A program made the position numbers and the translations under genes. Below, piece after piece: positions 1-64,000 of a stretch of 64,000 bases of DNA (positions are counted from its first letter, which is position 1; every line of letters starts with the position of its first letter). Origin of the DNA: Halorubrum halophilum (GTDB taxonomy: Archaea; Halobacteriota; Halobacteria; Halobacteriales; Haloferacaceae); contig NZ_BBJP01000012.1 in the NCBI RefSeq assembly GCF_000739595.1, positions 1-64,000 on the forward strand, in the 5' to 3' direction. A model generated the notes under the pieces. The model was given only the letters and a program-made list of their open reading frames with translations. It was not told where the DNA came from and did no database searches.

Positions 1-61
1 CATGGAACTGCTATCCAACTACAGGGATGAAACGATTGGTTTCACAAGGTTGGTCGTAAGA

Positions 62-83
62 GACATGTTCGTCAGAACATGTC
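62..83. promoter_or_regulatory. Perfect 9-bp inverted repeat over the restriction gene start codon
   Basis: The arms GACATGTTC (62-70) and GAACATGTC (75-83) are perfect reverse complements separated by 4 bases. The right arm contains the ATG (79-81) of the restriction gene. Such a site could be an operator for an autoregulator or an RNA hairpin hiding the start codon. Both readings are inference; the symmetry itself is seen directly. Confidence 0.5.
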
Positions 84-1236
84 ACGCTATGGAGACCAGT
101 ACGTCGTCGGTGAAACGTATCGTAGCTCGTCAGATCCTCAAAAAGATGAATTCCAAGCGTGGCTAAACGGGCCGATCGACAATGGGATCCGGAACAGCGG
201 TGGCATTCGTGCGATCGTGAACTCACAGACTGGAAAGCGTGAGTTCCTTGTCTTCGTTTCCAGCCAAGAGCGAGGAGGGCCACAGAACCCGTGGGAGGAC
301 GTTATCAATCGAGAGGAGGGAATTGTTCGCTACTGGGGAGACGCGAAAGCACGACACAATCCCGACCCGGAGAATGCGAATGGGAACAGGTGGGTGAAGA
401 CCGACTACTGTGAGACCTACGCACAGGACAATCGCGAAGACGCTCCGCCCGTCCTCCTCTTTGAGAAACCCCGTTCAGGGGAGGTCACTTTCCAGGGCCT
501 CTGTGTACTGACGGATCTCAGCATCGAGCGCTACAAGGACGGTGCCGACACCGTTGTCAATTACCTCTTCGACCTCGCGATCCTCGACGTCGACACCGTC
601 GATCTCGAGTGGATCCATCGCAAGTCTCGAACTGGCGCCGACGTCGGTGGCCCCGACGCATGGAACGAGTGGATAGACAGCGGACGCGTTCGACGATACT
701 CGATCTACAAAAACCAGATCCGCTCGAGAGACGCACAGTTGCCTGATACCGACTATCAGCCGCTCCTCGATGACATTCGAAGTCAACTCGATAATCCAAA
801 GAAAGGCGAAAAAATGGAGTTCCTGATTCAGTACCTCCTCGAGACGCTTCCGAACTTCAGTCAAATCGAACAGACTCCAACGAGTGGTGACCGGGGCGTG
901 GATCTTGAGGGACGGATCGACTTGCTACCAGATGCTCCGCTCGGTTCGACTGACACCGGGATCAAATTCAAAGCTCAGATCAAAAATAAGGGATCGAGCG
1001 TCTCGGGCAAGGAACTGAGCCGACTCGCCTCACGAGTCGAGGACGGGGAAATCGGCCTCTTCTTCACAACATCACACTACACGAAACAGGCTCAGGAAGA
1101 GAATTTCTCCGCGTATCCGGTTCGATTGTTCTCGGGTGGAGACATCGTGAAACTCCTCGCTCAAACCGAACTCGTCGACGATCGGACTCTGACTGATCGC
1201 GTTGTTAAAGATATCCAGAAAGAGGTCAGTAGATAG
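79..1236 (+). CDS. Modification-dependent (type IV) restriction endonuclease, Mrr-type catalytic domain
   Basis: A 385-residue protein. The C-terminal third has the PD-(D/E)xK signature in its Mrr form: GVDLEG around Asp275 and QIK at 300-302, then a predicted alpha/beta region. The first ~210 residues resemble the N-terminal sensor part of AspBHI-like enzymes that read modified cytosine; this is family knowledge and was not checked by search. It probably cleaves foreign modified DNA. No methyltransferase lies next to it, as expected for a type IV enzyme. The gene is clearly less GC-rich than the core genes to the right, which points to recent transfer. It lies just upstream of a toxin-antitoxin pair, so the left end of the window is a small defence cluster. 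Confidence 0.7.
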   Translation: MSRYGDQYVVGETYRSSSDPQKDEFQAWLNGPIDNGIRNSGGIRAIVNSQTGKREFLVFVSSQERGGPQNPWEDVINREEGIVRYWGDAKARHNPDPENANGNRWVKTDYCETYAQDNREDAPPVLLFEKPRSGEVTFQGLCVLTDLSIERYKDGADTVVNYLFDLAILDVDTVDLEWIHRKSRTGADVGGPDAWNEWIDSGRVRRYSIYKNQIRSRDAQLPDTDYQPLLDDIRSQLDNPKKGEKMEFLIQYLLETLPNFSQIEQTPTSGDRGVDLEGRIDLLPDAPLGSTDTGIKFKAQIKNKGSSVSGKELSRLASRVEDGEIGLFFTTSHYTKQAQEENFSAYPVRLFSGGDIVKLLAQTELVDDRTLTDRVVKDIQKEVSR

Positions 1237-1319
1237 TAATTAAACCGTCTCTCGGCCTCTTACACTTGCCGGGCGGTATCCGACAGAACGCTTATTCGAG
1301 CGGTCCACGAAGGAGGTGT

Positions 1320-1580
1320 ATGGCGAGTGCGACACGCGACCCGTCTAACGGTGAGGGGGTCGAGTTCATTCACGAGGATGACGGCTCGATCACCGCGAGG
1401 GATATCGAGACCGGTGTCGCGTCTTTCGGTGACACGAAGGCGGAAGCCCTCCGTATGCTCGCAGAGGCGATTGAACTTCACGAAGGCGGTGGCGAGCCCG
1501 TGACTGACGAGGATCTCGATGAGTGGGGCCTCGAAGACTCGGAACCCGGCGACGAGGAGCTTCCTGACTTCATGAAGTGA
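1320..1580 (+). CDS. hicB: HicB-like antitoxin
   Basis: An 86-residue acidic protein with the HicB fold pattern: a short beta segment (FIHEDDGSITARDIETGVAS), then GDTKAEALRMLAEAIELH, the usual HicB helix. The ATG at 1320 is chosen because AGGAGGTG (1311-1318) lies directly before it; an upstream in-frame start at 1266 has no such site. Its stop (1578-1580) is directly followed by the ATG of the HicA-like gene, so the two are cotranscribed. The order antitoxin-toxin is the reverse of the classical hicAB operon but common in archaea. Expected role: bind and neutralise HicA and repress its own promoter. Confidence 0.75.
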   Translation: MASATRDPSNGEGVEFIHEDDGSITARDIETGVASFGDTKAEALRMLAEAIELHEGGGEPVTDEDLDEWGLEDSEPGDEELPDFMK

Positions 1581-1832
1581 ATGGTCCGGACGAACTTCTC
1601 CGGACGCGAGATCGCGTCTGTACTCCACGACTTTGGCTACAAGCGTGTCGGCCGCGTCGGCAGTCACCTGAAGATGCGTTACGAGTCACCAGACACGGAC
1701 GAGGTCCGGGTAGTGACTGTTCCCATGGCATCCGAAGACGAGATCCCGACCGGAACGCTGCAGTCGATCGCCGACCAGTGTGGAGCCGAGGACTTCCACG
1801 CGTGGTGTGAGTGGATCGACGAGCATCGGTGA
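1581..1832 (+). CDS. hicA: HicA-like mRNA interferase toxin
   Basis: An 83-residue protein with the HicA layout: SGREIASVLHDFGYKRVG, then GSHLKMRY containing the catalytic histidine of the dsRBD-like fold, then a VTVPMAS strand and a helix. Known HicA proteins cut mRNA. It begins at the base after the hicB stop. It differs from many HicA in a longer acidic C-terminus. The pair may stabilise the neighbouring integrated element, which is inference from position. Confidence 0.75.
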   Translation: MVRTNFSGREIASVLHDFGYKRVGRVGSHLKMRYESPDTDEVRVVTVPMASEDEIPTGTLQSIADQCGAEDFHAWCEWIDEHR

Positions 1833-1843
1833 GCTTCGGGCTG

Positions 1844-1864
1844 TCGACTTGTTATACAAGTCGA
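1844..1864. terminator. 9-bp perfect hairpin after hicA
   Basis: The arms TCGACTTGT (1844-1852) and ACAAGTCGA (1856-1864) are perfect reverse complements with a TAT loop, 12 bases after the hicA stop. It is followed by an A/T-rich stretch rather than a T tract. It may stop transcription, or be a recombination or operator site close to the integrase. The symmetry is certain, the role is not. Confidence 0.4.
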
Positions 1865-1907
1865 TAAATAGACCCTCGAAACCGCCCCGATCACGGCGGT
1901 GACCCGC

Positions 1908-1929
1908 TCGGTTCTGCCGCATTAAGTGC
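1908..1929 (+). promoter_or_regulatory. Putative integrase promoter with 12-base shared box
   Basis: TCGGTTCTGCCG (1908-1919) directly precedes the A/T-rich CATTAAG (1920-1926), about 25 bases before the integrase ATG at 1951, the spacing of a leaderless haloarchaeal promoter. The same 12 bases recur at 3203-3214, also directly before a TATA-like stretch, upstream of the membrane-protein operon. Confidence 0.45.
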
Positions 1930-1950
1930 TATCTTGTTTTGGAAGGTCGT

Positions 1951-2556
1951 ATGCGCTTAGAATCCACGCGCAAGGAGGACCAGTTCAAATGCTGGCTCAC
2001 GGACGACGACCTCGAGGAGCTCCGCCGTGCCGCGGGGAGTCACCGCGACGACCTCGTGATACAGCTCGGCGGGTTCGTCGGGCTCCGCGCCTTCGAGATT
2101 CCGCAGGTCGCGCCGAAACACGTGAAGCGTACTCCCGACGGCGACCACTTCCGCCTCCGCGTCCCGGAGGGGAAGGACACGACCGGGAGCGGCGGGAAGC
2201 CTCGCGACGCCTACCTCCCGCGAGAGGTCGAGGGCGATATCCACCGGTTCGTTCGGTCGGAGGACGTCGGCCGCCACGAGCCGATCGTCGACCTCTCCGA
2301 GAGCGGGATTCGGGCGGTGGTCAAACGCACGGCCGAACGCGCGGCCGACGCGACCGGCGACGAGGACTTTCTACACGTGTCGAGCCACGATCTCCGGCGC
2401 CGGTTCGCACAGAGGCTTCTCGTCGATAAGCAGGTGAACCCGCGCGTCGTCATGCAGGTCGGCGGGTGGGACTCCTTCCAGGCGATCGAGCCCTACCTGA
2501 ACGCGCCGACGCCGGAGGTCGTCAACGACGCCTTCGAGGAGGCGGGATTCGCGTGA
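1951..2556 (+). CDS. int: Tyrosine recombinase (integrase), compact catalytic-domain type
   Basis: A 201-residue protein with all key residues of the tyrosine recombinase family: Arg46 in GLRAFE, His146 and Arg149 in SHDLRRRF, the GGW box at 171-173 and nucleophile Tyr182 in EPYLN. It has only a short segment before the catalytic domain, as in the short integrases of haloarchaeal proviruses such as SNJ2. The ATG at 1951 fits a leaderless transcript. It probably catalyses integration and excision of the element that ends at tRNA-Ile (17412-17485). Small membrane ORFs follow directly, which recalls the int-orf2-orf3 arrangement of SNJ2; no sequence homology to those was tested. Confidence 0.85.
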   Translation: MRLESTRKEDQFKCWLTDDDLEELRRAAGSHRDDLVIQLGGFVGLRAFEIPQVAPKHVKRTPDGDHFRLRVPEGKDTTGSGGKPRDAYLPREVEGDIHRFVRSEDVGRHEPIVDLSESGIRAVVKRTAERAADATGDEDFLHVSSHDLRRRFAQRLLVDKQVNPRVVMQVGGWDSFQAIEPYLNAPTPEVVNDAFEEAGFA

Positions 2557-2630
2557 GCCGCGAGCAAGAGGCTGTAGGTGTTGTTCGAGACCTTCCCGGT
2601 CCGTTCGTTCTGACGGACCGCGGGCTTTGT

Positions 2631-2732
2631 ATGGTGCTCGGGGACAACATCGTCGGTCCTGGAATGACACAGATGACGCTCGCGGCGCTGCTCGGACTGT
2701 TTGCGAGCGGGGTGATCAGCGTTGTCTTCTGA
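2631..2732 (+). CDS. Possible 33-residue hydrophobic peptide
   Basis: A short open frame with one hydrophobic stretch, MTQMTLAALLGLFASGVIS, spanning most of its length. It begins 75 bases after the integrase stop and its end overlaps the TTG start of the next small membrane ORF by 11 bases. No recognised family. It could be a genuine small membrane protein or chance. Confidence 0.3.
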   Translation: MVLGDNIVGPGMTQMTLAALLGLFASGVISVVF

Positions 2733-2910
2733 TCAGTCTTCGGGCGGAGTTTACTGGAAAATCAAGCTGTTAGCTGCTGTCTTGCCAATTATTTTGGTGA
2801 TAGCAGTCGCGCTCCGACCGTCGTTCGTCGACTGGGCGTTTTTCGGTGGCGTCTCCGCCTTCGCAGCTTACGCTCTAGTCGATTATCTGGAGGATCACCA
2901 TGCAGCGTGA
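2722..2910 (+). CDS. Small two-helix membrane protein
   Basis: A 62-residue protein starting at TTG with two predicted membrane helices, LLAAVLPIILVIAVAL and WAFFGGVSAFAAYALVDYL, and a charged tail. The end (TGA 2908-2910) overlaps the ATG of the next gene at 2900, so translation is probably coupled. Composition is less GC-rich than the core genes. Function unknown; its place directly behind the integrase suggests an accessory role in the element's integration or maintenance. Confidence 0.5.
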   Translation: MSSDQSSGGVYWKIKLLAAVLPIILVIAVALRPSFVDWAFFGGVSAFAAYALVDYLEDHHAA

Positions 2911-3172
2911 GGAATCTACGGATGGAAACGATCGGAACGGCGTCAGATTCGATGTTGACTGGCTCCTCAGTCGCGTGATCACGTTCCTGGTCGGTTGGAT
3001 GGCAGTCGCGTTGTTCGGGCAGGTGTTCTCAGACTACTCACTCACAATATTTTTGTGGGGAATGCTCGCGTCGCACACCTTTCAGCGGTCGGTGTCGCTC
3101 GAAAATCGAGAAGACGGCCGCGAGGAGCTCGTGTTTCGCTGGCCGTGGGACGACACGGCGGACGAGACGTGA
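2900..3172 (+). CDS. Small membrane protein
   Basis: A 90-residue protein with a charged N-terminus, a hydrophobic segment VITFLVGWMAVALFGQVF, a second hydrophobic stretch LTIFLWGMLASHTF, and a charged C-terminal tail. It overlaps the preceding gene by 11 bases. No family recognised. Together with that gene it forms a two-gene tail behind int, before the promoter of the main operon. Confidence 0.55.
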   Translation: MQREESTDGNDRNGVRFDVDWLLSRVITFLVGWMAVALFGQVFSDYSLTIFLWGMLASHTFQRSVSLENREDGREELVFRWPWDDTADET

Positions 3173-3202
3173 CGAACACGGCGGAGACCCTCTCACACCT
3201 GT

Positions 3203-3250
3203 TCGGTTCTGCCGTTTTATCCCCTCGCTGACGGCTCGTCTTTTATATCG
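3203..3250 (+). promoter_or_regulatory. Promoter region of the membrane-protein operon
   Basis: The 12-base box TCGGTTCTGCCG (3203-3214) shared with the integrase promoter is followed by TTTTATCC. A second TATA-like element, CTTTTATATCG (3240-3250), lies about 28 bases before the ATG at 3276. The two elements could be alternative promoters, or a regulator box upstream of the main one. Confidence 0.5.
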
Positions 3251-3275
3251 GCTCGTGCGGCGAGCCGTGAACGGC

Positions 3276-3365
3276 ATGAACGACGACGACACGGGCTCGG
3301 AGAAAGAGCCCGACGGCGAGGAGAAGCGGTGGACCGAATGGTCTAACCACGGAGGCGACGCGTGA
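3276..3365 (+). CDS. Possible 29-residue acidic leader peptide of the operon
   Basis: The frame encodes MNDDDTGSEKEPDGEEKRW and ten further residues, and its TGA (3363-3365) overlaps a GTG (3362) that opens the next frame. It sits at leaderless distance from the TATA-like box at 3240-3250. It may be a real small protein or a translational coupler. No family recognised. Confidence 0.4.
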   Translation: MNDDDTGSEKEPDGEEKRWTEWSNHGGDA

Positions 3366-3505
3366 CCTGGGATCCGACTGGGATCGTCGTCAGCGACGCC
3401 TTCCGCGACTACGTCGAAAAGTTACGAAACACCGCCTCGGACGGCGAAAAAGTCCGTTCTGGAAATGACAAATCGACACACCAGCGGCAGCAACGGGAAC
3501 AGCGC

Positions 3506-4039
3506 ATGAACATCAACATCAAGAAGACGGGACTCGCGACGCTCCTGGCGCTCGCAGTCCTCACGTCCATGGCGGTGCCGGCGGTTGCACAGTCGGGCAA
3601 CGAACTCGCTGACAAGTCGGTGACGGTCGACAGTGACACCGAGAGCGTCTACCTCGAGGTCACCAACACCTCGGGAGACGCACTGAACTACACTGTCTAC
3701 GGTATCTCCGACGGTCTCTCGGACGAAGTCGACTCCGGGACGATCTCCTCAGCGGACGAGAACGACACGGCTCGGCAGACGTTCGCGGTCAACGCGACCG
3801 AATACGACGAGTACCGTGTCGTTGTCACCGAGGACGCGAGCGACTCCGACGAGGAATCAGCTGACAACATCGAGGTCGGAACGACGGTTAACCAGGCGGG
3901 CGGGGGCGGGGCCTTCTTCGCCGGCGCCGGCGGTGGCCTGTTGACGGTGACGAACGGGATCATCGCGTTCGCCGTGTTCGGCGTGACGTACGTCATTGGC
4001 CTCTGGGACCCGGTGAAAGAGCGACTGGCGGAGGAGTAA
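3506..4039 (+). CDS. Secreted, C-terminally membrane-anchored protein (putative particle surface protein)
   Basis: A 177-residue protein. It has a clear Sec signal peptide (NIKKTGLATLLALAVLTSMA up to VAQS), a ~100-residue acidic beta-rich ectodomain with NDT/NAT glycosylation-type sequons, a glycine-rich linker (GGGGAFFAGAGGG), one membrane helix (LLTVTNGIIAFAVFGVTYVIGL) and a short cytoplasmic tail. The frame is open from GTG 3362, which would add 48 hydrophilic residues before the signal peptide, so the ATG at 3506 is preferred, though the GTGA overlap with the preceding small ORF leaves the long form possible. As first substantial gene of the operon it may be a major membrane-associated structural protein. 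Confidence 0.65.
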   Translation: MNINIKKTGLATLLALAVLTSMAVPAVAQSGNELADKSVTVDSDTESVYLEVTNTSGDALNYTVYGISDGLSDEVDSGTISSADENDTARQTFAVNATEYDEYRVVVTEDASDSDEESADNIEVGTTVNQAGGGGAFFAGAGGGLLTVTNGIIAFAVFGVTYVIGLWDPVKERLAEE

Positions 4040-4040
4040 C

Positions 4041-4511
4041 ATGCCGACCCTATCGCTTGGAGACGGCGGCGGTGTGGGAACGCTCAACGGCATCGCGACC
4101 TACCTGTCAGAAGGCGGGAAGGCGACGACGGTGCTCTCGGCGTCAGTCATCGGACTGATCACGTCTCCGTTCATCGCGATCATCGACATCGTCAACGCGA
4201 TCACGCAGTTCGCGACGTCGCCGTTCGAAGGCGCCGGCGAGTCGATCTCCTCGCTGTTCGACGGGCTCTTGACCGGGCCCGCGGACCTGATTCTCGCTGG
4301 CTCCGAGATCTCTGAGGCGGCGATACGATCCGTTTTCGGCGAGACGATCGCGGGGATCCTCGCGTTGCCACTGACAGTGGCGCTCGCACTGGCGAGTCTG
4401 TACCTCTTGGCGACGTTCCTGAACGAGGAGGAGACTGGAAACCTGTTCCCCGGCCTGCCGTTTGACGTGCCGTACATCGGCGCCGACGAGGAACCCGTTG
4501 ATGATATGTAG
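4041..4511 (+). CDS. Membrane protein A of a paralogous trio
   Basis: A 156-residue hydrophobic protein one base after the previous stop, with GGAGGAG-like bases before the ATG. It has an N-terminal hydrophobic half (VLSASVIGLITSPFIAIIDI), an amphipathic middle, and a C-terminal helix ILALPLTVALALASLYLLAT. That last motif closely resembles VLALPINFGIVLGSVYVLSV of the next gene, so the two are probably duplicates. No outside family recognised. Likely an integral membrane component of the element's particle or secretion apparatus. Confidence 0.6.
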   Translation: MPTLSLGDGGGVGTLNGIATYLSEGGKATTVLSASVIGLITSPFIAIIDIVNAITQFATSPFEGAGESISSLFDGLLTGPADLILAGSEISEAAIRSVFGETIAGILALPLTVALALASLYLLATFLNEEETGNLFPGLPFDVPYIGADEEPVDDM

Positions 4512-4558
4512 GACACCATGAGACACACTTCGCCGCAGTCCTCGTGGGGTGATCGCCG

Positions 4559-5011
4559 GTGAGTAGCAGCGGCGATGGCGCCCTCACGAGGTTCATCAAC
4601 GGCGACACGTCGGGCGGAATTCCCATACTGAACGTGTCGAACCCCGTGAATTGGGGCCGACTCGGCCAGACGATCGGCACATCGGTTTTAGCCACCGTGG
4701 TGGCGGGGGTAACGAATGTAGTCGCCACAGTCACGGACCAGGTGGTGTCGATCGTCGGCGGGTTCGAAGCGTTCATCGAAGGGAGCTGGCAGCCGGTGAA
4801 CGGCACCGGGCTCGGCTTCGCGTATGAGTCGGGACTCATCGACGTGACGCTCGGTGCCGTCGTCTCGGGCTACAGCAACGCGTTCGCGTTCAACTCGGCA
4901 CAGTTCGGGGTGCTGGCGCTCCCGATTAACTTCGGGATCGTCCTCGGAAGTGTCTACGTCCTCTCGGTCGGCCTCCAAGCGGCGACCTCGAGGTTCTTCG
5001 GAGGTGGGTGA
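4559..5011 (+). CDS. Membrane protein B of a paralogous trio
   Basis: A 150-residue protein starting at GTG 4559. Between it and the preceding gene a 14-codon frame (4518-4562) ends with TGA overlapping this GTG and may couple translation. It contains a hydrophobic stretch (TSVLATVVAGVTNVVATVT), a polar middle with NGT and a C-terminal helix VLALPINFGIVLGSVYVLSV like the previous protein. Its end overlaps the GTG of the next gene. Function unknown. Confidence 0.6.
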   Translation: MSSSGDGALTRFINGDTSGGIPILNVSNPVNWGRLGQTIGTSVLATVVAGVTNVVATVTDQVVSIVGGFEAFIEGSWQPVNGTGLGFAYESGLIDVTLGAVVSGYSNAFAFNSAQFGVLALPINFGIVLGSVYVLSVGLQAATSRFFGGG

Positions 5012-5496
5012 GCGTGGCGCAAGCTAATCCGAACGATGGCGGTGGCGACGGGTACACGCTACCCCAGTCGCTTCAGCGATTCGCGAGGTCGCCACAGGGG
5101 TTCATCCTCGGAGCGATTCTCTCGCCGCTCCTAGAGGGGCTCAACGACGCGGTGGTTCAGTTTCTGGACCTCATCGTGTTCGTCTTTGAGGGCTCCGAGC
5201 CCGGACTCGTCGGGACCTACGGTATCGCGGACATTCCGCTGTTCATTGGGACCCAGCTCGTCAACATCGGCGCGACGATCGGCGGGTCGGCGTCCGACGG
5301 AACCGGCTTCCTCGGTCTCGTGGATCGGCTCGTCGAGGCGGCGGTCGGCTTCGCGACGGTCGGCGGACCGCTCGCGCCGATCATCCTCGCGGGCGAGGTG
5401 GTCGTTGTCGTGTGGCTCCTCGCGTTCATCGGGCGGAGAATCATCCTCGTCATCGCGGACGCGGTGCCGGGGCTCGCGGGGGTGCTCGGAACCTAA
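5008..5496 (+). CDS. Membrane protein C of a paralogous trio
   Basis: A 162-residue protein starting at GTG 5008, overlapping the previous stop by 4 bases. Its layout matches its two upstream neighbours: a polar N-terminus, hydrophobic segment (GFILGAILSPLLEGLNDAVV), a middle region, and a C-terminal hydrophobic helix (APIILAGEVVVVVWLLAFIG). Sequence similarity to the other two is weak and judged by eye. Probably another integral membrane component of the same complex. Confidence 0.6.
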   Translation: MSVAQANPNDGGGDGYTLPQSLQRFARSPQGFILGAILSPLLEGLNDAVVQFLDLIVFVFEGSEPGLVGTYGIADIPLFIGTQLVNIGATIGGSASDGTGFLGLVDRLVEAAVGFATVGGPLAPIILAGEVVVVVWLLAFIGRRIILVIADAVPGLAGVLGT

Positions 5497-5497
5497 C

Positions 5498-5828
5498 ATG
5501 TCACTACTCAAAAACCCGGCAGCGATAGTGAGCGGCCTGTTCGCGACGGTTGCTGCAGTGTTCAACATACCGTTCGTCGACGGGATCGCGTTCTGGATAT
5601 GGGGCAACGCCAACCAATTGTTCTATATCTCATCGCTGCTGGCGACGGTCTCAGAACAGCTCCCGTTCCCGGAGAAGTACGCGACACAGGCGCTCATCCG
5701 ACGGGCGTCATCCTACTCGCGAAGCTTCTCCTGGACGCTGGAGACGACCTCGAAGATTCAATCGAAGATTCATGACTCACACAACGACGATCGACAGTCG
5801 ACCAGTGCGGAAAACGGAGGTGCGGTAG
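5498..5828 (+). CDS. Membrane protein with apparent frame change near its end
   Basis: From ATG 5498, just after the previous stop, the frame gives MSLLKNPAAIVSGLFATVAA and further hydrophobic and amphipathic sequence for about 90 residues. This frame then has no stop until 6466, running beneath the next gene in an arginine-rich, non-protein-like register. In another register, MTHTTTIDSRPVRKTEVR ends at TAG 5826-5828 exactly before the next ATG (5829), which suits the tight packing of this operon. A frameshift around 5745-5775, or a separate 18-residue gene at 5772, would explain this. A 12-base direct repeat (TCGAAGATTCAA/T) lies at this point. The annotated end is therefore an inference. 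Confidence 0.45.
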
Positions 5829-6203
5829 ATGCCCGCGATGTCCACCGAGGCGATCCTCGGATGGGTCATCATCGCCGGGTTCGGGTACATCATCGGCGAG
5901 TACACGGACCTGTTCGCGTATCTCATCATGTACCCGAAGAAGGCAGCGAAGAAGATCTTCGGTGCGGCGACAGTCGACCGGCTCCTCGGTGCCGGTGGGC
6001 TCGTCGGCGGGCTGTGGGCCGGCCCGGTCATTTGGGAGCTCGGGGCGACCGCGCTCGCTGGCCTCGCCGGCGGCGCCGCCGGAGTGATCGCGATCGACAG
6101 CCTCGGCTTCGAACTGACGAACGGCGAGTTCCTGGCGGTCGGCGTCGTCGCCGTCCTCGCGTGGATGTTCGCCTCGGCCTCGGCAACGGAGGACGACGAC
6201 TGA
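5829..6203 (+). CDS. Glycine-rich membrane protein
   Basis: A 124-residue protein with a first helix AILGWVIIAGFGYIIGEY, a short lysine-containing loop (YPKKAAKKIFGAATVDRLLG) and further hydrophobic Gly/Ala-rich segments (GGLVGGLWAGPVIWELGATA; FLAVGVVAVLAWMFASASA). About four membrane spans are likely. The ATG follows a TAG directly and its TGA overlaps the next ATG. No family recognised; small multi-span proteins of this size are typical of membrane-type structural proteins of pleomorphic haloviruses, but no homology is claimed. Confidence 0.6.
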   Translation: MPAMSTEAILGWVIIAGFGYIIGEYTDLFAYLIMYPKKAAKKIFGAATVDRLLGAGGLVGGLWAGPVIWELGATALAGLAGGAAGVIAIDSLGFELTNGEFLAVGVVAVLAWMFASASATEDDD

Positions 6204-6466
6204 TGTCGACCGTCATGCCTTTCGAACTGCCAAGGGCGGTGACCTCTCGGACGCGTCTCACCGGCGTGTGGGCCGCAAACATCGCCGGCGCTCTCCTCGG
6301 AATCGGCGCCGCCGGTGTCCTGTTCCCGATCGGCGACAGTGTTTTTCAGGGTGCTCTAGTAGGCGTCGCGCTCGGTATCGCGACGATCGGGTTCGTAGTC
6401 GCGTACGTCGTCAGTGACCGCTTGGATTCGCTTGAGGAGCGGGAAGCCAGTGAGGTGAGCGGATGA
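6203..6466 (+). CDS. Small two-helix membrane protein
   Basis: An 87-residue protein with two membrane helices (WAANIAGALLGIGAAGVLFP and GALVGVALGIATIGFVVAYV) separated by a short polar loop, and an acidic cytoplasmic tail. ATG 6203 overlaps the preceding TGA, and its end overlaps the next ATG by 4 bases. Function unknown. Confidence 0.6.
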   Translation: MSTVMPFELPRAVTSRTRLTGVWAANIAGALLGIGAAGVLFPIGDSVFQGALVGVALGIATIGFVVAYVVSDRLDSLEEREASEVSG

Positions 6467-6882
6467 AGCTCTCCACCCGTCGAACGGTTCGACAGTGGTT
6501 CCTCGATTCACCGCGAGGGACGGCCTACGCACTCTACGCCGCGTCTCTCGGACTCATAGCGCTCGGAACCGTCGCCGATGCTGACATCGTGGGCGTCACC
6601 GGCATCCTCGCCGGCGTCGGTCTGTTCTACGTTCGCGACCAGATCAAATTCGACGCCTGTTCGAACTGTAAGACCAGCGTCAACGCGATGTCCTCGCGAT
6701 TCTGTGCAACCTGCGGGCACCGGCTCGACGACCTCGAGGCGGCGCCGCCGATCGACGAGCGCGTCGACGAGCGGTTCCGACCGGTCGGCCTCGAGCACTT
6801 GGAGCGAACGCCGGCTCGCGACCAGGCGCCGGCGCCGGTCGCGGACGGTGGTGAGAGCGACGAAAGCGAGGGAGACCGATGA
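6463..6882 (+). CDS. Membrane protein with C-terminal zinc ribbon
   Basis: A 139-residue protein with two N-terminal hydrophobic helices (GTAYALYAASLGLIALGTVA; DIVGVTGILAGVGLFYV), then a zinc-ribbon: CSNC about residues 65-68 and CATC about 84-87, followed by an acidic, proline-rich tail. The topology puts the metal site next to the membrane, probably on the cytoplasmic side. It may bind nucleic acid or a partner protein at the membrane. Overlaps both neighbours by 4 bases. Confidence 0.6.
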   Translation: MKLSTRRTVRQWFLDSPRGTAYALYAASLGLIALGTVADADIVGVTGILAGVGLFYVRDQIKFDACSNCKTSVNAMSSRFCATCGHRLDDLEAAPPIDERVDERFRPVGLEHLERTPARDQAPAPVADGGESDESEGDR

Positions 6883-7085
6883 GCATCCTCGGAGACCTTG
6901 GATACGTCGCTTTTGTAGTGATCGGCGGGACGATCCTCGGTGGCGTACTCGCAGCTGTAGCGGACGCGACGATCGCGGGACAAATTGCGGGCACACCTCT
7001 CGGACCGGCAAGCTCGTCGTCGCCAATCGCGTGGTCCGTCGTCGGCGCCGTCGTGCTCGTCGGTGGTAAGGAGGTATCGGGATGA
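6879..7085 (+). CDS. Small two-helix membrane protein
   Basis: A 68-residue protein with helices VAFVVIGGTILGGVLAAVAD and PIAWSVVGAVVLVGG, flanking a Gly/Ser/Pro loop. It overlaps both neighbouring genes by 4 bases, so it is part of the coupled operon. No family recognised. Confidence 0.55.
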   Translation: MSILGDLGYVAFVVIGGTILGGVLAAVADATIAGQIAGTPLGPASSSSPIAWSVVGAVVLVGGKEVSG

Positions 7086-8908
7086 ACCGCGGCGCCGCGG
7101 TCGCCGCGGTTAGTCTCGCTGTCCTCCTAGTCGTGTTGACGGCGACGCCCGCTTTGGCGGCCGTGGTGCCGACGGAGACCGGTCCGTCGCCGCAGGTCGA
7201 TGATTCGAACGCAACGTGGGAAGAGCCCGGCCCGTTCTCCCTCGAGGAGCTCCGTCGAAGCGGGACACAGCCGCCGAGTACCGCCGAGGCCGTGACGATC
7301 GAATCCGAACGGAGTCTCGGCACCGGCGGCGCGTTCGTCAAATATCCGACGATATCGCTCATCAACTCCCAATCAAAGCCGCTGAAGCCCTCTACTCGCG
7401 TGCAGTCGAACACGCTCACGTTCGAAACGTCGGCGTATCTCGATGCTGTCGGCGAGTACGAGGTCGTCCTCGTCTACTGGACCGAGGAGACGACGACCGG
7501 ACCGAACGGGCAAGAGCGGACCTACGCGGCCGGTCAGGAGGTGCAGCGGGTCGGCATCAACGTCGACAAGGGCCGGGACGCGTCCCGAATCGGGCTACAG
7601 CCGCACTTCGACGAGACGGTGCAGGCATCGATGTGGCTCGAGAAGGACGGCGAGCTCGTCGACGGTGCCCGGTGGCGGTTCGAACACCGGAGCAATCCGC
7701 TCGCACAGTCGCCGGCGTTCTCTGTCGATTCGGAGGGCGACCTGTTCCGGTGGGGCGGTATCAACATCCTCCTCCCCGCGCTCGTCTCGCTGTTCGTCAG
7801 CCGGAAGATCGCGGACCACGTGTTCGATCGCATCGTGATCGGCGCACAGAAAGGCCTCGGCTTCTGGCTCATCCTCTCCGGGCTCGTCTTCGTCGGGACC
7901 GCCGGCTTCGCGACGTTCGCGACCGCGTCCGTCCTCGCGAACGCGCCCGCCGTTGTGGGGGTGGTCGTCGGCCTCATCGGGCTTATCCTAATGCTCGGTC
8001 TCCGGGACGCTGACGCCGAGAAAGCCGGGTTCTTCCAGCGGCGTCTCGACGACGACGCGCTCACTCCGACCGGAGACGACGCGGCCTCGAGCCGGCTCGT
8101 CCCGAACCGAATCAAAACGGTGGTCAACCGCGGGGGAACGCTGTACGCGCCCGCGAAGGGCCTCACGCCGATGCTCGCCCGCTACTGGGCGGACCCGGCG
8201 GCCGTGCCTCGTGGGGACTTAGCCACTGTCGACGAGGGCGACGCCGACTCCGACCTGGAACGGATGTACGAGGTGGACCCGACGAGCGACGAGGTCCTCA
8301 CTCACTCGCCGGCGACGCTTTCGTTCGCCCCCTCGCTGACGGTGGACGTCGACGAGTCGGAGCTGGCAGAGCCGCCGGAGGGTGACGGAATCGCCTCGCT
8401 ACCGGACGCGATCGCGACGAGTCTGTCGAACTTCTCGACGAGGCTCAATTGGTCGTTCCTCGCGGTCGCCGTCGGCGGCGGCGCACTCGGCTACTTCGGC
8501 GGTATGGCGATCTTCGGCGCGCAGCTGGTCGGCGTCGCGATCGCGGCCGTTCCCGTGCTCATCGCCGGGACGGTCGCCGTCGACGGGAAGATGTCCGTCG
8601 AGCCGGCGCCGTACCACTACTCGGACGTGCGTGCGACCGTCGCGACCGAGCGACAGGAGTACGTCGCCCGCCGGACCTTCGAGGACCTCCACAGTCAGAT
8701 TCAGGATATGGACTGGCAGGCGCTTGACCGCGCTCAGTCGACCGTTCAGACCCTGAGAAAAGAGATGGCCGAGAAGATGGACGACATGTTCGGCACGGAC
8801 ATGGCCGACGAGCAGCTCGACACCACAGACACCGACTCGGACGACGGTGATGGCTCGGCGCCGTGGACGACCGATTCGAACACGGATTCGGGGGTGGCGG
8901 ACGATTAG
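7082..8908 (+). CDS. Large exported membrane protein with ectodomain, TM bundle and cytoplasmic tail
   Basis: A 608-residue protein. A cleavable signal peptide (AAVAAVSLAVLLVVLTATPA) is followed by a ~190-residue extracellular region that includes a beta-rich part (TFETSAYLDAVGEYEVVLVY). Next comes a first membrane segment (INILLPALVSLFVSRKIADH), a long hydrophobic pair around residues 255-305, a cytoplasmic segment, another hydrophobic pair near 460-500, and a C-terminal helical, acidic tail with a short coiled coil (QSTVQTLRKEMAEKMDDMFG). It could be a spike- or channel-like protein of the element. It lies two genes before the ATPase, with which its cytoplasmic parts may interact; this is inference from order. 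Confidence 0.65.
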   Translation: MNRGAAVAAVSLAVLLVVLTATPALAAVVPTETGPSPQVDDSNATWEEPGPFSLEELRRSGTQPPSTAEAVTIESERSLGTGGAFVKYPTISLINSQSKPLKPSTRVQSNTLTFETSAYLDAVGEYEVVLVYWTEETTTGPNGQERTYAAGQEVQRVGINVDKGRDASRIGLQPHFDETVQASMWLEKDGELVDGARWRFEHRSNPLAQSPAFSVDSEGDLFRWGGINILLPALVSLFVSRKIADHVFDRIVIGAQKGLGFWLILSGLVFVGTAGFATFATASVLANAPAVVGVVVGLIGLILMLGLRDADAEKAGFFQRRLDDDALTPTGDDAASSRLVPNRIKTVVNRGGTLYAPAKGLTPMLARYWADPAAVPRGDLATVDEGDADSDLERMYEVDPTSDEVLTHSPATLSFAPSLTVDVDESELAEPPEGDGIASLPDAIATSLSNFSTRLNWSFLAVAVGGGALGYFGGMAIFGAQLVGVAIAAVPVLIAGTVAVDGKMSVEPAPYHYSDVRATVATERQEYVARRTFEDLHSQIQDMDWQALDRAQSTVQTLRKEMAEKMDDMFGTDMADEQLDTTDTDSDDGDGSAPWTTDSNTDSGVADD

Positions 8909-8948
8909 CTCCACGAGCTCTCCGGACCCACTCGGCTCGGTCATCTCG

Positions 8949-9719
8949 ATGCAGCGCGAGGACGACGATCGAAAGGCCGAGTCCGCGCACGTCCCCGCGC
9001 TCCCGACGCTCCGAGCGCAACAACGCGATATCCGGTCGCGGCTCCGCACGGGGTTCGGCTCTCGACACGAGCTCCTCGTGTGGTCGCACGTTGCGGCCGC
9101 GATCTCGGTCGGGAGAGTCCCGGACGACTGGTTCAGTCACCTCATCAACGACCAATGGACCGTCGCGGCGTGTCTCGACGAGCCGAGCGCGCGCCGGCAT
9201 CTCTGTGGAGAGACGGCGCCGTCACCCTCCGAGGCCCGGACGGAGCGGACCCGCATCATCCAGGACGTGCTCTCGCCGGCGTTCCAGAAAGCCGTCGACG
9301 TGATTCGCGCTCAGTCGAACGACTTCACTGACGACCAAGACGGGGTCCGACACACCGACCGCCAGCGGTTCATCGCAATGCGCCCGCGGCTGCACCAGCG
9401 CGTTGTGGACCAGCACCGGGCGCTGAGGGCGCCGTTCGGAGAAGGTGTCCGCTCACAGGCGGATGCGGTTGAATGGGCGGACGAGGTCGCGTACGCGGCA
9501 TCCGGCCACCTTCCTCGCGACTTCACGTCGCAGGTGTGCAACCCGATGAGTCAGTGGTGGACGGCCCTCGCAAATGAGCAAACGGCGGTGCTCGACTCGA
9601 TGCTCGCCGAGGACGTGCTCCCCGCGTGGAACAGTGCGCTTCGAACGGCCTCCACAAACGCCGAGGAGCTCCCGAGCGGGGGAGTCGAATCCTCATCATC
9701 TGCAGGCAACCTATCATGA
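8949..9719 (+). CDS. Soluble helical protein of unknown function, partner of the ATPase gene
   Basis: A 256-residue charged, mainly alpha-helical protein without signal peptide or membrane segment, the only such soluble protein in the operon apart from the ATPase. ATG 8949 is chosen because the protein-like sequence begins MQREDDDRKAESAHVPALPT; an in-frame ATG at 8847 would add an arginine-rich shadow of the preceding gene. Its TGA overlaps the ATG of the ATPase gene. It may be an adaptor or regulator of the ATPase. No family recognised. Confidence 0.55.
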   Translation: MQREDDDRKAESAHVPALPTLRAQQRDIRSRLRTGFGSRHELLVWSHVAAAISVGRVPDDWFSHLINDQWTVAACLDEPSARRHLCGETAPSPSEARTERTRIIQDVLSPAFQKAVDVIRAQSNDFTDDQDGVRHTDRQRFIAMRPRLHQRVVDQHRALRAPFGEGVRSQADAVEWADEVAYAASGHLPRDFTSQVCNPMSQWWTALANEQTAVLDSMLAEDVLPAWNSALRTASTNAEELPSGGVESSSSAGNLS

Positions 9720-11125
9720 GCAACTCCCAGAATATCCCGGACGACATCCCGGTGACATCGACGGACTCGATGCTCGAGGTCGTGCAGGATCCGGAGTACC
9801 TGTACGAGTGGTTAGCCGGCCTCGAGGCGACGAGTATCGACGAGACACGGGAGGTCAAAAACGACAAGCGGCGGCACAGCATCGGCGAGAATCTCGTCCG
9901 ACACATGGAGATGACGCCGTTCCCGGACCTCCTCGAGCGGTTGGAACGGACGCCGGACCCCGTCGAGGGAACACCGCCACACAGCACTCTCCGACACCCA
10001 CGGGCGATGCTCGACGCGATCGTCCACACCTCGGATATGGATGGGTTCCGGCTCGACTTCGAGGACTTCAGCGGACTCTCCGACTCCCGGAGAGGTGTCT
10101 TCGAGTACCTCACTGATCCGGACACGTCCGTCGACGACAGCGACCTCGAGACGACTGGCGGCTCGGATGCGCTGATTCACGGGCCGATGGGCCGCGGAAA
10201 GACGACCTCGGTCTCGACGATGATCGCCCGCTGGATGGAAGTGAACGGCGAGGCGGTCGTCTGGCGCGGAACCCCGCAACGGACCGAGTGGCTTCCGCTG
10301 GCGCCGTGGGCCGTCGTCTGCCTTCCGGAGGGCGTCGAGTACAGCGTCCGGCTCGCACCACCGGAGGACGGCTCCGGGTTCGCAGAAACGGATTTCGAGC
10401 CGATCGAGGTCGACCTCGAGGACATCGTCTGGCGCGTGGAGCGCTACAGCGACCTGGATGACCTGAACAACAACGTCCTCATGTCGGGTGCGTTTCACGT
10501 CGTCTATCCCGATCCGAAGTTCCGAGGGTGCGAGGAGATCACTCAGAAGGCGTCAGAGTGTCCCCCGCTCGAGTACACTTCGATCTGGGAAGCGGAACGG
10601 CGTCGCCACGATCCCGAGCTCGACGACAAGGAGGCGACGCCGACGAGCCACTGGTGGTTCAGCTGGCTGGTCCACCACAACGTCAACGAGGAGCGGTCGA
10701 TGCGGACGACGTGGGTCTGCGACGAGGCGAGCAATCTGTTCAAACACCACGCGTCGAACGATAACGGCGGTCTATCGACCAAAATCGCCGCCGTCAGCCA
10801 GCAGTACGTCGACTTCCGACGGAACGGCCTGTCGTTCGTGTTGCTGACTCAGAAGCCCAGAGAGATCTCTTGGATGATCCGAAAGAAAATGCGCTGGGGA
10901 GTCACCCTCTCCGGCACCGACAACCCCACAGGTAGCGACGAGATCATCGGCGTTCGGCCGCCGATGAGCACAGAAATGACTTCGACCTGGAAACTCGGTC
11001 GCGGGCTGTTCTGGACGAGCGGTCAGTACACCGAGTTCGGCTGGGACGATCTCCCTCGCCGATACAAGGTTCCGGGGAAGCTCCGCGTCATCTCGCCGGA
11101 AGTTCGGAGGGTGAGCGCCAAATGA
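9716..11125 (+). CDS. P-loop ATPase of the integrated element
   Basis: A 469-residue protein. Walker A is GPMGRGKTT at about 156-164 and Walker B is TTWVCDEASNLF near 331-342. It is followed by a strand with a polar end (LSFVLLTQKPREISWMIRKK) like the sensor region of FtsK/HerA/Zot-type motors, and then by a second domain (WGVTLSGTDNP). The N-terminal ~140 residues are unique. A motor ATPase beside membrane proteins is typical of virus or plasmid packaging and secretion systems. Pleolipoviruses also have a conserved putative ATPase downstream of the spike genes, but homology was not tested. Overlaps the preceding gene by 4 bases. Confidence 0.75.
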   Translation: MSNSQNIPDDIPVTSTDSMLEVVQDPEYLYEWLAGLEATSIDETREVKNDKRRHSIGENLVRHMEMTPFPDLLERLERTPDPVEGTPPHSTLRHPRAMLDAIVHTSDMDGFRLDFEDFSGLSDSRRGVFEYLTDPDTSVDDSDLETTGGSDALIHGPMGRGKTTSVSTMIARWMEVNGEAVVWRGTPQRTEWLPLAPWAVVCLPEGVEYSVRLAPPEDGSGFAETDFEPIEVDLEDIVWRVERYSDLDDLNNNVLMSGAFHVVYPDPKFRGCEEITQKASECPPLEYTSIWEAERRRHDPELDDKEATPTSHWWFSWLVHHNVNEERSMRTTWVCDEASNLFKHHASNDNGGLSTKIAAVSQQYVDFRRNGLSFVLLTQKPREISWMIRKKMRWGVTLSGTDNPTGSDEIIGVRPPMSTEMTSTWKLGRGLFWTSGQYTEFGWDDLPRRYKVPGKLRVISPEVRRVSAK

Positions 11126-11231
11126 AACCGATTTCAATCGATTCCCAAAATCGAGCCGAACCGCGCCGAGTGAGGGATTACGCGCTCGCGCGTGCGCCAG
11201 CCCACCACCCCCCCGCGGGATGGAGGTCGGC

Positions 11232-14225
11232 ATGCTAGACGAGATTCCGCTCGACGATGAGCAACTGAAAGTGGTTGGACTCGTCGGCGTCGTCGTCCTC
11301 GCGATCGCCGCTGCGCCGATGATGCTGACACCCTCGGACGACGGGATGGAACCGAACAACGGCACGGTCGTCACTCCCGACGGCACCACGCTCGAGGAGG
11401 TCAGCGACCCGAGCCGAGGACCGCTCGAGAACCTGAACGCGATTCCGGCGTCACACCTGCGAGACGACGAGAGTCCGACTGTCCACGCGTCGACCGGCAC
11501 GCAAACGATGCGCGTGGAGACGACGACGGCCGACGGCGAGCCGGCGCTGAACCTCTCGGACGACCGGACACACGACGGTCGCTGGGTCTCGGTACCGACG
11601 GACTGGTTCAACCGGACGCACGGCGAAGTGCCAGCGGTCGCACGCATCGCTCACGAGCAGAACGGCACCTATACCGAGGCGATACAGGTGCGTGGCGACT
11701 CTGCGGCGTTCTACGTTCGCGGGTTCTCGACGAACACGATCACGTTCGGCGGCGAGCTCGTCATCCGGGACCAGCCGGCGGTCGACGGAACGCGCCACAC
11801 GTATCAGCTCGACTCGCGAGACTCGGTCGACGACGTGTCCATCAATGTGACGGGCGTGATAAATGCAGACAACAATCGAAAAGACGCAGGAATTGTCGGT
11901 GACGGCGACTCGATCTCGGTTGATATTGGCGGGAATATACAACCGGTGGGTCACGAATCGACCACCCCCGTTCTGGATGTGACCGAAGAACCTCCGAGTG
12001 GACCTGATTCCTTTAGTGTGTCAGATTCGGACTGGTCTCCCTCTACTGATACTCAATTGATAATCACCGCTGACGCGAGTAATGTCGTTGATAGTGCTGA
12101 AACTCCTTTTGAGCTCACAAAAGGCGACAACGGCGATGATTACGGAGCCACATGGGAAATGTACATCGCAGATGGCGATGTGGGTAGCTCCGTCTTTTCA
12201 GAGGGTGAGCAGATCAATTCGGACTCTAATTATTATAGTGGTAGTTCGGCCAGCAGCCTTTATCCGAGTTCATCTGTTGACGGTGATATCTCCGGCCAAG
12301 TCACTATCGGCATGGATGTTACGGACGTTCAAAATCTTGATGGGATCAAGCTTTTCGATCCGGTGTTGTCATACGAAGGATATACCGTGGAAGATATGAC
12401 TGTCAGCGCTGACGACGGGACACAAATATCATTCTCAGGGCCCGGAACGTATGATTTCCCGGTTACTAGGGACGCATCAACGATCGACATATCCACCTCC
12501 TCTAACGGAGCTGGGGTTGCTCTGGAATACCGCGCAAGATCTCAAACACATGATCCCGTCGTGGAAGTTAACGGTGAGACGACCGGGTACGACGGCACCC
12601 TCGGTGACGGAGAGACGGTCTCGCTGAACGCGAGCTCGTCGTGGCTCCAAGAGGGGACGAACAACGTCAGCGTGTCCGTGGGTGACGGCTCGGTCACCAG
12701 CGGTCCCGAGCCGCACGTAGACGTGGAGTACCGGCACGACCTCGAGTCGCCGCGGACCGTTCAGTACGAGAGCGAGGCGCTCTCGGAGCGGTACAACGTC
12801 TCGAAGACCTACACGACGCCGCGAGAGAACGCCACTCTCACGGTTCCACACGCGCGAACGGTTCTCTCGATGCGCTCGCTCGAATACCGGCTCAACGAGA
12901 GCGGAACCTACTCGAGCGTCCCGCAGTCGGCGTCGAACCTCTCGGGGACGACGCTCACCGTCGACGTGTCGGAGGTCGCGGGCGATCCGGTGCCGGAGGG
13001 GACGACCGTCGAGGTGCGATCGGTCGGCTCTCGCGTCGACGCGCACAACGCGGAGATCTCCGTCGTGCAGGCGACGCCGGTCGGCTTCGACCTCGACTCG
13101 CGCATCCGACTCGACTCGTGGAGCTCCGATAGCTACCTCGGTATCGGCGAGACGCCGCAGGGAAGCCTCGTCCACTACGCCGAAAACGAGAGCTACTCGG
13201 CCGAGAGCGACTACGTCGAACTGTACGGAGACGGCCGCCAGCGCCTCCACGCGCCGAACGCCTCATCCGGCAGCGAAATGACGCTGAACACGCTTCCCGC
13301 CCGCGTGTCGCCCGGCCAGAACAGCATGCGCGTCCGCGTCCCGGAGAGCGCGAACGCGAGCAACACGGGGTTCGTGGTCGAGCCGGCGAGCGTCGTCGGA
13401 GACGCGTGGATCGCCGAGTACGTCGCCGGCACGGACGGCCAGTGGTACGCGGTCGTCGACGGCGACGGCGAGCAGCTCGGCGCTGCGGAGAAGCCCGACC
13501 CGATCGAGGTGAGCCGCGACGACGTGGGGCTCGTCTCGATCGAGGCGACCGATCCGCCGAGTCCGTCGACTGACTCAGTCGGCAGCGGCGTCTTCGCGAC
13601 CTTCTCGGACGGCAACCTCCCGAGTCTCCTCGTCCTGTTCGGAGGGGTCGGGATGCTGTTTGTCGCCGGTTCGCGTCCGTCGAGTTCGCGGGACGCCGTC
13701 GACAGCATCGCCGCCAGCGTCGGCGGCTCGTTCTCGCGTATCCCGCGTATCGGTGGCCCGGTCGGCTCCGGTGTAGAGTCGGCCGTCTCGGCGGCTGGCA
13801 GCGGGCTAGTGAGCGTTGGGGAGAACCGACTCCTCACCGGTGCCGTCGGCGCCGCGGTCGCCGTGGCGGCCGCAGAGGCCGGGCTGTTCAGCATCGGCTC
13901 GGAGACGGGCGCGATCCTCGCCGTCGCCGGAATCGCCGTCGGCTCGCTGTTCCTCTTGCGCGAGGCGGACGCGTTCACGACGGCGCGGTGGATCGCGATC
14001 GTCGGCGTCGCCGGCGTCGTCGCGCTCCAGGGGCTCGGCGAGACCGACCTCCTCACCGAGCTCGTCAACTCGGACGCGTTCCTCATCTTGGTGCTCATCG
14101 GCAGCTACGCGCTCATCCAGCTCGTCCGCGAGTACCGCGCGAACAACGGACCGAACGACGACCGCCCGCAGGTTGTGATCGGCGGCAACCTCCGAAGCGG
14201 CGGCGACGACGAGGGGTCAGACTGA
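11232..14225 (+). CDS. Giant surface protein with N-terminal anchor and C-terminal membrane bundle (putative spike/adhesin)
   Basis: A 997-residue protein. GGAGGT (11222-11227) precedes ATG 11232. It has an N-terminal membrane helix (VVGLVGVVVLAIAAAPMMLT), then ~780 residues of Thr/Ser/Asp-rich beta-sandwich-like ectodomain with many N-x-S/T sequons (NGT, NLS, NRT, NVT, NAS), a membrane segment (LPSLLVLFGGVGMLFVAG) near 800, and a further C-terminal bundle (GAVGAAVAVAAAEAGLFSIG; TARWIAIVGVAGVVALQGLG; FLILVLIGSYALIQLV). Residues about 205-445 are encoded by markedly less GC-rich DNA than the flanks, as if a receptor-binding module had been exchanged. Best guess: host-recognition or fusion protein of the element. 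Confidence 0.65.
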   Translation: MLDEIPLDDEQLKVVGLVGVVVLAIAAAPMMLTPSDDGMEPNNGTVVTPDGTTLEEVSDPSRGPLENLNAIPASHLRDDESPTVHASTGTQTMRVETTTADGEPALNLSDDRTHDGRWVSVPTDWFNRTHGEVPAVARIAHEQNGTYTEAIQVRGDSAAFYVRGFSTNTITFGGELVIRDQPAVDGTRHTYQLDSRDSVDDVSINVTGVINADNNRKDAGIVGDGDSISVDIGGNIQPVGHESTTPVLDVTEEPPSGPDSFSVSDSDWSPSTDTQLIITADASNVVDSAETPFELTKGDNGDDYGATWEMYIADGDVGSSVFSEGEQINSDSNYYSGSSASSLYPSSSVDGDISGQVTIGMDVTDVQNLDGIKLFDPVLSYEGYTVEDMTVSADDGTQISFSGPGTYDFPVTRDASTIDISTSSNGAGVALEYRARSQTHDPVVEVNGETTGYDGTLGDGETVSLNASSSWLQEGTNNVSVSVGDGSVTSGPEPHVDVEYRHDLESPRTVQYESEALSERYNVSKTYTTPRENATLTVPHARTVLSMRSLEYRLNESGTYSSVPQSASNLSGTTLTVDVSEVAGDPVPEGTTVEVRSVGSRVDAHNAEISVVQATPVGFDLDSRIRLDSWSSDSYLGIGETPQGSLVHYAENESYSAESDYVELYGDGRQRLHAPNASSGSEMTLNTLPARVSPGQNSMRVRVPESANASNTGFVVEPASVVGDAWIAEYVAGTDGQWYAVVDGDGEQLGAAEKPDPIEVSRDDVGLVSIEATDPPSPSTDSVGSGVFATFSDGNLPSLLVLFGGVGMLFVAGSRPSSSRDAVDSIAASVGGSFSRIPRIGGPVGSGVESAVSAAGSGLVSVGENRLLTGAVGAAVAVAAAEAGLFSIGSETGAILAVAGIAVGSLFLLREADAFTTARWIAIVGVAGVVALQGLGETDLLTELVNSDAFLILVLIGSYALIQLVREYRANNGPNDDRPQVVIGGNLRSGGDDEGSD

Positions 14226-14542
14226 TGAGCTGGCTCCTCGAGGCGCTGGCCGCGCTCGGCGCCGGTCAGCGGTTGATGATGGGCGCGATGCTCCTCGTGG
14301 GGGCGCTCTACCTGTTCAAGGCGGTCAAAATCGGTCGGCTCATCGGCACGGTCCTCTCGTCGGGCGCGGCCTACGGCATCGTCGTCCTAGTCGGCGCCGG
14401 CGTCGCGATCGGACTCGGTTGGGTCGACCCGAACGTCGGCCGGATGACCTCGCAGCTGGCGACGTTCGTCGATACGGTGTGGAACGCGATCGGCGAGTGG
14501 GTCATCGACGCGACGATCGGGCGCCTCGAGGAGACGACGTAA
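14225..14542 (+). CDS. Two-helix membrane protein, last gene of the operon
   Basis: A 105-residue protein with hydrophobic helices (GQRLMMGAMLLVGALYLFKA; AAYGIVVLVGAGVAIGLGWV) and an amphipathic C-terminal helix (TFVDTVWNAIGEWVIDATIG). Its ATG overlaps the TGA of the giant surface protein gene. Function unknown; coupled expression suggests a partner of that protein. Confidence 0.6.
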   Translation: MSWLLEALAALGAGQRLMMGAMLLVGALYLFKAVKIGRLIGTVLSSGAAYGIVVLVGAGVAIGLGWVDPNVGRMTSQLATFVDTVWNAIGEWVIDATIGRLEETT

Positions 14543-14644
14543 GGCTATCTGAGAAGGTACTTCGCGGGTTCCCGTCCCCCACTATACCGTGTTCTCACCG
14601 CGGAGAGAGTGTCCTACGACCGTTCTGTACGTTCCACGTGCGGA

Positions 14645-14749
14645 GCGGTGCGTGGCGGTAGGCCGGAGCCGTTCTGGCTCCGGCCGTTATTGTTCTCCCC
14701 CTTAGGGGCTACACCCGTAGGGTCCCCTGCTAACCTACCCACGCACCGC
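14645..14749 (+). ncRNA. Branched structured segment (candidate RNA or origin)
   Basis: An 11-bp perfect long-range pairing joins GCGGTGCGTGG (14645-14655) and CCACGCACCGC (14739-14749). It encloses a 10-bp hairpin (14661-14670 with 14676-14685) and a second hairpin with AGGGG/CCCCT (14704-14708 with 14724-14728) around ACCC-GTA-GGGT (14713-14723). The whole forms a closed two-armed structure. It may be an RNA made past the operon end or a DNA structure used for replication; no known family recognised. Confidence 0.4.
14661..14685 (+). terminator. Terminator-like hairpin of the membrane-protein operon
   Basis: A perfect 10-bp GC-rich stem (GGCCGGAGCC / GGCTCCGGCC) with a GTTCT loop, followed by a T-containing stretch (GTTATTGTTCT), lies about 120 bases after the last operon stop. 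Confidence 0.5.
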
Positions 14750-15012
14750 GGACGCTCTACCGGCCGTTCTCGCGACGTTACACCCTGCGAAAAGCGCGAT
14801 CCGCGACAAGAGGTTAAGAACCATTATGTTTTAAAATCCACCTCGTATCAGCGCAAAATTCACTCGGCGACCGAATCGACGCGCGATCGGCCCCGCCGAC
14901 GCACCGGGTTAACCAACATCGGAGGGTGAGAGGCGCGAAGTGTTGGTTAAGACCGCGAGGAAAAAGAGAGCCGAAGCTATCGCCCGAGGCGAGCCCGTGG
15001 CGCCGAGCGCCG

Positions 15013-16677
15013 TTATTCGACCCAGTCTCGGCGATCGGTCCTCACGCGGACCTCGTCACCGTCCAGGTACCCGCGATCGAGCGCGTTCGCGAGCTGGTGC
15101 ACCTCGAGGCGGAGGTCCTCGAAGTACGCCCACTCGGAGTTCCGACCACGATCTCTGTCGCCGGCGTCGTCCTCTTGGTCGTCGCTCTCCTCCTGGTTGC
15201 CGACGGAACTCGGATCGTCGCGCTCCTCGCGACGTTCGCGGCGCTCCTCCGCGCGGTCCATCATGTCGTCGACCTGGTCGTCCGGATAGATCCGCCGGAG
15301 GATCTCCTCGGCCTCCTCGAGAACAGCGAGCGAGGGGAACACGACGAGAACCGGATTCGAGACCTTCTCGCAGACGCCGATCTCCGCGAGCCGGGAGACG
15401 TGGTACCGGATCGTCGAGCGGGCGAGACCGGTCCGCTCCTCGAGCGTGTCGTACGACGCGCCGCTCTCGGTCGCGACGACGCGGAGGATATCGTACACAG
15501 CCTGCGTGTTCGCCTTGAGGGCCTCGCGGTGGATCTCTGTCCCGACGGCCTCGTACCGCTCCCGGAGCTGTTCTCGACGGCCGTTCGGATGACGGTAGCG
15601 GTACTCCGGGCTCGCTGAACCGGGCTGAAAGTCGTCGGCGATCAGCTCCTCCCGACCGACATCCGCCCAATCGAGGTGCGCCGAGACAACGGAACGGAGG
15701 ACCGACATGACCTCGTCCCACTCGTCGACGTGCGGAAGCGCACCGTCGCCGTCGACGCCGGCGAACGACGCCTCGAGCTTCGGATGATGCGCCGGGTCCT
15801 CTCGCGGGATCTCTGTCCATCCGGCGTTCTGGTAGCACTTCAGTTCGATATCGTAGCTGGTCCGCTCGAAACCGAGGAGGTGCCAGCGGTCAGCGTCGAG
15901 GAGCGCCTCCAGGTATCCCTCGCGAAGCCGGTACTGGTGTGCCTCGATCTCCGACATACCGCCGAATGCGATGAGGTCACGCGTCTGGTCCATCACCTCG
16001 ATCACCTGGCGCTTCCATCCGATATCGAACCGGTGGTGCGCCTCCGCCTTCGTGAGGCGCCGCGAGTCAGCGTCGCGGTCTTCCAGGAGACGACCGCGGT
16101 CGACGTCTAGGACGAGCTCGAGAATGTCGAGCATGCGACCCTCGATCTCGTCGGCGGTGTCCGCCCACGTGGTCGAGCACCGCACGAGCGAGCCCTCTCC
16201 GTACTGTAGCGTGAGCGAACTCCCGTCCTTGTAGTTGAGATCGTCGAACTGCGGGATCACGCGGAGCGAACACGCCTGTCCGGTCTTGTGGAGGTCTCCG
16301 TCGTCATCGCGCTCGCGAAGAGTGAGGTCGTACTTGTAGTACGCCGAATAGTCGTCGCCGGTCCCAGTTCCGGCCTTCCAGCGTGACGAGGTGAGCTTCA
16401 CGACCCACTCACGGCTAGATGTCGGCGCTTCGAGCCACGGGAGAGCCTCGTGGTTAACCTCCGCGACGATCCCCGGCTCCTGGTCGCGGTCTCCGACGAC
16501 CTCGTACCACAACTGATGCACCGCCGAGTAGACCGCCAAGTCGCGACCAGCGTCGTTGAACACGGCCTGTACGGCGGCACCGTGGGCGGCGGGTTCGGGA
16601 GCGATGCGATCCTCGAGGCGCGGGTCGGGGAGCGTCCCAATCGTGGCGTCCGGCGTCGAGGGCATGTCGATGCTCAC
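15013..16677 (-). CDS. Large winged-HTH protein (candidate replication initiator or master regulator of the element)
   Basis: A 554-residue protein. A winged-helix region lies near residues 390-450: a helix (ANTQAVYDILRVVATESGAS), turn, recognition helix (ERTGLARSTIRYHVSRLAEI) and wing (GVCEKVSNPVLVVFP). The first ~380 residues form a large unrecognised domain, and the C-terminus has a highly charged stretch and a final helical segment. GTG 16677 overlaps the upstream stop as GTGA. Large wHTH proteins opposite the integrase in haloarchaeal proviruses are often proposed as replication proteins; that role is inferred from position. No rolling-circle (HUH) motif was seen. Confidence 0.55.
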   Translation of the reverse strand: MSIDMPSTPDATIGTLPDPRLEDRIAPEPAAHGAAVQAVFNDAGRDLAVYSAVHQLWYEVVGDRDQEPGIVAEVNHEALPWLEAPTSSREWVVKLTSSRWKAGTGTGDDYSAYYKYDLTLRERDDDGDLHKTGQACSLRVIPQFDDLNYKDGSSLTLQYGEGSLVRCSTTWADTADEIEGRMLDILELVLDVDRGRLLEDRDADSRRLTKAEAHHRFDIGWKRQVIEVMDQTRDLIAFGGMSEIEAHQYRLREGYLEALLDADRWHLLGFERTSYDIELKCYQNAGWTEIPREDPAHHPKLEASFAGVDGDGALPHVDEWDEVMSVLRSVVSAHLDWADVGREELIADDFQPGSASPEYRYRHPNGRREQLRERYEAVGTEIHREALKANTQAVYDILRVVATESGASYDTLEERTGLARSTIRYHVSRLAEIGVCEKVSNPVLVVFPSLAVLEEAEEILRRIYPDDQVDDMMDRAEERRERREERDDPSSVGNQEESDDQEDDAGDRDRGRNSEWAYFEDLRLEVHQLANALDRGYLDGDEVRVRTDRRDWVE

Positions 16678-16886
16678 GCCGAATCAGCCTCCTCGAGGAC
16701 GGCGAGCGCGTTCCACCAGGTGACGCCCCGACACGAGTGACAGACGTGCTGGAAGGAGCCGCTCGACGCGTCGCCGACGATCTCGGTGGTCCGCTTCTCT
16801 GAGGTCTTCCCGCATCCAGTACAGCGCGCCGAGAGGAGCGGGCCGACGTGACCAGCGCCGGGAGCGGGACGCGACTTACTCGCCAT
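16674..16886 (-). CDS. Small zinc-ribbon protein
   Basis: A 70-residue protein with two CxxC knuckles (CTGC near residue 22 and CHSC near 49) joined by a short beta-like stretch, and a helical C-terminus. It overlaps the next gene by GTGA and its start lies within the preceding small gene. Likely nucleic-acid or protein binding. Confidence 0.6.
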   Translation of the reverse strand: MASKSRPAPGAGHVGPLLSARCTGCGKTSEKRTTEIVGDASSGSFQHVCHSCRGVTWWNALAVLEEADSA

Positions 16887-17028
16887 CGTTCTCCTCCTGG
16901 TCGTCTTCCTCCTGATCGTCCTCCTCCTGGTCGAGTTTATCCGCGAGTTCGTCGGGGAGGTTGTCGTTTTCCTCAGCGAGTCGGAGCTGTTCCGCGAGCG
17001 ATCTCGCGTGATCGGGATCGTCGCTCAC
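16876..17028 (-). CDS. 50-residue very acidic small protein
   Basis: GTG 17028 begins MSDDPDHARSLAEQLRLAEE, and the C-terminus is built of repeated DQEED units (about residues 33-48), ending at TAA (16876-16878). GTG overlaps the upstream stop by 4 bases, and the end overlaps the zinc-ribbon gene by 11 bases, so it is part of the coupled unit. The N-terminal half looks amphipathic. Function unknown; the acidic tail could mimic DNA or bind a basic partner. Confidence 0.5.
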   Translation of the reverse strand: MSDDPDHARSLAEQLRLAEENDNLPDELADKLDQEEDDQEEDDQEENDGE

Positions 17029-17240
17029 GCGGACGCACCCCCGTCAGCGTCGTCCGGTTTGTACCGCCTGCCACCGTCAGAGGTTGACTTCCGGAAGGAG
17101 TCGGGACGGTGGGGACAGCCGACGAGGTGACCGTACTCGAGATCGCCGTTAATGCTCTCAGTACAGCGGGCGCCGCAGGTGTCGCACCGGAACTCGCGGG
17201 ACTTCGTGACGGTGAACGACCCGGAGTATCCGAGGCTCAC
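17025..17240 (-). CDS. Small zinc-finger protein, first gene of the minus-strand unit
   Basis: A 71-residue protein with Cys pairs CDTC (near 19-22) and a further Cys at 26, then GCPH (near 41-44), enough for one zinc site. GTG 17240 is supported by GGAGGTG on the minus strand (17248-17254) and a TATA-like CTATAATC further upstream (17293-17300). It leads a four-gene coupled operon running away from tRNA-Ile. Confidence 0.6.
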   Translation of the reverse strand: MSLGYSGSFTVTKSREFRCDTCGARCTESINGDLEYGHLVGCPHRPDSFRKSTSDGGRRYKPDDADGGASA

Positions 17241-17247
17241 GCTGACG

Positions 17248-17300
17248 CACCTCCTGTGTCAGAAACCCGGAGACAGCTCTGGGGGTCGCTATGATTATAG
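17248..17300 (-). promoter_or_regulatory. Promoter and ribosome-binding site of the four-gene minus operon
   Basis: Read on the minus strand, CTATAATC (17300-17293) is followed about 40 bases later by GGAGGTG (17254-17248), 7 bases before GTG 17240. It is a standard leadered haloarchaeal arrangement. Confidence 0.5.
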
Positions 17301-17411
17301 GTTGGACAACGCGAGACGGCCCTCTCTAATAGTAGCGGAAGTACGGAAATTAGGTGGCTGGGGAGTTGTACGGCCCCAACCGCGGTGGCATAACGCCGAC
17401 CGCTTCTGAGG

Positions 17412-17485
17412 TGGGCCAACACGGATTTGAACCGTGGACCTCCCGGTTATCAGCCGAGCGCTCAACCTGACTGAGCTATTGGCCC
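17412..17485 (-). tRNA. tRNA-Ile (anticodon GAT)
   Basis: The minus strand folds as a full cloverleaf. The acceptor arms GGGCCAA/TTGGCCC carry discriminator A at 17412, the D-arm is AGCTCAGTCAGGTTGAGC, the anticodon loop CTGATAA gives GAT, and the T-arm is CACGG-TTCAAAT-CCGTG. No intron and no encoded CCA. A TATA-like CTTAAAAT lies about 35 bases upstream (17518-17525). Its 3' end faces the accessory region, the usual geometry for element insertion. Confidence 0.95.
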
Positions 17486-17617
17486 AGGTGAGCGCATTCA
17501 TTGGTTGCGCTGGTAGGATTTTAAGGGTTTCCTTTCGCGAATCGGCCGCAGTCAGCCGGTTTCGGATCGCGTCAGAAGCGGCTCACGCAGAGGGGAGAGC
17601 GCGTAGAAGGCGGGGCG

Positions 17618-18310
17618 TCAGTCGCTCCGGTCCGGCTCCTCGTCTTCCACCGTGAAGTCCACGTCGACGACGTCGTCCGCGTGGTCCGGGTCGTCGAATC
17701 GGTCGCCGTCGGCGGCGTCGCTGGGTCCGTCGCCGGTGGAGTGCTGGTCGTCGAAGTCGCCGTTGCCGCCGAACTCGCCTTCGTCGAAGTCGTCGCCGTC
17801 GAATCCATTTCCGTTACCGAAGTTCCCGCCGCCGAACGAGCCGCCCATCGTGAATCCGGCGCCGGCACCACCACCGTCTCCGTCGCCGCCGGGGAACCCG
17901 CCGATGTAGACGTTTCCGGTGGTGAATCCGCCGGTCTCGCTGTCGAGATACGGGATCACGACGTACTTCTTGAGTGCCATGCGGATCGGGACCCGCGAGA
18001 GCGGGAGCGCGAGCAGGAATCCGACCGCGTCGGTGACGAGTCCCGGCGTGAGCAGGAACGCGCCGGCGGCGATCAGGAGGCCGCCGTCGAGCAGTTCGTC
18101 GGTCGGCGGCTCGCCGCGGGCCAGCTTGCGCTGGACCCGCGCGAGCGTCGCGCGCCCCTCGGCGCGCAGCAGGAGCATCCCGAGGACGGCCGTCAACACG
18201 ACGAGCGCGACCGTGACCGCCCACCCCAGCCGCGTCGCGACGACGATCAGGAACAGCGCGTCCACGAGTGGGACGACGAGGAGCAGCGCGAGCAGCGTTC
18301 GCGGGCGCAT
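17618..18310 (-). CDS. fxsA: FxsA family membrane protein
   Basis: A 230-residue protein. The first ~125 residues match the FxsA family: paired N-terminal helices (LLALLLVVPLVDALFLIVVA), the polar segment LLRAEGRATLARVQRKLARG, then helices GLLIAAGAFLLTPGLVTDAV and the LSRVPIRMAL end. The rest is a Gly/Asp-rich low-complexity tail, unusual compared with bacterial FxsA of ~160 residues. ATG 18310 is chosen over an upstream in-frame one because the family sequence starts there. FxsA in E. coli relieves phage T7 exclusion by F; the archaeal role is unknown. Confidence 0.8.
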   Translation of the reverse strand: MRPRTLLALLLVVPLVDALFLIVVATRLGWAVTVALVVLTAVLGMLLLRAEGRATLARVQRKLARGEPPTDELLDGGLLIAAGAFLLTPGLVTDAVGFLLALPLSRVPIRMALKKYVVIPYLDSETGGFTTGNVYIGGFPGGDGDGGGAGAGFTMGGSFGGGNFGNGNGFDGDDFDEGEFGGNGDFDDQHSTGDGPSDAADGDRFDDPDHADDVVDVDFTVEDEEPDRSD

Positions 18311-18453
18311 ACCGTCGCCTTCCCGCCGGGGACCCATAGCCCTTTTCGTCCGGTGCCGTGGGGAGGCCGACGGTCGGCGGTGGACGGGCGGCAGGCGTTC
18401 GGCGCCCGATCCGCGACCGCCACGGCTTTGACCGGCCGGTCCGAGCCGAGCGT

Positions 18454-19164
18454 ATGGACATCGTCGGCGCGCTCGGCCGCGACCCGCCGGACCGCGAGTC
18501 GCTGCCGCGGTGGCTCGCCCCGCTCCCGGAGGCGCTGGAGGACGTGGCGTTCCGGTTCGTCTGGGTGATCGTCGCCATCAACCTCCTCGGCACCGCGTTC
18601 GGCTTCTGGTACTACCGGTTCCAGTTCCGCGAGCTGCCGGTCGAGATGTGGCCCTTCATCCCCGATAGTCCCGGCGCGACGCTGCTCATCGCGCTCGCGC
18701 TCGCGGCGTGGGGGCTCGGCCGGTCGAGCGACACGCTGGCGACGCTCGCCTTCTTCGGGAACGTCAAGCTCGGGCTCTGGACACCGTACGTGCTCGTCGC
18801 CTTCTCCCCCGCGTTCCTCGCGAATTCGGGGCCCGCGATGTACGCGTTCCTGTTCGTGAGCCACCTCGGGATGGTCGTGCAGGCGTTCGTGCTCCACCGG
18901 ATCACCGACTTCCCGCTGAAGGCGGTCGCGGTCGCGACCGCGTGGTACACGGTCGACCTGCTGATGGACTACTTCGTCCCCGTGCTCGGCGAGGTGACCC
19001 ACACGTCGATCCCCTACCCCGACGCCGAGCCGTGGTTCACGACGACCGTGCTGCAGGTCGCGGCGGCCGGCGCGGTCGTGCTCACCGTGATCCCGCTATT
19101 CTGGGCGCTCGCGACGCGGATCGCCACGCTCCGGCTCCGGATCGGCCGGGGCGACGACGCCTGA
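18454..19164 (+). CDS. DUF1405-type integral membrane protein
   Basis: A 236-residue protein with six or more membrane segments, including FVWVIVAINLLGTAFGFWYY, TLLIALALAAWGLG, PAMYAFLFVSHLGMVVQAFV and VLQVAAAGAVVLTVIPLFWA. The pattern fits the DUF1405 family of archaea and Bacillus. ATG 18454 is used; the frame is open further upstream, but that part is arginine-rich and lies in the promoter region. Substrate and role unknown. Confidence 0.65.
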   Translation: MDIVGALGRDPPDRESLPRWLAPLPEALEDVAFRFVWVIVAINLLGTAFGFWYYRFQFRELPVEMWPFIPDSPGATLLIALALAAWGLGRSSDTLATLAFFGNVKLGLWTPYVLVAFSPAFLANSGPAMYAFLFVSHLGMVVQAFVLHRITDFPLKAVAVATAWYTVDLLMDYFVPVLGEVTHTSIPYPDAEPWFTTTVLQVAAAGAVVLTVIPLFWALATRIATLRLRIGRGDDA

Positions 19165-19221
19165 CTGTAGCCTCCGCAGCGGCGTCCCCCGTTTAAGTCC
19201 CCGCGGACCGTCAGGGACGCC

Positions 19222-20268
19222 ATGAGCGCGTACGAACAGATCGCGGACCTTTCAGTGACGATCGAGTCGGTGGAGCGCCGCCGGTACACCGGGAACACGA
19301 CCAGCGGGTTCGAGCGAACGACCACCGAGTTCCGTCTCGCCGGAGACGGCGTCATCGGCCGCGGCGAGGACGTGACCTACGAGACCGCAGACCACGCCGC
19401 GCTCGTCGGGACCGACCCAATCGACGTCGAAGGCGAGTGGACGATCGACGAGCTGTCGGCGCGCCTCGACGAGATCGACCTGTTCGCGCACAAACCGCCC
19501 GAGCAGGAGTACTTCCGCAACTACCGGCGGTGGGCGGTCGAGAGCGCCGCGCTCGATCTGGCGCTCAGACAGCGCGACGAATCGCTCGGCGAGTACCTCG
19601 GTCGCGAGCCTGAGCCGGTCCGGTTCGTCGTCTCGACGCGGCTGGGTGAGCCGCCGACGACTGACCGCGTCGAGGAGCTGCTCGCGCTCGACGACGAGTT
19701 GGAGTTCAAGCTCGACCCGACGCCAGACTGGCCGGAGGAGGCGTTCACGGTTCTCAGAGAGACCGACGCGGTTCGTATCCTCGACCTGAAGGGCTGGTAC
19801 GAAGACACCGACGTCGACGGCGAGGCCGACCCCGAGCTGTATCGGGACGTGTTCGCCGCGTTCCCGGCCGCGATCGTGGAGGATCCGGCGTTCACGCCCC
19901 AGACGCGCCCGCTCGTCGAGCCGCAGGCCGACCGCCTCTCCTTCGACTACCCGATCGACGGCGTCGAGGCCCTCGAATCGCTCCCGGTCGAGCCCGGGTG
20001 GTGTAACGTGAAGCCCTCTCGGTTCGGCACGCTCGAATCGCTGTTCGAGACGATCGCGTACTGCGAGGAGCGCGGCATCGAGCTGTACGGCGGCGGCCAG
20101 TTCGAACTTGCCAGCGGCCGGACCGCGATTCAGACGCTCGCCGCGCTGTTCTACCCCGACGCGCCGAACGACGTGGCTCCCCGCGAGTTCAACGACCCCG
20201 AGGCGTCGCCGCCGTATCCGATGAGCCCGCTTCGGCCCGACCGCGACGCCGTCGGCTTCGAGTTCTAG
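19222..20268 (+). CDS. Enolase-superfamily enzyme (mandelate racemase/muconate lactonizing group)
   Basis: A 348-residue protein. The N-terminal capping region ends near 115. In the barrel, FKLDPTP provides the lysine, LDLKGWYEDT the first Asp ligand, AAIVEDPAF the Glu/Asp pair and LSFDYPI a further acidic residue, with CNVKPSRFG for the second lysine. The enzyme probably abstracts an alpha-proton from a carboxylate substrate. The short GG-Q-F-E-L-A-S-G-R end fits haloarchaeal enolase-like proteins, whose substrate is unknown. A TTTAAG promoter element lies about 30 bases before the ATG. Confidence 0.7.
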   Translation: MSAYEQIADLSVTIESVERRRYTGNTTSGFERTTTEFRLAGDGVIGRGEDVTYETADHAALVGTDPIDVEGEWTIDELSARLDEIDLFAHKPPEQEYFRNYRRWAVESAALDLALRQRDESLGEYLGREPEPVRFVVSTRLGEPPTTDRVEELLALDDELEFKLDPTPDWPEEAFTVLRETDAVRILDLKGWYEDTDVDGEADPELYRDVFAAFPAAIVEDPAFTPQTRPLVEPQADRLSFDYPIDGVEALESLPVEPGWCNVKPSRFGTLESLFETIAYCEERGIELYGGGQFELASGRTAIQTLAALFYPDAPNDVAPREFNDPEASPPYPMSPLRPDRDAVGFEF

Positions 20269-20790
20269 GGAGAGAACTCCGTTGAACTGCTCAGAGGCGA
20301 ACGGTTTCGGGAGTGAGTGGCGGAGTTCGTTGGTAGCGATACGGTATTTAAAAAGGTGTGAGCGACGGCGACGAACGCTTATAAATGAACGGGGCGGTGG
20401 CGCGTGCCGACGAGCGGCCGACAGGCCGCGAGTCGAACGCGCGAGGGAGTCGGTGGTCCGGAGCGAAGCGGAGGGCCACCGACGAGGCTGGGGAGGTGTG
20501 AGGCTGTGTGGTGCGGTTGCGGGGCGGGACTCAAAGGGGCAGCAGCGAGGGCGGCGCAGGCGACTCAAGCACCGCAACGAGGGAGCGAACGAAGTGAGCG
20601 ACCGAGTGAGGCGCGCAGCGAGCCTGCGCCGCCCTCGCTGCTGGGGCTTTGGAGGTCTTCACCGTGCTGTCTGTGGCTTATAAACAGCCGCCAGCAGCAT
20701 CACTCGATCGCTTATAAACAACCGTGTCACCAATTCGCGGTACCTACTCCCGCCGTAGTTCAGCAGAGCCGAGCGTGGTGGGGTCTCCTT
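20269..20790. other. Non-coding interval with structured repeat
   Basis: Between the enolase-like gene and a small membrane protein gene. Most of it is copy 1 of the ~400-bp structured repeat described separately (20344-20752). The first 75 bases show nothing recognised beyond promoter-like sequence. Confidence 0.6.
20344..20752 (+). repeat. Structured dispersed repeat, copy 1
   Basis: It begins GTATTTAAAAAG and ends CCTACTCCCGC. Internal hairpins: CGGCC/GGCCG (20415-20419 with 20424-20428), GTCGGTGG/CCACCGAC (20449-20456 with 20476-20483), and a perfect 22-bp stem (20540-20561 with 20622-20643) just after CTCAAAGGGG. TATA-like CTTATAAA boxes occur at 20388, 20687 and 20711. A clearly homologous but diverged copy lies inverted at 54473-54872 with compensatory changes in stems. 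No transposase or long terminal inverted repeat is visible. It may be a non-coding RNA gene or a mobile structured repeat. Confidence 0.7.
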
Positions 20791-21135
20791 CTACCGCTCG
20801 CGCTCGGAGATCCGATCCGACGACCGCGACGCCGAGAAGTCGCGATCGGTCGTCGTATCGCGATCCGTCGCGGAGCCGAACCGGGACGCCTCGTCGGCCT
20901 CGCGCTCGCGGGTGTCCGCGAACCGCTGGGCGGCGTCTGCGATCGAGTCGAGGACGGCGAGGGTCCGGTAGCTGAGGTACAGCCCAATCGACAGCGCGCC
21001 ACTGACCATGACGCCGAGGAGGATCTGTCCGACGATCACGAACGAGTACGCGAACAGGAGGAGCGAGACGACAGCGATCGCCGTCCCGGCCCGCGTTCGG
21101 AGGGCTTCGGAGGGAGAGAGAGGGTCGTGCGTCAT
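20791..21135 (-). CDS. Small membrane protein, hypothetical
   Basis: A 114-residue protein with two adjacent membrane helices (TAIAVVSLLLFAYSFVIVGQ; LGVMVSGALSIGLYLSYRTL) and a charged Arg/Asp/Ser-rich tail of about 50 residues. No family recognised beyond a typical haloarchaeal two-helix protein. It converges on structured repeat copy 1. Confidence 0.65.
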   Translation of the reverse strand: MTHDPLSPSEALRTRAGTAIAVVSLLLFAYSFVIVGQILLGVMVSGALSIGLYLSYRTLAVLDSIADAAQRFADTREREADEASRFGSATDRDTTTDRDFSASRSSDRISERER

Positions 21136-21176
21136 ACGCGGCGCTACCGGCGCGGATCAGTTAAAAATGGCCGACG

Positions 21177-21599
21177 CTACTCTGCGTAGATCGTGTCGCA
21201 GGTCGGCTCCAACCGCACCTCGCCGTCGGGGAGGAGATACACGTCGACGCCGCCGGCCGAGCGCGTCCCCTGTTGCTCGCAGTTCGGGTCCGGCCAGTCG
21301 CGCTCGATCGGCTCGCGGTCGTCGACCGTCACGACGACAGCCGTCGGCGCTCCGGTGAAGGGTTCGGTCCCCTCCCGGGCGCGGTCGCCGTCGATCTCGA
21401 ACGTCTGCCGGTACAGCGCGTCGCCGCCGGCGTTTTCGACCCGGACCGTGAGCGTGTGGGCGGTGTCGCGGCGGTTGTACATCTCGACCTCGTGCGCGAG
21501 CTCTCTCGGGCCGAGGAGGTCCGCGCAGCCGGCGAGTCCGCCCGCCGCGGCGGCAAACAACGTACCGAGGAGGGACCGACGAGTCGACTTCGGGGACAT
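21177..21599 (-). CDS. Tat-exported lipoprotein, hypothetical
   Basis: A 140-residue protein. The N-terminus has a twin-arginine motif (STRRSLLG) and a lipobox ending LAGC near residue 25, so it is probably exported folded and lipid-anchored. The mature part is beta-rich (LAHEVEMYNRRDTAHTLTVR), like small immunoglobulin-like haloarchaeal lipoproteins, and has two Cys (DPNCEQ, PTCDT) that may form a disulfide. Function unknown. Confidence 0.7.
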   Translation of the reverse strand: MSPKSTRRSLLGTLFAAAAGGLAGCADLLGPRELAHEVEMYNRRDTAHTLTVRVENAGGDALYRQTFEIDGDRAREGTEPFTGAPTAVVVTVDDREPIERDWPDPNCEQQGTRSAGGVDVYLLPDGEVRLEPTCDTIYAE

Positions 21600-21669
21600 A
21601 CGGAGGCCGTGCGCGCGGCTCCGTGATACCGGTTGCGGTCTAAAAAATCGACTGCGGGACGGCGAGCGC

Positions 21670-23601
21670 TCAGTCGTCGGCGGGCGCCGCGGAGTCGCCG
21701 GTGGAGACGCCGGTGCCGGGCCCGATATCGATCCCGAGTTCGTCGAGCTTCTCGTCGGGGACGACGCCGTCGACCCAGTCGCGGGTCTCGTAGTACTCGG
21801 CCTTCATCTCGTCGAGCTCCGCGAGCTGACCCTCGCTGGCGCCCGTTCCGGGGATGGCGTCCGGGTGCCCGTCGATGAAGCGGTTCGGCAGGGTGTCGTC
21901 CGCGCCGTCGAAGCCGACGAGGTTGTTGTAGTAGCGTTCGAGGTTGTACACCCGCTCGCCCGCCTCGAACAGCTCGTCCTCGCTGACGTCGCGGCCGGTC
22001 ATGCCGTTGTACTGGAGCACGTACTCTTCGATCCCCTCCGCGAACGCGCTGAACTTGCAGATGTCGAAGGAGTCAGACACCGCGTGCAGGTCCTGGAAGG
22101 TGGCGGTGAGCTCGCCCTTGCCCTCCCACTCGTACGGGTCAACCTTCTCCGGAATGCCGAGGATCTCGGCGGCCGGCGTGTAGCCGCGCAGGTGGCAGGC
22201 GCCGCGGTTGGAGGTCGCGTACGCGATCCCCATCCCCTTCATACAGCGCGGGTCGTACGCGGCCATCGTCTGGCCTTTGACGGAGAGCTTGTTGCCGTGG
22301 GCGTCCTTCGCGTCAGCGACGCGCTCGGGACCCTCCGCGAGGAGGTCGCCGAGGTCCGAGGAGCGGTGGCCGATCTCGTCGAGGAGATCGATCATCGTCT
22401 CGGAGTCGCCCCAGTCGAGGTGCCCGACGCCGTCGAGTTTGCCTTCTTCGCTCATCTCCATCGCCATCGCCATCATGTTGCCGGCCTCGATGGTGTCGAT
22501 GCCCAGGTCGTTACAGCGCTGGAGCATCAGAGCGATCTCGTCGCGGTCGGAGTGCCCGGAGTTCGGGCCGAGCGCCCACGCGGACTCGTACTCGTACGAC
22601 TCCGTGCGGACGTTCATGTCCTGCCCCTTGTGGGTGACGTCGACCTCGACCTCCTTCTTACACGCGACCGGACAGGAGTGACACGTCGGCTCGTCGACGA
22701 GGATGTTCTCGCGGACGTTCTCGCCGGAGACCCGCTCCGCCTCGATGTCGACGCCCTCCGCCTCGTTGTACGCCTCGGTCGAGGTGTACTTCGCGTTCTT
22801 CGACGGGAGGCCGTCCATCTCCTCCGTCGCGTTCATCAGGACGTTGGTGCCGTACATCGAGAGTCCGCCCTCGTTGGGCGCGGTCACGTCGGACTCCCGG
22901 ATGACCTCCATCGCCTGCTGGTACCCCTCTTGGAACGTCTCGGGGTCTGCCGGCTTCGGCATGTTGGTGCCGCTCTTCACGACGACCGCCTTCACGTTCT
23001 TCGAGCCCATCACGGCCCCCGTGCCGCCCCGGCCCGAGGCGCGGTCGTCTTCGTTGATGACGCAGCCGTAGCGCACCTCGTTCTCGCCGCCCTGGCCGAT
23101 CGCCATCACGGAGACGTTCCGACCGACTTTCCCGTCGACCTCCTCGCCGATGGCGTCGATCGTGTCGTGGACGCCCTCTCCCCAGAGGTGGGAGGCGTCG
23201 CGTACCTCGACCTCGCCGTCCTCGACGAACAGGTAGACGGGCTCGTCGCTCGCGCCGTCAAGCAGGAGGCCGTCGAGCCCGGACCACTTGAGCCGCGCTC
23301 CGGACCAGCCGCCGTGGTGCGAGTCGGTGACTGTCCCCGTCAGCGGGGACTTGGTGACGAACGCGATCCGACCGCTCATCACGGTCTGGGTCCCCGTGAG
23401 GGGGCCGGTCATGATCGCGAGCCGGTTGTCCGGCCCCAGCGGGTCGACGTCCGGACCGGCGTCGAAGACGTACTTGACGCCGAGCCCGCGCGCGCCGATG
23501 TACTTCTCCGCGTCGTCCTCGTCGATCCCGCGGTAGTCGACCGCTCCGTCCCCGAGATCGACCTGTGCAACTCGGTCTCTGTAGCCGCCCATTTCAGTCA
23601 T
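21670..23601 (-). CDS. Aldehyde ferredoxin oxidoreductase family (tungsten-pterin enzyme)
   Basis: A 643-residue protein of full family length. The N-terminal AOR domain holds IGARGLGVKY and GPLTGT. The Fe-S ligands are in CHSCPVACKK (about residue 300) and near the C-terminal region with RGACHLRGY. It oxidises aldehydes to carboxylic acids with ferredoxin as acceptor, in the cytoplasm. The TATA-like TTAATTAA (23612-23619) lies 24 bases before an internal ATG at 23592 (fourth codon), so a leaderless start at Met4 is possible. The aldehyde cannot be told from sequence. Single gene, no partner nearby. Confidence 0.85.
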   Translation of the reverse strand: MTEMGGYRDRVAQVDLGDGAVDYRGIDEDDAEKYIGARGLGVKYVFDAGPDVDPLGPDNRLAIMTGPLTGTQTVMSGRIAFVTKSPLTGTVTDSHHGGWSGARLKWSGLDGLLLDGASDEPVYLFVEDGEVEVRDASHLWGEGVHDTIDAIGEEVDGKVGRNVSVMAIGQGGENEVRYGCVINEDDRASGRGGTGAVMGSKNVKAVVVKSGTNMPKPADPETFQEGYQQAMEVIRESDVTAPNEGGLSMYGTNVLMNATEEMDGLPSKNAKYTSTEAYNEAEGVDIEAERVSGENVRENILVDEPTCHSCPVACKKEVEVDVTHKGQDMNVRTESYEYESAWALGPNSGHSDRDEIALMLQRCNDLGIDTIEAGNMMAMAMEMSEEGKLDGVGHLDWGDSETMIDLLDEIGHRSSDLGDLLAEGPERVADAKDAHGNKLSVKGQTMAAYDPRCMKGMGIAYATSNRGACHLRGYTPAAEILGIPEKVDPYEWEGKGELTATFQDLHAVSDSFDICKFSAFAEGIEEYVLQYNGMTGRDVSEDELFEAGERVYNLERYYNNLVGFDGADDTLPNRFIDGHPDAIPGTGASEGQLAELDEMKAEYYETRDWVDGVVPDEKLDELGIDIGPGTGVSTGDSAAPADD

Positions 23602-23881
23602 GTAATGCTCGTTAATTAAAGAAGGACTGTAGCGGGTTAGTTGTTCACCTCTCGACGTAGCCGGTACCGGTTACTTCGACGCTCGACTGCCGGCATCGTG
23701 GTATATAAATGATAGAACGGAAACACACGCCGAAAACGGCCGACAGAAGGGCATTCGTGTGTCGTTCTCACACTCGTGTCGGCGGCCGTACTATCAAGCG
23801 GTTTCGGCGCGGGCGTGGGGACGCTGCGGACGGCGCATCTTGAGACGCCACCGCTCCCTGTGACCGATCTGTGATCGCTCC

Positions 23882-24418
23882 GTGACCGATAACTTCGCGG
23901 GCCGTGAACGAAAACGCGTGAACGGGACCGACCGCGAACGCGACCGCGACAACACCGATAGCCGCGCGGATCGGGGCGACCAAAGCGACTCGCGGCTCGG
24001 CACCATCGCGTTCGCGCTGGCGGTCCTCATCGCGTCGGTGGTCCCGGTGTCGTGGGTGGCACCCGGCGGGGCGGAGGGTGCGGGCGGCGGCGGTGTCGGA
24101 AGCGGCGGCGGAGCCGCCGCGTTCGTCGACGCGCTCCCCTTCGACATCGGCTTCACCGACCCCTTCCACCTCGTCGGCTACGCGGTCCTGACGGTCCTCG
24201 CGAGCCGCGCGATCGGTCGAGGCCGCCTCGGGCTCCTCCTCGCCGCGGGCGCAGCGGTCGCGTTCGGGTTCGGGATCGAGCTCCTTCAGGCGCCGATCCC
24301 GTGGCGGTCGTTCGCGTGGCGCGACGCCGCCGTCAACGCGGTCGGAGCGTGTCTCGGGATCGCGGTGGTCCTCGCGGCCGCCGCTTTCCACCGGATCGGC
24401 CGCGACGAGCAGCAATGA
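23882..24418 (+). CDS. VanZ-like membrane protein
   Basis: A 178-residue protein starting at GTG. The first ~40 residues are hydrophilic and charged. Then follow four membrane helices, including LGTIAFALAVLIASVVPVSW and the VanZ core (TDPFHLVGYAVLTVLASRAI; FGFGIELLQAPIPWRSFAWRD; AVGACLGIAVVLAA) with the H-x-x-GY and E-x-x-Q positions. Function in archaea unknown. The upstream 280 bases to the aldehyde oxidoreductase gene hold two divergent promoters and nothing else recognised. Confidence 0.75.
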   Translation: MTDNFAGRERKRVNGTDRERDRDNTDSRADRGDQSDSRLGTIAFALAVLIASVVPVSWVAPGGAEGAGGGGVGSGGGAAAFVDALPFDIGFTDPFHLVGYAVLTVLASRAIGRGRLGLLLAAGAAVAFGFGIELLQAPIPWRSFAWRDAAVNAVGACLGIAVVLAAAAFHRIGRDEQQ

Positions 24419-24455
24419 CGACACGGCTTTACGCGCTCGGCCGCTTCCTCCGGTA

Positions 24456-25550
24456 ATGAGCAAGCCGAGCCCCGACGCGTACGAGCAGGGGCGCGGGATG
24501 GACGCGCACAACGCGGTGATGCGCGATATCCGCGCCGAGCGCTCGGAGACGTACGACCCGACCCAGCCCACCCGCGTGTGGATCGACGAGGACAACACGC
24601 CCGACGGCGTCGTGAACTCCCTCACGATCATCTTAAACACCGGCGGCTGCCGGTGGGCCCGCGCCGGCGGCTGTACGATGTGCGGCTACGTCGCGGAGTC
24701 GGTCGAGGGCGGCAGCGTGAGCCACGAAGCCCTCATGAACCAGATCGAGGTGTGCCTCGACCACGAGCAAGAAGAAGCGGACGCCCCGGCAGAGCTGATC
24801 AAGATCTACACCTCCGGATCCTTCCTCGACGAGCGCGAGGTCCCCGCCGAGACCCGGCGGGCCATCGCCGAGACGTTCGCGGACCGCGACCGGATCGTCG
24901 TCGAGTCGCTGCCAGACTTCGTGAGCCGGGAGAAGATCGGCGACTTCGCGGACCACGGGATCGCGACCGACGTGGCGGTCGGGCTGGAGACCGCGACCGA
25001 CCGCGTCCGCCACGACTGCGTGAACAAGTACTTCGACTTCGCCGACTTCGAGGACGCCTGCGCGGAGGCGGCCGCCGCGGACGACGACTTCGACGCCGAC
25101 GTGGGGATCAAGGCGTACCTCCTCATGAAGCCGCCCTTCCTCGCGGAGCCCGAGGCTGCCGCCGACATGATCGACTCGATCCGGCGCTGCGCCGACGTGG
25201 ACGGCTGTCACACCGTCTCGATGAACCCGACGAACGTCCAGCGCTACACGATGGTCGACGAGCTGTTCTTCGAGGGCGGGTACCGCCCGCCGTGGCTCTG
25301 GTCGGTGGCGCACGTCCTCGAAGAAACCGCCGACGTCGACGCCATCGTCGTCTCCGACCCGGTCGGACACGGCTCCGACCGCGGCGCGCACAACTGCGGC
25401 GAGTGCGACGACCGCGTCCAGACCGCGATCAAGGACTTCGACAAGCGGCAGGACCCGAGCGTCTTCGAGCAGGTGTCCTGCGAGTGCGAGGCGACGTGGG
25501 AGCTCGTGATGGCGGAGGAGACGAGCTACAACATGCCACTCGCGCGGTAG
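24456..25550 (+). CDS. raSEA: Archaeosine biosynthesis radical SAM enzyme RaSEA
   Basis: A 364-residue radical SAM protein. The cluster-binding cysteines are Cys65, Cys73 and Cys76 in GGCRWARAGGCTMCGY, the wider CX7CX2C form of this family, and further Cys occur in HNCGECDD and CECEA near the C-terminus. With ArcS it converts lysine-modified preQ0 at position 15 of archaeal tRNA to archaeosine. No arcS is seen in the window. TTTACG lies about 28 bases before the ATG. Confidence 0.85.
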   Translation: MSKPSPDAYEQGRGMDAHNAVMRDIRAERSETYDPTQPTRVWIDEDNTPDGVVNSLTIILNTGGCRWARAGGCTMCGYVAESVEGGSVSHEALMNQIEVCLDHEQEEADAPAELIKIYTSGSFLDEREVPAETRRAIAETFADRDRIVVESLPDFVSREKIGDFADHGIATDVAVGLETATDRVRHDCVNKYFDFADFEDACAEAAAADDDFDADVGIKAYLLMKPPFLAEPEAAADMIDSIRRCADVDGCHTVSMNPTNVQRYTMVDELFFEGGYRPPWLWSVAHVLEETADVDAIVVSDPVGHGSDRGAHNCGECDDRVQTAIKDFDKRQDPSVFEQVSCECEATWELVMAEETSYNMPLAR

Positions 25551-25748
25551 CTCCGTCTCCCGTTCCGCCCTCCGCGCTCCGTCAGAAACGGGAGCGATCG
25601 GGGACGGTTGCGATCAGATGACATCTATATTCTGAAACGTACGATCTGTTTTGAACAAATTTCTGAACAGTATACGCGTGTTAATGCGGATCATACCGAT
25701 CGATCAGGTCGAAAAAGACCCTTATACCTCCGGATACTGAGGTGAACC

Positions 25749-25970
25749 ATGAACGCAGACGCCAGCGGTTCCCGGTCGGACGCCAGCGGTTCCCGGTCCC
25801 TCCGCGGGAAGTCGGTCCTGTTCTGTGCGGAGTGCAGCTTCGAGAACCCCGTCTCCGAGGGGTGGCTCGTCGTCAGCGACGGCGACGAGCGCACCATCGT
25901 GTGCCCGGAGTGCGGGCACGTCGCCGACCACCGGACGGAGCGGTCGGCGCCGGCGCCGCGAGCGGACTGA
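25749..25970 (+). CDS. Small zinc-ribbon protein with N-terminal duplication
   Basis: A 73-residue protein with CAEC (near 27-30) and CPEC (near 53-56), the common haloarchaeal CPxCG-type small zinc finger. Residues 4-10 and 11-17 repeat as DASGSRS, encoded by a perfect 20-base tandem duplication (25758-25797). CTTATACC (25720-25727) lies 22-29 bases before the ATG, while GAGGTGA also precedes it. Function unknown. Confidence 0.7.
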   Translation: MNADASGSRSDASGSRSLRGKSVLFCAECSFENPVSEGWLVVSDGDERTIVCPECGHVADHRTERSAPAPRAD

Positions 25971-26022
25971 GAACGGAATCGGTCGGTCGAGCGCTACTCC
26001 CTGATCCCCTCCGGCCCGTACC

Positions 26023-26826
26023 TCATTCCCTCCTCGGCGCGCGCTCGGCCAGCACCGGAATCGCGTCCAGTTTCTCGTCGTCGATCGCGTCCCAGTCGAT
26101 CCCCTCCGGGCGCGGATAGGGCGTGTCGGTTCGAATCGTTCGCTCTGGAGTCACTACCAGATCGAGCGGCACGTCGTAGGCGTCGGGCGCCGGGAGGTCG
26201 GCGGCGTCCGCGATCGGCGACTCGGGACCGTCAAGGACCGATAGCTCGTGGACCGTGGTCGCCACCGCGGTCGTGTCATTGACAGCGCCAAGTTCGCTGA
26301 GCACGCCCCACTCTAAGTCGCTGTACCCCTCCCCCTTCCCGATCCGAGCGCCGTCGGTCGTGACGCCAACCGAGCCGGCGACCACGAGGTCGACGTGCGG
26401 CACGTCCTCCGGCGGGACCGGAGTGCCGTACGTCGAGATGCCCGAGACGGTGGTGGCGTCGTCGATATCGGCGTCGTCGTCGGGCTTCGCCCGACTGCCA
26501 GAGGCGCGGTGCGCCTCGCTGCCGTCGGCCGCGATCGCTTCCGGGTCGAGCCGGAGGAACGGGTCGGCGTCGCGGAGCCGCGGCTGGGCGACGTACACCG
26601 TCTTCCCGGCCCGGAGCGCGGCGCGTCGCACGGGGAGCTGCGGCGCGTCCGGGTTGCACTTGAGCGTCGCCGCCGACGCCCACGCGTCGGTCTCGGTCAG
26701 GCGATCGCGGGCGGCGTCGGCGCCCGCGAAGTTCGGGATCCGATCGTGCGGCGGGAATGGGAACCGTGCTTGGTCGCCCGCCTCGAAGGCGTCCCAGACG
26801 GTCTCGCGGACGGCCTGTTTGTTCAT
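26023..26826 (-). CDS. 5-formyltetrahydrofolate cyclo-ligase family protein
   Basis: A 267-residue protein matching the MTHFS-like fold: N-terminal KQAVRETVWDAFE helix, FPFPPHDRIPNFAG, LKCNPDAPQLPVRRAAL, VVAGSVGVTTDGARIGKGEGY with the GxGxGYSDLE turn, and a C-terminal TTVHELSVLD. Known family members use ATP to close 5-formyl-THF; archaeal long forms may have another substrate. Single gene. Confidence 0.75.
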   Translation of the reverse strand: MNKQAVRETVWDAFEAGDQARFPFPPHDRIPNFAGADAARDRLTETDAWASAATLKCNPDAPQLPVRRAALRAGKTVYVAQPRLRDADPFLRLDPEAIAADGSEAHRASGSRAKPDDDADIDDATTVSGISTYGTPVPPEDVPHVDLVVAGSVGVTTDGARIGKGEGYSDLEWGVLSELGAVNDTTAVATTVHELSVLDGPESPIADAADLPAPDAYDVPLDLVVTPERTIRTDTPYPRPEGIDWDAIDDEKLDAIPVLAERAPRRE

Positions 26827-26975
26827 GTTCGACGGTGGAGACGCGGCGACAAGTAGTCCACGAAGCCCGGCGTCGTCCCCCGTGTCTCGGTCATCCCCGC
26901 CCTCATCCCGCTCCCGTCCAGCGGTCGGGTCGATCTACCGGCGTATTTATATATCAGATGTGTGTGAGTTCATCC

Positions 26976-27686
26976 ATGCTCGAAGACGGACTCTCGTACC
27001 CAGTTCGCGGCGACTGGATCGGGCGGATCATCATCGGAGGAATACTGGGGCTCTTCTCGGTCCTCCTGCTCCCGGCGTTCGTGATCGTCGGGTACCTCGT
27101 CCGCGTGCTCGAACGGACCATCGGCGGCGAGGACGTACCGCCGGAGTTCGACGAGTGGGGCGACCTCCTGATGAAGGGCGTAATCGGAACGATCATCACG
27201 ATTGCGTACATGGTTATTCCGGTGATCGTGTACGGGGTCGTCGTTGCGGTCGTGGGCGGGACGAGCGGCGCGATCGGCGGCGACGCCGGCGCGCTCATCG
27301 GGGTCGTCGGCGTGCTGCTCGCGCTGGCGTTTCTCCCCGTGCTGTTCTTCATCTACTACGCTGTTCCCGCCGCGCTATCGGCGTACGCGGCCCGCGGCGA
27401 GATGGGCGCCGCGTTCGACCTCGACCTGCTGAAGCCGGCGCTGTTCAGCACCGAATACCTCGTCGCCGTGCTGATGCCCATCGTCGTGGCAGTGATCATG
27501 TGGATCGTCACGGCGGTGCTTACGGTGACTGTCGTCGGCCTCCTTCTCGTTCCCTTCGTCCAGTTCTACGGACAGGTCGCGGTGTTCCGGATGTTCGGCT
27601 CTGCGTTCGCGAGCGTGAACGACCGGATCGAGACAGGGTCGGCCGGCGGCAACGTGGGGACGGTCGGCGACGACGTGGCGTACTGA
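26976..27686 (+). CDS. DUF4013-type polytopic membrane protein
   Basis: A 236-residue protein. The N-terminus (MLEDGLSYPVRGDWIGRIII) and five to six hydrophobic segments match haloarchaeal DUF4013 proteins. A TATA-like TATTTATATAT (26943-26953) lies about 28 bases before ATG 26976, fixing this start over upstream frames. Function unknown. Confidence 0.75.
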   Translation: MLEDGLSYPVRGDWIGRIIIGGILGLFSVLLLPAFVIVGYLVRVLERTIGGEDVPPEFDEWGDLLMKGVIGTIITIAYMVIPVIVYGVVVAVVGGTSGAIGGDAGALIGVVGVLLALAFLPVLFFIYYAVPAALSAYAARGEMGAAFDLDLLKPALFSTEYLVAVLMPIVVAVIMWIVTAVLTVTVVGLLLVPFVQFYGQVAVFRMFGSAFASVNDRIETGSAGGNVGTVGDDVAY

Positions 27687-27749
27687 AGGCGTCCCATCGA
27701 CGCGTTCCGCGACGCGCCTTTTAAACCGTTCAACCGCCCACGTACGGGT

Positions 27750-28370
27750 ATGTTCGAAGACCGGCCGGACCGCGACGCCGAGGTCGTCCTCGTGGGGCGC
27801 TCGAACGTCGGCAAGTCCACGCTGATGCGCGAGCTGACGGGCCACGACTTCTCGACGGGCGGCAAGCCGGGCGTCACCCGCCAGCCGAACCACTTCGACT
27901 GGGCCAGCGAGAGCTTCATGTTCACGGACCTGCCCGGGTTCGGCTTCATGTCCGGCGTCGAGGAGGAGCACCGCGAGGCGATCAAGACGAACATCGTTCA
28001 CTACCTTGAGGACAACGCCGACTCGATCCTGGCGGGCGTCGTCGTGATGGACGGGAAGGCCGCCGTCGACATCATCGACCGGCACGCCGAGCGTGGGAAC
28101 ATTCCCCACGACGTGGAGATGTTCGGCTTCCTCGAGGACGTAGGCGTCGAGCCCATCGTCGCCGTCAACAAGACCGACAAGATCGACGACCTCGACGAGC
28201 GGCTCGACGCGATCTGCGACCGGCTCGGGCTGTACCCGCCGTGGCAGCAGTGGTCCGACCGGATCGCGCCGATCTGTGCGAAGAAGGGCGACGTCGAGGC
28301 GTTAGAGGAGTGTCTCCGGACGCGCTTCCACGAGCACAACCGCGACGACCTGCTGAAGTTCGTCTCCTGA
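27750..28370 (+). CDS. engB: GTP-binding protein EngB/YihA family
   Basis: A 206-residue GTPase with G1 GRSNVGKST (16-24), switch region [12 protein letters not shown]3 DLPGFGF, and G4 NKTDK. EngB-type GTPases assist large-subunit ribosome assembly. Archaeal members keep the same core. TTTTAAACC (27719-27727) is about 27 bases before the ATG. Confidence 0.9.
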
Positions 28371-28415
28371 GCGACCGCGCGCTCGTTTAAGTAGCGAGCC
28401 GACGATCGCGTCCGT

Positions 28416-28784
28416 ATGAACGCCCGTCCCGTCGCGGCACTCGGCGTCGCGCTCACGACGTTTCTCGCCGTCGCCGCGCTGTTCACCGAACTCCTCGCCG
28501 CTCGAATCGCTTTTTCCGCGCTCGTCGGGCTCCCCGCCGGACTCGTCGCCGGCGCCGCGGCGGGGATCACGACGTGGGCGCGTCTCTGGGCCAGACCGGG
28601 GACTCGGCCGTCTCTGCTCGGAATCGCCGCGTTCGGCTACGCCCTCCTCGTCGCCGCCGCGGTCTCGTACACGGTGCCGCCGGCTCGCGACCTGGTTGGC
28701 GTCGACACGGCGGTCCCGTTCGCCGCGCTCTGTGCGATCGCCGTGTTCCTACTCGCCCGCCGGGACGCGGACCGGATCGCGTGA
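28416..28784 (+). CDS. Hypothetical four-helix membrane protein
   Basis: A 122-residue Ala-rich protein with four predicted membrane helices (ALGVALTTFLAVAALFTELL; LVGLPAGLVAGAAAGITTWA; LLGIAAFGYALLVAAAVSYT; VPFAALCAIAVFLLA) and an RRDADRIA end. No family recognised. TTTAAG (28385-28390) is placed about 30 bases upstream. Confidence 0.65.
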   Translation: MNARPVAALGVALTTFLAVAALFTELLAARIAFSALVGLPAGLVAGAAAGITTWARLWARPGTRPSLLGIAAFGYALLVAAAVSYTVPPARDLVGVDTAVPFAALCAIAVFLLARRDADRIA

Positions 28785-28813
28785 CCGGCGAAAGATGGAG
28801 GCCGGCTCCGACC

Positions 28814-29173
28814 TCAGGCGAACACGACGAACCGGAACAGCCACAGCGTGACCATCCCGCCGGTGATGGTCGCCAGCACGTTCTCCGTGCGCCACGCGAT
28901 CACGCCGGCGACGGCGCCGGCGATCAGTCGCTCGTCGGCGAGCGTCGCGGCGACCGAGGGCCGGATCGTCACCAGATCGGGGAGCACGAGCGCCGCGAGC
29001 ACGGCCGGCGGGACGTACCTGAGGGGGCGTTTGATACGGGCGGGAACCTCGTCGATCCGGCCGAACAGGTGGATGAAGGAGAGCCGGAACCCGTACGTCG
29101 CGAGCCCGATGAGGACGATGGTGAGCCAGAGTTCGAGCGCGTCGCCGAAGGGGAGGAGAGAGCCGCCGGTCAC
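28814..29173 (-). CDS. azlD: AzlD family branched-chain amino acid exporter subunit
   Basis: A 119-residue protein with helices LWLTIVLIGLATYGFRLSFI, the family loop RIKRPLRYVPPAVLAALVLPD and two more helices. GTG 29173 overlaps the stop of the AzlC gene (GTGA). AzlC and AzlD together form a small export pump for branched-chain amino acids. Confidence 0.85.
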   Translation of the reverse strand: MTGGSLLPFGDALELWLTIVLIGLATYGFRLSFIHLFGRIDEVPARIKRPLRYVPPAVLAALVLPDLVTIRPSVAATLADERLIAGAVAGVIAWRTENVLATITGGMVTLWLFRFVVFA

Positions 29174-29865
29174 GACTCGTACACCTCCGTCAGCAGGCCG
29201 ACCGCAATTCCGGAGACCGCGCCGGCCAGCAGCCCGAGGTTCAGGGGGAGCCCGGCGGCGACGACCGCGATCGTGCCGCCGGCGACGCCCGCGGCGGTGG
29301 TCGGCCGGTCCTTCATCGCGGGGACGAGGAGCGCGAGGAACACCAGCGGGACCGCGAAGGTCAGGCCCCACGCGTCGGGGACGCCGGCGCCGACCACGAC
29401 GCCGACCACCGTGCCGATCTGCCAGACCACCCACAGCGCCGCGGCCGCGCCGAAGTAGTAGCGCCACCGGCTGCGCTCCGGGTTGGCCTCGTACTCCGCG
29501 ACCGAGAGCGCGTACGCCTGATCGGTGAGCAGGTACGCGAGGCCCGCCCGGAACCTGCGACCGTAGTCCGCGAAGTGCGGGGCGATGGAGGCCGAGTACA
29601 TCACCACCCGGAGGTTGATCACGACCGCGGTGCCGACCACGACCGCGAACGGCGCGTTCGACCCGATCAGATCTATCGCGGCGAGCTGGGAGGCGCCCGC
29701 GAACACGATCACCGACATCCCGACCGCCTCGGCGAGCCCCAACCCGGCGTCGACGGCGGCGATACCGGCGACCAAGGCGAACGGGGCGATCCCGAGCAGC
29801 AGCGGCGACACGTCTCGGACGCCGGCCCAGATGTCGCCGTCAGTGAAGTCTCCGTCCACGGTCAC
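29170..29865 (-). CDS. azlC: AzlC family amino acid exporter subunit
   Basis: A 231-residue protein with GVRDVSPLLLGIAPFALVAG, the conserved FAGASQLAAIDL segment, NLRVVMYSASIAPHF and several further helices, all AzlC hallmarks. Starts at GTG 29865, overlapping the RNA methyltransferase stop by 4 bases, and overlaps azlD at its end. The link to the methyltransferase is probably only operon packing. Confidence 0.85.
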   Translation of the reverse strand: MTVDGDFTDGDIWAGVRDVSPLLLGIAPFALVAGIAAVDAGLGLAEAVGMSVIVFAGASQLAAIDLIGSNAPFAVVVGTAVVINLRVVMYSASIAPHFADYGRRFRAGLAYLLTDQAYALSVAEYEANPERSRWRYYFGAAAALWVVWQIGTVVGVVVGAGVPDAWGLTFAVPLVFLALLVPAMKDRPTTAAGVAGGTIAVVAAGLPLNLGLLAGAVSGIAVGLLTEVYES

Positions 29866-30680
29866 TCTCGCGGGTAGACGGGCTCGTCGTGCTTCGCCGC
29901 GAGGTGGTCGGCGTGTTCCAGCTTCGTGTTGGCCTTGCGGAACGTGCCGAGCAGGGAGTGGATCTCGCGTTCGGTCGGGTGCGCGCGCCCGAGCAGCCGG
30001 CGCATCAGCAGCGCGTTCTTCTCGCGCACGTGCTCGCGCTGGCCGGTGGACTCGAGGAACTCGCCGAAGAATTCGTGGAAGCGCTCCACGTCGCCCTCGG
30101 GGGCGCGCGTGACCGCGGTGTCGGGGAGCTGCGTCTCGTCGACGGTGAGATCGCGGAGCTCGTACAGGAGGACGGTTGCGGCCTGCCCGAGGTTCAACAC
30201 GGGGTAGTCGTCGGCGGCCGGGATCGAGCACACCTCGTCGAGCCGCGAGAGCTCCTCGTTGTTGAGGCCGCGCCCCTCGCGGCCGAAGACGATGGCGGTC
30301 GGCGCGTCCACGGTCTCCAGCGACTCGCGCAGTTCGACGGGGGTCTTGAAGGGGAACCGCTCGTGGCTCTGGTCGTCCTCGCCGGTGATCGCGGTGGTGC
30401 CGACCGTGTGGTAGTTCGCGACGACCTCGTCGAACGTCACCTCGTCGGCGTTCGGGAGTACGTCCTCGCGGGCGTGGCCGGCGAAGCCGTACGCCTCGCC
30501 GTCCTCCTTCAGCTCCGGCGGATCGACCAGCTTGAGGTCGGTGAGTCCGAAGTTCTTCATCGCTCGGGCGATGGTGCCGACGTTGCCGGGCGTCTCCGGC
30601 TCGACGACGACCACGACCGGCTTGCGACGGGGCTGAGGGGACTCGTGACCGTCGCCGTCGCCCTCGTCTCCCCCGCTCAT
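29862..30680 (-). CDS. trmJ: SpoU-type (TrmJ-like) RNA methyltransferase
   Basis: A 272-residue protein with the TrmH/SpoU knot: VVVEPETPGNVGTIARAMKN, IVFGREGRGLNNEEL, and VLNLGQAATVLLYELRD (motifs 1-3). The C-terminal helical extension (REHVREKNALLMRRLLGRAH) is typical of TrmJ, which 2'-O-methylates position 32 of tRNA. A rRNA target is possible. ATG 30680 overlaps the preceding stop as ATGA. Confidence 0.8.
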   Translation of the reverse strand: MSGGDEGDGDGHESPQPRRKPVVVVVEPETPGNVGTIARAMKNFGLTDLKLVDPPELKEDGEAYGFAGHAREDVLPNADEVTFDEVVANYHTVGTTAITGEDDQSHERFPFKTPVELRESLETVDAPTAIVFGREGRGLNNEELSRLDEVCSIPAADDYPVLNLGQAATVLLYELRDLTVDETQLPDTAVTRAPEGDVERFHEFFGEFLESTGQREHVREKNALLMRRLLGRAHPTEREIHSLLGTFRKANTKLEHADHLAAKHDEPVYPRE

Positions 30681-31273
30681 TGGTTCGACGGGTAGTCGGT
30701 CGAGAGGTCGACGTCGTCGAGGTCGTCCTCGCTCAGCTTGTCCTCCGTGTCCCCCTGCTTGTCGTCGCTCTCGCCGGCGAGTTCGAGGATGTCGATCCGG
30801 TCGCCCTCGAAGTCCTGCTCGACGCGCTCCTGGACGTCCTGCTGGTCCGGTAAGTCCGGGAGCCCGTCGGGGTCCTCCTCGACGTGCTCGACCGGGGCGT
30901 ACCCCTCCGGGGCCTCGTTGCCCGCGGCGACCCACTCGTGGAAGCGGTCGCCGAACTCGAGGGAGCCGGCGTGCTCGCTGCCGCCCTCCTCGCGGAACCA
31001 GTAGAGCAGGTCCGGCTCGTGCTCGGGACAGAGCAGCACCTCTCCCTTCGGCTCGCCGTAGACTATCTCGGCCTGGTTACACCGCTGGATCTCGGCTTCA
31101 CCGTGTTCGAGGTAACAGACGTCGCAGGGCTCCTCGACGAGCCCGACGAGTCTGACGAGACGTTCTCGGGGCCCGTCCGGGATCTCGTCGAGGGGCTTCA
31201 GCTCCTCGTCGCCGGTGAAGATATCCTCCTCGTCGAACCGCCATCCGCGGAGGCCGACGCTCACTTTCGCCAT
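30677..31273 (-). CDS. Haloarchaeal hypothetical protein with Cys cluster
   Basis: A 198-residue acidic protein with CDVC (near 51-54), a Cys in QRCNQ and one in LLCPEH, which could bind one zinc. It starts MAKVSVGLRGWRFDEEDIFT. ATG 31273 is used because the frame above it is arginine-rich and overlaps the divergent promoter. It is cotranscribed with the RNA methyltransferase, suggesting an RNA-linked task. No function assigned. Confidence 0.65.
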   Translation of the reverse strand: MAKVSVGLRGWRFDEEDIFTGDEELKPLDEIPDGPRERLVRLVGLVEEPCDVCYLEHGEAEIQRCNQAEIVYGEPKGEVLLCPEHEPDLLYWFREEGGSEHAGSLEFGDRFHEWVAAGNEAPEGYAPVEHVEEDPDGLPDLPDQQDVQERVEQDFEGDRIDILELAGESDDKQGDTEDKLSEDDLDDVDLSTDYPSNQ

Positions 31274-31368
31274 GCCCGAGGCTACGCGAGTCGCGGATAA
31301 AAGCGCGTCCTTCCGGCGACGAGGGCCCGTTCGCGAGGCATATACGGACGCGGCCCGTACCCCCGCCA

Positions 31369-31962
31369 ATGCGACGACGGGGAGTCCTCGCGGCGATGGG
31401 TGTCGCGTCGATCGGCGGGCTCGCGGGCTGTGGCGGAAGCGCGCCGACGGCGGGTGGTGGGAGTGAAGGCGAGAGCGACGGGGAGGGTGACGGAGACGCC
31501 GACGACGACGGCGATACCGACACCGCCACGAGCGACCTCCCGACCGACTGGCCCTCTGGGACGTACGCCGACTACGAGGCGATCACTGTGACCGTCCGGA
31601 CATCCGAGGGCGACGATTTGGGTGCGGTGCGAGCGGCGGTCGCGGACACGCGAGACAAACGGGTCCTCGGTCTCAGCGACGCCCCCACGCTCCCCGAGAA
31701 CGCCGGAATGCTGTTCGTGTACCCAGAGCCACGGGAGTCGCTGACGTTCATCATGCCGGACATGGACTTCGGGATCGACATCGTCTACGCCGACGCCGAG
31801 GCGACGATCACACGGATCCACAACGCACCGGAACCGGGACCGAACGAGGACGGGAGCGAGCAGCGGTATCCGGGGTCCGGACAGTACGTGCTCGAACTCC
31901 CCTACGAGTGGACCGACCGACGCGGCGTCGAGGTCGGCGACTCGTTGGCGTTCGAGCTGTGA
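31369..31962 (+). CDS. DUF192 domain lipoprotein
   Basis: A 197-residue protein. It has RRR plus a hydrophobic run and a lipobox (IGGLAGC), then an acidic Gly/Asp linker, then the DUF192 fold (RDKRVLGLSDAPTLPENAGM; FIMPDMDFGIDIVYAD; VLELPYEWTDRRGVEVGDSL). Exported and lipid-anchored. ATATAC lies about 25 bases before the ATG. DUF192 proteins are of unknown function. Confidence 0.8.
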   Translation: MRRRGVLAAMGVASIGGLAGCGGSAPTAGGGSEGESDGEGDGDADDDGDTDTATSDLPTDWPSGTYADYEAITVTVRTSEGDDLGAVRAAVADTRDKRVLGLSDAPTLPENAGMLFVYPEPRESLTFIMPDMDFGIDIVYADAEATITRIHNAPEPGPNEDGSEQRYPGSGQYVLELPYEWTDRRGVEVGDSLAFEL

Positions 31963-31968
31963 CCCCGT

Positions 31969-32199
31969 CTATCGAGCTCTGTCGATAGCCGTCGGGTCAG
32001 GAGCGTTCAGCTCCGGGGATCGAGCGACGCTCGCTCCGAGCACGACAGTCATGACCGCGAACAGTGCCAAGATCGCGACGGCGAACCCGGCCACGCCGAG
32101 CGTGATGAGAAGTTGACTCCCGAGCAGTTCGCCACCTATCGTCGCGACGAGGGCGGCTGACGCGGCTCCGAGCAATCGGTCCTCTGCTTTCGTGTTCAT
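31969..32199 (-). CDS. Small two-helix membrane protein, hypothetical
   Basis: A 76-residue protein with helices LLGAASAALVATIGGELLGS and VAGFAVAILALFAVMTVVLG and a short polar end. Converges on the DUF192 gene. No family recognised. Confidence 0.6.
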   Translation of the reverse strand: MNTKAEDRLLGAASAALVATIGGELLGSQLLITLGVAGFAVAILALFAVMTVVLGASVARSPELNAPDPTAIDRAR

Positions 32200-32429
32200 G
32201 CGTTACGTCCGTGCTGGACGGCATTAACGCGTTCTCGACCGCTGCCGTCATGTCTCATACTGACACGTCTCGTTGCGATCGAGGACCGATCGACGACCCG
32301 CCACCGGTCCGACGACCCGTCGCGGGTCACCTCTCACCCACCCGATCTATCGGTGGTCCCGCCCGCCGGCGCGGTTCGTCCGCTCCGTGCACTCGTCCCG
32401 TTTATACCGCTCGCGCACGTGGCGATCGT

Positions 32430-33665
32430 ATGCGAAACGTGGACGCCGCGGGGCTCGGGATCGGCGACGACCACCCGCCCCGGATCATGGGCGTGCTGAA
32501 CGTCTCCGCGGAGTCGCCGTACGACCCGAGCGTGTACGACGACCCCGGCGAGGCCGCCGCGTACGTCGACGAGGAACTGATCGGCGAGGGCGCCGACATC
32601 GTCGACGTGGGCCTCGAGTCGGCCAACAAGGACCTCGACGTACTCTCCGCCGAACAGGAGCTGGACCGGCTCGACACCGCGGTCGAGACGCTGGAGTCGA
32701 CCTCGGGCGACGCCGTCTGGTCGATCGAGACCCGCTACCACGAGGTCGCCGACGAAGCGCTCTCTCGGGGATTCGACATGGTCAACGACATCTGCGGCTT
32801 CGCCGATCCCGAGATGCCGCGGATCTGCCGCGAGCATGACGCGGTCGTCTCGAAGATGGCCTCGCCGCCTGATCTGGAGCGCCCGGGCGCGATCGAGGAC
32901 GTCGACGACATCTACGAGGCGCTCTCGATGAACGGCCTCACCGACAAGACGATCCTCGACCCCGCGTTCGGCGGCTGGTCGGTCGAGAAGACCCACGAGG
33001 ACGACCGCGAGACGTTCCACCGGCTCCGCGAGTTCCGGGGGTACGGCCGCCCACTCCTCGTCTCGATCAACCGCAAGAGCTTCCTCAAGACGATCGCGGG
33101 ACGGAGCACCGAGGAGGCCCTCCCGGTGTCCCTCGCCGCTACCTCGATGGCAGTCGAGCGCGGCGCCCACGTGATCCGCACCCACGACGTGGCCGAGACG
33201 CGCGACGCGGCGCTGGTCGGCGCCGAGTTCGCGCGGGATCGGGTCCCCTCGGGCGACGAGGCCGACGCCGGCGAGGTCGCCGTCGAGGAACTCGACGTGA
33301 CGACCGTTCGGGAGGCGGAGCGTCACCTGGACCGCCTCGGCGCCGACCCGTCCGTCGCCGGCGACGCGGTCGTCCGCACCTACGAACTCGGCGGGCTCAC
33401 CGACGAGGCGGTCGGCGCGCTCCGGGCGGCGACCGCCGAGCCCGGCGTCGGCGCGGCCTTCACACTCGCTGGCTCCGCCGCTCACGAGACCGCGAGCCCG
33501 TCCTCCGCCACCGACGGCGGGACACCCGGCTGCAGCGGTGCCGACAGGGGGTCCGGACTCCTCGTCGGAACGCCGAACGCGGTGTCTGGGGTTCGATCGT
33601 CGGTTTCGGGGGTTTCAGACGCGCTCGACGCCGCACTGGAACGAATCGATGACACCTCCAAGTAA
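32430..33665 (+). CDS. folP: Dihydropteroate synthase family
   Basis: A 411-residue protein. The N-terminal TIM barrel starts IMGVLNVSAESPYDPS (pterin-binding signature), DIVDVGLESAN, DMVNDICGFADPE and ends RTHDVAETRDA. The last ~130 residues are an extension beyond bacterial FolP, as in archaeal pterin synthases. It likely joins hydroxymethyl-dihydropterin diphosphate to a p-aminobenzoate-type acceptor. The neighbour mptE makes that diphosphate, so the two form a pterin cofactor pair. A TTTATACC box (32401-32408) lies about 26 bases before the ATG. Confidence 0.8.
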   Translation: MRNVDAAGLGIGDDHPPRIMGVLNVSAESPYDPSVYDDPGEAAAYVDEELIGEGADIVDVGLESANKDLDVLSAEQELDRLDTAVETLESTSGDAVWSIETRYHEVADEALSRGFDMVNDICGFADPEMPRICREHDAVVSKMASPPDLERPGAIEDVDDIYEALSMNGLTDKTILDPAFGGWSVEKTHEDDRETFHRLREFRGYGRPLLVSINRKSFLKTIAGRSTEEALPVSLAATSMAVERGAHVIRTHDVAETRDAALVGAEFARDRVPSGDEADAGEVAVEELDVTTVREAERHLDRLGADPSVAGDAVVRTYELGGLTDEAVGALRAATAEPGVGAAFTLAGSAAHETASPSSATDGGTPGCSGADRGSGLLVGTPNAVSGVRSSVSGVSDALDAALERIDDTSK

Positions 33666-33839
33666 GAGAAAGTTTATGCCGTCGTGCAGACAACCCGTTC
33701 ACTGGACGCCGGAGGGGCACGCGGGTAGGGGTACTCTGTGCTACTCCGGCCCATACCATATTCCGCCCTACCAGCGGCGGCGCTGTGCGGTATCGCGGTC
33801 GAGACGCGGAATGTACGCATCGACAGCGGGGGATCCGAG

Positions 33840-34559
33840 ATGAACTTCGAGACCTTCGAACCCGCCTACGAGGCGATCCTCGCGGACTTCGGCTTCGACC
33901 GGGCGGCCGACGAACGCGCTCGCGACGTGGCCGCCGAGATCGCGACCCCGTTCCCCCTCAATCGGCTCGGCGACTGGCGCGGCGAGACCGTGGCGATCGT
34001 CGGCGCCGCCCCGTGTCTGGTCGAGGAACCCGACGAGGTCGAGACCGCCCGCGACGCGGACGCCGTCGTCGCCGCTTCCACCGCCGCCGACGCCCTGCGC
34101 GAGCGCGGCGTCGCCGTCGACTGCATGGTGACGGACCTCGACAAGAACCCCGACACCGCGGCGGAACTCACCCGCGAAGGCGTTCCGGTCGCGGCCCACG
34201 CCCACGGCGACAACGTCCCCGCGGTCCGCGAGTGGCTCCCCCGGTTCGCGGACGAGGCGACGCTGGCGACGACGCAGGCGGCCCCCGTCGGTCCGGTCCG
34301 GAACCTCGGCGGGTTCACCGACGGCGACCGCGCCGCCTTCCTCGCGGACCACGTTGGCGCCGGGCGCCTCGTCTTCCCGGGGTGGGACTTCGACGACCCG
34401 GACGTGAACCCGATGAAGGCGCGGAAGCTCGACTGGGCCGCGCGGCTGTTGCGGTGGCTGGAGTGCCGCCGCAACGAGCGGTTCGCGGTCCTCGACGGGC
34501 GCCGCGAGGGGCTCGACGACGCGCTCGCACCGATTCTTCGGGGACGCGACGACAGGTAG
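33840..34559 (+). CDS. mptE: 6-hydroxymethyl-7,8-dihydropterin pyrophosphokinase MptE
   Basis: A 239-residue protein with the DUF115/MptE core: GETVAIVGAAPCL, the acidic pair in VDCMVTDLDKNPD, VAAHAHGDN, and VFPGWDFDDPDVNP. It uses ATP to pyrophosphorylate the pterin in archaea that lack FolK. ATG 33840 is used; the frame is open upstream to 33738, but that stretch is not protein-like. Follows folP by 174 bases that hold a promoter-like segment and nothing else. Confidence 0.85.
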   Translation: MNFETFEPAYEAILADFGFDRAADERARDVAAEIATPFPLNRLGDWRGETVAIVGAAPCLVEEPDEVETARDADAVVAASTAADALRERGVAVDCMVTDLDKNPDTAAELTREGVPVAAHAHGDNVPAVREWLPRFADEATLATTQAAPVGPVRNLGGFTDGDRAAFLADHVGAGRLVFPGWDFDDPDVNPMKARKLDWAARLLRWLECRRNERFAVLDGRREGLDDALAPILRGRDDR

Positions 34560-34581
34560 TTTAAAAGAAAGACGGAGAGCG

Positions 34582-35355
34582 CTACTCCACGCGGTCCTTC
34601 GGCAGCAGCTCCGCGCGGTCGCGAGCGTCGAGCCACTCGACCAACTGGACGAGCTGGTCGCTCGCGGCCTCGAACAGCCGCTCCGCCTTCTCTTCAGTCA
34701 CGTCGGTCGGGTCGCCGAACGCCCCGTTCGCGGAGTTGTCGATGGAGTCGTAGAACGTCCGGGCGCCGTGGACCATCGCGTCCGACTCGTCGAGGTGGAC
34801 GAGCCCGTCGTCGCGAGCGTCCTCCAGCCGGTCGGTCTTGACGAGTTCGGGGGCGATGTGGGTGATCATCGCGGTCTCCTTCGGCCCCGCGTGGGGTCCG
34901 TTGTGCTCGAACAAGTCGTCGACGAGTTCGGGGATTGACTCGTCCCACATCCACTCGATCGCGTACGCCGTCTCGTCCTCGTGGAGTCTGCGTCCGACCT
35001 CCCGGAGGTGCTGGACGTTGCCGCCGTGGGCGTTCACGAACACGACCCGGTCGATCCCGTGGTACGCGAGGTTCCGGGTGAACGACTCCACGTAGTCGCG
35101 GAACTCCGGCGGGTCGACCCACATCGTCCCCGGGAACTGCCGGTGGTGCGGGCTGACGCCGACGGTGACGGTGGGGGTGCGGACGGCGCCCGTCTCCTCG
35201 GCGGCCGCGGTCGCGAGCGCCTCGGCGATCAGGTGGTCGGTCGCGAGCGGCAGGTGTGGGCCGTGCTGTTCCGTGGATCCCAGGGGGACGAGCGCGACGG
35301 ATTCGTCCGACAGCGACTCCCCGAGTTCCGGCCACGTGTGGTCGGCGAGATACAT
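34582..35355 (-). CDS. Creatininase family amidohydrolase (ArfB-like)
   Basis: A 257-residue protein with LVPLGSTEQHGPHLPLATDH, a NAHGGN motif and GPKETAMITH, which supply the metal ligands (Glu, His, Asp, His, Glu) of this family. Family members include creatininase and the archaeal formylamide deformylase of flavin/F420 synthesis; the latter would fit better in a haloarchaeon but cannot be decided here. Start ATG 35355. Confidence 0.75.
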   Translation of the reverse strand: MYLADHTWPELGESLSDESVALVPLGSTEQHGPHLPLATDHLIAEALATAAAEETGAVRTPTVTVGVSPHHRQFPGTMWVDPPEFRDYVESFTRNLAYHGIDRVVFVNAHGGNVQHLREVGRRLHEDETAYAIEWMWDESIPELVDDLFEHNGPHAGPKETAMITHIAPELVKTDRLEDARDDGLVHLDESDAMVHGARTFYDSIDNSANGAFGDPTDVTEEKAERLFEAASDQLVQLVEWLDARDRAELLPKDRVE

Positions 35356-35520
35356 ACTTGACCTCCGTGTTCGGGGACGTATGAACCCCGCTTTCTCGGT
35401 CGGGCTCGCCGGGTTCGTTCGGTCGTTCCGACCGCTGGTGCGAGCACTTCCGGGCGGTCCCAAGCGGGGCGTCGGCTCGTGTCGCCACCCTTTTTGTGTC
35501 GTCCCGCCGAATTCGGGCGT

Positions 35521-35940
35521 ATGTTCGGAGGAGGCGGCATGAACCCGCGAAAGATGAAACAGATGATGAAACAGATGGGGATCGACGTCGAGGAGCTCGA
35601 CGCCGAGCGGGTCGTCATCGAGACGGCCGACGGCGACGACCTCGTCTTCGACGGCGCCCAGGTGACCAAGATGGACGCCCAAGGCCAGGAGACCTACCAG
35701 ATCGTCGGCTCGCCCGACTCGGTCGCCGACGCGGGCGCCGGCGGAAGCGCCGCGGCGGTCGAGGGCGGCGCCGAGGCGACGGCGATCGAAGACGCCGACG
35801 CGGACGACGCCGACGCCGGCATCCCCGACGACGACGTGGCGCTCGTCGCCGAGCGCGCCGAGGTGCCGCAGTCGCGGGCCCGCGAGGCCCTGGAGGATGC
35901 CGACGGCGACCTCGCGGCCGCGATCGCGGAGCTGGAGTGA
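35521..35940 (+). CDS. nac: Nascent polypeptide-associated complex protein (archaeal NAC)
   Basis: A 139-residue protein. A Gly/Met-rich start ([20 protein letters not shown]) is followed by the NAC beta-barrel ([20 protein letters not shown]) and a C-terminal UBA domain ([20 protein letters not shown]), separated by an acidic linker. Homodimeric in archaea, it binds nascent chains at the ribosome exit. The next gene, a tRNA methyltransferase, follows in 10 bases. Confidence 0.9.
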
Positions 35941-35950
35941 CTGATCCGGC

Positions 35951-36691
35951 GTGACGGACGCCGCATACCTGTTGGTCCACGACGACAGAGAGTACCTGCT
36001 GGAGCCGGGCGAGGAGTTCGGCACCGACCTCGGCGTGCTCGAGATCCCCGACGACGTCGAGGGCGGCGACACCGTCGAGACGCATCTCGGCACCGCCTTC
36101 GAGGTCCGCGAGCTCCGCGGGCCGGACCTGTTCAACCACCTCGAACGCACCGGCGCCCCGATGATGCCCCGCGACGTGGGGCTCGTGATGGGCCACACCG
36201 GCGCGTCCGGCGGCGACCGCGTGCTCGACGCCGGCACGGGCACAGGGATCCTCGCCGCGTACCTCGGTCGCGCCGGCGCCGACGTGACCAGCTACGAGAT
36301 CGATCCCGACTTCGCCGATGTCGCCCGCGGGAACATGGCGACCGCCGGCGTGTCGGACCGCGTCGAGGTCCGCACCGGCGACCTCACCGAGGAGCTGGAC
36401 GCGCTCGCCGACGAGGACCCCTTCGACGCCTTGACGCTCGACACGGGCGACGCCCCGGCGGTCGTCGAGCGCGCGGACGACCTGCTCGCGTCGGGCGGCC
36501 GCCTCGCCGTCTACTCGCCGTTCGTCGAGGGGACCCGCGAGGCCGCACTCGCCGCGCGCGAGGCCGGGTTCGAGGGCGTCGAGACGCTCGAAACGATCCA
36601 GCGCGAGATGGACTTCTCCGACCGCGGCTCCCGCCCCTCCACCGCGGGTGTCGGCCACACCGGCTACTTGGTGTTCGGCCGGGCGCCGTAG
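35951..36691 (+). CDS. trmI: tRNA (adenine-N1)-methyltransferase TrmI-like
   Basis: A 246-residue protein starting at GTG. The N-terminal beta domain (LLVHDDREYLLEPGEEFGTD) and methyltransferase motifs I (VLDAGTGTGILAAYLG), post-I (VTSYEIDPDF) and IV (FDALTLDTGD) match archaeal TrmI, which methylates A57/A58 of tRNA. It is cotranscribed with NAC. Confidence 0.8.
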   Translation: MTDAAYLLVHDDREYLLEPGEEFGTDLGVLEIPDDVEGGDTVETHLGTAFEVRELRGPDLFNHLERTGAPMMPRDVGLVMGHTGASGGDRVLDAGTGTGILAAYLGRAGADVTSYEIDPDFADVARGNMATAGVSDRVEVRTGDLTEELDALADEDPFDALTLDTGDAPAVVERADDLLASGGRLAVYSPFVEGTREAALAAREAGFEGVETLETIQREMDFSDRGSRPSTAGVGHTGYLVFGRAP

Positions 36692-36736
36692 TCGGACCGG
36701 CGCAACGTTCTTTCCGATTCCGCCGCCACGGAGCGT

Positions 36737-37738
36737 ATGGCTCCGCCGACGGGTGACGACGACACTTCGAAGCCAGAGGGCGACGACCCCTCCGAGGTCG
36801 CCGTCGCGCTCGACGAGGCCGATGACGAACTCGGGAAGGCCATCGAACGCGCCCTCGCCGGTCGGCCCGATGTCGTCCCCGTCGGCGTCCCGTTGGCGCT
36901 TCTCCCGCCGATACTCGCCGCGAGGAGCGAGACGACGGGCGGCACGTGGCGGGTCGCCTGTCGGCCGGGCGTCGTCGACGCGCTCGGCCGGGCGCTCGTC
37001 CTCGGCACCGGGGTCGCCGAGGCGGTTGCGAAGGGGGCGATCGAACTGCGGACGGTCACGGACCAACCAGACGCCCAGCGAATGCTGTTCGCGTCCTCGG
37101 ACCGCGTCGACGCGGTCGCCGGCCCGGAAGGGAACCGGACGCTCGTTTCCGCGGAGACGCCGGAGCGAGTCGCGCCCGCGGCCCGAGCGGTTCGCGAGCG
37201 GTTCGCGTCCGCGACGCCCGCGACCGTCGACATGCCCGCGCGAAGCCGCCTGCTCGCGGCCGCTCGCGAGACGCTCGACGACCGATTCGCGGACGACGTG
37301 GCGGCGACGCTCGACGCGCTCCCGCACGGCGCGGTCGGTCGGACCGGCGAGGTCACCGACCGGACGCTCCTCGTCGCGCTGGCGGCGCGCCACGACCACC
37401 TGCTGTGGGACCTGCGTCGATGGATCGGCGGCGAAGCAGATGGAGAGAACGCCGAAGGCGTCGGGATCGCCGCCGGACAGGACCTCACCGGCGACCGACG
37501 GGCTCTCGTGCGGCGCGGACTGATCGAGGCGATCAAGGTGCCGGCGGGCGACGGGCGCCCCCGACTCCGGCTTCGCGCCGCCGACGACGCGCTGCTCCGC
37601 GCGACCCCCGACGAGGTGCTCAGCGTGCTCCGCGGGCGGTTCGCGCTCCCGGTCGACGAGGACGGCCGGGTTCAAGTGCCCCCCGGACGCGACGAGCGGC
37701 GACCGGTGTGGGAACAGGCACGACGTGACAAGAACTAA
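36737..37738 (+). CDS. Haloarchaeal DUF5821-type putative transcription regulator
   Basis: A 333-residue protein. The N-terminal part has Ala/Leu-rich alternating segments (PDVVPVGVPLALLPPILAAR), and a C-terminal helix-turn-helix-like region is plausible (ARHDHLLWDLRRWIGGEADG; RRALVRRGLIEAIKVPAGDG). It resembles haloarchaeal proteins related to TbsP, a glucose-responsive DNA-binding protein; this is from memory and untested. Direct neighbours are tRNA methylation and aminotransferase genes. Confidence 0.5.
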   Translation: MAPPTGDDDTSKPEGDDPSEVAVALDEADDELGKAIERALAGRPDVVPVGVPLALLPPILAARSETTGGTWRVACRPGVVDALGRALVLGTGVAEAVAKGAIELRTVTDQPDAQRMLFASSDRVDAVAGPEGNRTLVSAETPERVAPAARAVRERFASATPATVDMPARSRLLAAARETLDDRFADDVAATLDALPHGAVGRTGEVTDRTLLVALAARHDHLLWDLRRWIGGEADGENAEGVGIAAGQDLTGDRRALVRRGLIEAIKVPAGDGRPRLRLRAADDALLRATPDEVLSVLRGRFALPVDEDGRVQVPPGRDERRPVWEQARRDKN

Positions 37739-37763
37739 CTCCCGGCGGCGCCCCCGAACGGGT

Positions 37764-38885
37764 ATGCCGAACTTCTCCGACAGGGTCGAGCGGATCTCGA
37801 TCAGCGGGATCCGCGAGGTGTTCGAGGCGGCCGGCGACGACGCGATCAACCTCGGGCTCGGACAGCCCGACTTCCCGACGCCTGACCACGCGCGACGGGC
37901 GGCAGTCGACGCCATCGAGGCCGGGAAGGCCGACGCCTACACCGAGAACAAGGGGACACAGTCACTGCGCGAGGCGATCGCCGAGAAGCACCGGACGGAT
38001 CAGGGGGTCGACCTCGATCCGGGCAACGTCATCGCCACCGCGGGCGGCAGCGAGGCGCTTCACATCGCCTTAGAGGCGCACGTCGACGCCGGCGACGAGG
38101 TGTTGACCCCGGACCCGAGGTTCGTCTCCTACGACGCGCTGACGAAGCTGACCGGCGCGGAGCCGGTCCCGGTCCCGCTGCGCGACGACCTCACGATCGA
38201 CCCCGCCGCGATCGAGGACGCCATCACCGACGACACCGAGGCGTTCGTGGTGAACTCGCCCGGCAACCCGACTGGCGCGGTCTCCTCCGAGGCAGACGTG
38301 CGCGAGTTCGCGCGGATCGCCGACGAGCACGACGTGCTCTGCGTCTCCGACGAGGTGTACGAGTACACGGTCTTCGACGGCGAGCACTACTCGCCGATGG
38401 AGTTCGCCGAGACGGACAACGTCGTGGTCGTCAACTCCGCCTCGAAGCTGTTCTCGATGACGGGCTGGCGGCTCGGCTGGGTGTACGGCTCCGAGGAGCG
38501 CGTGGAGCGCATGCTGCGCGTCCACCAGTACGCGCAAGCCTGCGCGTCGGCGCCCGCCCAGTACGCCGCGGAGGCCGCGCTGCGGGGCGACCGCGGGGTC
38601 GTCGACGAGATGACCGCCTCCTTCGAGCGGCGCCGCGACCTCCTCCTCGACGGGTTCGACGACATCGGGATCGACTGCCCGACGCCACAGGGGGCCTTTT
38701 ACGCGATGCCGCGGGTGCCCGAGGGGTTCGTCGACGAGTGCCTCGACCGCGGCGTGGTCGTCGTGCCCGGCGAGGCGTTCGGCGAGGGCGGGCGCGGGCA
38801 CGCCCGGATCTCGTACGCGACCGACGAGAGCGAACTCCGCGAGGCGCTCGACGTGATGGCGGACGCCTACGAGGCCGCGAAGTAA
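37764..38885 (+). CDS. Class I/II PLP-dependent aminotransferase
   Basis: A 373-residue protein with LGLGQPDFPTP, NSPGNPTGAV, CVSDEVYEYTVFDG and the PLP lysine motif NSASKLFSMTGWRLG. Close to archaeal aspartate/aromatic aminotransferases of the AspC group. The amino donor cannot be told. It starts 26 bases after the previous gene. Confidence 0.85.
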   Translation: MPNFSDRVERISISGIREVFEAAGDDAINLGLGQPDFPTPDHARRAAVDAIEAGKADAYTENKGTQSLREAIAEKHRTDQGVDLDPGNVIATAGGSEALHIALEAHVDAGDEVLTPDPRFVSYDALTKLTGAEPVPVPLRDDLTIDPAAIEDAITDDTEAFVVNSPGNPTGAVSSEADVREFARIADEHDVLCVSDEVYEYTVFDGEHYSPMEFAETDNVVVVNSASKLFSMTGWRLGWVYGSEERVERMLRVHQYAQACASAPAQYAAEAALRGDRGVVDEMTASFERRRDLLLDGFDDIGIDCPTPQGAFYAMPRVPEGFVDECLDRGVVVVPGEAFGEGGRGHARISYATDESELREALDVMADAYEAAK

Positions 38886-38947
38886 GGCGAAGTACTGACA
38901 ACACTTGCCAAGCGATAACTAAAGAGCATTAGTCGGTGCCGGGAGGT

Positions 38948-38963
38948 TTCCGCAAGTTATACT
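38948..38963 (+). promoter_or_regulatory. Promoter of the S-adenosylmethionine synthetase gene
   Basis: A TATA-like CAAGTTATACT is centred about 30 bases before the ATG at 38989, consistent with a leaderless or very short leader transcript. Confidence 0.55.
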
Positions 38964-38988
38964 GCCGCCGGGAAAGTACCGAGGCGTA

Positions 38989-40191
38989 ATGGACCGGAAC
39001 ATACAGGTCAGCCGCCTCGATCGCCGAGCGGTCGAGGACCAGGAGGTCGAGATCGTCGAGCGGAAGGGTGTCGGACATCCGGATTCGATCTCCGACGGTA
39101 TCGCGGAGTCGGTGTCGCGCGCGCTCTCGCAGCTCTACTTGGACCGCGTCGGGAAGGTGCTCCACTACAACACCGACGAGACGCAGCTGGTCGCCGGCCG
39201 CGCCGCGCCCGCCTACGGCGGCGGCGAGGTCGTCGAGCCGCTCTACGTGCTCATCGTCGGGCGCGCCACGAAGGAGTACGAGGGCGAGCAGCTCCCGGTC
39301 GACTCGACCGCGCTCGCCGCCGCCCGCGACTACCTCTCCGAGGCGATCCCGGAGCTGGAGTACGGCACCGACGTGATCGTCGACGTGAAACTCGGCGAGG
39401 GGTCGGGGGATCTCCAAGACGTGTTCGGCGAGGAGACCCAACAGGTCCCGATGGCCAACGACACCTCCTTCGGCGTCGGCCACGCCCCCCTGACGGAGAC
39501 GGAGGCGATCGTCTATGACGCCGAGCAGGAGCTCAACACGACCTACCACGACGATCACCCCGAACTCGGACCGGACGTGAAGATCATGGGCAAACGCGAG
39601 GGCGACCGGATCGACATCACGGTCGCGGCCGCGATGGTCGATCGGTACGTCGACGACCTCGACGAGTACGACGACGCCGTCGAGAGCGTCCGCGAGTTCG
39701 TCACCGAGCTGGCCGAGGCGCGCACCGACCGAGAGGTCCACGTCGACGTCAACACCGCCGACGACTACGAGGAGGGCTCCGTCTACCTCACCGTCACCGG
39801 CACCTCCGCGGAGCAGGGCGACGACGGCTCCGTGGGGCGCGGCAACCGCGCGAACGGGCTCATCACGCCGAACCGTCCCATGTCGATGGAGGCGACCTCC
39901 GGGAAGAACCCCGTCAACCACATCGGGAAGATCTACAACCTCCTGTCGACTCGGATCGCGGAGTCGGTCACCGAGGAGGTCGACGGGATCCGCGACCTGC
40001 AGGTCCGCCTGCTCTCGCAGATCGGGCGCCCGATCGACGAGCCGCACGTCGCCGACGCGCAGCTCGTCACCGAGGAGGGACTGGACATCGACGACATCGA
40101 GGAGGAGGTCGTCGCCATCGTCGACGAGGAGCTGGCGAACGTCACCGACGTGACACGCAGCGTCATCGACGGCGACGTGTCGACGTTCTGA
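38989..40191 (+). CDS. mat: Archaeal-type S-adenosylmethionine synthetase
   Basis: A 400-residue protein, full archaeal MAT length. It has [49 protein letters not shown] and the N-terminal DRNIQVSR. Makes SAM from methionine and ATP in the cytoplasm. A TATA-like box lies upstream; histidine kinase gene follows in 71 bases. Confidence 0.95.
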
Positions 40192-40262
40192 GTTCGTCGC
40201 CGTCGACGCGATCCGCGACGGATCTCCGAAGCTATTTGCCTTCTGACGAATAACGGGTGGTA

Positions 40263-41303
40263 ATGGAATCGACGCGCGGGTGGCCGATCCTCGCGCTCGT
40301 CGCGGTCGTCGGGATCGTCGCTCGCGCCGTCGAATTTTCGTCGTCGCCGACCGACGACCCGGTGGCAGTCGTTCTCGGCTCGCTGATCCCGCTGGGATTC
40401 GCGGTCGCCCTGCTGGTGCTGCTGTGGTGGATCCGGTACGATGAGCGAACGGCGATCACCCGCCGTACCGTCGCCTGGTGTCTGCTCGGTGGAGCCCTGA
40501 TCGCTGGCATCGAGGGCACGACGATCCTCTACCAGCAGACGCAGGGCGTGGTGCTCACCGAGCGACGGCTCGCGGTGGTGAACGCCTTCGTGCGCGGGAC
40601 GCTGCTCGGACTTCTGATCGGACTGTACGACCACCAGCGACGGACCGCGATACGCACGTCCCGCGAGAGCGAGACGCGTCGGGACCGGTTGGACGAGTTC
40701 GCGTCGGTCGTCGCTCACGACCTCCGGAACCCCCTCTCGGTCGCGCGAGGGTACCTCACCCTCGCCCGCGAGGGCGACGACGAGGCGTTCGACCGCATCG
40801 AAGACGCCCTGGCGCGCACGGAGCAGATCATCGACGACACCCTGATGCTCGCCCGGGAAGGGGAGGGGGCGGCGGAAACGGAGCGGGTCTCGCTCGCCGC
40901 GCTGGCGCGCGACGCGTGGTCGACGACAGCGGACACCGACGGCGCCGCGGGTGAGGCGGCCAGTCTCGACATCACCGACGATGTCACGCTCCATGCGGAC
41001 CCGCCCCGCCTCCGCCGGCTTCTCGAGAACCTCTTTCGTAACGCGGTCGAGCACGGCGGTACCGACGGACCGGTGACCGTCACGGTCGGGGCCACGTCGA
41101 CGGGGTTCTTCGTCGCCGACGACGGCCCCGGTATTCCCGCCGACGAGCGGGAGTCGGTTCTCGACGCCGGTTACACCACCGCTGAGGAGGGAACCGGATT
41201 CGGGCTCGCGATCGTCTCGCGGATCGCCGACGCCCACGGCTGGACGATGTCGATCGCGGAGAGCAACGAGGGCGGAGCGAAGTTCGTCTTCGAGACGGAA
41301 TGA
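40263..41303 (+). CDS. Sensor histidine kinase
   Basis: A 346-residue protein. The N-terminus has three or four membrane helices (GWPILALVAVVGIVARAV; VVLGSLIPLGFAVALLVLLW). The HisKA phosphoacceptor is in VVAHDLRNPLSVARGYL near residue 150, and HATPase boxes are NLFRNAVEHG, VADDGPGIP and GTGFGLAIVSRIADAHGW. It lacks a PAS domain, so sensing may be by the membrane segment (like 7TM/4TM haloarchaeal kinases). No response regulator gene is adjacent. Confidence 0.9.
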   Translation: MESTRGWPILALVAVVGIVARAVEFSSSPTDDPVAVVLGSLIPLGFAVALLVLLWWIRYDERTAITRRTVAWCLLGGALIAGIEGTTILYQQTQGVVLTERRLAVVNAFVRGTLLGLLIGLYDHQRRTAIRTSRESETRRDRLDEFASVVAHDLRNPLSVARGYLTLAREGDDEAFDRIEDALARTEQIIDDTLMLAREGEGAAETERVSLAALARDAWSTTADTDGAAGEAASLDITDDVTLHADPPRLRRLLENLFRNAVEHGGTDGPVTVTVGATSTGFFVADDGPGIPADERESVLDAGYTTAEEGTGFGLAIVSRIADAHGWTMSIAESNEGGAKFVFETE

Positions 41304-41376
41304 GAGGTCACGGCGGTCCGGGCGCGCGGCCCGCGTGACCGCAACCGATTTGTGGAGCGGCCGAGTCCGATAGCGT

Positions 41377-41829
41377 GTGACGCGGGTGTGTCTCCTCGGC
41401 GACCCCGACGTGAACCTCACCTACGAGCTGCTGTCCCGCGAGACGGCCCGGGACGCGCTCGCGACCTACGAGATCGAGGAGCCCTTCGAGAACAGCGTCG
41501 CGGTCGACACCGTGAGCCTCGGCGCCGCGGTGTCGCTGTTAAACGATCTCAACTGGTACCTCGTGCGCTTCGTCGACGAGGCGCTCGTCCGCGAGCCCTC
41601 CGTCTCTCCCGACGAGTGGCTCTCGCGCGACCTCGCCCGCGAGGTGCGTGACGGCGCGGTCCCGCCCGAGGAGACCGATCAGCGCTTAAAGGTGTTCGGG
41701 CTCGTCGACGGGCGACCGGTCGAACCGCTCTACGTCCGCCGGACGCAGGGCGAGACGCCCGAGTACGACCTCCGCGACGTCGACGAGACGGTGATCGTTC
41801 GGGTGAGCGAATCGGAGTTCTCGGGGTAG
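41377..41829 (+). CDS. DUF5804-type haloarchaeal protein
   Basis: A 150-residue protein starting at GTG, MTRVCLLGDPDVNLTYELLS, with mixed alpha/beta content and LYVRRTQGETPEYDLRDVDE. It matches haloarchaeal DUF5804 by recollection. No function known. One short intergenic gap on both sides. Confidence 0.5.
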   Translation: MTRVCLLGDPDVNLTYELLSRETARDALATYEIEEPFENSVAVDTVSLGAAVSLLNDLNWYLVRFVDEALVREPSVSPDEWLSRDLAREVRDGAVPPEETDQRLKVFGLVDGRPVEPLYVRRTQGETPEYDLRDVDETVIVRVSESEFSG

Positions 41830-41865
41830 GTCGTCGCCGACGTCGATACTCGGCGGAGCCGCTCT

Positions 41866-42081
41866 TCACCGGTCTCTGAACTCCACCGTGTAGCCGTTGT
41901 TGCGAAGTGCTTCGACGAGCTCATCGCCGGGCTCGATTTTGAACTCGTGGAACGAGTTGGTCGGGGTGTCCGTCGTATACAGCTCTGAGTCGATGTTGTC
42001 CGGTATCTCGTTCTGATGGGTGTCCTCTTGGACGACGACCGGTTGACTGGGAACGCGGGTGGTACTGTCGTTCTCCGTCAT
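41866..42081 (-). CDS. Small haloarchaeal hypothetical protein
   Basis: A 71-residue acidic protein with a polar N-terminal half and a C-terminal alpha/beta end (SFHEFKIEPGDELVEALRNN plus GYTVEFRDR), which looks like a small ordered domain. ATG 42081. The DNA is less GC-rich than its neighbours. Function unknown. Confidence 0.5.
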   Translation of the reverse strand: MTENDSTTRVPSQPVVVQEDTHQNEIPDNIDSELYTTDTPTNSFHEFKIEPGDELVEALRNNGYTVEFRDR

Positions 42082-42257
42082 TTGAATACATATTCTGTCA
42101 CGACTATTTGGCTCTGTTGGAACCCCTTCTTCGGACGGGGCATTGTCGGCGGTTCTCGGGACCCCGGTGTCCGGACGGGTACGGATCTCTCGCCGGCCGG
42201 TCTCGCCGGTGGATCCACCGGAGACGGGTTGAAAAGGGTCCGGACCAAACTGGGACC

Positions 42258-42956
42258 ATGGAACTGAAAGCTGACGGCGACGCGGAACTCCACGAGATCG
42301 ATCGCTTCGGCCGGGGCGTCGGCTGGATCGCGCACCCCGGCGAATCGATGGAGCGGGCGAGCCACGCGGTCGCGGTTCCGAACGAGGAGAGCGAGACCGA
42401 CGACGTCTGGGTGTTCGACCCGGTCGACGCGCCCGGCGTCGACGACCTGCTGGACGAACTGGGTACGGTCGCGGGCGTCGCGATCGGCCTCGATCGCCAC
42501 AAGCGCGACAGCGCCGAGATCGCGACCCGACACGACGCGCCCGTCTACGTCGCCGACTGGATGACCGGCGTCGCGGAGGAACTCGACGCCCCCGTCGAGC
42601 GGTTCGGCTCGCGGCTGGCGGACTCGGGGTTCGAGGCGTTCCGAGTCCGCGACTCGACGGTGCCGCCGTGGCAGGAGGTCGGCTTCTTCGACGGCGAGAC
42701 GCTGATCGTCCCCGAGTCGCTCGGCTCCGCCTCGTACTTCCGGGGCGACCGCGAGCGGCTCGGCGTTCACCCGATGCTGCGGCTGACGCCGCCGACCGAG
42801 GCGCTCTCCGGACTGAACCCGGAGCGAGTGCGCGTGGGCCACGGCGTCGGCGTGGAGGAGCGCGGCGCCCTCGCCGTCGAGGACGCGCTCTCCGGGTCGC
42901 GCCGCAAGGCACCCGGGCTGTACGCGCGGACCCTGCGCTCGGCGCTCGGGATCTGA
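42258..42956 (+). CDS. Haloarchaeal hypothetical protein
   Basis: A 232-residue protein, MELKADGDAELHEIDRFGRG, with a central GVAIGLDRHKRDSAEIATRH segment and TLIVPESLGSASYFRGDRER. The placement of the single HxxRD and the alternation of strands vaguely recall metallo-beta-lactamase-like folds, but the HxHxDH motif is absent. ATG 42258 is 17 bases downstream of a GGTTGAAAAGGG stretch. No function assigned. Confidence 0.6.
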   Translation: MELKADGDAELHEIDRFGRGVGWIAHPGESMERASHAVAVPNEESETDDVWVFDPVDAPGVDDLLDELGTVAGVAIGLDRHKRDSAEIATRHDAPVYVADWMTGVAEELDAPVERFGSRLADSGFEAFRVRDSTVPPWQEVGFFDGETLIVPESLGSASYFRGDRERLGVHPMLRLTPPTEALSGLNPERVRVGHGVGVEERGALAVEDALSGSRRKAPGLYARTLRSALGI

Positions 42957-42972
42957 CCGTGTCGACGCCCCT

Positions 42973-43395
42973 GTGCTCGTGATCCACGTCACGCGCGACC
43001 TGTTGACGGTGTTGCTCGATCAGGCCGCCGAGCGCGACCCCGGCGAGACGAGCCTCCGGCTCTCGGCCACGCGCGCCGGCGAGTTCGACGAGGAGACCGG
43101 GCTCGATCCGGAGGTACCGGTGGTGACACACTTTACGCCCGCGGGGGTCGGCGGGTCGGTGAACGCGGTGTTCGGCGTCGACATCGGGACGCCCGCGGGC
43201 CGAGGCGGCGCGCGGTTCGTGTCGCACCCGAACGGGTTCCTCGGCGTGTCGAAGACGGACGATCTCGCCGCAGTCGTGCTCGTGGCGGTTCCGCCGTACG
43301 ACGACGACGCGGTCGCCGCGTTCGACCGCGCCGGCGACGGGATCGAGCTGGCGGTCCTCGACGCGGCGCCGCCGGAGGAGTCACTTCCGGAGTGA
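42973..43395 (+). CDS. Possible degenerate JAB1/MPN (JAMM-like) domain protein
   Basis: A 140-residue protein. It starts at GTG with VIHVTRDLLTVLLDQAAERD, continues PGET (Glu25) and later has FVSHPNGFLGVSKTDD. JAMM proteases show Glu followed far downstream by HxHP-(x)6-8-S-xx-D; here His85-Pro86, Ser93 and Asp96 keep that spacing but the first His of HxH is Val83. It may be a MPN-like scaffold without full metal site, or chance resemblance. Follows the previous gene in 16 bases. Confidence 0.45.
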   Translation: MLVIHVTRDLLTVLLDQAAERDPGETSLRLSATRAGEFDEETGLDPEVPVVTHFTPAGVGGSVNAVFGVDIGTPAGRGGARFVSHPNGFLGVSKTDDLAAVVLVAVPPYDDDAVAAFDRAGDGIELAVLDAAPPEESLPE

Positions 43396-43480
43396 GTGCG
43401 CCCCGACGACGGGGAACCACGGACGGTCGCCTCCGTCCCGAGCATGGGTTTAAAAAGCCCCGAGCGAGTACCACGTCCTA

Positions 43481-43807
43481 ATGGCAGCACGCCCACCCGG
43501 CGGCGGCGGATCCTCGGAGCCGGACGCGATCGAGTTCGGTATCGCCGTGCTCGACGGACAGCTCGAGGAGGCGGACGTGTCGTTCCCGGCGACGGCCGAG
43601 GAGGTCCGCGACGCCCTCGGCGACCGCGACATCCCCTACGACTCCAAGGGACGGAAGATCACGCTCGGCGAGGCGCTCGACGAAGTGTCAGAGAGCCGGT
43701 TCGAAAACGAGACGGAGTTTCTCGACGCGCTGTACCCGGTGTTCGACCGCAAGCGGCGAGAGGGCGGCGGGTTCCTGACGAGCCTGCGAGACGCGCTTCC
43801 CTTCTGA
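43481..43807 (+). CDS. DUF5789-type haloarchaeal protein
   Basis: A 108-residue protein with a Gly-rich start and a compact domain (EEADVSFPATAEEVRDALGD; YDSKGRKITLGEALDEVSES) recalling haloarchaeal DUF5789 proteins. GTTTAAAAAGC lies about 28 bases before the ATG. Function unknown. Confidence 0.6.
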   Translation: MAARPPGGGGSSEPDAIEFGIAVLDGQLEEADVSFPATAEEVRDALGDRDIPYDSKGRKITLGEALDEVSESRFENETEFLDALYPVFDRKRREGGGFLTSLRDALPF

Positions 43808-43846
43808 CGCGGTTCTCGGGGCCGAGCCGTACGCGGCTCGCGTCGG

Positions 43847-44149
43847 CTAGACCTCCAACTCCGCCTCGGCCTCGGATTCGTCGCCCCCGGTGTCGAGACG
43901 TTCGATGATGTCGTTAATCAGTACCACGTCGCCGACGGCCCGGACCCAGCGGTACGGGACGATGACGCCCGTGTTCCCACCGACGCGACCGGCGAACAGC
44001 TCGTGATTGAGTTCCGCGAGCGCGAGCCCGGTCACCGCCTGCGCGTCCAGATCGAGGCGCACGTCCTCGATCTCGCCGACGAAGACGCCGTTGTTCGAGT
44101 ACACCTCGCGACCGACGAGAGACGTGATCTCCTCCGGAGCAGCGTTCAT
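43847..44149 (-). CDS. PRC-barrel domain protein
   Basis: A 100-residue protein with ITSLVGREVYSNNGVFVGEI and VTGLALAELN, then GVIVPYRWVRAVGDVVLIND: the PRC-barrel pattern. Short archaeal PRC-barrel proteins occur near RNA or cell-division functions. ATG 44149 is used rather than GTG 44164. Function unknown. Confidence 0.75.
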   Translation of the reverse strand: MNAAPEEITSLVGREVYSNNGVFVGEIEDVRLDLDAQAVTGLALAELNHELFAGRVGGNTGVIVPYRWVRAVGDVVLINDIIERLDTGGDESEAEAELEV

Positions 44150-44250
44150 ATGCGATACGGTCACGAGCGCGCCTATTAAGCGTTCGTTGTCGAACGACGC
44201 CCGTCAGACGGATCGGCGGGGTGCGGTCGAGGTCGGGGCGGGGAAGGGCG

Positions 44251-46503
44251 TCACTCCCGCGGCGCGATCAGCTCCACCGGATGCATCGGCGACGACCCCA
44301 ACAGCGCGTCCAGCTGCTCGCCGCAGGAGGTGCCGGACGCGACGACGGTCCGAGCGGTGTCGCCGAACTGCTCGCGGAGCGGCTCGCCCACGTCCATGCT
44401 CAGCTCGTAGTAGTCCGTCTTGTAGCCGAACGAGCCGGCCATCCCGCAACACTCCGTCTCGGAGACGCGCACGTCGTAGCCGAGCCGCTCCATCACGGCG
44501 GTCGCGTGCTCGCCGACCCCGATCGTCCGCGCCTGACAGTGCGGGTGGTAGGCGACCCGCTCGCCCGAGGCCACCGGTCCGGTCCCCTCGGCCGGCGCGC
44601 GCAGCGCGGCCGGGTCGCCGCCGTTCTCCAGCAGGCCGAAGCAGTACTCCATGGCGTCGTAGCTGGCGTCGGCAAGTCGCTCGAACGATCGCTCCGGGAG
44701 GAGCCGCTCGTACTCGCTCCGGAACATCGCGAGGTCGCTCGGCTCGATCACGACCACGTCGCGGCCAGCGTCGACGTGGGGCGCGAGCCCGGCGTACGCG
44801 TCCTCCGCGGCCGCTCGCGCGGTCGAGACCATCCCCTGCGACAGCGGCGGGCGACCGCTTCCCGGGAGGTCGGGAATCCGGACGTGAACGCCGAGCGCCT
44901 CCAGCGCGCGCACCGCCGCCTTCCCGCGGTCGACGTCGACGTAGTTGGTCGCCGTGTCGGGGTAGAGGACGGCCTCGCGGGAGGCCTCGTCGGCCGGGAC
45001 CGCGGCGCCGCCGCGGCGCTCGAACCAGTCGACGAGCGGTTCGCTCGCGAACTCGGGCAGGTCGCGCCGGCGGTCGATCCCGGTCACGCGCTCGGCGAGC
45101 GCGCGGAGCGGGCTGGCGTCGGCGAGCCGGTTCGCGATCGGCGCGGTGAGGCTTCCCAGCTTCGCGACCGTCTCGTAGTTGCCGACGACCCGCGTGCCCA
45201 GATCGAGGCCGGCGGGCTCCTCGTCGGGCACTAACTCCTCGAACAGCCAGTCGGTCTGTCGGGAGTCGACCTCGCCGCGGTTGACCCGGTCGCGGACGAC
45301 CGTGTTGATCCACGGGATGTCGATCCCGACCGGACACGCCGGGACGCAGCGCGAGCAGCCGGTACAGAGGTCGTTGAACTCGGCCGCGACGTCGATCCCC
45401 TCGATGCCCGCCTCCCAGCCGGTCGCGATGCCGCCGGAGTACGTCTCGCCGCCGAACGCGTGGCCGCCGACGCTCTGGAAGTTGCCGCAGGCGTTCGAGC
45501 AGGCGGAACACCGGATGCAGTATAACGTCTCCTTCAGCTCCTCGTCGTCGCGCATCGCCATGCGTCCGTTGTCGATGAGAACGAGGTGGAAGTCGCGGTC
45601 GGGGTCGGCGCTCGCGTCGCCGTCCGAGTCGTCAGCGAGGGGACGCTCGTCGTCCGCGAAGTCCGGGACCGGCGAGTCGACGGGCGGCGTGAGCGTCGAG
45701 ATGTAGGAGGTCACGTCCTGTCCGGTTCCCGACCGGCCGATCAGCTCGACGAACGGCGAGAAGTCCTCGACGGTCGGGACGAGCTTCTCGACGCCCGCGA
45801 CCGCGACGTGAGTGTCGGTCGCGGTCACCGTCTTCCGGGCGTTGCCCTCGCTGGTGACCAGCAGCATGGTGCCGGAGTCGGCCGCGATGAAGTTCGCTCC
45901 CGTCATCCCCACGTCGGCGTCTTCGATCAGGTCGCCGAGCCGCTCGCGGGCGAACACCGTGAGCTCCTCGGCGGTCTCCGGCGGGTCGTCGAGGTCGAAC
46001 CGCTCCGCGAACAGCTCCGAGATGCCCTCGCGGGACTTGTGGATCGCCGGCGCGACGATGTGCGAGGGCGCCTCGTCGGCGAGCTGGAGCACCCACTCGC
46101 CGAGGTCGGTCTCGACCACCTCGACGCCAGCCTCCGCGAGCGCCTCGTTCACCTCTATCTCCTCCGAGGTCATCGACTTCGATTTGACGAGGCGGTCGGC
46201 GTCGCGCTCCTCGGCGGTCAGCTCGGTGATGTACCGGTTCGCGTCCGCCGCGTCGTCGGCGAGGTAGACGGTACCGCCGTTGGCCTCGACGGACTCCCGG
46301 ACCTCGTCGATCAGCTCCGGGAGCCGGCCGATCGCGTCCTCCTTGATCGCGCGGGCCTCGTCTTTCAGCTCCTCGTAGTCCGCTAACCGCCCCGTCGACT
46401 CGATCCGCCCCTCGTTGAATCCGCGGGTGTTCGCGGCGACCGAGTCGCCCTCGGTCGCCATCAACTCGCGGATGCGGTCGGCCTTCGCGGCGTCGCTACT
46501 CAT
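44251..46503 (-). CDS. LUD-domain/4Fe-4S/CCG fused lactate-use protein
   Basis: A 750-residue protein. The first ~300 residues are a LUD domain (LutB-like: SMTSEEIEVNEALAEAGVEV; GMTGANFIAADSGTMLLVTS). Next come two 4Fe-4S motifs (YCIRCSACSNACGNF; CTGCSRCVPACPVGI). Then follows a CCG-type domain with GERVAYHPHCQARTIG and SETECCGMAGSFGYK. It thus fuses LutB with the LutA-like module, usually separate genes. With the LutC-like gene upstream (8-base overlap) and the D-lactate dehydrogenase gene opposite, it should oxidise L-lactate or related 2-hydroxyacids to pyruvate. Confidence 0.8.
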   Translation of the reverse strand: MSSDAAKADRIRELMATEGDSVAANTRGFNEGRIESTGRLADYEELKDEARAIKEDAIGRLPELIDEVRESVEANGGTVYLADDAADANRYITELTAEERDADRLVKSKSMTSEEIEVNEALAEAGVEVVETDLGEWVLQLADEAPSHIVAPAIHKSREGISELFAERFDLDDPPETAEELTVFARERLGDLIEDADVGMTGANFIAADSGTMLLVTSEGNARKTVTATDTHVAVAGVEKLVPTVEDFSPFVELIGRSGTGQDVTSYISTLTPPVDSPVPDFADDERPLADDSDGDASADPDRDFHLVLIDNGRMAMRDDEELKETLYCIRCSACSNACGNFQSVGGHAFGGETYSGGIATGWEAGIEGIDVAAEFNDLCTGCSRCVPACPVGIDIPWINTVVRDRVNRGEVDSRQTDWLFEELVPDEEPAGLDLGTRVVGNYETVAKLGSLTAPIANRLADASPLRALAERVTGIDRRRDLPEFASEPLVDWFERRGGAAVPADEASREAVLYPDTATNYVDVDRGKAAVRALEALGVHVRIPDLPGSGRPPLSQGMVSTARAAAEDAYAGLAPHVDAGRDVVVIEPSDLAMFRSEYERLLPERSFERLADASYDAMEYCFGLLENGGDPAALRAPAEGTGPVASGERVAYHPHCQARTIGVGEHATAVMERLGYDVRVSETECCGMAGSFGYKTDYYELSMDVGEPLREQFGDTARTVVASGTSCGEQLDALLGSSPMHPVELIAPRE

Positions 46504-47056
46504 CGGCGGTCACCTCTTTATCCGCTGTTTCCTCGTCCCGCAACAGTACCACGTGGACCTCTTTCGGCCCGTGCGCGCCGCGGACGAGTCCGCCCATGTC
46601 GGCGGTGGCGCTGGGGCCGGTGGCGAACACCACGTCGACCGACTCGTCGCGCGTTCGCGGGCCGAGCCACTCGAACGCGTCCGGCATGTCGGGGACGAGG
46701 TCGGCCTCGCGGAGGACGACGACGTGGCGGTCGACGAAGAGGCTCACCGGCTCGGTTCCGGCCCGGTCGGCCTCGATCGCGACGCTGCCGTACGCGGCGA
46801 CCCCGAGTTCCGCCGCGGTGACGCCGGTGTGGGCCGCGCGGAGGTCGGCTGTCGTCGGGTCGGTCTCGATCCGGTCGGGGAGCGCGACCGTCGCGTCGGC
46901 CGGGTCGTCGCTCTCGTCGGCGAGCGCGACGCCGACGGCGGGGTCTCCCGCGGCCTCGTCGATCAGTTCCGCGCACGCGCTCGGAGGCCCCTCGGTGACG
47001 GTCACACCGAGAGCGTCGAGCCGACGCTTGAACGTCGATCGGTCGGCGAGTGACAT
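46496..47056 (-). CDS. lutC: LutC-type LUD-domain protein
   Basis: A 186-residue protein ending in the LutC signature GPSATADMGGLVRGAHGPKE followed by VHVVLL, with GVTAAELGVAAYGSVAIEAD before it. Together with the fused protein downstream it forms the lactate oxidation complex. It overlaps that gene by 8 bases and starts 120 bases from the divergent D-lactate dehydrogenase gene. Confidence 0.85.
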   Translation of the reverse strand: MSLADRSTFKRRLDALGVTVTEGPPSACAELIDEAAGDPAVGVALADESDDPADATVALPDRIETDPTTADLRAAHTGVTAAELGVAAYGSVAIEADRAGTEPVSLFVDRHVVVLREADLVPDMPDAFEWLGPRTRDESVDVVFATGPSATADMGGLVRGAHGPKEVHVVLLRDEETADKEVTADE

Positions 47057-47151
47057 GCCGGGTGGTCAGGCGGCGAGTATTTGGAGTTTGCGTCGACTCC
47101 CGCGGGCCGGGAGGGTGGGTTCCCACGCGCCGACGACTGGGGGAGGTTTTT

Positions 47152-47166
47152 CACGGTTCGACCGTG
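47152..47166. promoter_or_regulatory. 15-base palindrome in the divergent lactate promoter
   Basis: CACGGT-TCG-ACCGTG is perfect (arms 47152-47157 and 47161-47166), ending 10 bases before the ATG of the dehydrogenase gene. It is a candidate operator for a lactate-responsive regulator. Confidence 0.45.
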
Positions 47167-47176
47167 AGGGTTTCGC

Positions 47177-50100
47177 ATGGCGACCAACACGCCGGACCCG
47201 GATCCGCGGGACGGGGGGAACTTCGACTACACGGGGGGAGAGGTAGAACGCCCGGACCTCGTGGACGCGCTGGAGGCCCGGGTCGACGGCGACGTGCGGT
47301 TCGACGACTACTCGAAGCGGCTGTACGCGACCGACGCCTCGGCGTACGAGGTCACCCCCATCGGCGTCGTGATGCCGGCGTCGACGGCGGACGTGGCCGC
47401 GGTCCACGAGTACTGCTACGAGGAGGAGATACCGGTGCTCCCACGCGGCGGCGGCACGTCGCTTGCGGGCCAGACCGTCAACGAGGCGGTCGTCCTCGAT
47501 CTCTCCGACTCGATGGACGAGGTGATCTCGACGGACCCGGAGGCGAGGACCGCTCGGGCGCAGGCGGGGGCGTACGTCGGCGACCTCAACGCCGCGGTCG
47601 AGCCCCACGGGCTGAAGTTCGCGCCCGACCCGGCGTGGCGCGACAAGTCCGCGCTCGGCGGCGCGATCGGCAACAACTCCACCGGGTCGCACTCGCTGAA
47701 GTACGGCAAGACCGACCACTACGTCGAGGAGGTGGAGGTCGTGCTCGCGGACGGCACGGTGACCACGTTCGGCGAGGTCGCGGTCGAGGAGCTGCGCGAG
47801 TCCGCGGACGCCGAGAGCGACGACCTCCTGCCGCGGATCCACGCCGAGGTCGTCCGAATCTTAGACGAGGAGGCGGAGGCGATCGACGAGCGCTTCCCGG
47901 AGATGAAGCGGAACGTCTCCGGCTACAACCTCGACCGGCTGCTCGCCGAGTACCGCGGCGAGTACGGCGAGGAAGGAGTGGTCAACCTCGGTCGACTCAT
48001 GGCCGGCAGCGAGGGGACGCTCGCGACCGTGACGGCGGCGACCGTCTCGCTCGTCGACATCCCGGAGACGAAGGCGGTGGCGCTGCTCACCTACGACGAC
48101 CTCGTGGACGCGATGGAGGACGTGGCGGCGATACTCGAACACGACCCCGCCGCCGTCGAGGTGATGGACGACGTGTTCCTGGGGCTCGCGGCCGACACGC
48201 CGGAGTTCGAGGATGTCGTCGGAATGTTGCCCGAGGGGACCGATTCGGTGCTCCTCGTCGAGTTCTACGCCGACAGCGACGCCGAGGGGAAGCAGATGGT
48301 CGCGGACCTGATCGCGGACCGGGTGGGAGTGGATGGCGCGACCGACGCCGCCGACGCGGTCGTCCCCGAGACGGCGGCGGAGCCGAGCGACGGCGCCGCC
48401 GAGACGACGAGCCAGCCCCGCCGCGCGGTCGAGGCGATGGAGGCGCACGACCCCGCGAAGCGCGACCGCTTCTGGAAGATGCGCAAGGCCGGGCTCCCGA
48501 TTCTCCTCTCTCGCACCACCGACGAGAAGCACATCTCCTTCATCGAGGACTGCGCGATCCCCCCCGAGAACCTCCCCGAGTACACCCGCGAGTTCCAGGA
48601 GATCCTCGACGACACCGGAACCTTCGCGACGTTCTACGCACACGCCGGGCCGGGGGTGCTCCACGTCCGACCGCTGATAAACACGAAGGACATCGACGAC
48701 GTGGACGCGATGGTCGAGGTCGCCGACCGCGTCACCGACGCCGTGGTCCGGCTCGGCGGGTCGGTGTCGGGCGAGCACGGCGACGGCCGCGCCCGGACCC
48801 AGTGGAACCGAAAGCTGTACGGCGACGACCTCTGGGACGCCTTCCGCGAGCTGAAGACCGCCTTCGACCCCGACTGGCTGCTCAACCCCGGCAACGTCTG
48901 CGGCGACCACGACATGCGCGAGAACCTCCGGTTCGACGCCGACTACGAGTACGACGCCGGCTTCGACCCCGCGATGGAGTGGGCCATCGACAACGGGATG
49001 CAGGGGATGGTCGAGCTCTGTCACGGCTGCGGGGGCTGTCGCGGCCCGCAGGACACCACCGGCGGCGTGATGTGTCCGACCTACCGCGCCTCCGAGGAGG
49101 AGGTGCAGGCCACCCGCGGCCGGGCGAACATGCTCCGCGGGGCGATGAACGGCGAACTCCCGGACGACCCGACCGACGACGAGTTCGTCACCGAGGTGAT
49201 GGACCTCTGTGTCGGCTGTAAGGGCTGTACGGTGGACTGTCCGAGCGGCGTCGACATGGCGAAGCTGAAAGCCGAGGTCGAGCACGCCCACCACGAGGAA
49301 CACGGGATCGACCTCCGCACGCGACTGCTCGGGAACTTCGAGCAGTTGGCGCCGCTCGGCTCAAAGCTCGCGCCCCTCTCGAACCTCCCCGCGAAGCTCC
49401 CCGGCGCCGGCGTCGTCATGGAGAAAGTCCTCGGGATCGCGAAGGAGCGAGAGCTCCCGGCGTTCCGCTCCGAGAGCCTGACCGACTGGTTCGAGGCCCG
49501 CGGCGGCGCGGGAATCCCGCGCGCCGAGGCCGACCGCGACGTGCTCCTGTTCCCCGACGTGTACACCACCTACACGAATCCCGGCGCGGGGAAGGCCGCG
49601 GTACGCGTGTTAGAGGCCGCGAACTGTCACGTTCGGATCCCCGACGTCGACGGGAGCGGGCGCCCGCCGCACTCGAAGGGGATGCTCGAGAAGTCTCGGA
49701 CGGCCGCCGCAGACGCCGTCGAGACGCTCGCGCCGGACGCGAGGGACGGCTGGGACGTTGTCGTCGTCGAGCCCACCGACGCCGTGATGCTCCAGACCGA
49801 CTACCACGACCTGCTCGACGGCGACGCCAGCGATGTGCCCGACGACGACGTGGCGACCGTCTCGGCGAACACCTACGGCGTCATGGAGTACGTCGACGCC
49901 CACCGCCTCGACGAGGGGATCGATCTGGACGCGCCCACGGAGTCGCTCACCTACCACGGCCACTGCCACCAGAAGGCGACGAAGAAGGACCACCACGCGG
50001 TCGGCGTGCTCCGGCGCGCCGGGTACGGGGTCGACCCGCTCGACTCCTCCTGTTGCGGGATGGCCGGCTCGTTCGGCTACGAAGCCGAGCACTACTCGAT

Positions 50101-50263
50101 GAGCAAGGCGATCGGTCGGGAGCTCTTCGATCAGGTCGACGAGAGCGACGGCGACGAGGTCGTCGCGCCGGGCGCCTCCTGCCGGAGCCAACTGAAGGAG
50201 CGCGACGGCGGCGCCCCGGAGCCGCCGCACCCGGTCGAGAAGCTGGCGGCGGCGCTGGCGTAG
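47177..50263 (+). CDS. FAD- and Fe-S-containing D-lactate dehydrogenase type oxidoreductase
   Basis: A 1028-residue protein. The N-terminal half is a FAD-linked oxidase (PRGGGTSLAGQTVNEAVVLD; GGAIGNNSTGSHSLKYG; MAGSEGTLATVT; GEHGDGRART). The C-terminal half has 4Fe-4S motifs (CHGCGGCRGPQ; CVGCKGCTVDCPSGVDMAKL) and a CCG domain (YHGHCHQKATKKD; SSCCGMAGSFGYEAEHY). It fits the GlcD-GlpC-like D-2-hydroxyacid dehydrogenases (YdiJ/Dld-II type) that pass electrons to quinones or other carriers. Single long chain; divergent LUD genes support a lactate role. Confidence 0.85.
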   Translation: MATNTPDPDPRDGGNFDYTGGEVERPDLVDALEARVDGDVRFDDYSKRLYATDASAYEVTPIGVVMPASTADVAAVHEYCYEEEIPVLPRGGGTSLAGQTVNEAVVLDLSDSMDEVISTDPEARTARAQAGAYVGDLNAAVEPHGLKFAPDPAWRDKSALGGAIGNNSTGSHSLKYGKTDHYVEEVEVVLADGTVTTFGEVAVEELRESADAESDDLLPRIHAEVVRILDEEAEAIDERFPEMKRNVSGYNLDRLLAEYRGEYGEEGVVNLGRLMAGSEGTLATVTAATVSLVDIPETKAVALLTYDDLVDAMEDVAAILEHDPAAVEVMDDVFLGLAADTPEFEDVVGMLPEGTDSVLLVEFYADSDAEGKQMVADLIADRVGVDGATDAADAVVPETAAEPSDGAAETTSQPRRAVEAMEAHDPAKRDRFWKMRKAGLPILLSRTTDEKHISFIEDCAIPPENLPEYTREFQEILDDTGTFATFYAHAGPGVLHVRPLINTKDIDDVDAMVEVADRVTDAVVRLGGSVSGEHGDGRARTQWNRKLYGDDLWDAFRELKTAFDPDWLLNPGNVCGDHDMRENLRFDADYEYDAGFDPAMEWAIDNGMQGMVELCHGCGGCRGPQDTTGGVMCPTYRASEEEVQATRGRANMLRGAMNGELPDDPTDDEFVTEVMDLCVGCKGCTVDCPSGVDMAKLKAEVEHAHHEEHGIDLRTRLLGNFEQLAPLGSKLAPLSNLPAKLPGAGVVMEKVLGIAKERELPAFRSESLTDWFEARGGAGIPRAEADRDVLLFPDVYTTYTNPGAGKAAVRVLEAANCHVRIPDVDGSGRPPHSKGMLEKSRTAAADAVETLAPDARDGWDVVVVEPTDAVMLQTDYHDLLDGDASDVPDDDVATVSANTYGVMEYVDAHRLDEGIDLDAPTESLTYHGHCHQKATKKDHHAVGVLRRAGYGVDPLDSSCCGMAGSFGYEAEHYSMSKAIGRELFDQVDESDGDEVVAPGASCRSQLKERDGGAPEPPHPVEKLAAALA

Positions 50264-50314
50264 GCGGGGGCTGCGGGTCGTCCACAGGCGGTTCGGTCGG
50301 TTCCGGCGTGACCT

Positions 50315-50524
50315 TTACTGCGCGCTCGATCGCACGTTCGCCACGACGAGAGCGATCAGGTACGAGAAGGCCGGAAACAGAACCGCGACCGCGGCGAGGA
50401 ACGCCGGGTCGAGTCCGGCGGGGTCGTCGGAGAGCCAGCCGGTGTACTGGAGGACCGCCAGCGTGAGGACCACCACAGCCGTGTTGATCGCGTACTCGGA
50501 GAGCGACGGGTTCGGAAACCGCAT
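50315..50524 (-). CDS. Small membrane protein, hypothetical
   Basis: A 69-residue protein with helices INTAVVVLTLAVLQYTGWL and FLAAVAVLFPAFSYLIALVV. ATG 50524. Downstream of a DUF5787 gene on the same strand (gap 21 bases), so it may be cotranscribed. Function unknown. Confidence 0.55.
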   Translation of the reverse strand: MRFPNPSLSEYAINTAVVVLTLAVLQYTGWLSDDPAGLDPAFLAAVAVLFPAFSYLIALVVANVRSSAQ

Positions 50525-50545
50525 ACGGCCGGCTGGCGCCGCCGC

Positions 50546-51553
50546 TCACTCAACGCTTTCGGCCCGGTCCCGCTCGCGCTCTCGCCGTCGGGCCAACACC
50601 CGCTTGAACCCCTTCCCGGGGCCGCCCTCGATCGGCCATCCATTCGTCCTCCACTGCGGCGGTTCGGGCGAGAACGACGCACACGACCCCGAGCACTCGC
50701 GGGAGGTGGGGACCTTCTCCTTGGCCGCGCAGTACGGGACGAGCGCCCGGTCCTCGCGGCGGAGTTCGAAGTGCCGACAGTCGGGGCGCATCGTGTCGTG
50801 GTACGATCGCCACCCCTTCCCGTAGGCGCGCTCGGCGATCTCCAGCCGGAGCGTCTCGGTTTCGGGGTCGCGGCGCTCGCCTTCCGCCGGACCCAGATCG
50901 CTCGGGTGCCACGCCACGTCGGCCGCGTCGGCGTCGACGCCCCCGGAGAAGTCGGTCGCGAGGATGCCCGCCTCGACGGGCATCTCGCGGAGCAGGGCCG
51001 GCTCGACGCGCTCGCCGGTCGTCTCGGTCGCGAGCCACGCCTCGTCCGCGAGGCCGGTCTCCACGTCGTGGACGAGCTGGTCGGCGAGCCGGTCGGCCGC
51101 GGAGCGGTCGAGGTCCGGCTTGTTCTCGATCGCGACGATCCGCTCGATCCAGTCCGGGTACGGTCGCTTCCGGCGGAGTTGGATCCGGTTGTTCCGCCGG
51201 CGCTTCTCGATCAGGCTCCGTCCCGCGGCGCGGTGGACCGCCTGCCGGACGTAGCGCCACGGGTAGCCGGGGTGCGGGAGCGCGTCGCGGTACCACGCCC
51301 ACTCGGCGGGGGCGTTGCGCACGACGTGGAGGAGGTCCGAGTCGATGGTTCGGTCGCCGAAGGCGCGCCGGGCCGCGAACGCCGCCGGGTCGACCTCGAT
51401 CACGACTGTGTCCCAGCGGCGCTCCTTGGTCCCCAGTTGGCGGGCGACGAGCGTGGGGCGGGGTTGGTCGCGAGGGCCGTCGCTCGGGTGCCACGCGAGC
51501 TCCGCGTACCGGCAGACCAGAAGCTCGTAGCCGAACTCGGCGTTCGGAGTCAC
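50546..51553 (-). CDS. DUF5787-type protein, possible RecB/Cas4-like nuclease with Fe-S staple
   Basis: A 335-residue protein. It has a PD-(D/E)xK-like core with Glu143 and Lys145 in IVAIENKPDL and Asp134 nearby. One Cys lies near the N-terminus (Cys14) and three to four near the C-terminus (Cys259, Cys275, Cys287, Cys291). One N-terminal plus three clustered C-terminal cysteines flanking such a core is the pattern of Cas4 and AddB iron-sulfur nucleases. It may act in DNA repair. The match is by pattern only; activity and cluster are inference. Confidence 0.5.
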   Translation of the reverse strand: MTPNAEFGYELLVCRYAELAWHPSDGPRDQPRPTLVARQLGTKERRWDTVVIEVDPAAFAARRAFGDRTIDSDLLHVVRNAPAEWAWYRDALPHPGYPWRYVRQAVHRAAGRSLIEKRRRNNRIQLRRKRPYPDWIERIVAIENKPDLDRSAADRLADQLVHDVETGLADEAWLATETTGERVEPALLREMPVEAGILATDFSGGVDADAADVAWHPSDLGPAEGERRDPETETLRLEIAERAYGKGWRSYHDTMRPDCRHFELRREDRALVPYCAAKEKVPTSRECSGSCASFSPEPPQWRTNGWPIEGGPGKGFKRVLARRRERERDRAESVE

Positions 51554-51629
51554 GGTTGCGGTAGTCGGTGGCGGCTTAAAAGTGAACGGTGCGAGGCGGA
51601 ACGAGCCGAGACGGAGCCTGACGGCCCGC

Positions 51630-52076
51630 TCAGACGTAGTCGCCGCTCTCCTCGTCCTTCCGCTCGTCGAGGTAGTCGTGGGCGTCTTCGAGGATCTCGC
51701 GGGGCCCGGTCTGCGTGATCGTGTTGAGCGCCTGATCGTAGTCGCGCCACTGCAGGTCGCGGTGTTCGTTCGAGATCTCGGCGCTCGCCTCGAACGAGCG
51801 CGCGATGAACAGGTGCACCGTCTTGTGGATGGTGTCGCCGTTCGCCTCGAACACGTAGTCGTACTCCTTGCGGAAGCCGTCGATCAGCCGGAAATCCTCG
51901 ATCCCGGCCTCCTCGCCGACTTCCCGTATCGCCGTCTGCTGGAGCTCCTCGTCCCCCTCGACCCCGCCTTTGGGGAACTCCCAGTCTCCCGGTCGGCTCT
52001 TCAGGAGCAGGTACTCCCGTTCGCCGCGGGTGTCGCGGAAGAGGATGGCTCCGGCACTGGTCGCTTCGACCGTCAT
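51630..52076 (-). CDS. Nudix hydrolase (diadenosine tetraphosphatase-like)
   Basis: A 148-residue protein. The Nudix box runs from GGVEGDEELQQTAIREVGEE to AGI (G-x5-E-x7-REVGEEAGI form), preceded by WEFPKGG. ATG 52076 is preferred to an upstream codon because AGAILFRDTRGEREYLLLKS begins the domain. Likely hydrolyses Ap4A-type nucleotides. Confidence 0.85.
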   Translation of the reverse strand: MTVEATSAGAILFRDTRGEREYLLLKSRPGDWEFPKGGVEGDEELQQTAIREVGEEAGIEDFRLIDGFRKEYDYVFEANGDTIHKTVHLFIARSFEASAEISNEHRDLQWRDYDQALNTITQTGPREILEDAHDYLDERKDEESGDYV

Positions 52077-52280
52077 TAGCGTCAGGTAAGCCACCACCCC
52101 TAAAGAGGGTGTCGGAGTCGCGAACGCACCGGCCGTTACGGCCCTCTTCGACCGATCTGCGCGTCGTTAGTCATCTCCTACCGAGGTTTTTATACGGTCT
52201 CTCGGTGTCGGATAGAGCGCCCCGCGCTCGGTAGATGCGTTTTTACTCTTCGGGCGGCCATACACGGACGACCCCCAGCT

Positions 52281-52613
52281 ATGACCTTCGTCACGAAACT
52301 CTCCTTCGCGTCCGGCGACCGCGACGTGCTCGCCGAGACCGTTCAGGAGCTCAAATCGACGCTCGAACGCAAGGGCGCGGAGTGTAAGGGCCCGCACGCC
52401 ACGCCCGCCGAGACCGTCCGCGTCCCGCTTTATAAGCAGCTCCGCGCCGGCGACGAGTTCTCGCCGTGGAGCTACGACGTGTACAAGCGCTCGATGGAGA
52501 TCCACGGCGCGGACGACATCGCCCGCGAGGTCGTCGGCCGCGATTTCCCCGACTCGATCCACGTCGAGGTCGAGGTCGATCAGAAGAAACCGCTCGGCCA
52601 CCGCCGGGACTGA
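52281..52613 (+). CDS. Ribosomal protein S10-like (uS10) paralogue
   Basis: A 110-residue protein with TFVTKLSFASGDRDVLAETV, VRVPLYKQLRAGDEFSPWSY and IHVEVEV, the uS10 fold elements. The normal archaeal S10 gene is normally next to elongation factor 1-alpha; here it stands alone, so this is probably a paralogue of unknown task. Positioned between Nudix and nitrate genes. Confidence 0.7.
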   Translation: MTFVTKLSFASGDRDVLAETVQELKSTLERKGAECKGPHATPAETVRVPLYKQLRAGDEFSPWSYDVYKRSMEIHGADDIAREVVGRDFPDSIHVEVEVDQKKPLGHRRD

Positions 52614-52645
52614 CTTTTAAAAGCCGCCACCGCGCCGCGCGCGGT

Positions 52646-53995
52646 TCAGTCGTCGTCGCCGGTCGCGACGATCCGCTCGCCGGAGACGAACCACCCGTCG
52701 TCGTTCGCGCGCGCCGCGATCTTCGGCTGGAACACCCACGCGGTGAGCCCCAGGATCGGGATCATCGACGCCCCCACGATCGCGTAGCCCACGTGGAGGT
52801 TCGGAAGGAACGCGGCAGAGAAGGCGAGCGGGTAGACGACCCCGCCGATCGTTCCGATCCCGCCGACGATCCCCGCGACCGATCCCGAGTTGTCGGGGAA
52901 CATCGCTGGCACCTGCGCGAAGATCGCGCCCTCGGAGAACGCGCAGCCGGTGCCGACGAGGAAGCCGGCGACGACGGCGACGTAGATGTTCCCCGTGAGC
53001 CCGGCGAGCGTCATGCCGAACATCGATAACACGACGAACGAGAGCGCGGCGAACGTCCACTGGTTGCGGTACTCCCCCTCGAAGAAGGGGAGGATATCTC
53101 GCTCGTTGCGGGCGACGACGTCGCTGATGTACCCCCCGATAGGCCGTAAGAGTCCGGCGGCGACCGAGAAGGTCGCCGCGAACGACGCGGCGATCACGAT
53201 GTCGCCCTGGCCGAACGCCTCGCGGTAGTAGGTCCCGAGCCACCCGTTCATCGCGAGTTCGAGCCCGAAGCTCATCACGTACGCGACGGAGAGGACGACC
53301 GCGCCGTAGCGGGTGGCGATGAACCGCCACTGGTCCCAGCTCACGCCCGCCTTCGTCGCCTCCCGCTTCGCTTCGCTCTTCGCGGCGGCGCCGAAGACGT
53401 AGTAGACGATCCCGAGCAGCACCGCGAGCACGCCAGTGTAGAAGAACGCCGCCCGCCAGTTCGACGAGGTTGCGAGGAACGCCGAGCCGAAGATCGGGTC
53501 GACGTACCCCTCACCGAAGATCCGCGGCAGGGTGAAGTACGCGCCCAGTCCGGCGCCGGCGTTGCCGATCCCGGCGAAGATCCCCTCTGCGGTCCCGAGG
53601 TTCTCCTCCTCGAACCATTCGGCCACGTGCTGGATGCCGATGACGAAGGTGATCCCCGAGAGCGACGCGACGATCCGGGAGGCCGTGAACACCTCGTACG
53701 TCTGTGCGAACGCGCTGATGATCGCAAACGCCCCGACCGTCACGAGCGTCACGCCGCCCGTGACGTTCGCCCCGAACCGGTCGGTCAGCGGCCCGATGAC
53801 GATGCGACCGAGGGGGACGGCGACGATGGCCGCGCTCGCGACGACACCGAGCTGCTGGACCGAGAGCCCGAACTCGTCGGCGATGCCGCCGGTGAACGGC
53901 GCGAACGAGAACCAGATCACGAATCCGAGGTTGAACATCGCCGTCGCGAGGATCAGGTTCCGGTACTTCCCGTACAACAGATCCGTCGGCTTCAC
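52646..53995 (-). CDS. narK: Nitrate/nitrite transporter NarK family
   Basis: A 449-residue MFS protein with 12 predicted helices. The signature [17 protein letters not shown] (loop 2-3) and [17 protein letters not shown] and [19 protein letters not shown] are typical of NarK/NasA nitrate porters. GTG 53995 overlaps the stop of a 54-codon upstream gene (GTGA). It supplies nitrate for the NasA proteins encoded nearby. Confidence 0.9.
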
Positions 53996-54156
53996 CGCGA
54001 GTCACCTCCGGTGGAGCGACCGGCGGCACCCGTCGGATCGGGCGTCTCGAACGTCCGATCGACAACCGTCTCGCTCTGGAGTGAACGACTCGACGGAGAT
54101 CCGGCGGCGTTGGAACCGAAATCGCCCACCAGATCCGAAATAAATTGTCTGAACAT
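53992..54156 (-). CDS. 54-residue small protein coupled to narK
   Basis: ATG 54156 opens [20 protein letters not shown] and runs to TGA (53992-53994), overlapping the narK GTG by 4 bases. The first 13 residues are amphipathic. TTTATTAATAA (54203-54193 on the minus strand) lies about 40 bases before the ATG. The coupling argues for translation. Function unknown; it could regulate NarK or act as translational leader. Confidence 0.5.
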
Positions 54157-54223
54157 AGTTTTTCTCACGTTTCAACAGCACATCCTGGTTATTAATAAAC
54201 GAATCGCTCAACAAATAGCAAGT

Positions 54224-54238
54224 ATATTCCGAGAATAT
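54224..54238. promoter_or_regulatory. Palindrome upstream of narK promoter
   Basis: ATATTC-CGA-GAATAT is perfect, about 20-30 bases upstream of the TTTATTAATAA box of the narK unit. It could bind a nitrate or nitrogen regulator. The known haloarchaeal nar motif CGAA-N4-TTCG was not found at this site. Confidence 0.4.
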
Positions 54239-54472
54239 TGATTCATTCTCAATAACACTCCACACACGTATTTATTCTCTCTTTGAATGGAGAAATTATA
54301 AGACGAGCACATTGCTGGGACGATTTTTGAAAAACGACACCCCACACCGGATTCTCGTGATCTGTTTTAATTCTTTAATGGTGATGGAGGATCCGTAATT
54401 CTGCTGAAATTTAACTCCTCAGAGGTCTTAGGCTGAAACAGTGGTTTGCTGAATACTGCTCCGAGCTCGATA

Positions 54473-54872
54473 GCGGGAGTAGGTATAGCGAGTTGGGTGA
54501 GTGGTGGTTTATAAGTGATCGAGTGGTGTTGCTGTCGGCTGTTTATAAGCGATCGATAGTGCTGCGGTGAACACTGCCAAAGCCCCAGTCGCTGAGGACG
54601 GTGCACGCTCGCTGCGCTCCTCACTCAGTCGCTACCGCTCCTTCGCTGCGGTGCTTACGTCGCCTGCACCGTCCTCGCCGGCTGCCCCTTTGAGTCCCAC
54701 CCCACCGCACAGCACCGCAGCCTCACACCTCCCCAGCCTCGTCGCTGGCGCCGACGGCGCCAGCGACTCCCTCGCACCGTCGGTGAGCGGCCCATAGGAC
54801 CGCTCACCGGGGCGCGCCACCGCATCGTTCTTTATAAGCGATCGTCGCAGTCGCTCATGTCTTTTTAAATAC
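54473..54872 (-). repeat. Structured dispersed repeat, copy 2
   Basis: Read on the minus strand it starts GTATTTAAAAAG and ends with CCTACTCCCGC, like copy 1. It shares blocks such as CTCAAAGGGGCAG and GACGAGGCTGGGGAGGTGTG. Stems: 12-bp perfect GTCGCTGGCGCC/GGCGCCAGCGAC (54741-54752 with 54756-54767), CGGTGAGCGG/CCGCTCACCG (54781-54790 with 54800-54809) and GAGGACGGTGCA/TGCACCGTCCTC (54594-54605 with 54665-54676). Stem sequences differ from copy 1 on both sides, keeping pairing. It separates narK from nasA. Confidence 0.7.
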
Positions 54873-54987
54873 GCTCTTGCCACCACCGATCTGCAACACT
54901 CACTCCCGTGTTCTCTCGCTGCTGTGTCTGTATCGACCGCACACGAGACAGGCTCTCGCTCTTTCTGAGGAATCCAACGGGGCCGGA

Positions 54988-57132
54988 TCAGGAGTACGAA
55001 CTCGTGCCATTCGCCTTCCCGCTCCCGGTAAGATCGGTGCTCGTGCGGTCGGGAGCGCTCAGACTGATCGCGCACTGCTTGAGATTCGGCTCGGCCGACT
55101 CCGGGTCCGCGGCGGACAGCGTCAGCTCGTTGGCCGCCGGGTTGTGGACCGGGAGCCAGACGAGCCCCGGCGGCACGTCGGCGTCGGGCGTAACGCTGAC
55201 CGTCACCGCGGAGCGACGGGACTCGATCACCGTCTCTCCCCGGTCGAACGCTCGCAGGTGGTCGGCGATCGTCTCGGGGTGCATCCGCGCGGCCGTCGCG
55301 CTCTCGTCCCCGTCGCCGGCGTCGGAACGCGTCCGGACGCCGGTGTTGTACACGTCCGGACGCCGACCGGTGGTGAGCGTGAGCGGGTACTCCGTGTCGA
55401 TCGGCTCCGGCACGCCCCGATGAGACGTGTTCGAGAACCGCGCTCGGCCCGAGTCGGTGGGGAACGACCACGGGCTGTCGGCGTCGTTGGCCGTGGTCTC
55501 ACCCCCGTCCCCGACGTAGTACCGGTATCCGCCTTCGCCGGTCTCGTCCGGCGCGGGCCACCGGACGGCCAGCTCCTCGGAGAGTCGCTCGTAGGAGATC
55601 CCCGAAAGGTCGGCCGTCGTCCCGCGCGTCAGGGCGCTGAGCTCGTCGAACAGCGCTTCGGGGTCGAGCCGCGTCGACTCGAACAGGTCCGGGACGATGC
55701 GGTCGGCGACCGCGCCGATGATGTCCACGTCCTGCCGAACGCCGTCCGGCGGCTCGCGCGCCGCCGTGACCCGCGAGACGCGCCGCTCCATGTTCATCAC
55801 CGTCCCCTCGGACTCGCCCCACGTCGCCGCCGGCAACACCACATCGGCCAGCTCGACGGTGTCGGACCGGAACGCGTCCTGGGCGATCAGAAACGTGTCG
55901 TCGAGGGCGCTTTCGACGTGATTCGCGTCGGGCATCCCCGCGACCGGGTTCGTCGCCACCGTCCAGCAGACGTCGATGTTGTCCCGCGCCAGCTCGTCGA
56001 TGATCCGGACGAACCCCGGCCCCGACGAGTCGGGGAGTCGGCTCAGGGGAACGCCCCACTCCCTCGCGATCGTCTTCCGATGATCCACGTCGTCGAACGG
56101 TCTGTACCCCGGCCACGACGACTTCGAGGCGCAGACGCGGTTCCCCATCGAGTTCGCCTGCCCGGTCAGCGAAAACGGCCCGCTTCCCGGTCCCAGATTA
56201 CCGGTGGCCAGACACAGATCGATCAGCGAGCGGGCGGTTCCCGTCCCTTGGACGCTCTGGTTGACTCCCATCCCCCAGTAGACGAGGGTCCGAGCGTCGA
56301 ACGCCGCGGCCAACTCGGAGACGCGCTCGACCGACACCCCGGCCGTCTCGGCCGCGACGGAGATGTCGGGCAACGACCCGACCATGGCCTCGAATCCCTC
56401 GGTGTGGTGCTCGACGAACTCGCGGTCGACGAGGCCGTCCTCGACGGCCCGCGCGAGCATGGCCCGCGCCAGCGCCAGATCGGTCCCCGGCTCCGGTCGG
56501 ACGTGGAGGTCGGCGTCGGCAGCCGTCTCGCTCTCGACGGGGTCGACGACAATTAGTTTGCTGTCGTCGTCGCTCGCGCTGTCGGCGATCCACCGGTACA
56601 GCACGGGATGGGCGATCTTCGGATTCGCGCCCCAGATCACGTGGGTCTCGGCGTCGGGGACGTCCTCGTAGGTCGGCGGCGGCGCGTCGCTCCCGAACGC
56701 CTGCATGTACGCCTGCACCGCTGAGGCCATACAGAGGGTGGTGTTGGCGTCGTAGTACCGGGTACCGAAGCCGCCGCGCGCGAGCTTCCCCAGCGCGTAC
56801 GCCGCCTCGTTCGTCTGCTGGCCGCTTCCCAAGACGGCGACGTTGTTGTTCCCCTTCCTGAGCGCCTCGATGATACGCATCGAGACCGTCCCGAGAACGG
56901 TGTCCCAGTCGGCCGGCTGGAGCGTCCCGCCGCGGCGGATCAGCGGTTCGGTCACCCGCTCGCCGCTCGGGTCAACCGTCTCGCGGACCCCGCGGCTGCA
57001 GGTCTCTCCCTCGTTCGTCGGGTGGGCGTCGTCGCCGCGAACGTCGACGAGCCGCCCGCCGGCGCCGCCACGCTGTCGATACCCACAGCCGACCGCACAC
57101 CGCATACACGTTGTTGGCTTACGATCAGTCAT
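54988..57132 (-). CDS. nasA: Assimilatory nitrate reductase, molybdopterin subunit (paralogue 1)
   Basis: A 714-residue protein. The N-terminal [4Fe-4S] site is CMRCAVGCG plus CSRG (residues about 9-16 and 45). Then GKLARGGFGTRYYDANTTLC (Mo-pterin region), WGMGVNQSVQGTGTARSLID, GPGSGPFSLTGQANSMGNRV and a C-terminal molydopterin-binding domain (LTLTTGRRPDVYNTGVRTRS). It is about as long as NasA/NarB-type enzymes and has no transmembrane part. It reduces nitrate to nitrite with reduced ferredoxin. TTTATC lies about 30 bases before the ATG. A second, clearly homologous gene sits upstream. Confidence 0.85.
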   Translation of the reverse strand: MTDRKPTTCMRCAVGCGYRQRGGAGGRLVDVRGDDAHPTNEGETCSRGVRETVDPSGERVTEPLIRRGGTLQPADWDTVLGTVSMRIIEALRKGNNNVAVLGSGQQTNEAAYALGKLARGGFGTRYYDANTTLCMASAVQAYMQAFGSDAPPPTYEDVPDAETHVIWGANPKIAHPVLYRWIADSASDDDSKLIVVDPVESETAADADLHVRPEPGTDLALARAMLARAVEDGLVDREFVEHHTEGFEAMVGSLPDISVAAETAGVSVERVSELAAAFDARTLVYWGMGVNQSVQGTGTARSLIDLCLATGNLGPGSGPFSLTGQANSMGNRVCASKSSWPGYRPFDDVDHRKTIAREWGVPLSRLPDSSGPGFVRIIDELARDNIDVCWTVATNPVAGMPDANHVESALDDTFLIAQDAFRSDTVELADVVLPAATWGESEGTVMNMERRVSRVTAAREPPDGVRQDVDIIGAVADRIVPDLFESTRLDPEALFDELSALTRGTTADLSGISYERLSEELAVRWPAPDETGEGGYRYYVGDGGETTANDADSPWSFPTDSGRARFSNTSHRGVPEPIDTEYPLTLTTGRRPDVYNTGVRTRSDAGDGDESATAARMHPETIADHLRAFDRGETVIESRRSAVTVSVTPDADVPPGLVWLPVHNPAANELTLSAADPESAEPNLKQCAISLSAPDRTSTDLTGSGKANGTSSYS

Positions 57133-57315
57133 TGTCGATATCGGTTCGGGAACGCCCCGATAAATCTCGTTATTATAGACATTCGTGTTTTGTTCTCGAA
57201 TATGTTTGGGCTATTGTTTTTTCTCATTTGGTATAACTCTTTTTTCACACGGACAATAATGTAGTATAAGCGCCGAGACGGTCGGCGTGAGCGCCGACGG
57301 AACGGCGGCAGACCG
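57133..57315 (-). promoter_or_regulatory. AT-rich promoter interval between the nasA paralogues
   Basis: On the minus strand, TCTATAATAACG and GATTTATC (57166-57159) precede the nasA1 ATG (57132) by about 30-45 bases. An AT-rich tract with TTTTTTCTC/GAGAAAAAA sequence precedes them. nasA1 therefore has its own promoter. Confidence 0.5.
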
Positions 57316-59439
57316 TCAGTCGTCCGTCGGAGCGGGCTCGCCGTCCGCGGTGGGCTGTCCCTCGTGGACCAGCGGGTTCGACGGCTGCGGCGCCCGAACG
57401 TCGACCGCGCACTGTTTGAGGTTCGGCTCGTCGGACTCGGGGTCGACGACCGGGAGCGTGAGGACGTTCACGGCCGGGTGGTGGATCGGCAGCCACACCA
57501 TCCCCTTCGGCACGCCGTCGTCCGGGTTGACCGCGATCGTCGCCGATCCCCGGCGCGACGAGACGACCGTCTTCCCGCGGTCGAACGCCTCGATGTACTC
57601 CAGCGTGGTCTCGGGATGGATCCGCGCCATCGGCGGCGCGTCGCTCCCGGCGCTCCCGTCCCCCCGGCTGCGGACGCCGGTGTTGTACGCGTCGGCCTGT
57701 CGGCCGGTCGTGAGGGTCAGCGGGTAGTCGTCGTCAGTCGGCTCCGCGAGGCCGTCGTGGGCGCCCGTCGAGAAGCGCGCGCGACCCGACGGCGTTGGGA
57801 ACGACCACCCGTCGGCATCGGCGTAGCGGTAGCCGCCCTCCTCCTCGGGCGACGGGGCGGGCCACCGAACCGCCCGCCCCGCCTCCAGCCGGTCGTACGA
57901 GATCCCCGAGAGGTCCGCCGGCGTCCCCGCCGTCAGCCCGCGCAGTTCGCCGAACACCGATTCCGGCGAGACCGTCGACTGCGGGAACAGCTCCTCGTCG
58001 ATCGCGGCGCCGATCGCGACGATGATGTCGAGGTCCTGCTTGATCTTCGGGGAGGTCTCCGTGGCGGCGCGGACCCGCGAGATCCGGCGCTCCATGTTGG
58101 TGACGGTCCCCTCGGACTCGCCCCACGTCGCCGCCGGCAACACCACGTCGGCCAGCTCGACCGTCTCGGTCCGGAACGCGTCCTGCGCGACGAGGAACGT
58201 GTCTTCGAGGGCGCTCTTGACGTGACTCGCGTCCGGCATCCCCGCGACCGGATTCGTCGCCACCGTCCAACACACCTCCGGCGGCCCGTCCGCGACGGCG
58301 TCGACGATGCCGACCGGTCCCGGCCCGGGGTCGTCCGGGAGCCGATCTCGGGGGATGTTCCACGCATCCGCGATGAACTGGCGCTGCTCCGGATCGGTGA
58401 ACTCGCGTTGACCGGGCCACGTCCCCTTCGACGAGCAGACGCGGGTCCCCATCGAGTTCGCCTGTCCGGTCAGCGAGAACGGCCCGCTTCCGGGCCGGAG
58501 GTTCCCCGTCGCGAGACAGAGGTCGATGAGCGCCCGGGAGGTCGCGGTTCCCTGCACGCTCTGGTTGACGCCCATCCCCCAGTACACAAGGGTCGAGTCG
58601 GTCATGGCGTCGGCGACGCGCTCGACCGTCTCGACCGAGACGCCGGCGGTCTCCGCGGCCTCTTCGACCGCGGGTAGCGAGTCGACTGTCGCCTCGAAGC
58701 CGGTCGTCGCCTCGGCGACGAACTCGCGGTCGACGGCGTCGTCGGCGACGATCCGCGCGAGCACAGCCCGAGCGAACGCCAGATCGGTTCCGGGCTCGAT
58801 CTGCGCGTGGAGATCCGCGTCGTCGACGGTCTCGCTCTCGACGGGGTCGACGACGATCAGTTCGCTGTCGTCGTCGCTCGCGCTGTCGGCGATCCACCGG
58901 TACATCACCGGGTGTGCCACCGCGGGGTTCGCACCCCAGATCACGTGGGTCTCGGCGTCGGGGATGTCCTCGTAGGTCGGCGGCGGCGCGTCGCTCCCGA
59001 ACGCCTGGTAGTAGGCGGTGACGGCCGAGGCCATACAGAGGGTGGTGTTGGCGTCGTAGTACCGGGTGCCGAAGCCGCCGCGCGCGAGCTTCCCCAGCGC
59101 GTACGCCGCCTCGTTCGTCTGCTGGCCGCTTCCCAGCACCGCGACGCCATCCCGCGTCTCGGCGAGGGCGTCCTCGATACGCGAGACGACGGTTCCGATC
59201 GCCGTCTCCCAACTGGTGGGGATGAGGTTCCCGTCTTCCCTGATAAGGGGACGCGTCAGCCACTCCCCGTTGGGGTCCGCGGTCTCGTTGATCCCGCGCT
59301 GACAGGCGAGGCCGCGGTTGACCGGGTGTGACGCGTCGCCCCGGACGGTGTCGAGGCCGTAGTTGTTGGTGTACCCCTGCTGCAGGTGGCCGCAGCCGAC
59401 CGCACACCGCATACACGTCGTCGGCGTCCACTCACTCAT
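57316..59439 (-). CDS. nasA: Assimilatory nitrate reductase, molybdopterin subunit (paralogue 2)
   Basis: A 707-residue protein with the same architecture as its downstream paralogue: CMRCAVGCGH cluster motif, GKLARGGFGTRYYDANTTLC and GPGSGPFSLTGQANSMGTRV-type core, and the C-terminal LTLTTGRQADAYNTGVRSRG domain. Judged by eye the two share well over half their residues. GAGGTG (59454-59449, minus strand) supports ATG 59439 over an open frame further up. Duplicate NasA genes may differ in electron donor or regulation. Confidence 0.85.
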   Translation of the reverse strand: MSEWTPTTCMRCAVGCGHLQQGYTNNYGLDTVRGDASHPVNRGLACQRGINETADPNGEWLTRPLIREDGNLIPTSWETAIGTVVSRIEDALAETRDGVAVLGSGQQTNEAAYALGKLARGGFGTRYYDANTTLCMASAVTAYYQAFGSDAPPPTYEDIPDAETHVIWGANPAVAHPVMYRWIADSASDDDSELIVVDPVESETVDDADLHAQIEPGTDLAFARAVLARIVADDAVDREFVAEATTGFEATVDSLPAVEEAAETAGVSVETVERVADAMTDSTLVYWGMGVNQSVQGTATSRALIDLCLATGNLRPGSGPFSLTGQANSMGTRVCSSKGTWPGQREFTDPEQRQFIADAWNIPRDRLPDDPGPGPVGIVDAVADGPPEVCWTVATNPVAGMPDASHVKSALEDTFLVAQDAFRTETVELADVVLPAATWGESEGTVTNMERRISRVRAATETSPKIKQDLDIIVAIGAAIDEELFPQSTVSPESVFGELRGLTAGTPADLSGISYDRLEAGRAVRWPAPSPEEEGGYRYADADGWSFPTPSGRARFSTGAHDGLAEPTDDDYPLTLTTGRQADAYNTGVRSRGDGSAGSDAPPMARIHPETTLEYIEAFDRGKTVVSSRRGSATIAVNPDDGVPKGMVWLPIHHPAVNVLTLPVVDPESDEPNLKQCAVDVRAPQPSNPLVHEGQPTADGEPAPTDD

Positions 59440-59805
59440 CGGCGGGGACACCTCTCGGAGACGGTTCCGCGCCGCGCTGGAGCGACCGATCCGCCAGCGG
59501 TTCCGATCCGTGACCGGTCCGAAATAGGTGGCCCGCACACGTAGTGTCGCATCAGTTTGTTTCTGAATATCACATACCCAATCAGCAGTATAATTGTTTT
59601 GGTATGGCCAACTTAGCGGTGTTTCAAAAATAAATGTCCATCTATTAGCTGTATTTCTAAATAAACACGCGCATGCTTGGGCAGGCGTTCGTCGCCCATG
59701 TACGCGTCGCCCACGGACACACGCGGGGGACCCGAACCGACAACCCTGATACGCTCGTCCGGATCACACCTTCGCGCCGCGTCGAACGCCTTCAAGCCGC
59801 TCCGA

Positions 59806-59868
59806 GGCACCTCCGACCCGCGCCGGGTAACTTCCGACCCGTCCGGATGAATTTCCGACTCGCATCGA
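59806..59868. repeat. Three tandem 21-base imperfect repeats
   Basis: TCCGAC recurs at 59812, 59833 and 59854 with period 21, in units related to CTTCCGACCCGTCCGGATGA. If translated on the minus strand they give seven-residue repeats of the type GSEVxRR. It may be a minisatellite remnant of a coding region. Confidence 0.5.
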
Positions 59869-59917
59869 TCCGCGAAGGCCATTTGTATTTGTGAACTTCT
59901 GGCTGGCTTCGGTACTA

Positions 59918-59949
59918 CATATATAATTTCTCTCTCCATAGAGAGAAAT
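59918..59949 (+). promoter_or_regulatory. TATA box and 10-bp perfect palindrome
   Basis: CATATATAAT (59918-59926) is followed by ATTTCTCTCT-CCAT-AGAGAGAAAT (arms 59926-59935 and 59940-59949), a perfect 10-bp hairpin overlapping the expected transcription start. It is an attractive operator for a repressor. Confidence 0.5.
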
Positions 59950-60043
59950 GTACCCTGCTCAGACGGCCGCCTTTTCGATCGCGCCGTTATCAGACATATT
60001 TTGTGATTTTATAAAAAGCGAAGTATTTTATGCTATCCTATGA
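59948..60043 (+). CDS. Candidate 31-residue leaderless small protein
   Basis: ATG 59948 lies about 26 bases after the TATA centre at 59922, exact leaderless geometry. The frame encodes MYPAQTAAFSIAPLSDIFCD and eleven more residues, up to TGA. It is short and may be chance. If real, its control by the palindrome would couple it to nitrogen regulation. Confidence 0.3.
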   Translation: MYPAQTAAFSIAPLSDIFCDFIKSEVFYAIL

Positions 60044-60121
60044 AGTTCTAACCGAGATGGCCCACCATTCGGCCAATATAAATGCAGTAGAGTTGTACAC
60101 CACTGACGAGGGTGATCGGTA

Positions 60122-61927
60122 ATGGCCAACAAAAAGGAGGAGTGGAAATCGGAGCTGTACGGCGACGAGGTGCGGGAGAAGCTGCTGGAGTTCGCGGAGA
60201 CCGGGTTCGAGTCGATCCCGGAGGACGAGCGGGACGCGTGGTTCACTCGGTTCAAGTTCTGGGGAGTCTTCCACCAGCGCTCGGGCCAAGAGGGTTACTT
60301 CATGATGCGGCTGACGAACGCCAACGGGATCTTGAAGCCCGATCAGCTCCGCGCGATCGCCGAGGTCGCCCGCGACTACGCGTCGGGACCGGTGTCAAAC
60401 CCCGAGTTCGGCGACAGCTGGATCGACCTGACCACCCGCCAGTCGGTCCAGCTTCACTGGATCAAGCTGGAGGACATCCCGGAGATCTGGGAGAAGCTGG
60501 AGTCCGTCGGCGTCACCACCCGCTCGTCGGGCGGCGACACGATGCGGAACATCTCCGGCAGCCCGGTCGCCGGCAAGGACGCGAACGAGGTGATCGACAC
60601 GCTCCCGCTGCTCGAACGGTTCCAAGAGGAGATCCGCGGCGACGACGACCTCTGTAACATGCCCCGGAAGTTCAACATCAGCATCTCCGGGACCCCCGAG
60701 GGCGGCGCGCAGGACGCGATCAACGACATCGGTCTCGAACCCGCCAGAAAGGAAATCGACAGCGTCGAGGGAACCTCGACGGGCAGCCGGACGGAGTCCG
60801 GCGACGGCGAGGAGACGCTCGGCTTCAACGTCCGCGTCGGCGGCGGGCTCGGCGGTCGCGAGCCCCGCGTCGCTCGCCCCCTCGACGTGTTCGTGACCCC
60901 GGACGAAGCGTACGACGTGGTCCGCGGCTTCGTCGAGCTGTACCACGACCACGGCGACCGCCAAGTCCGCGCGAAGAACCGCTCGCGCTTCTTCGTCGAC
61001 GACCACGGCACCGAGTGGATCCGCGACCTGCTCGACGAGGAGTACGTCGAGAGCGACCTGCGGACCGCCGGCGAGGACATCCGCGACGAGTACACGTACA
61101 ACGCCGGGTCAGCTCCCGACGACGGGAAGAAAGACTACACCGGCGTCCACGAGCAGGGCGACGGCAGGCGGTACGTGGGCCTCAGCGTCCCGGTCGGCCG
61201 GCTGCCTGCTGAGGAGGCCATCGAGCTCGCCGACCTCGCCGACGAGTACGGCTCCGGCGAAGTCCGGCTCACGCGCCGGCAGAACCCGATCATCGTCGAT
61301 GTCGAGCCCGATCAAGTTGAGGAGCTACTCGCGGAGCCGCTGCTCGCGAAACACCGGCCCAAGCCGAATCCCTTCGTCCGCGGCGCGATGGCGTGTACCG
61401 GCACCGAGTTCTGCTCGATCGCGCTCGTCGAGACCAAGACTCGGACCGCGACGATGCTCCGCTGGCTCCGCGACAACGTCGACCTGCCGGACGACGTCGA
61501 ACAGCTGAAGATCCACTTCTCCGGCTGTACCGCCGACTGCGGGCAGGCCAACACGGCGGACATCGGCCTGCTCGGGATGCGAGCGCGGAAGGACGGCGAG
61601 ATGGTCGAGGCGGTCGACATCGGCGTCGGCGGCGGGATGGGCGAGGATCCCTCCTTCGTCGACTACGTCCAACAGCGGGTCCCGGCCGACGAGGCCCCCG
61701 GCGCGATCCGGAACCTGATCGAGGCGTTCGCGGAGCGCCGCGAGCCGGGCCAGACGTTCCGCGAGTGGGCGGCTGCGACCGACAACGAGACGCTCGGGGA
61801 ACTCTGCGAGCCCGAGGAGACCGACTACGCGGACCCGACGCTCACCGACGCGAAGCAGTCGTGGTACCCGTTCGCCGAGGAGGGGACGACGGCGGCGAAT
61901 CCCGAGGTGGCTTCGTCGGATGACTGA
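60122..61927 (+). CDS. nasD: Ferredoxin-type assimilatory nitrite reductase (siroheme)
   Basis: A 601-residue protein with two ferredoxin-like and two siroheme/4Fe-4S halves. The cluster cysteines lie in CTGTEFCSIALVETKTR and CTADCGQANTADIG. N-terminal MMRLTNANGILKPDQLRAIA and TRQSVQLHWI fit nitrite/sulfite reductases. It reduces nitrite to ammonium with ferredoxin. CAATATAAATG (60074-60084) lies about 40 bases upstream of the ATG. A small gene overlaps its end by 8 bases. Confidence 0.9.
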   Translation: MANKKEEWKSELYGDEVREKLLEFAETGFESIPEDERDAWFTRFKFWGVFHQRSGQEGYFMMRLTNANGILKPDQLRAIAEVARDYASGPVSNPEFGDSWIDLTTRQSVQLHWIKLEDIPEIWEKLESVGVTTRSSGGDTMRNISGSPVAGKDANEVIDTLPLLERFQEEIRGDDDLCNMPRKFNISISGTPEGGAQDAINDIGLEPARKEIDSVEGTSTGSRTESGDGEETLGFNVRVGGGLGGREPRVARPLDVFVTPDEAYDVVRGFVELYHDHGDRQVRAKNRSRFFVDDHGTEWIRDLLDEEYVESDLRTAGEDIRDEYTYNAGSAPDDGKKDYTGVHEQGDGRRYVGLSVPVGRLPAEEAIELADLADEYGSGEVRLTRRQNPIIVDVEPDQVEELLAEPLLAKHRPKPNPFVRGAMACTGTEFCSIALVETKTRTATMLRWLRDNVDLPDDVEQLKIHFSGCTADCGQANTADIGLLGMRARKDGEMVEAVDIGVGGGMGEDPSFVDYVQQRVPADEAPGAIRNLIEAFAERREPGQTFREWAAATDNETLGELCEPEETDYADPTLTDAKQSWYPFAEEGTTAANPEVASSDD

Positions 61928-62060
61928 CCGATTGACCGATCCGGCGGCGGACGAGGCCGGAGTCACCCCCGACGGCTCCGCGACCGCCCCCAAGGGCTCC
62001 GCGGACGACCGCGCGCAACACGCGTCGGCCGACGTCGCGCCGGAGCTGTTCGGCTGGTAG
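61920..62060 (+). CDS. 46-residue small protein overlapping nitrite reductase
   Basis: ATG 61920 overlaps the nitrite reductase stop by 8 bases and runs to TAG 62058-62060. It encodes MTDRLTDPAADEAGVTPDGS and 26 further residues with the end PELFGW. It is hydrophilic, polar and acidic. Overlap suggests cotranslation; function unknown, possibly an assembly or docking partner. Confidence 0.5.
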   Translation: MTDRLTDPAADEAGVTPDGSATAPKGSADDRAQHASADVAPELFGW

Positions 62061-62105
62061 GCCGGCGTAGTCGGCCTTGGTAGTCGACCGATTCCCACTC
62101 AGGAC

Positions 62106-62528
62106 ATGTACGACGAAATTCTGTTCCCGACCGACGGCAGCGAGGCATCGAAACGGACGTTCCCGCACGCGGTGAGTCAGGCGGAGGCCTTCGACGCGCG
62201 GGTCCACGTCCTCTACGTCGTGGACACGACGTACGCCGGTGTCGGCGCCGGCGGCAGCAAGAACGTCAACTCCCTCCGCGCCGAGGGCGAGGAGGTGATC
62301 GACGAGTTCGAGCGGCGGCTCCGCGACGAGGACCTCGACGTGGTCACGCGGATCGAAGACGGAGACCCACACACGAAGATCACGACGTACGCGAACGACG
62401 AGACCGACATGATTGTCATGGGGACGCGGGGACGCAGCGGGATCGAGAAGTACCTGCTCGGGAGCGTCACGGAGAAGGTCGTTCGGACCGCCGACGTACC
62501 CGTGTTCACGGTTCGGACTCCGGAATGA
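62106..62528 (+). CDS. Universal stress protein (UspA family)
   Basis: A 140-residue protein: YDEILFPTDGSEASKRTFPH, then VLYVVDTT, and the ATP-binding GTRGRSGIEKYLLGSVTEKV. A canonical single Usp domain. Starts 45 bases after the small gene. Confidence 0.9.
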   Translation: MYDEILFPTDGSEASKRTFPHAVSQAEAFDARVHVLYVVDTTYAGVGAGGSKNVNSLRAEGEEVIDEFERRLRDEDLDVVTRIEDGDPHTKITTYANDETDMIVMGTRGRSGIEKYLLGSVTEKVVRTADVPVFTVRTPE

Positions 62529-62544
62529 TCGGTCCGCAAGCGAG

Positions 62545-62829
62545 ATGAACGAGCGAATCACGTCGGTGACCGCGTCCACCACGCTGGAGTTCGTCGACGG
62601 GGCGGCCGTCGGCTACGACTGGACCGAGGACGGCACGGGCGTGTTGAACGTCACTACCTCCGACGAGCGGCCCGACCGCGTCGAACTGCAGTTCGAACTC
62701 GACGGCCTCGACGTCGACCGGCTCCCGAACCACGCCGACCGGGTCGATCTCACGCCCGAGCAGGCCCGGACGGTCGCTGCCGCGCTGACGCGGTACGCGG
62801 ACCGGGTTGAGGGAGACGGTTCGGAGTGA
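62545..62829 (+). CDS. Haloarchaeal hypothetical protein
   Basis: A 94-residue protein with beta-strands (SVTASTTLEFVDGAAVGYDW; VLNVTTSDER; RVELQFELDG) and a C-terminal helix (TPEQARTVAAALTRYADRVE). Looks like a small haloarchaeal protein of the DUF6360 type by recollection. Function unknown. Confidence 0.6.
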   Translation: MNERITSVTASTTLEFVDGAAVGYDWTEDGTGVLNVTTSDERPDRVELQFELDGLDVDRLPNHADRVDLTPEQARTVAAALTRYADRVEGDGSE

Positions 62830-62905
62830 CGAGCAGAGGGGCCGCGAAGCGAGCGAGTCGCACCGCCACGCGATCGTTTAAGCCCGATCGCGGCCTCTCG
62901 CCGGT

Positions 62906-64000
62906 ATGAGCGCTCTCGACGACGATGCGTACCGCGCGTTCCGCCGCGACCTGCACCGCCACCCTGAGCCGGCGTGGCGCGAGTTCTACACCACCGCCCG
63001 GATCGTCGAGGAGCTCCGCGAGCGCGACCTCACGGCCCTGCACGTCGGCCCCGACGCGCTGGCGACCGACGACCGCATGAACGTCCCCGACGACGAGGAT
63101 CTGGCCGACTGGGAGCAGCGAGCGCGCGACGCGGGCGCGGACCCGGAGATCGTCGACCGGCTCTCGGGCGGGTACACCGGCTGCGTCGCGGTCGCCGATC
63201 GCGGTCCCGGCCCGGTGGTCGGGCTCCGAGTCGACATCGACGCGCTCCCGGTGACCGAGTCCGACGACGCCGACCACGTCCCCGCAGCCGAGGGGTTCCG
63301 GTCGGAGCGCGAGGGGTACATGCACGCGTGCGGCCACGACGCGCACGCGACGATGGGGCTCGGTGCCCTCGACGCGGTGCTCGACTCCGACTTCTCGGGT
63401 ACGCTCAAGGTGTTCTTCCAGCCGGGCGAAGAGCAGGTCGCGGGCGGCAAGCCGATGGCGGAGTCGGGACATCTCGACGACGTGGACTACCTGTACGCGG
63501 TCCACGTCGGCTTAGATCACCCCTCGGGCGAGATCGTCTGCGGCGTCGACGGGTTCCTCGCCGTGCGGCACTTCCTCGCGGAGTTCACCGGCGAGCCGTC
63601 GCACGCTGGCGCGCGACCCGAACAGGGACGGAACGCGGTGCAGGCGATGGCGGCGGCGGTCCAGAACCTCTACGCGATCCCCCGCCACGCCGACGGCCCG
63701 ACCCGGGTGAACGCCGGGATCGTCGGCGGCGGCACGGCGACGAACGTCATCCCCGAGGAGTCGCTCATCGAGGGCGAGCTCCGGGGCGCGACGACCGAAC
63801 TGGCGGAGTACATGTCCGACCACGCCGACCGGATCCTGGAGTCGGCCGCCGGGATGCACGACTGTGAGGTCGCGGTCTCGACGAAGGGGGAGGCGCCGAG
63901 CGCGACGAGCGACGACGCGCTCGCCGGGATCGTCGGCGAGGTCGCCGGCGGCGTCGCCGGCGTCACCGAGATCGTCGACCGCGCCGATCTGGGCGGCTCC
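62906..64000 (+). CDS. M20 family amidohydrolase, cut by the window end
   Basis: At least 365 residues; the frame runs past the last base. It has FRRDLHRHPEPAWREFYTTA, the GLRVDIDALPVTE metal site, HACGHDAHATMG and FFQPGEEQVAGG, all typical of aminoacylase/hippurate-type M20 amidohydrolases (AbgB-like). TTTAAG (62878-62883) lies about 25 bases before ATG 62906. Substrate unknown; the C-terminus is missing. Confidence 0.85.
   Translation, partial: MSALDDDAYRAFRRDLHRHPEPAWREFYTTARIVEELRERDLTALHVGPDALATDDRMNVPDDEDLADWEQRARDAGADPEIVDRLSGGYTGCVAVADRGPGPVVGLRVDIDALPVTESDDADHVPAAEGFRSEREGYMHACGHDAHATMGLGALDAVLDSDFSGTLKVFFQPGEEQVAGGKPMAESGHLDDVDYLYAVHVGLDHPSGEIVCGVDGFLAVRHFLAEFTGEPSHAGARPEQGRNAVQAMAAAVQNLYAIPRHADGPTRVNAGIVGGGTATNVIPEESLIEGELRGATTELAEYMSDHADRILESAAGMHDCEVAVSTKGEAPSATSDDALAGIVGEVAGGVAGVTEIVDRADLGGS

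Follow-up and report, generated by a model that had tools for sequence, protein, structure and literature searches.

The window, namely the whole stretch of 64,000 nucleotides from Halorubrum halophilum that was analysed, holds two copies of a structured repeat, located on opposite strands and sharing 78% identity over almost their full length. A first-pass annotation had described them as a repeat of approximately 400 bp at 20344-20752 and 54473-54872, and both copies were found at those coordinates. This extent is, however, too short: with their transposon-like ends, the full elements span about 20277-20770 on the plus strand (copy 1) and 54401-54982 on the minus strand (copy 2). These limits are approximate, resting on the long-form alignment and the end motifs in copy 1, and on IS6-like end motifs at 54401-54420 and 54967-54982 in copy 2. 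The ends of copy 1, CTCCGTTGAAC (20277-20287) and GTTCAGCAGAGCC (20758-20770), are degenerate IS6-like motifs, and inside them lie a left inner inverted end, CGGGAGTGAGTGGC (20308-20321), and its right partner, CCTACTCCCGCC (20743-20754). Copy 2 is set (window 52646-57132) between two minus-strand genes which, from reading their translations, we take to be those of an MFS transporter and a molybdopterin oxidoreductase, and an AT-rich stretch at about 54150-54400 adjoins it.

The anatomy of the repeat was derived from an alignment of 21 full copies and from the fold of 83 distinct core sequences. In plus-strand copy 1, the TATA-like boxes GTATTTAAAAAG and CTTATAAATG (20344-20387) come first; they are conserved among the aligned long forms and remain putative, as there are no promoter-activity data. 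They are followed by hairpin P1 (20399-20446), defined by the fold of the 83 cores, and hairpin P2 (20449-20483), supported by the covariation count and formed by the arms GTCGGTGG (20449-20456) and CCACCGAC (20476-20483). A G-rich linker conserved among the aligned copies, which runs from GAGGCTGGGGAGG to GGGCGGGAC (20484-20529; in general form GAGGCTGGGGAGG..GGGYGGGAC), then leads into hairpin P3 with its flanking G tracts (20522-20651). On the minus strand, copy 2 holds P3 at 54578-54702, P2 at 54741-54767 (GTCGCTGG..CCAGCGAC, again by covariation count), and P1 at 54782-54808 (by the fold and coordinates of the cores). In the window, the covariance model of P3 (R1) matches the P3 hairpins of the two copies and nothing else, with 88.2 bits for copy 1 and 90.4 bits for copy 2. 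A 3' tail (20652-20742) with CTTATAAA boxes at 20677-20719 closes copy 1, and contains the open frame LINSRQQHHSI, whose changes had been said to fall mostly at third positions. That claim failed, as substitutions number 12, 17, and 19 by codon position and a stop is present in 2 of 21 copies, and the frame was rejected as coding.

P3 is closed by CAAAG/CTTTG, next to which come a GGG/GGG internal loop and a long stem with conserved internal loops, whose bases are invariant across families in a 45-sequence alignment. This hairpin of 90-120 nt, GGGYGGGACT[G/C]AAAGGGGC - hairpin - GGGGCTTT[C/G], is the unit common to all arrangements: it may stand by itself, pair head to head with an inverted twin, or follow a 5' domain made up of P1, P2, and the G-rich linker. 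Further repeated sequence was observed around and within the element. In another Halorubrum genome (G021; L200-L219), most of 20 cores are followed by at least one tandem unit, roughly 57 bp long. These units repeat GGCTGGGGCTTTGG, carry a TATTTATAA box, and reproduce the 3' strand of the P3 base. At several loci (L105 at about 9800, L130, L045, L060, L227, L238, L240, and L252), the element also contains nested inserts of roughly 50-60 bp, each bearing two tandem hairpins. Two species have such inserts at matching positions of orthologous copies, and the insert sequences are similar across different families. The inserts have the appearance of another repeat family, smaller than this one, a possibility we only raise here.

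The claim that both arms of the stems change together held for the two stems that had been quoted, P2 and the long stem of P3. Across the 83 Halorubrum cores, P2 and outer P3 exhibit up to four Watson-Crick types at single positions, and in an alignment of 45 diverse copies both-sided change occurs at 20 of the 30 P3 pairs. In this alignment, 96.7% of the cells are paired, compared to 74.9% after shuffling and at most 51.9% after sliding, while the covariation score of 0.550 compares with 0.152 and at most 0.081, respectively. The P3 structure was derived from the tested alignment itself and is thus favoured in the slid control; the margin is nevertheless wide. Because the non-Watson-Crick cells of the 83 cores are mostly G.T rather than A.C (30 vs. 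9), it is one particular strand that folds; the 45-copy table gives 45 vs. 9, with the caveat that related sequences are counted more than once in such cell counts. The plus strand also folds better than the minus strand in 83 of 83 cores, which base composition explains in part. Four G tracts are conserved among the copies, partly through a bias of the extraction pattern, and the canonical G-quadruplex motif is not enriched (47 observed vs. 58.8 in shuffles).

The two window copies are members of a large family. BLAST against their own genome returned 250 candidates, of which 40 were scored and all 40 were strong matches, and the core motif GGGACTCAAAGGGGCAGC has about 146 matches there against 6 for the reversed control, far beyond chance. 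Their inverted pairing, to which attention had been drawn, is nothing special: they are two among well over a hundred copies lying on both strands. Copies are present in all 52 Halorubrum genomes searched, with 6 to 185 matches of the exact motif per genome in 18 sampled Halorubrum besides the own genome, and near zero outside Halorubrum, so that the exact form is almost confined to the genus. Diverged relatives in other genera hold GACTGAAAGGGGC with GGGGCTTTC, a C-G to G-C swap at the closing pair. Within the order, a two-part P3 pattern has matches in 115 of the 293 genomes and 44 of the 87 genera and none in the control, and model R1 recovers 65 of 393 genomes of the phylum, every one of them in the same order. 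The structure, the folding strand, and the spread of the repeat family are thereby shown. The first-pass annotation had proposed selection on RNA or DNA structure, to be checked with a covariance model in haloarchaeal genomes and abandoned if there were no further copies, or neither covariation nor a transcript; the search, run with R1, found further copies, and with copies many and covariation of both arms present, the proposal holds strongly. Rfam 15 gave no match at the curated gathering score—only irrelevant sub-threshold hits—and literature searches on repeats and on small RNAs, and for the sequence string, yielded no description of the repeat, within a scope that left out most subscription journals.

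Outside Halorubrum, P3 is either solo or paired head to head with an inverted twin across a short spacer, and in several loci it is preceded by a 5' domain whose linker resembles GGCTGGGGAGG. Inverted pairs were often observed in these genomes, with about 20-35 nt between G tracts (L226, L227, L232, L238, L243, L251, L252, and L261). The genes flanking P3 have no common function. Most solo copies are co-directional with the next gene, many of them 70-135 bp before it, a bias that is only suggestive, given a small sample in which some loci are orthologous. Two pairs of same-slot copies illustrate how the element evolves: in one (L233/L235) it is nearly unchanged and its flanks diverge more, while in the other (L244/L245) the stems differ throughout and the ends are conserved, that is, the stem has been replaced at one slot.

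Nearly every copy is intergenic, and several species often share a copy in the same slot and orientation. In the own genome, where placement relied on a rough purpose-made gene caller, 84 copies lie between genes, and the 80 with both neighbours called occupy 36 convergent, 38 tandem, and 6 divergent gaps; those in tandem gaps are 21 sense and 17 antisense, without orientation bias relative to genes in Halorubrum. Downstream of menC, about two thirds of Halorubrum loci have the element, with one and the same orientation and even where the next gene differs; from others it is cleanly absent. Similarly, among five slots compared in seven related genomes, many are shared in the same orientation, some hold internally deleted remnants, and some are empty. 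Many slots are old. The menC-like gene beside a window copy has named orthologues, by which the window was assigned to Halorubrum. Same-slot menC copies are 77.9% alike and paralogues within one genome 78.5%, while the menC-like gene that flanks a window copy mostly shows 81-93% DNA identity, which argues for fast change within a fixed structure or for homogenisation by recombination. A Halorubrum-like menC locus (82% protein identity) with a shortened element was also observed on a contig labelled Halobellus captivus (L047), where gene transfer or a naming problem is possible.

Mobility has been documented for the long form. In the window's clade, many copies carry inner inverted ends like CGGGAGTRGGTRT (66 matches), and in many of them outer ends like GGCTCTGTTGAAAYCC lie beyond. 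As the first-pass annotation had held, transposase is lacking: none was found between the inner inverted ends, 95-550 bp apart, in any long-form copy examined. Several elements with GGCTCTGTTGAAAYCC-like outer ends and without the core are flanked by exact 8-bp duplications, and for a 683-bp core-bearing copy the flanking duplication matches at 7 of 8 positions. From the end sequences and the duplication length alone, we tentatively take these ends to be of the IS6 family. At least one genome, G036, has newly acquired a long element with such ends, a private insertion at a site that is empty in seven other genomes; fresh transposition was seen solely for this form, and not for P3 or the core alone. 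The own genome also holds a series of elements (L187, L190, L192, L194, L195, L196, and L199) that measure 579-1368 bp, have GGCTCTGTTGAAAYCC ends, and are flanked by exact 8-bp duplications; one of them lies inside another, and the ORFs of two (L192 and L196) include no obvious transposase.

Our preferred reading is that of a family of non-coding intergenic repeats, structured and dispersed, that extends across the haloarchaea and is REP/BIME-like, working as a folded single strand. It is based on the high copy number and wide spread; the covariation with its controls and the one-strand wobble preference; the intergenic copies on both strands relative to genes; the shared slots, remnants, and one private long-form insertion; the solo and inverted-twin arrangement, as in REP/BIME; and the replaced stem, within conserved ends, at one slot, together with the IS6-like ends and 8-bp duplications. 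In this model, the unit would be non-autonomous and its folded strand recognised by a host or transposon protein; occasional transposition would spread the family, recombination between copies would keep it uniform, and any transcribed copy would form a structured stretch of RNA between genes. The REP/BIME-like working is inferred, without data on transcription or a protein partner, and we consider this reading as likely to be right as wrong. Against it stand a unit much longer than that of REP repeats and with better-conserved internal loops, the restriction of fresh transposition to the long IS6-like form, and the long-term slot conservation and the nearly unchanged same-slot pair (L233/L235), which also fit a functional RNA.

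REP/BIME elements with their RAYT (Y1 HUH) transposases are bacterial, with units of 20-40 nt and a GTAG-like foot. Like them, the haloarchaeal repeat consists of intergenic hairpins scattered singly or in inverted pairs, with a conserved foot beside a variable stem and many copies per genome. However, it is archaeal, its unit is much longer (90-120 nt for P3 vs. about 20-40 nt), its foot is GGGACTGAAAGGGGC rather than GTAG-like, and it has a second domain and invariant internal loops, a feature that REP repeats conserve less. The ERIC, BOX, RUP, and Correia-type repeats of bacteria are likewise intergenic, palindromic, of high copy number, and 100-400 bp long, as is the case here, but the haloarchaeal repeat extends across many families of an entire archaeal group and shows conserved slots and covariation at that depth. 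It shares with the large structured non-coding RNAs of Rfam a complex, covarying, RNA-like fold outside genes, and differs from them in its high copy number and in lacking a match at the curated threshold of Rfam 15. Finally, the halovirus HF2, which infects Halorubrum, has TATA boxes in its intergenic repeats, whose length of about 58 bp (PMC8707807) is close to that of the tandem units of about 57 bp in G021, although the motifs quoted for them, TCTTTAAGTC and CGTCTNNTAGAG (PMC8707807), differ from those of the G021 unit. A viral origin was rejected, as blastn found no phage match to the Halorubrum copy and viral contigs hold no exact P3 pattern.

The main rival is a class-wide RNA, in which P3, with or without the 5' domain, would be transcribed, bind a conserved protein, and act within transcripts or free, its amplification in Halorubrum being secondary. 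The invariant internal-loop bases across families, the covariation and one-strand wobble preference, the conserved slots, and the mostly co-directional solo copies outside Halorubrum speak for it. On the other hand, there is no conserved promoter upstream of solo P3, neighbouring genes have no common function, orientation is unbiased in Halorubrum tandem gaps, and inverted twins would place one copy antisense; we hold this rival to be less likely than not. In a bolder version, the family would be a new class of large structured RNAs occupying constant intergenic positions across haloarchaea; its stems would be exchangeable, its invariant loops would bind a conserved protein, and Halorubrum would have amplified it to more than 100 copies. 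This version is possible, though less likely than not, and comes without transcript or binding data.

Two other explanations are very unlikely. An ordinary MITE of the IS6 type, folding only incidentally, would account for the IS6-like ends, the 8-bp duplications on several elements (7 of 8 in the 683-bp copy), and the private insertion in G036. The long form does resemble such MITEs in its GGCTCTGTTGAAA-like inverted ends without transposase, and exact 8-bp duplications flank related elements that lack the core, but it is only a clade-specific carrier: core-only copies without such ends occur throughout Halorubrum, P3 alone occurs haloarchaea-wide, and the covariation is strong. The distribution of P3 thus largely refutes this explanation, which stands for the long form only; the MITE carries the structure and does not explain it. 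A bidirectional terminator, insulator, or chromosome-organising site acting mainly between convergent genes, possibly through a G-quadruplex, has in its favour the 36 of 80 Halorubrum copies in convergent gaps and the four conserved, partly extraction-biased G tracts, and against it a canonical G4 motif not above shuffles, solo copies outside Halorubrum seldom in convergent gaps, and no T run seen 3' of the hairpin.

The finding is a covariation-backed structural repeat present in many families of one archaeal group and missing from Rfam 15. It is relevant to the annotation and comparison of Halorubrum genomes, in some of which copies number about 150 or more. As an RNA, it would be a group-wide one with hundreds of natural variants for testing; as a REP-like repeat, it would offer an archaeal system in which to study the spread of folded repeats, their persistence at fixed sites, and the means by which copies are kept alike.
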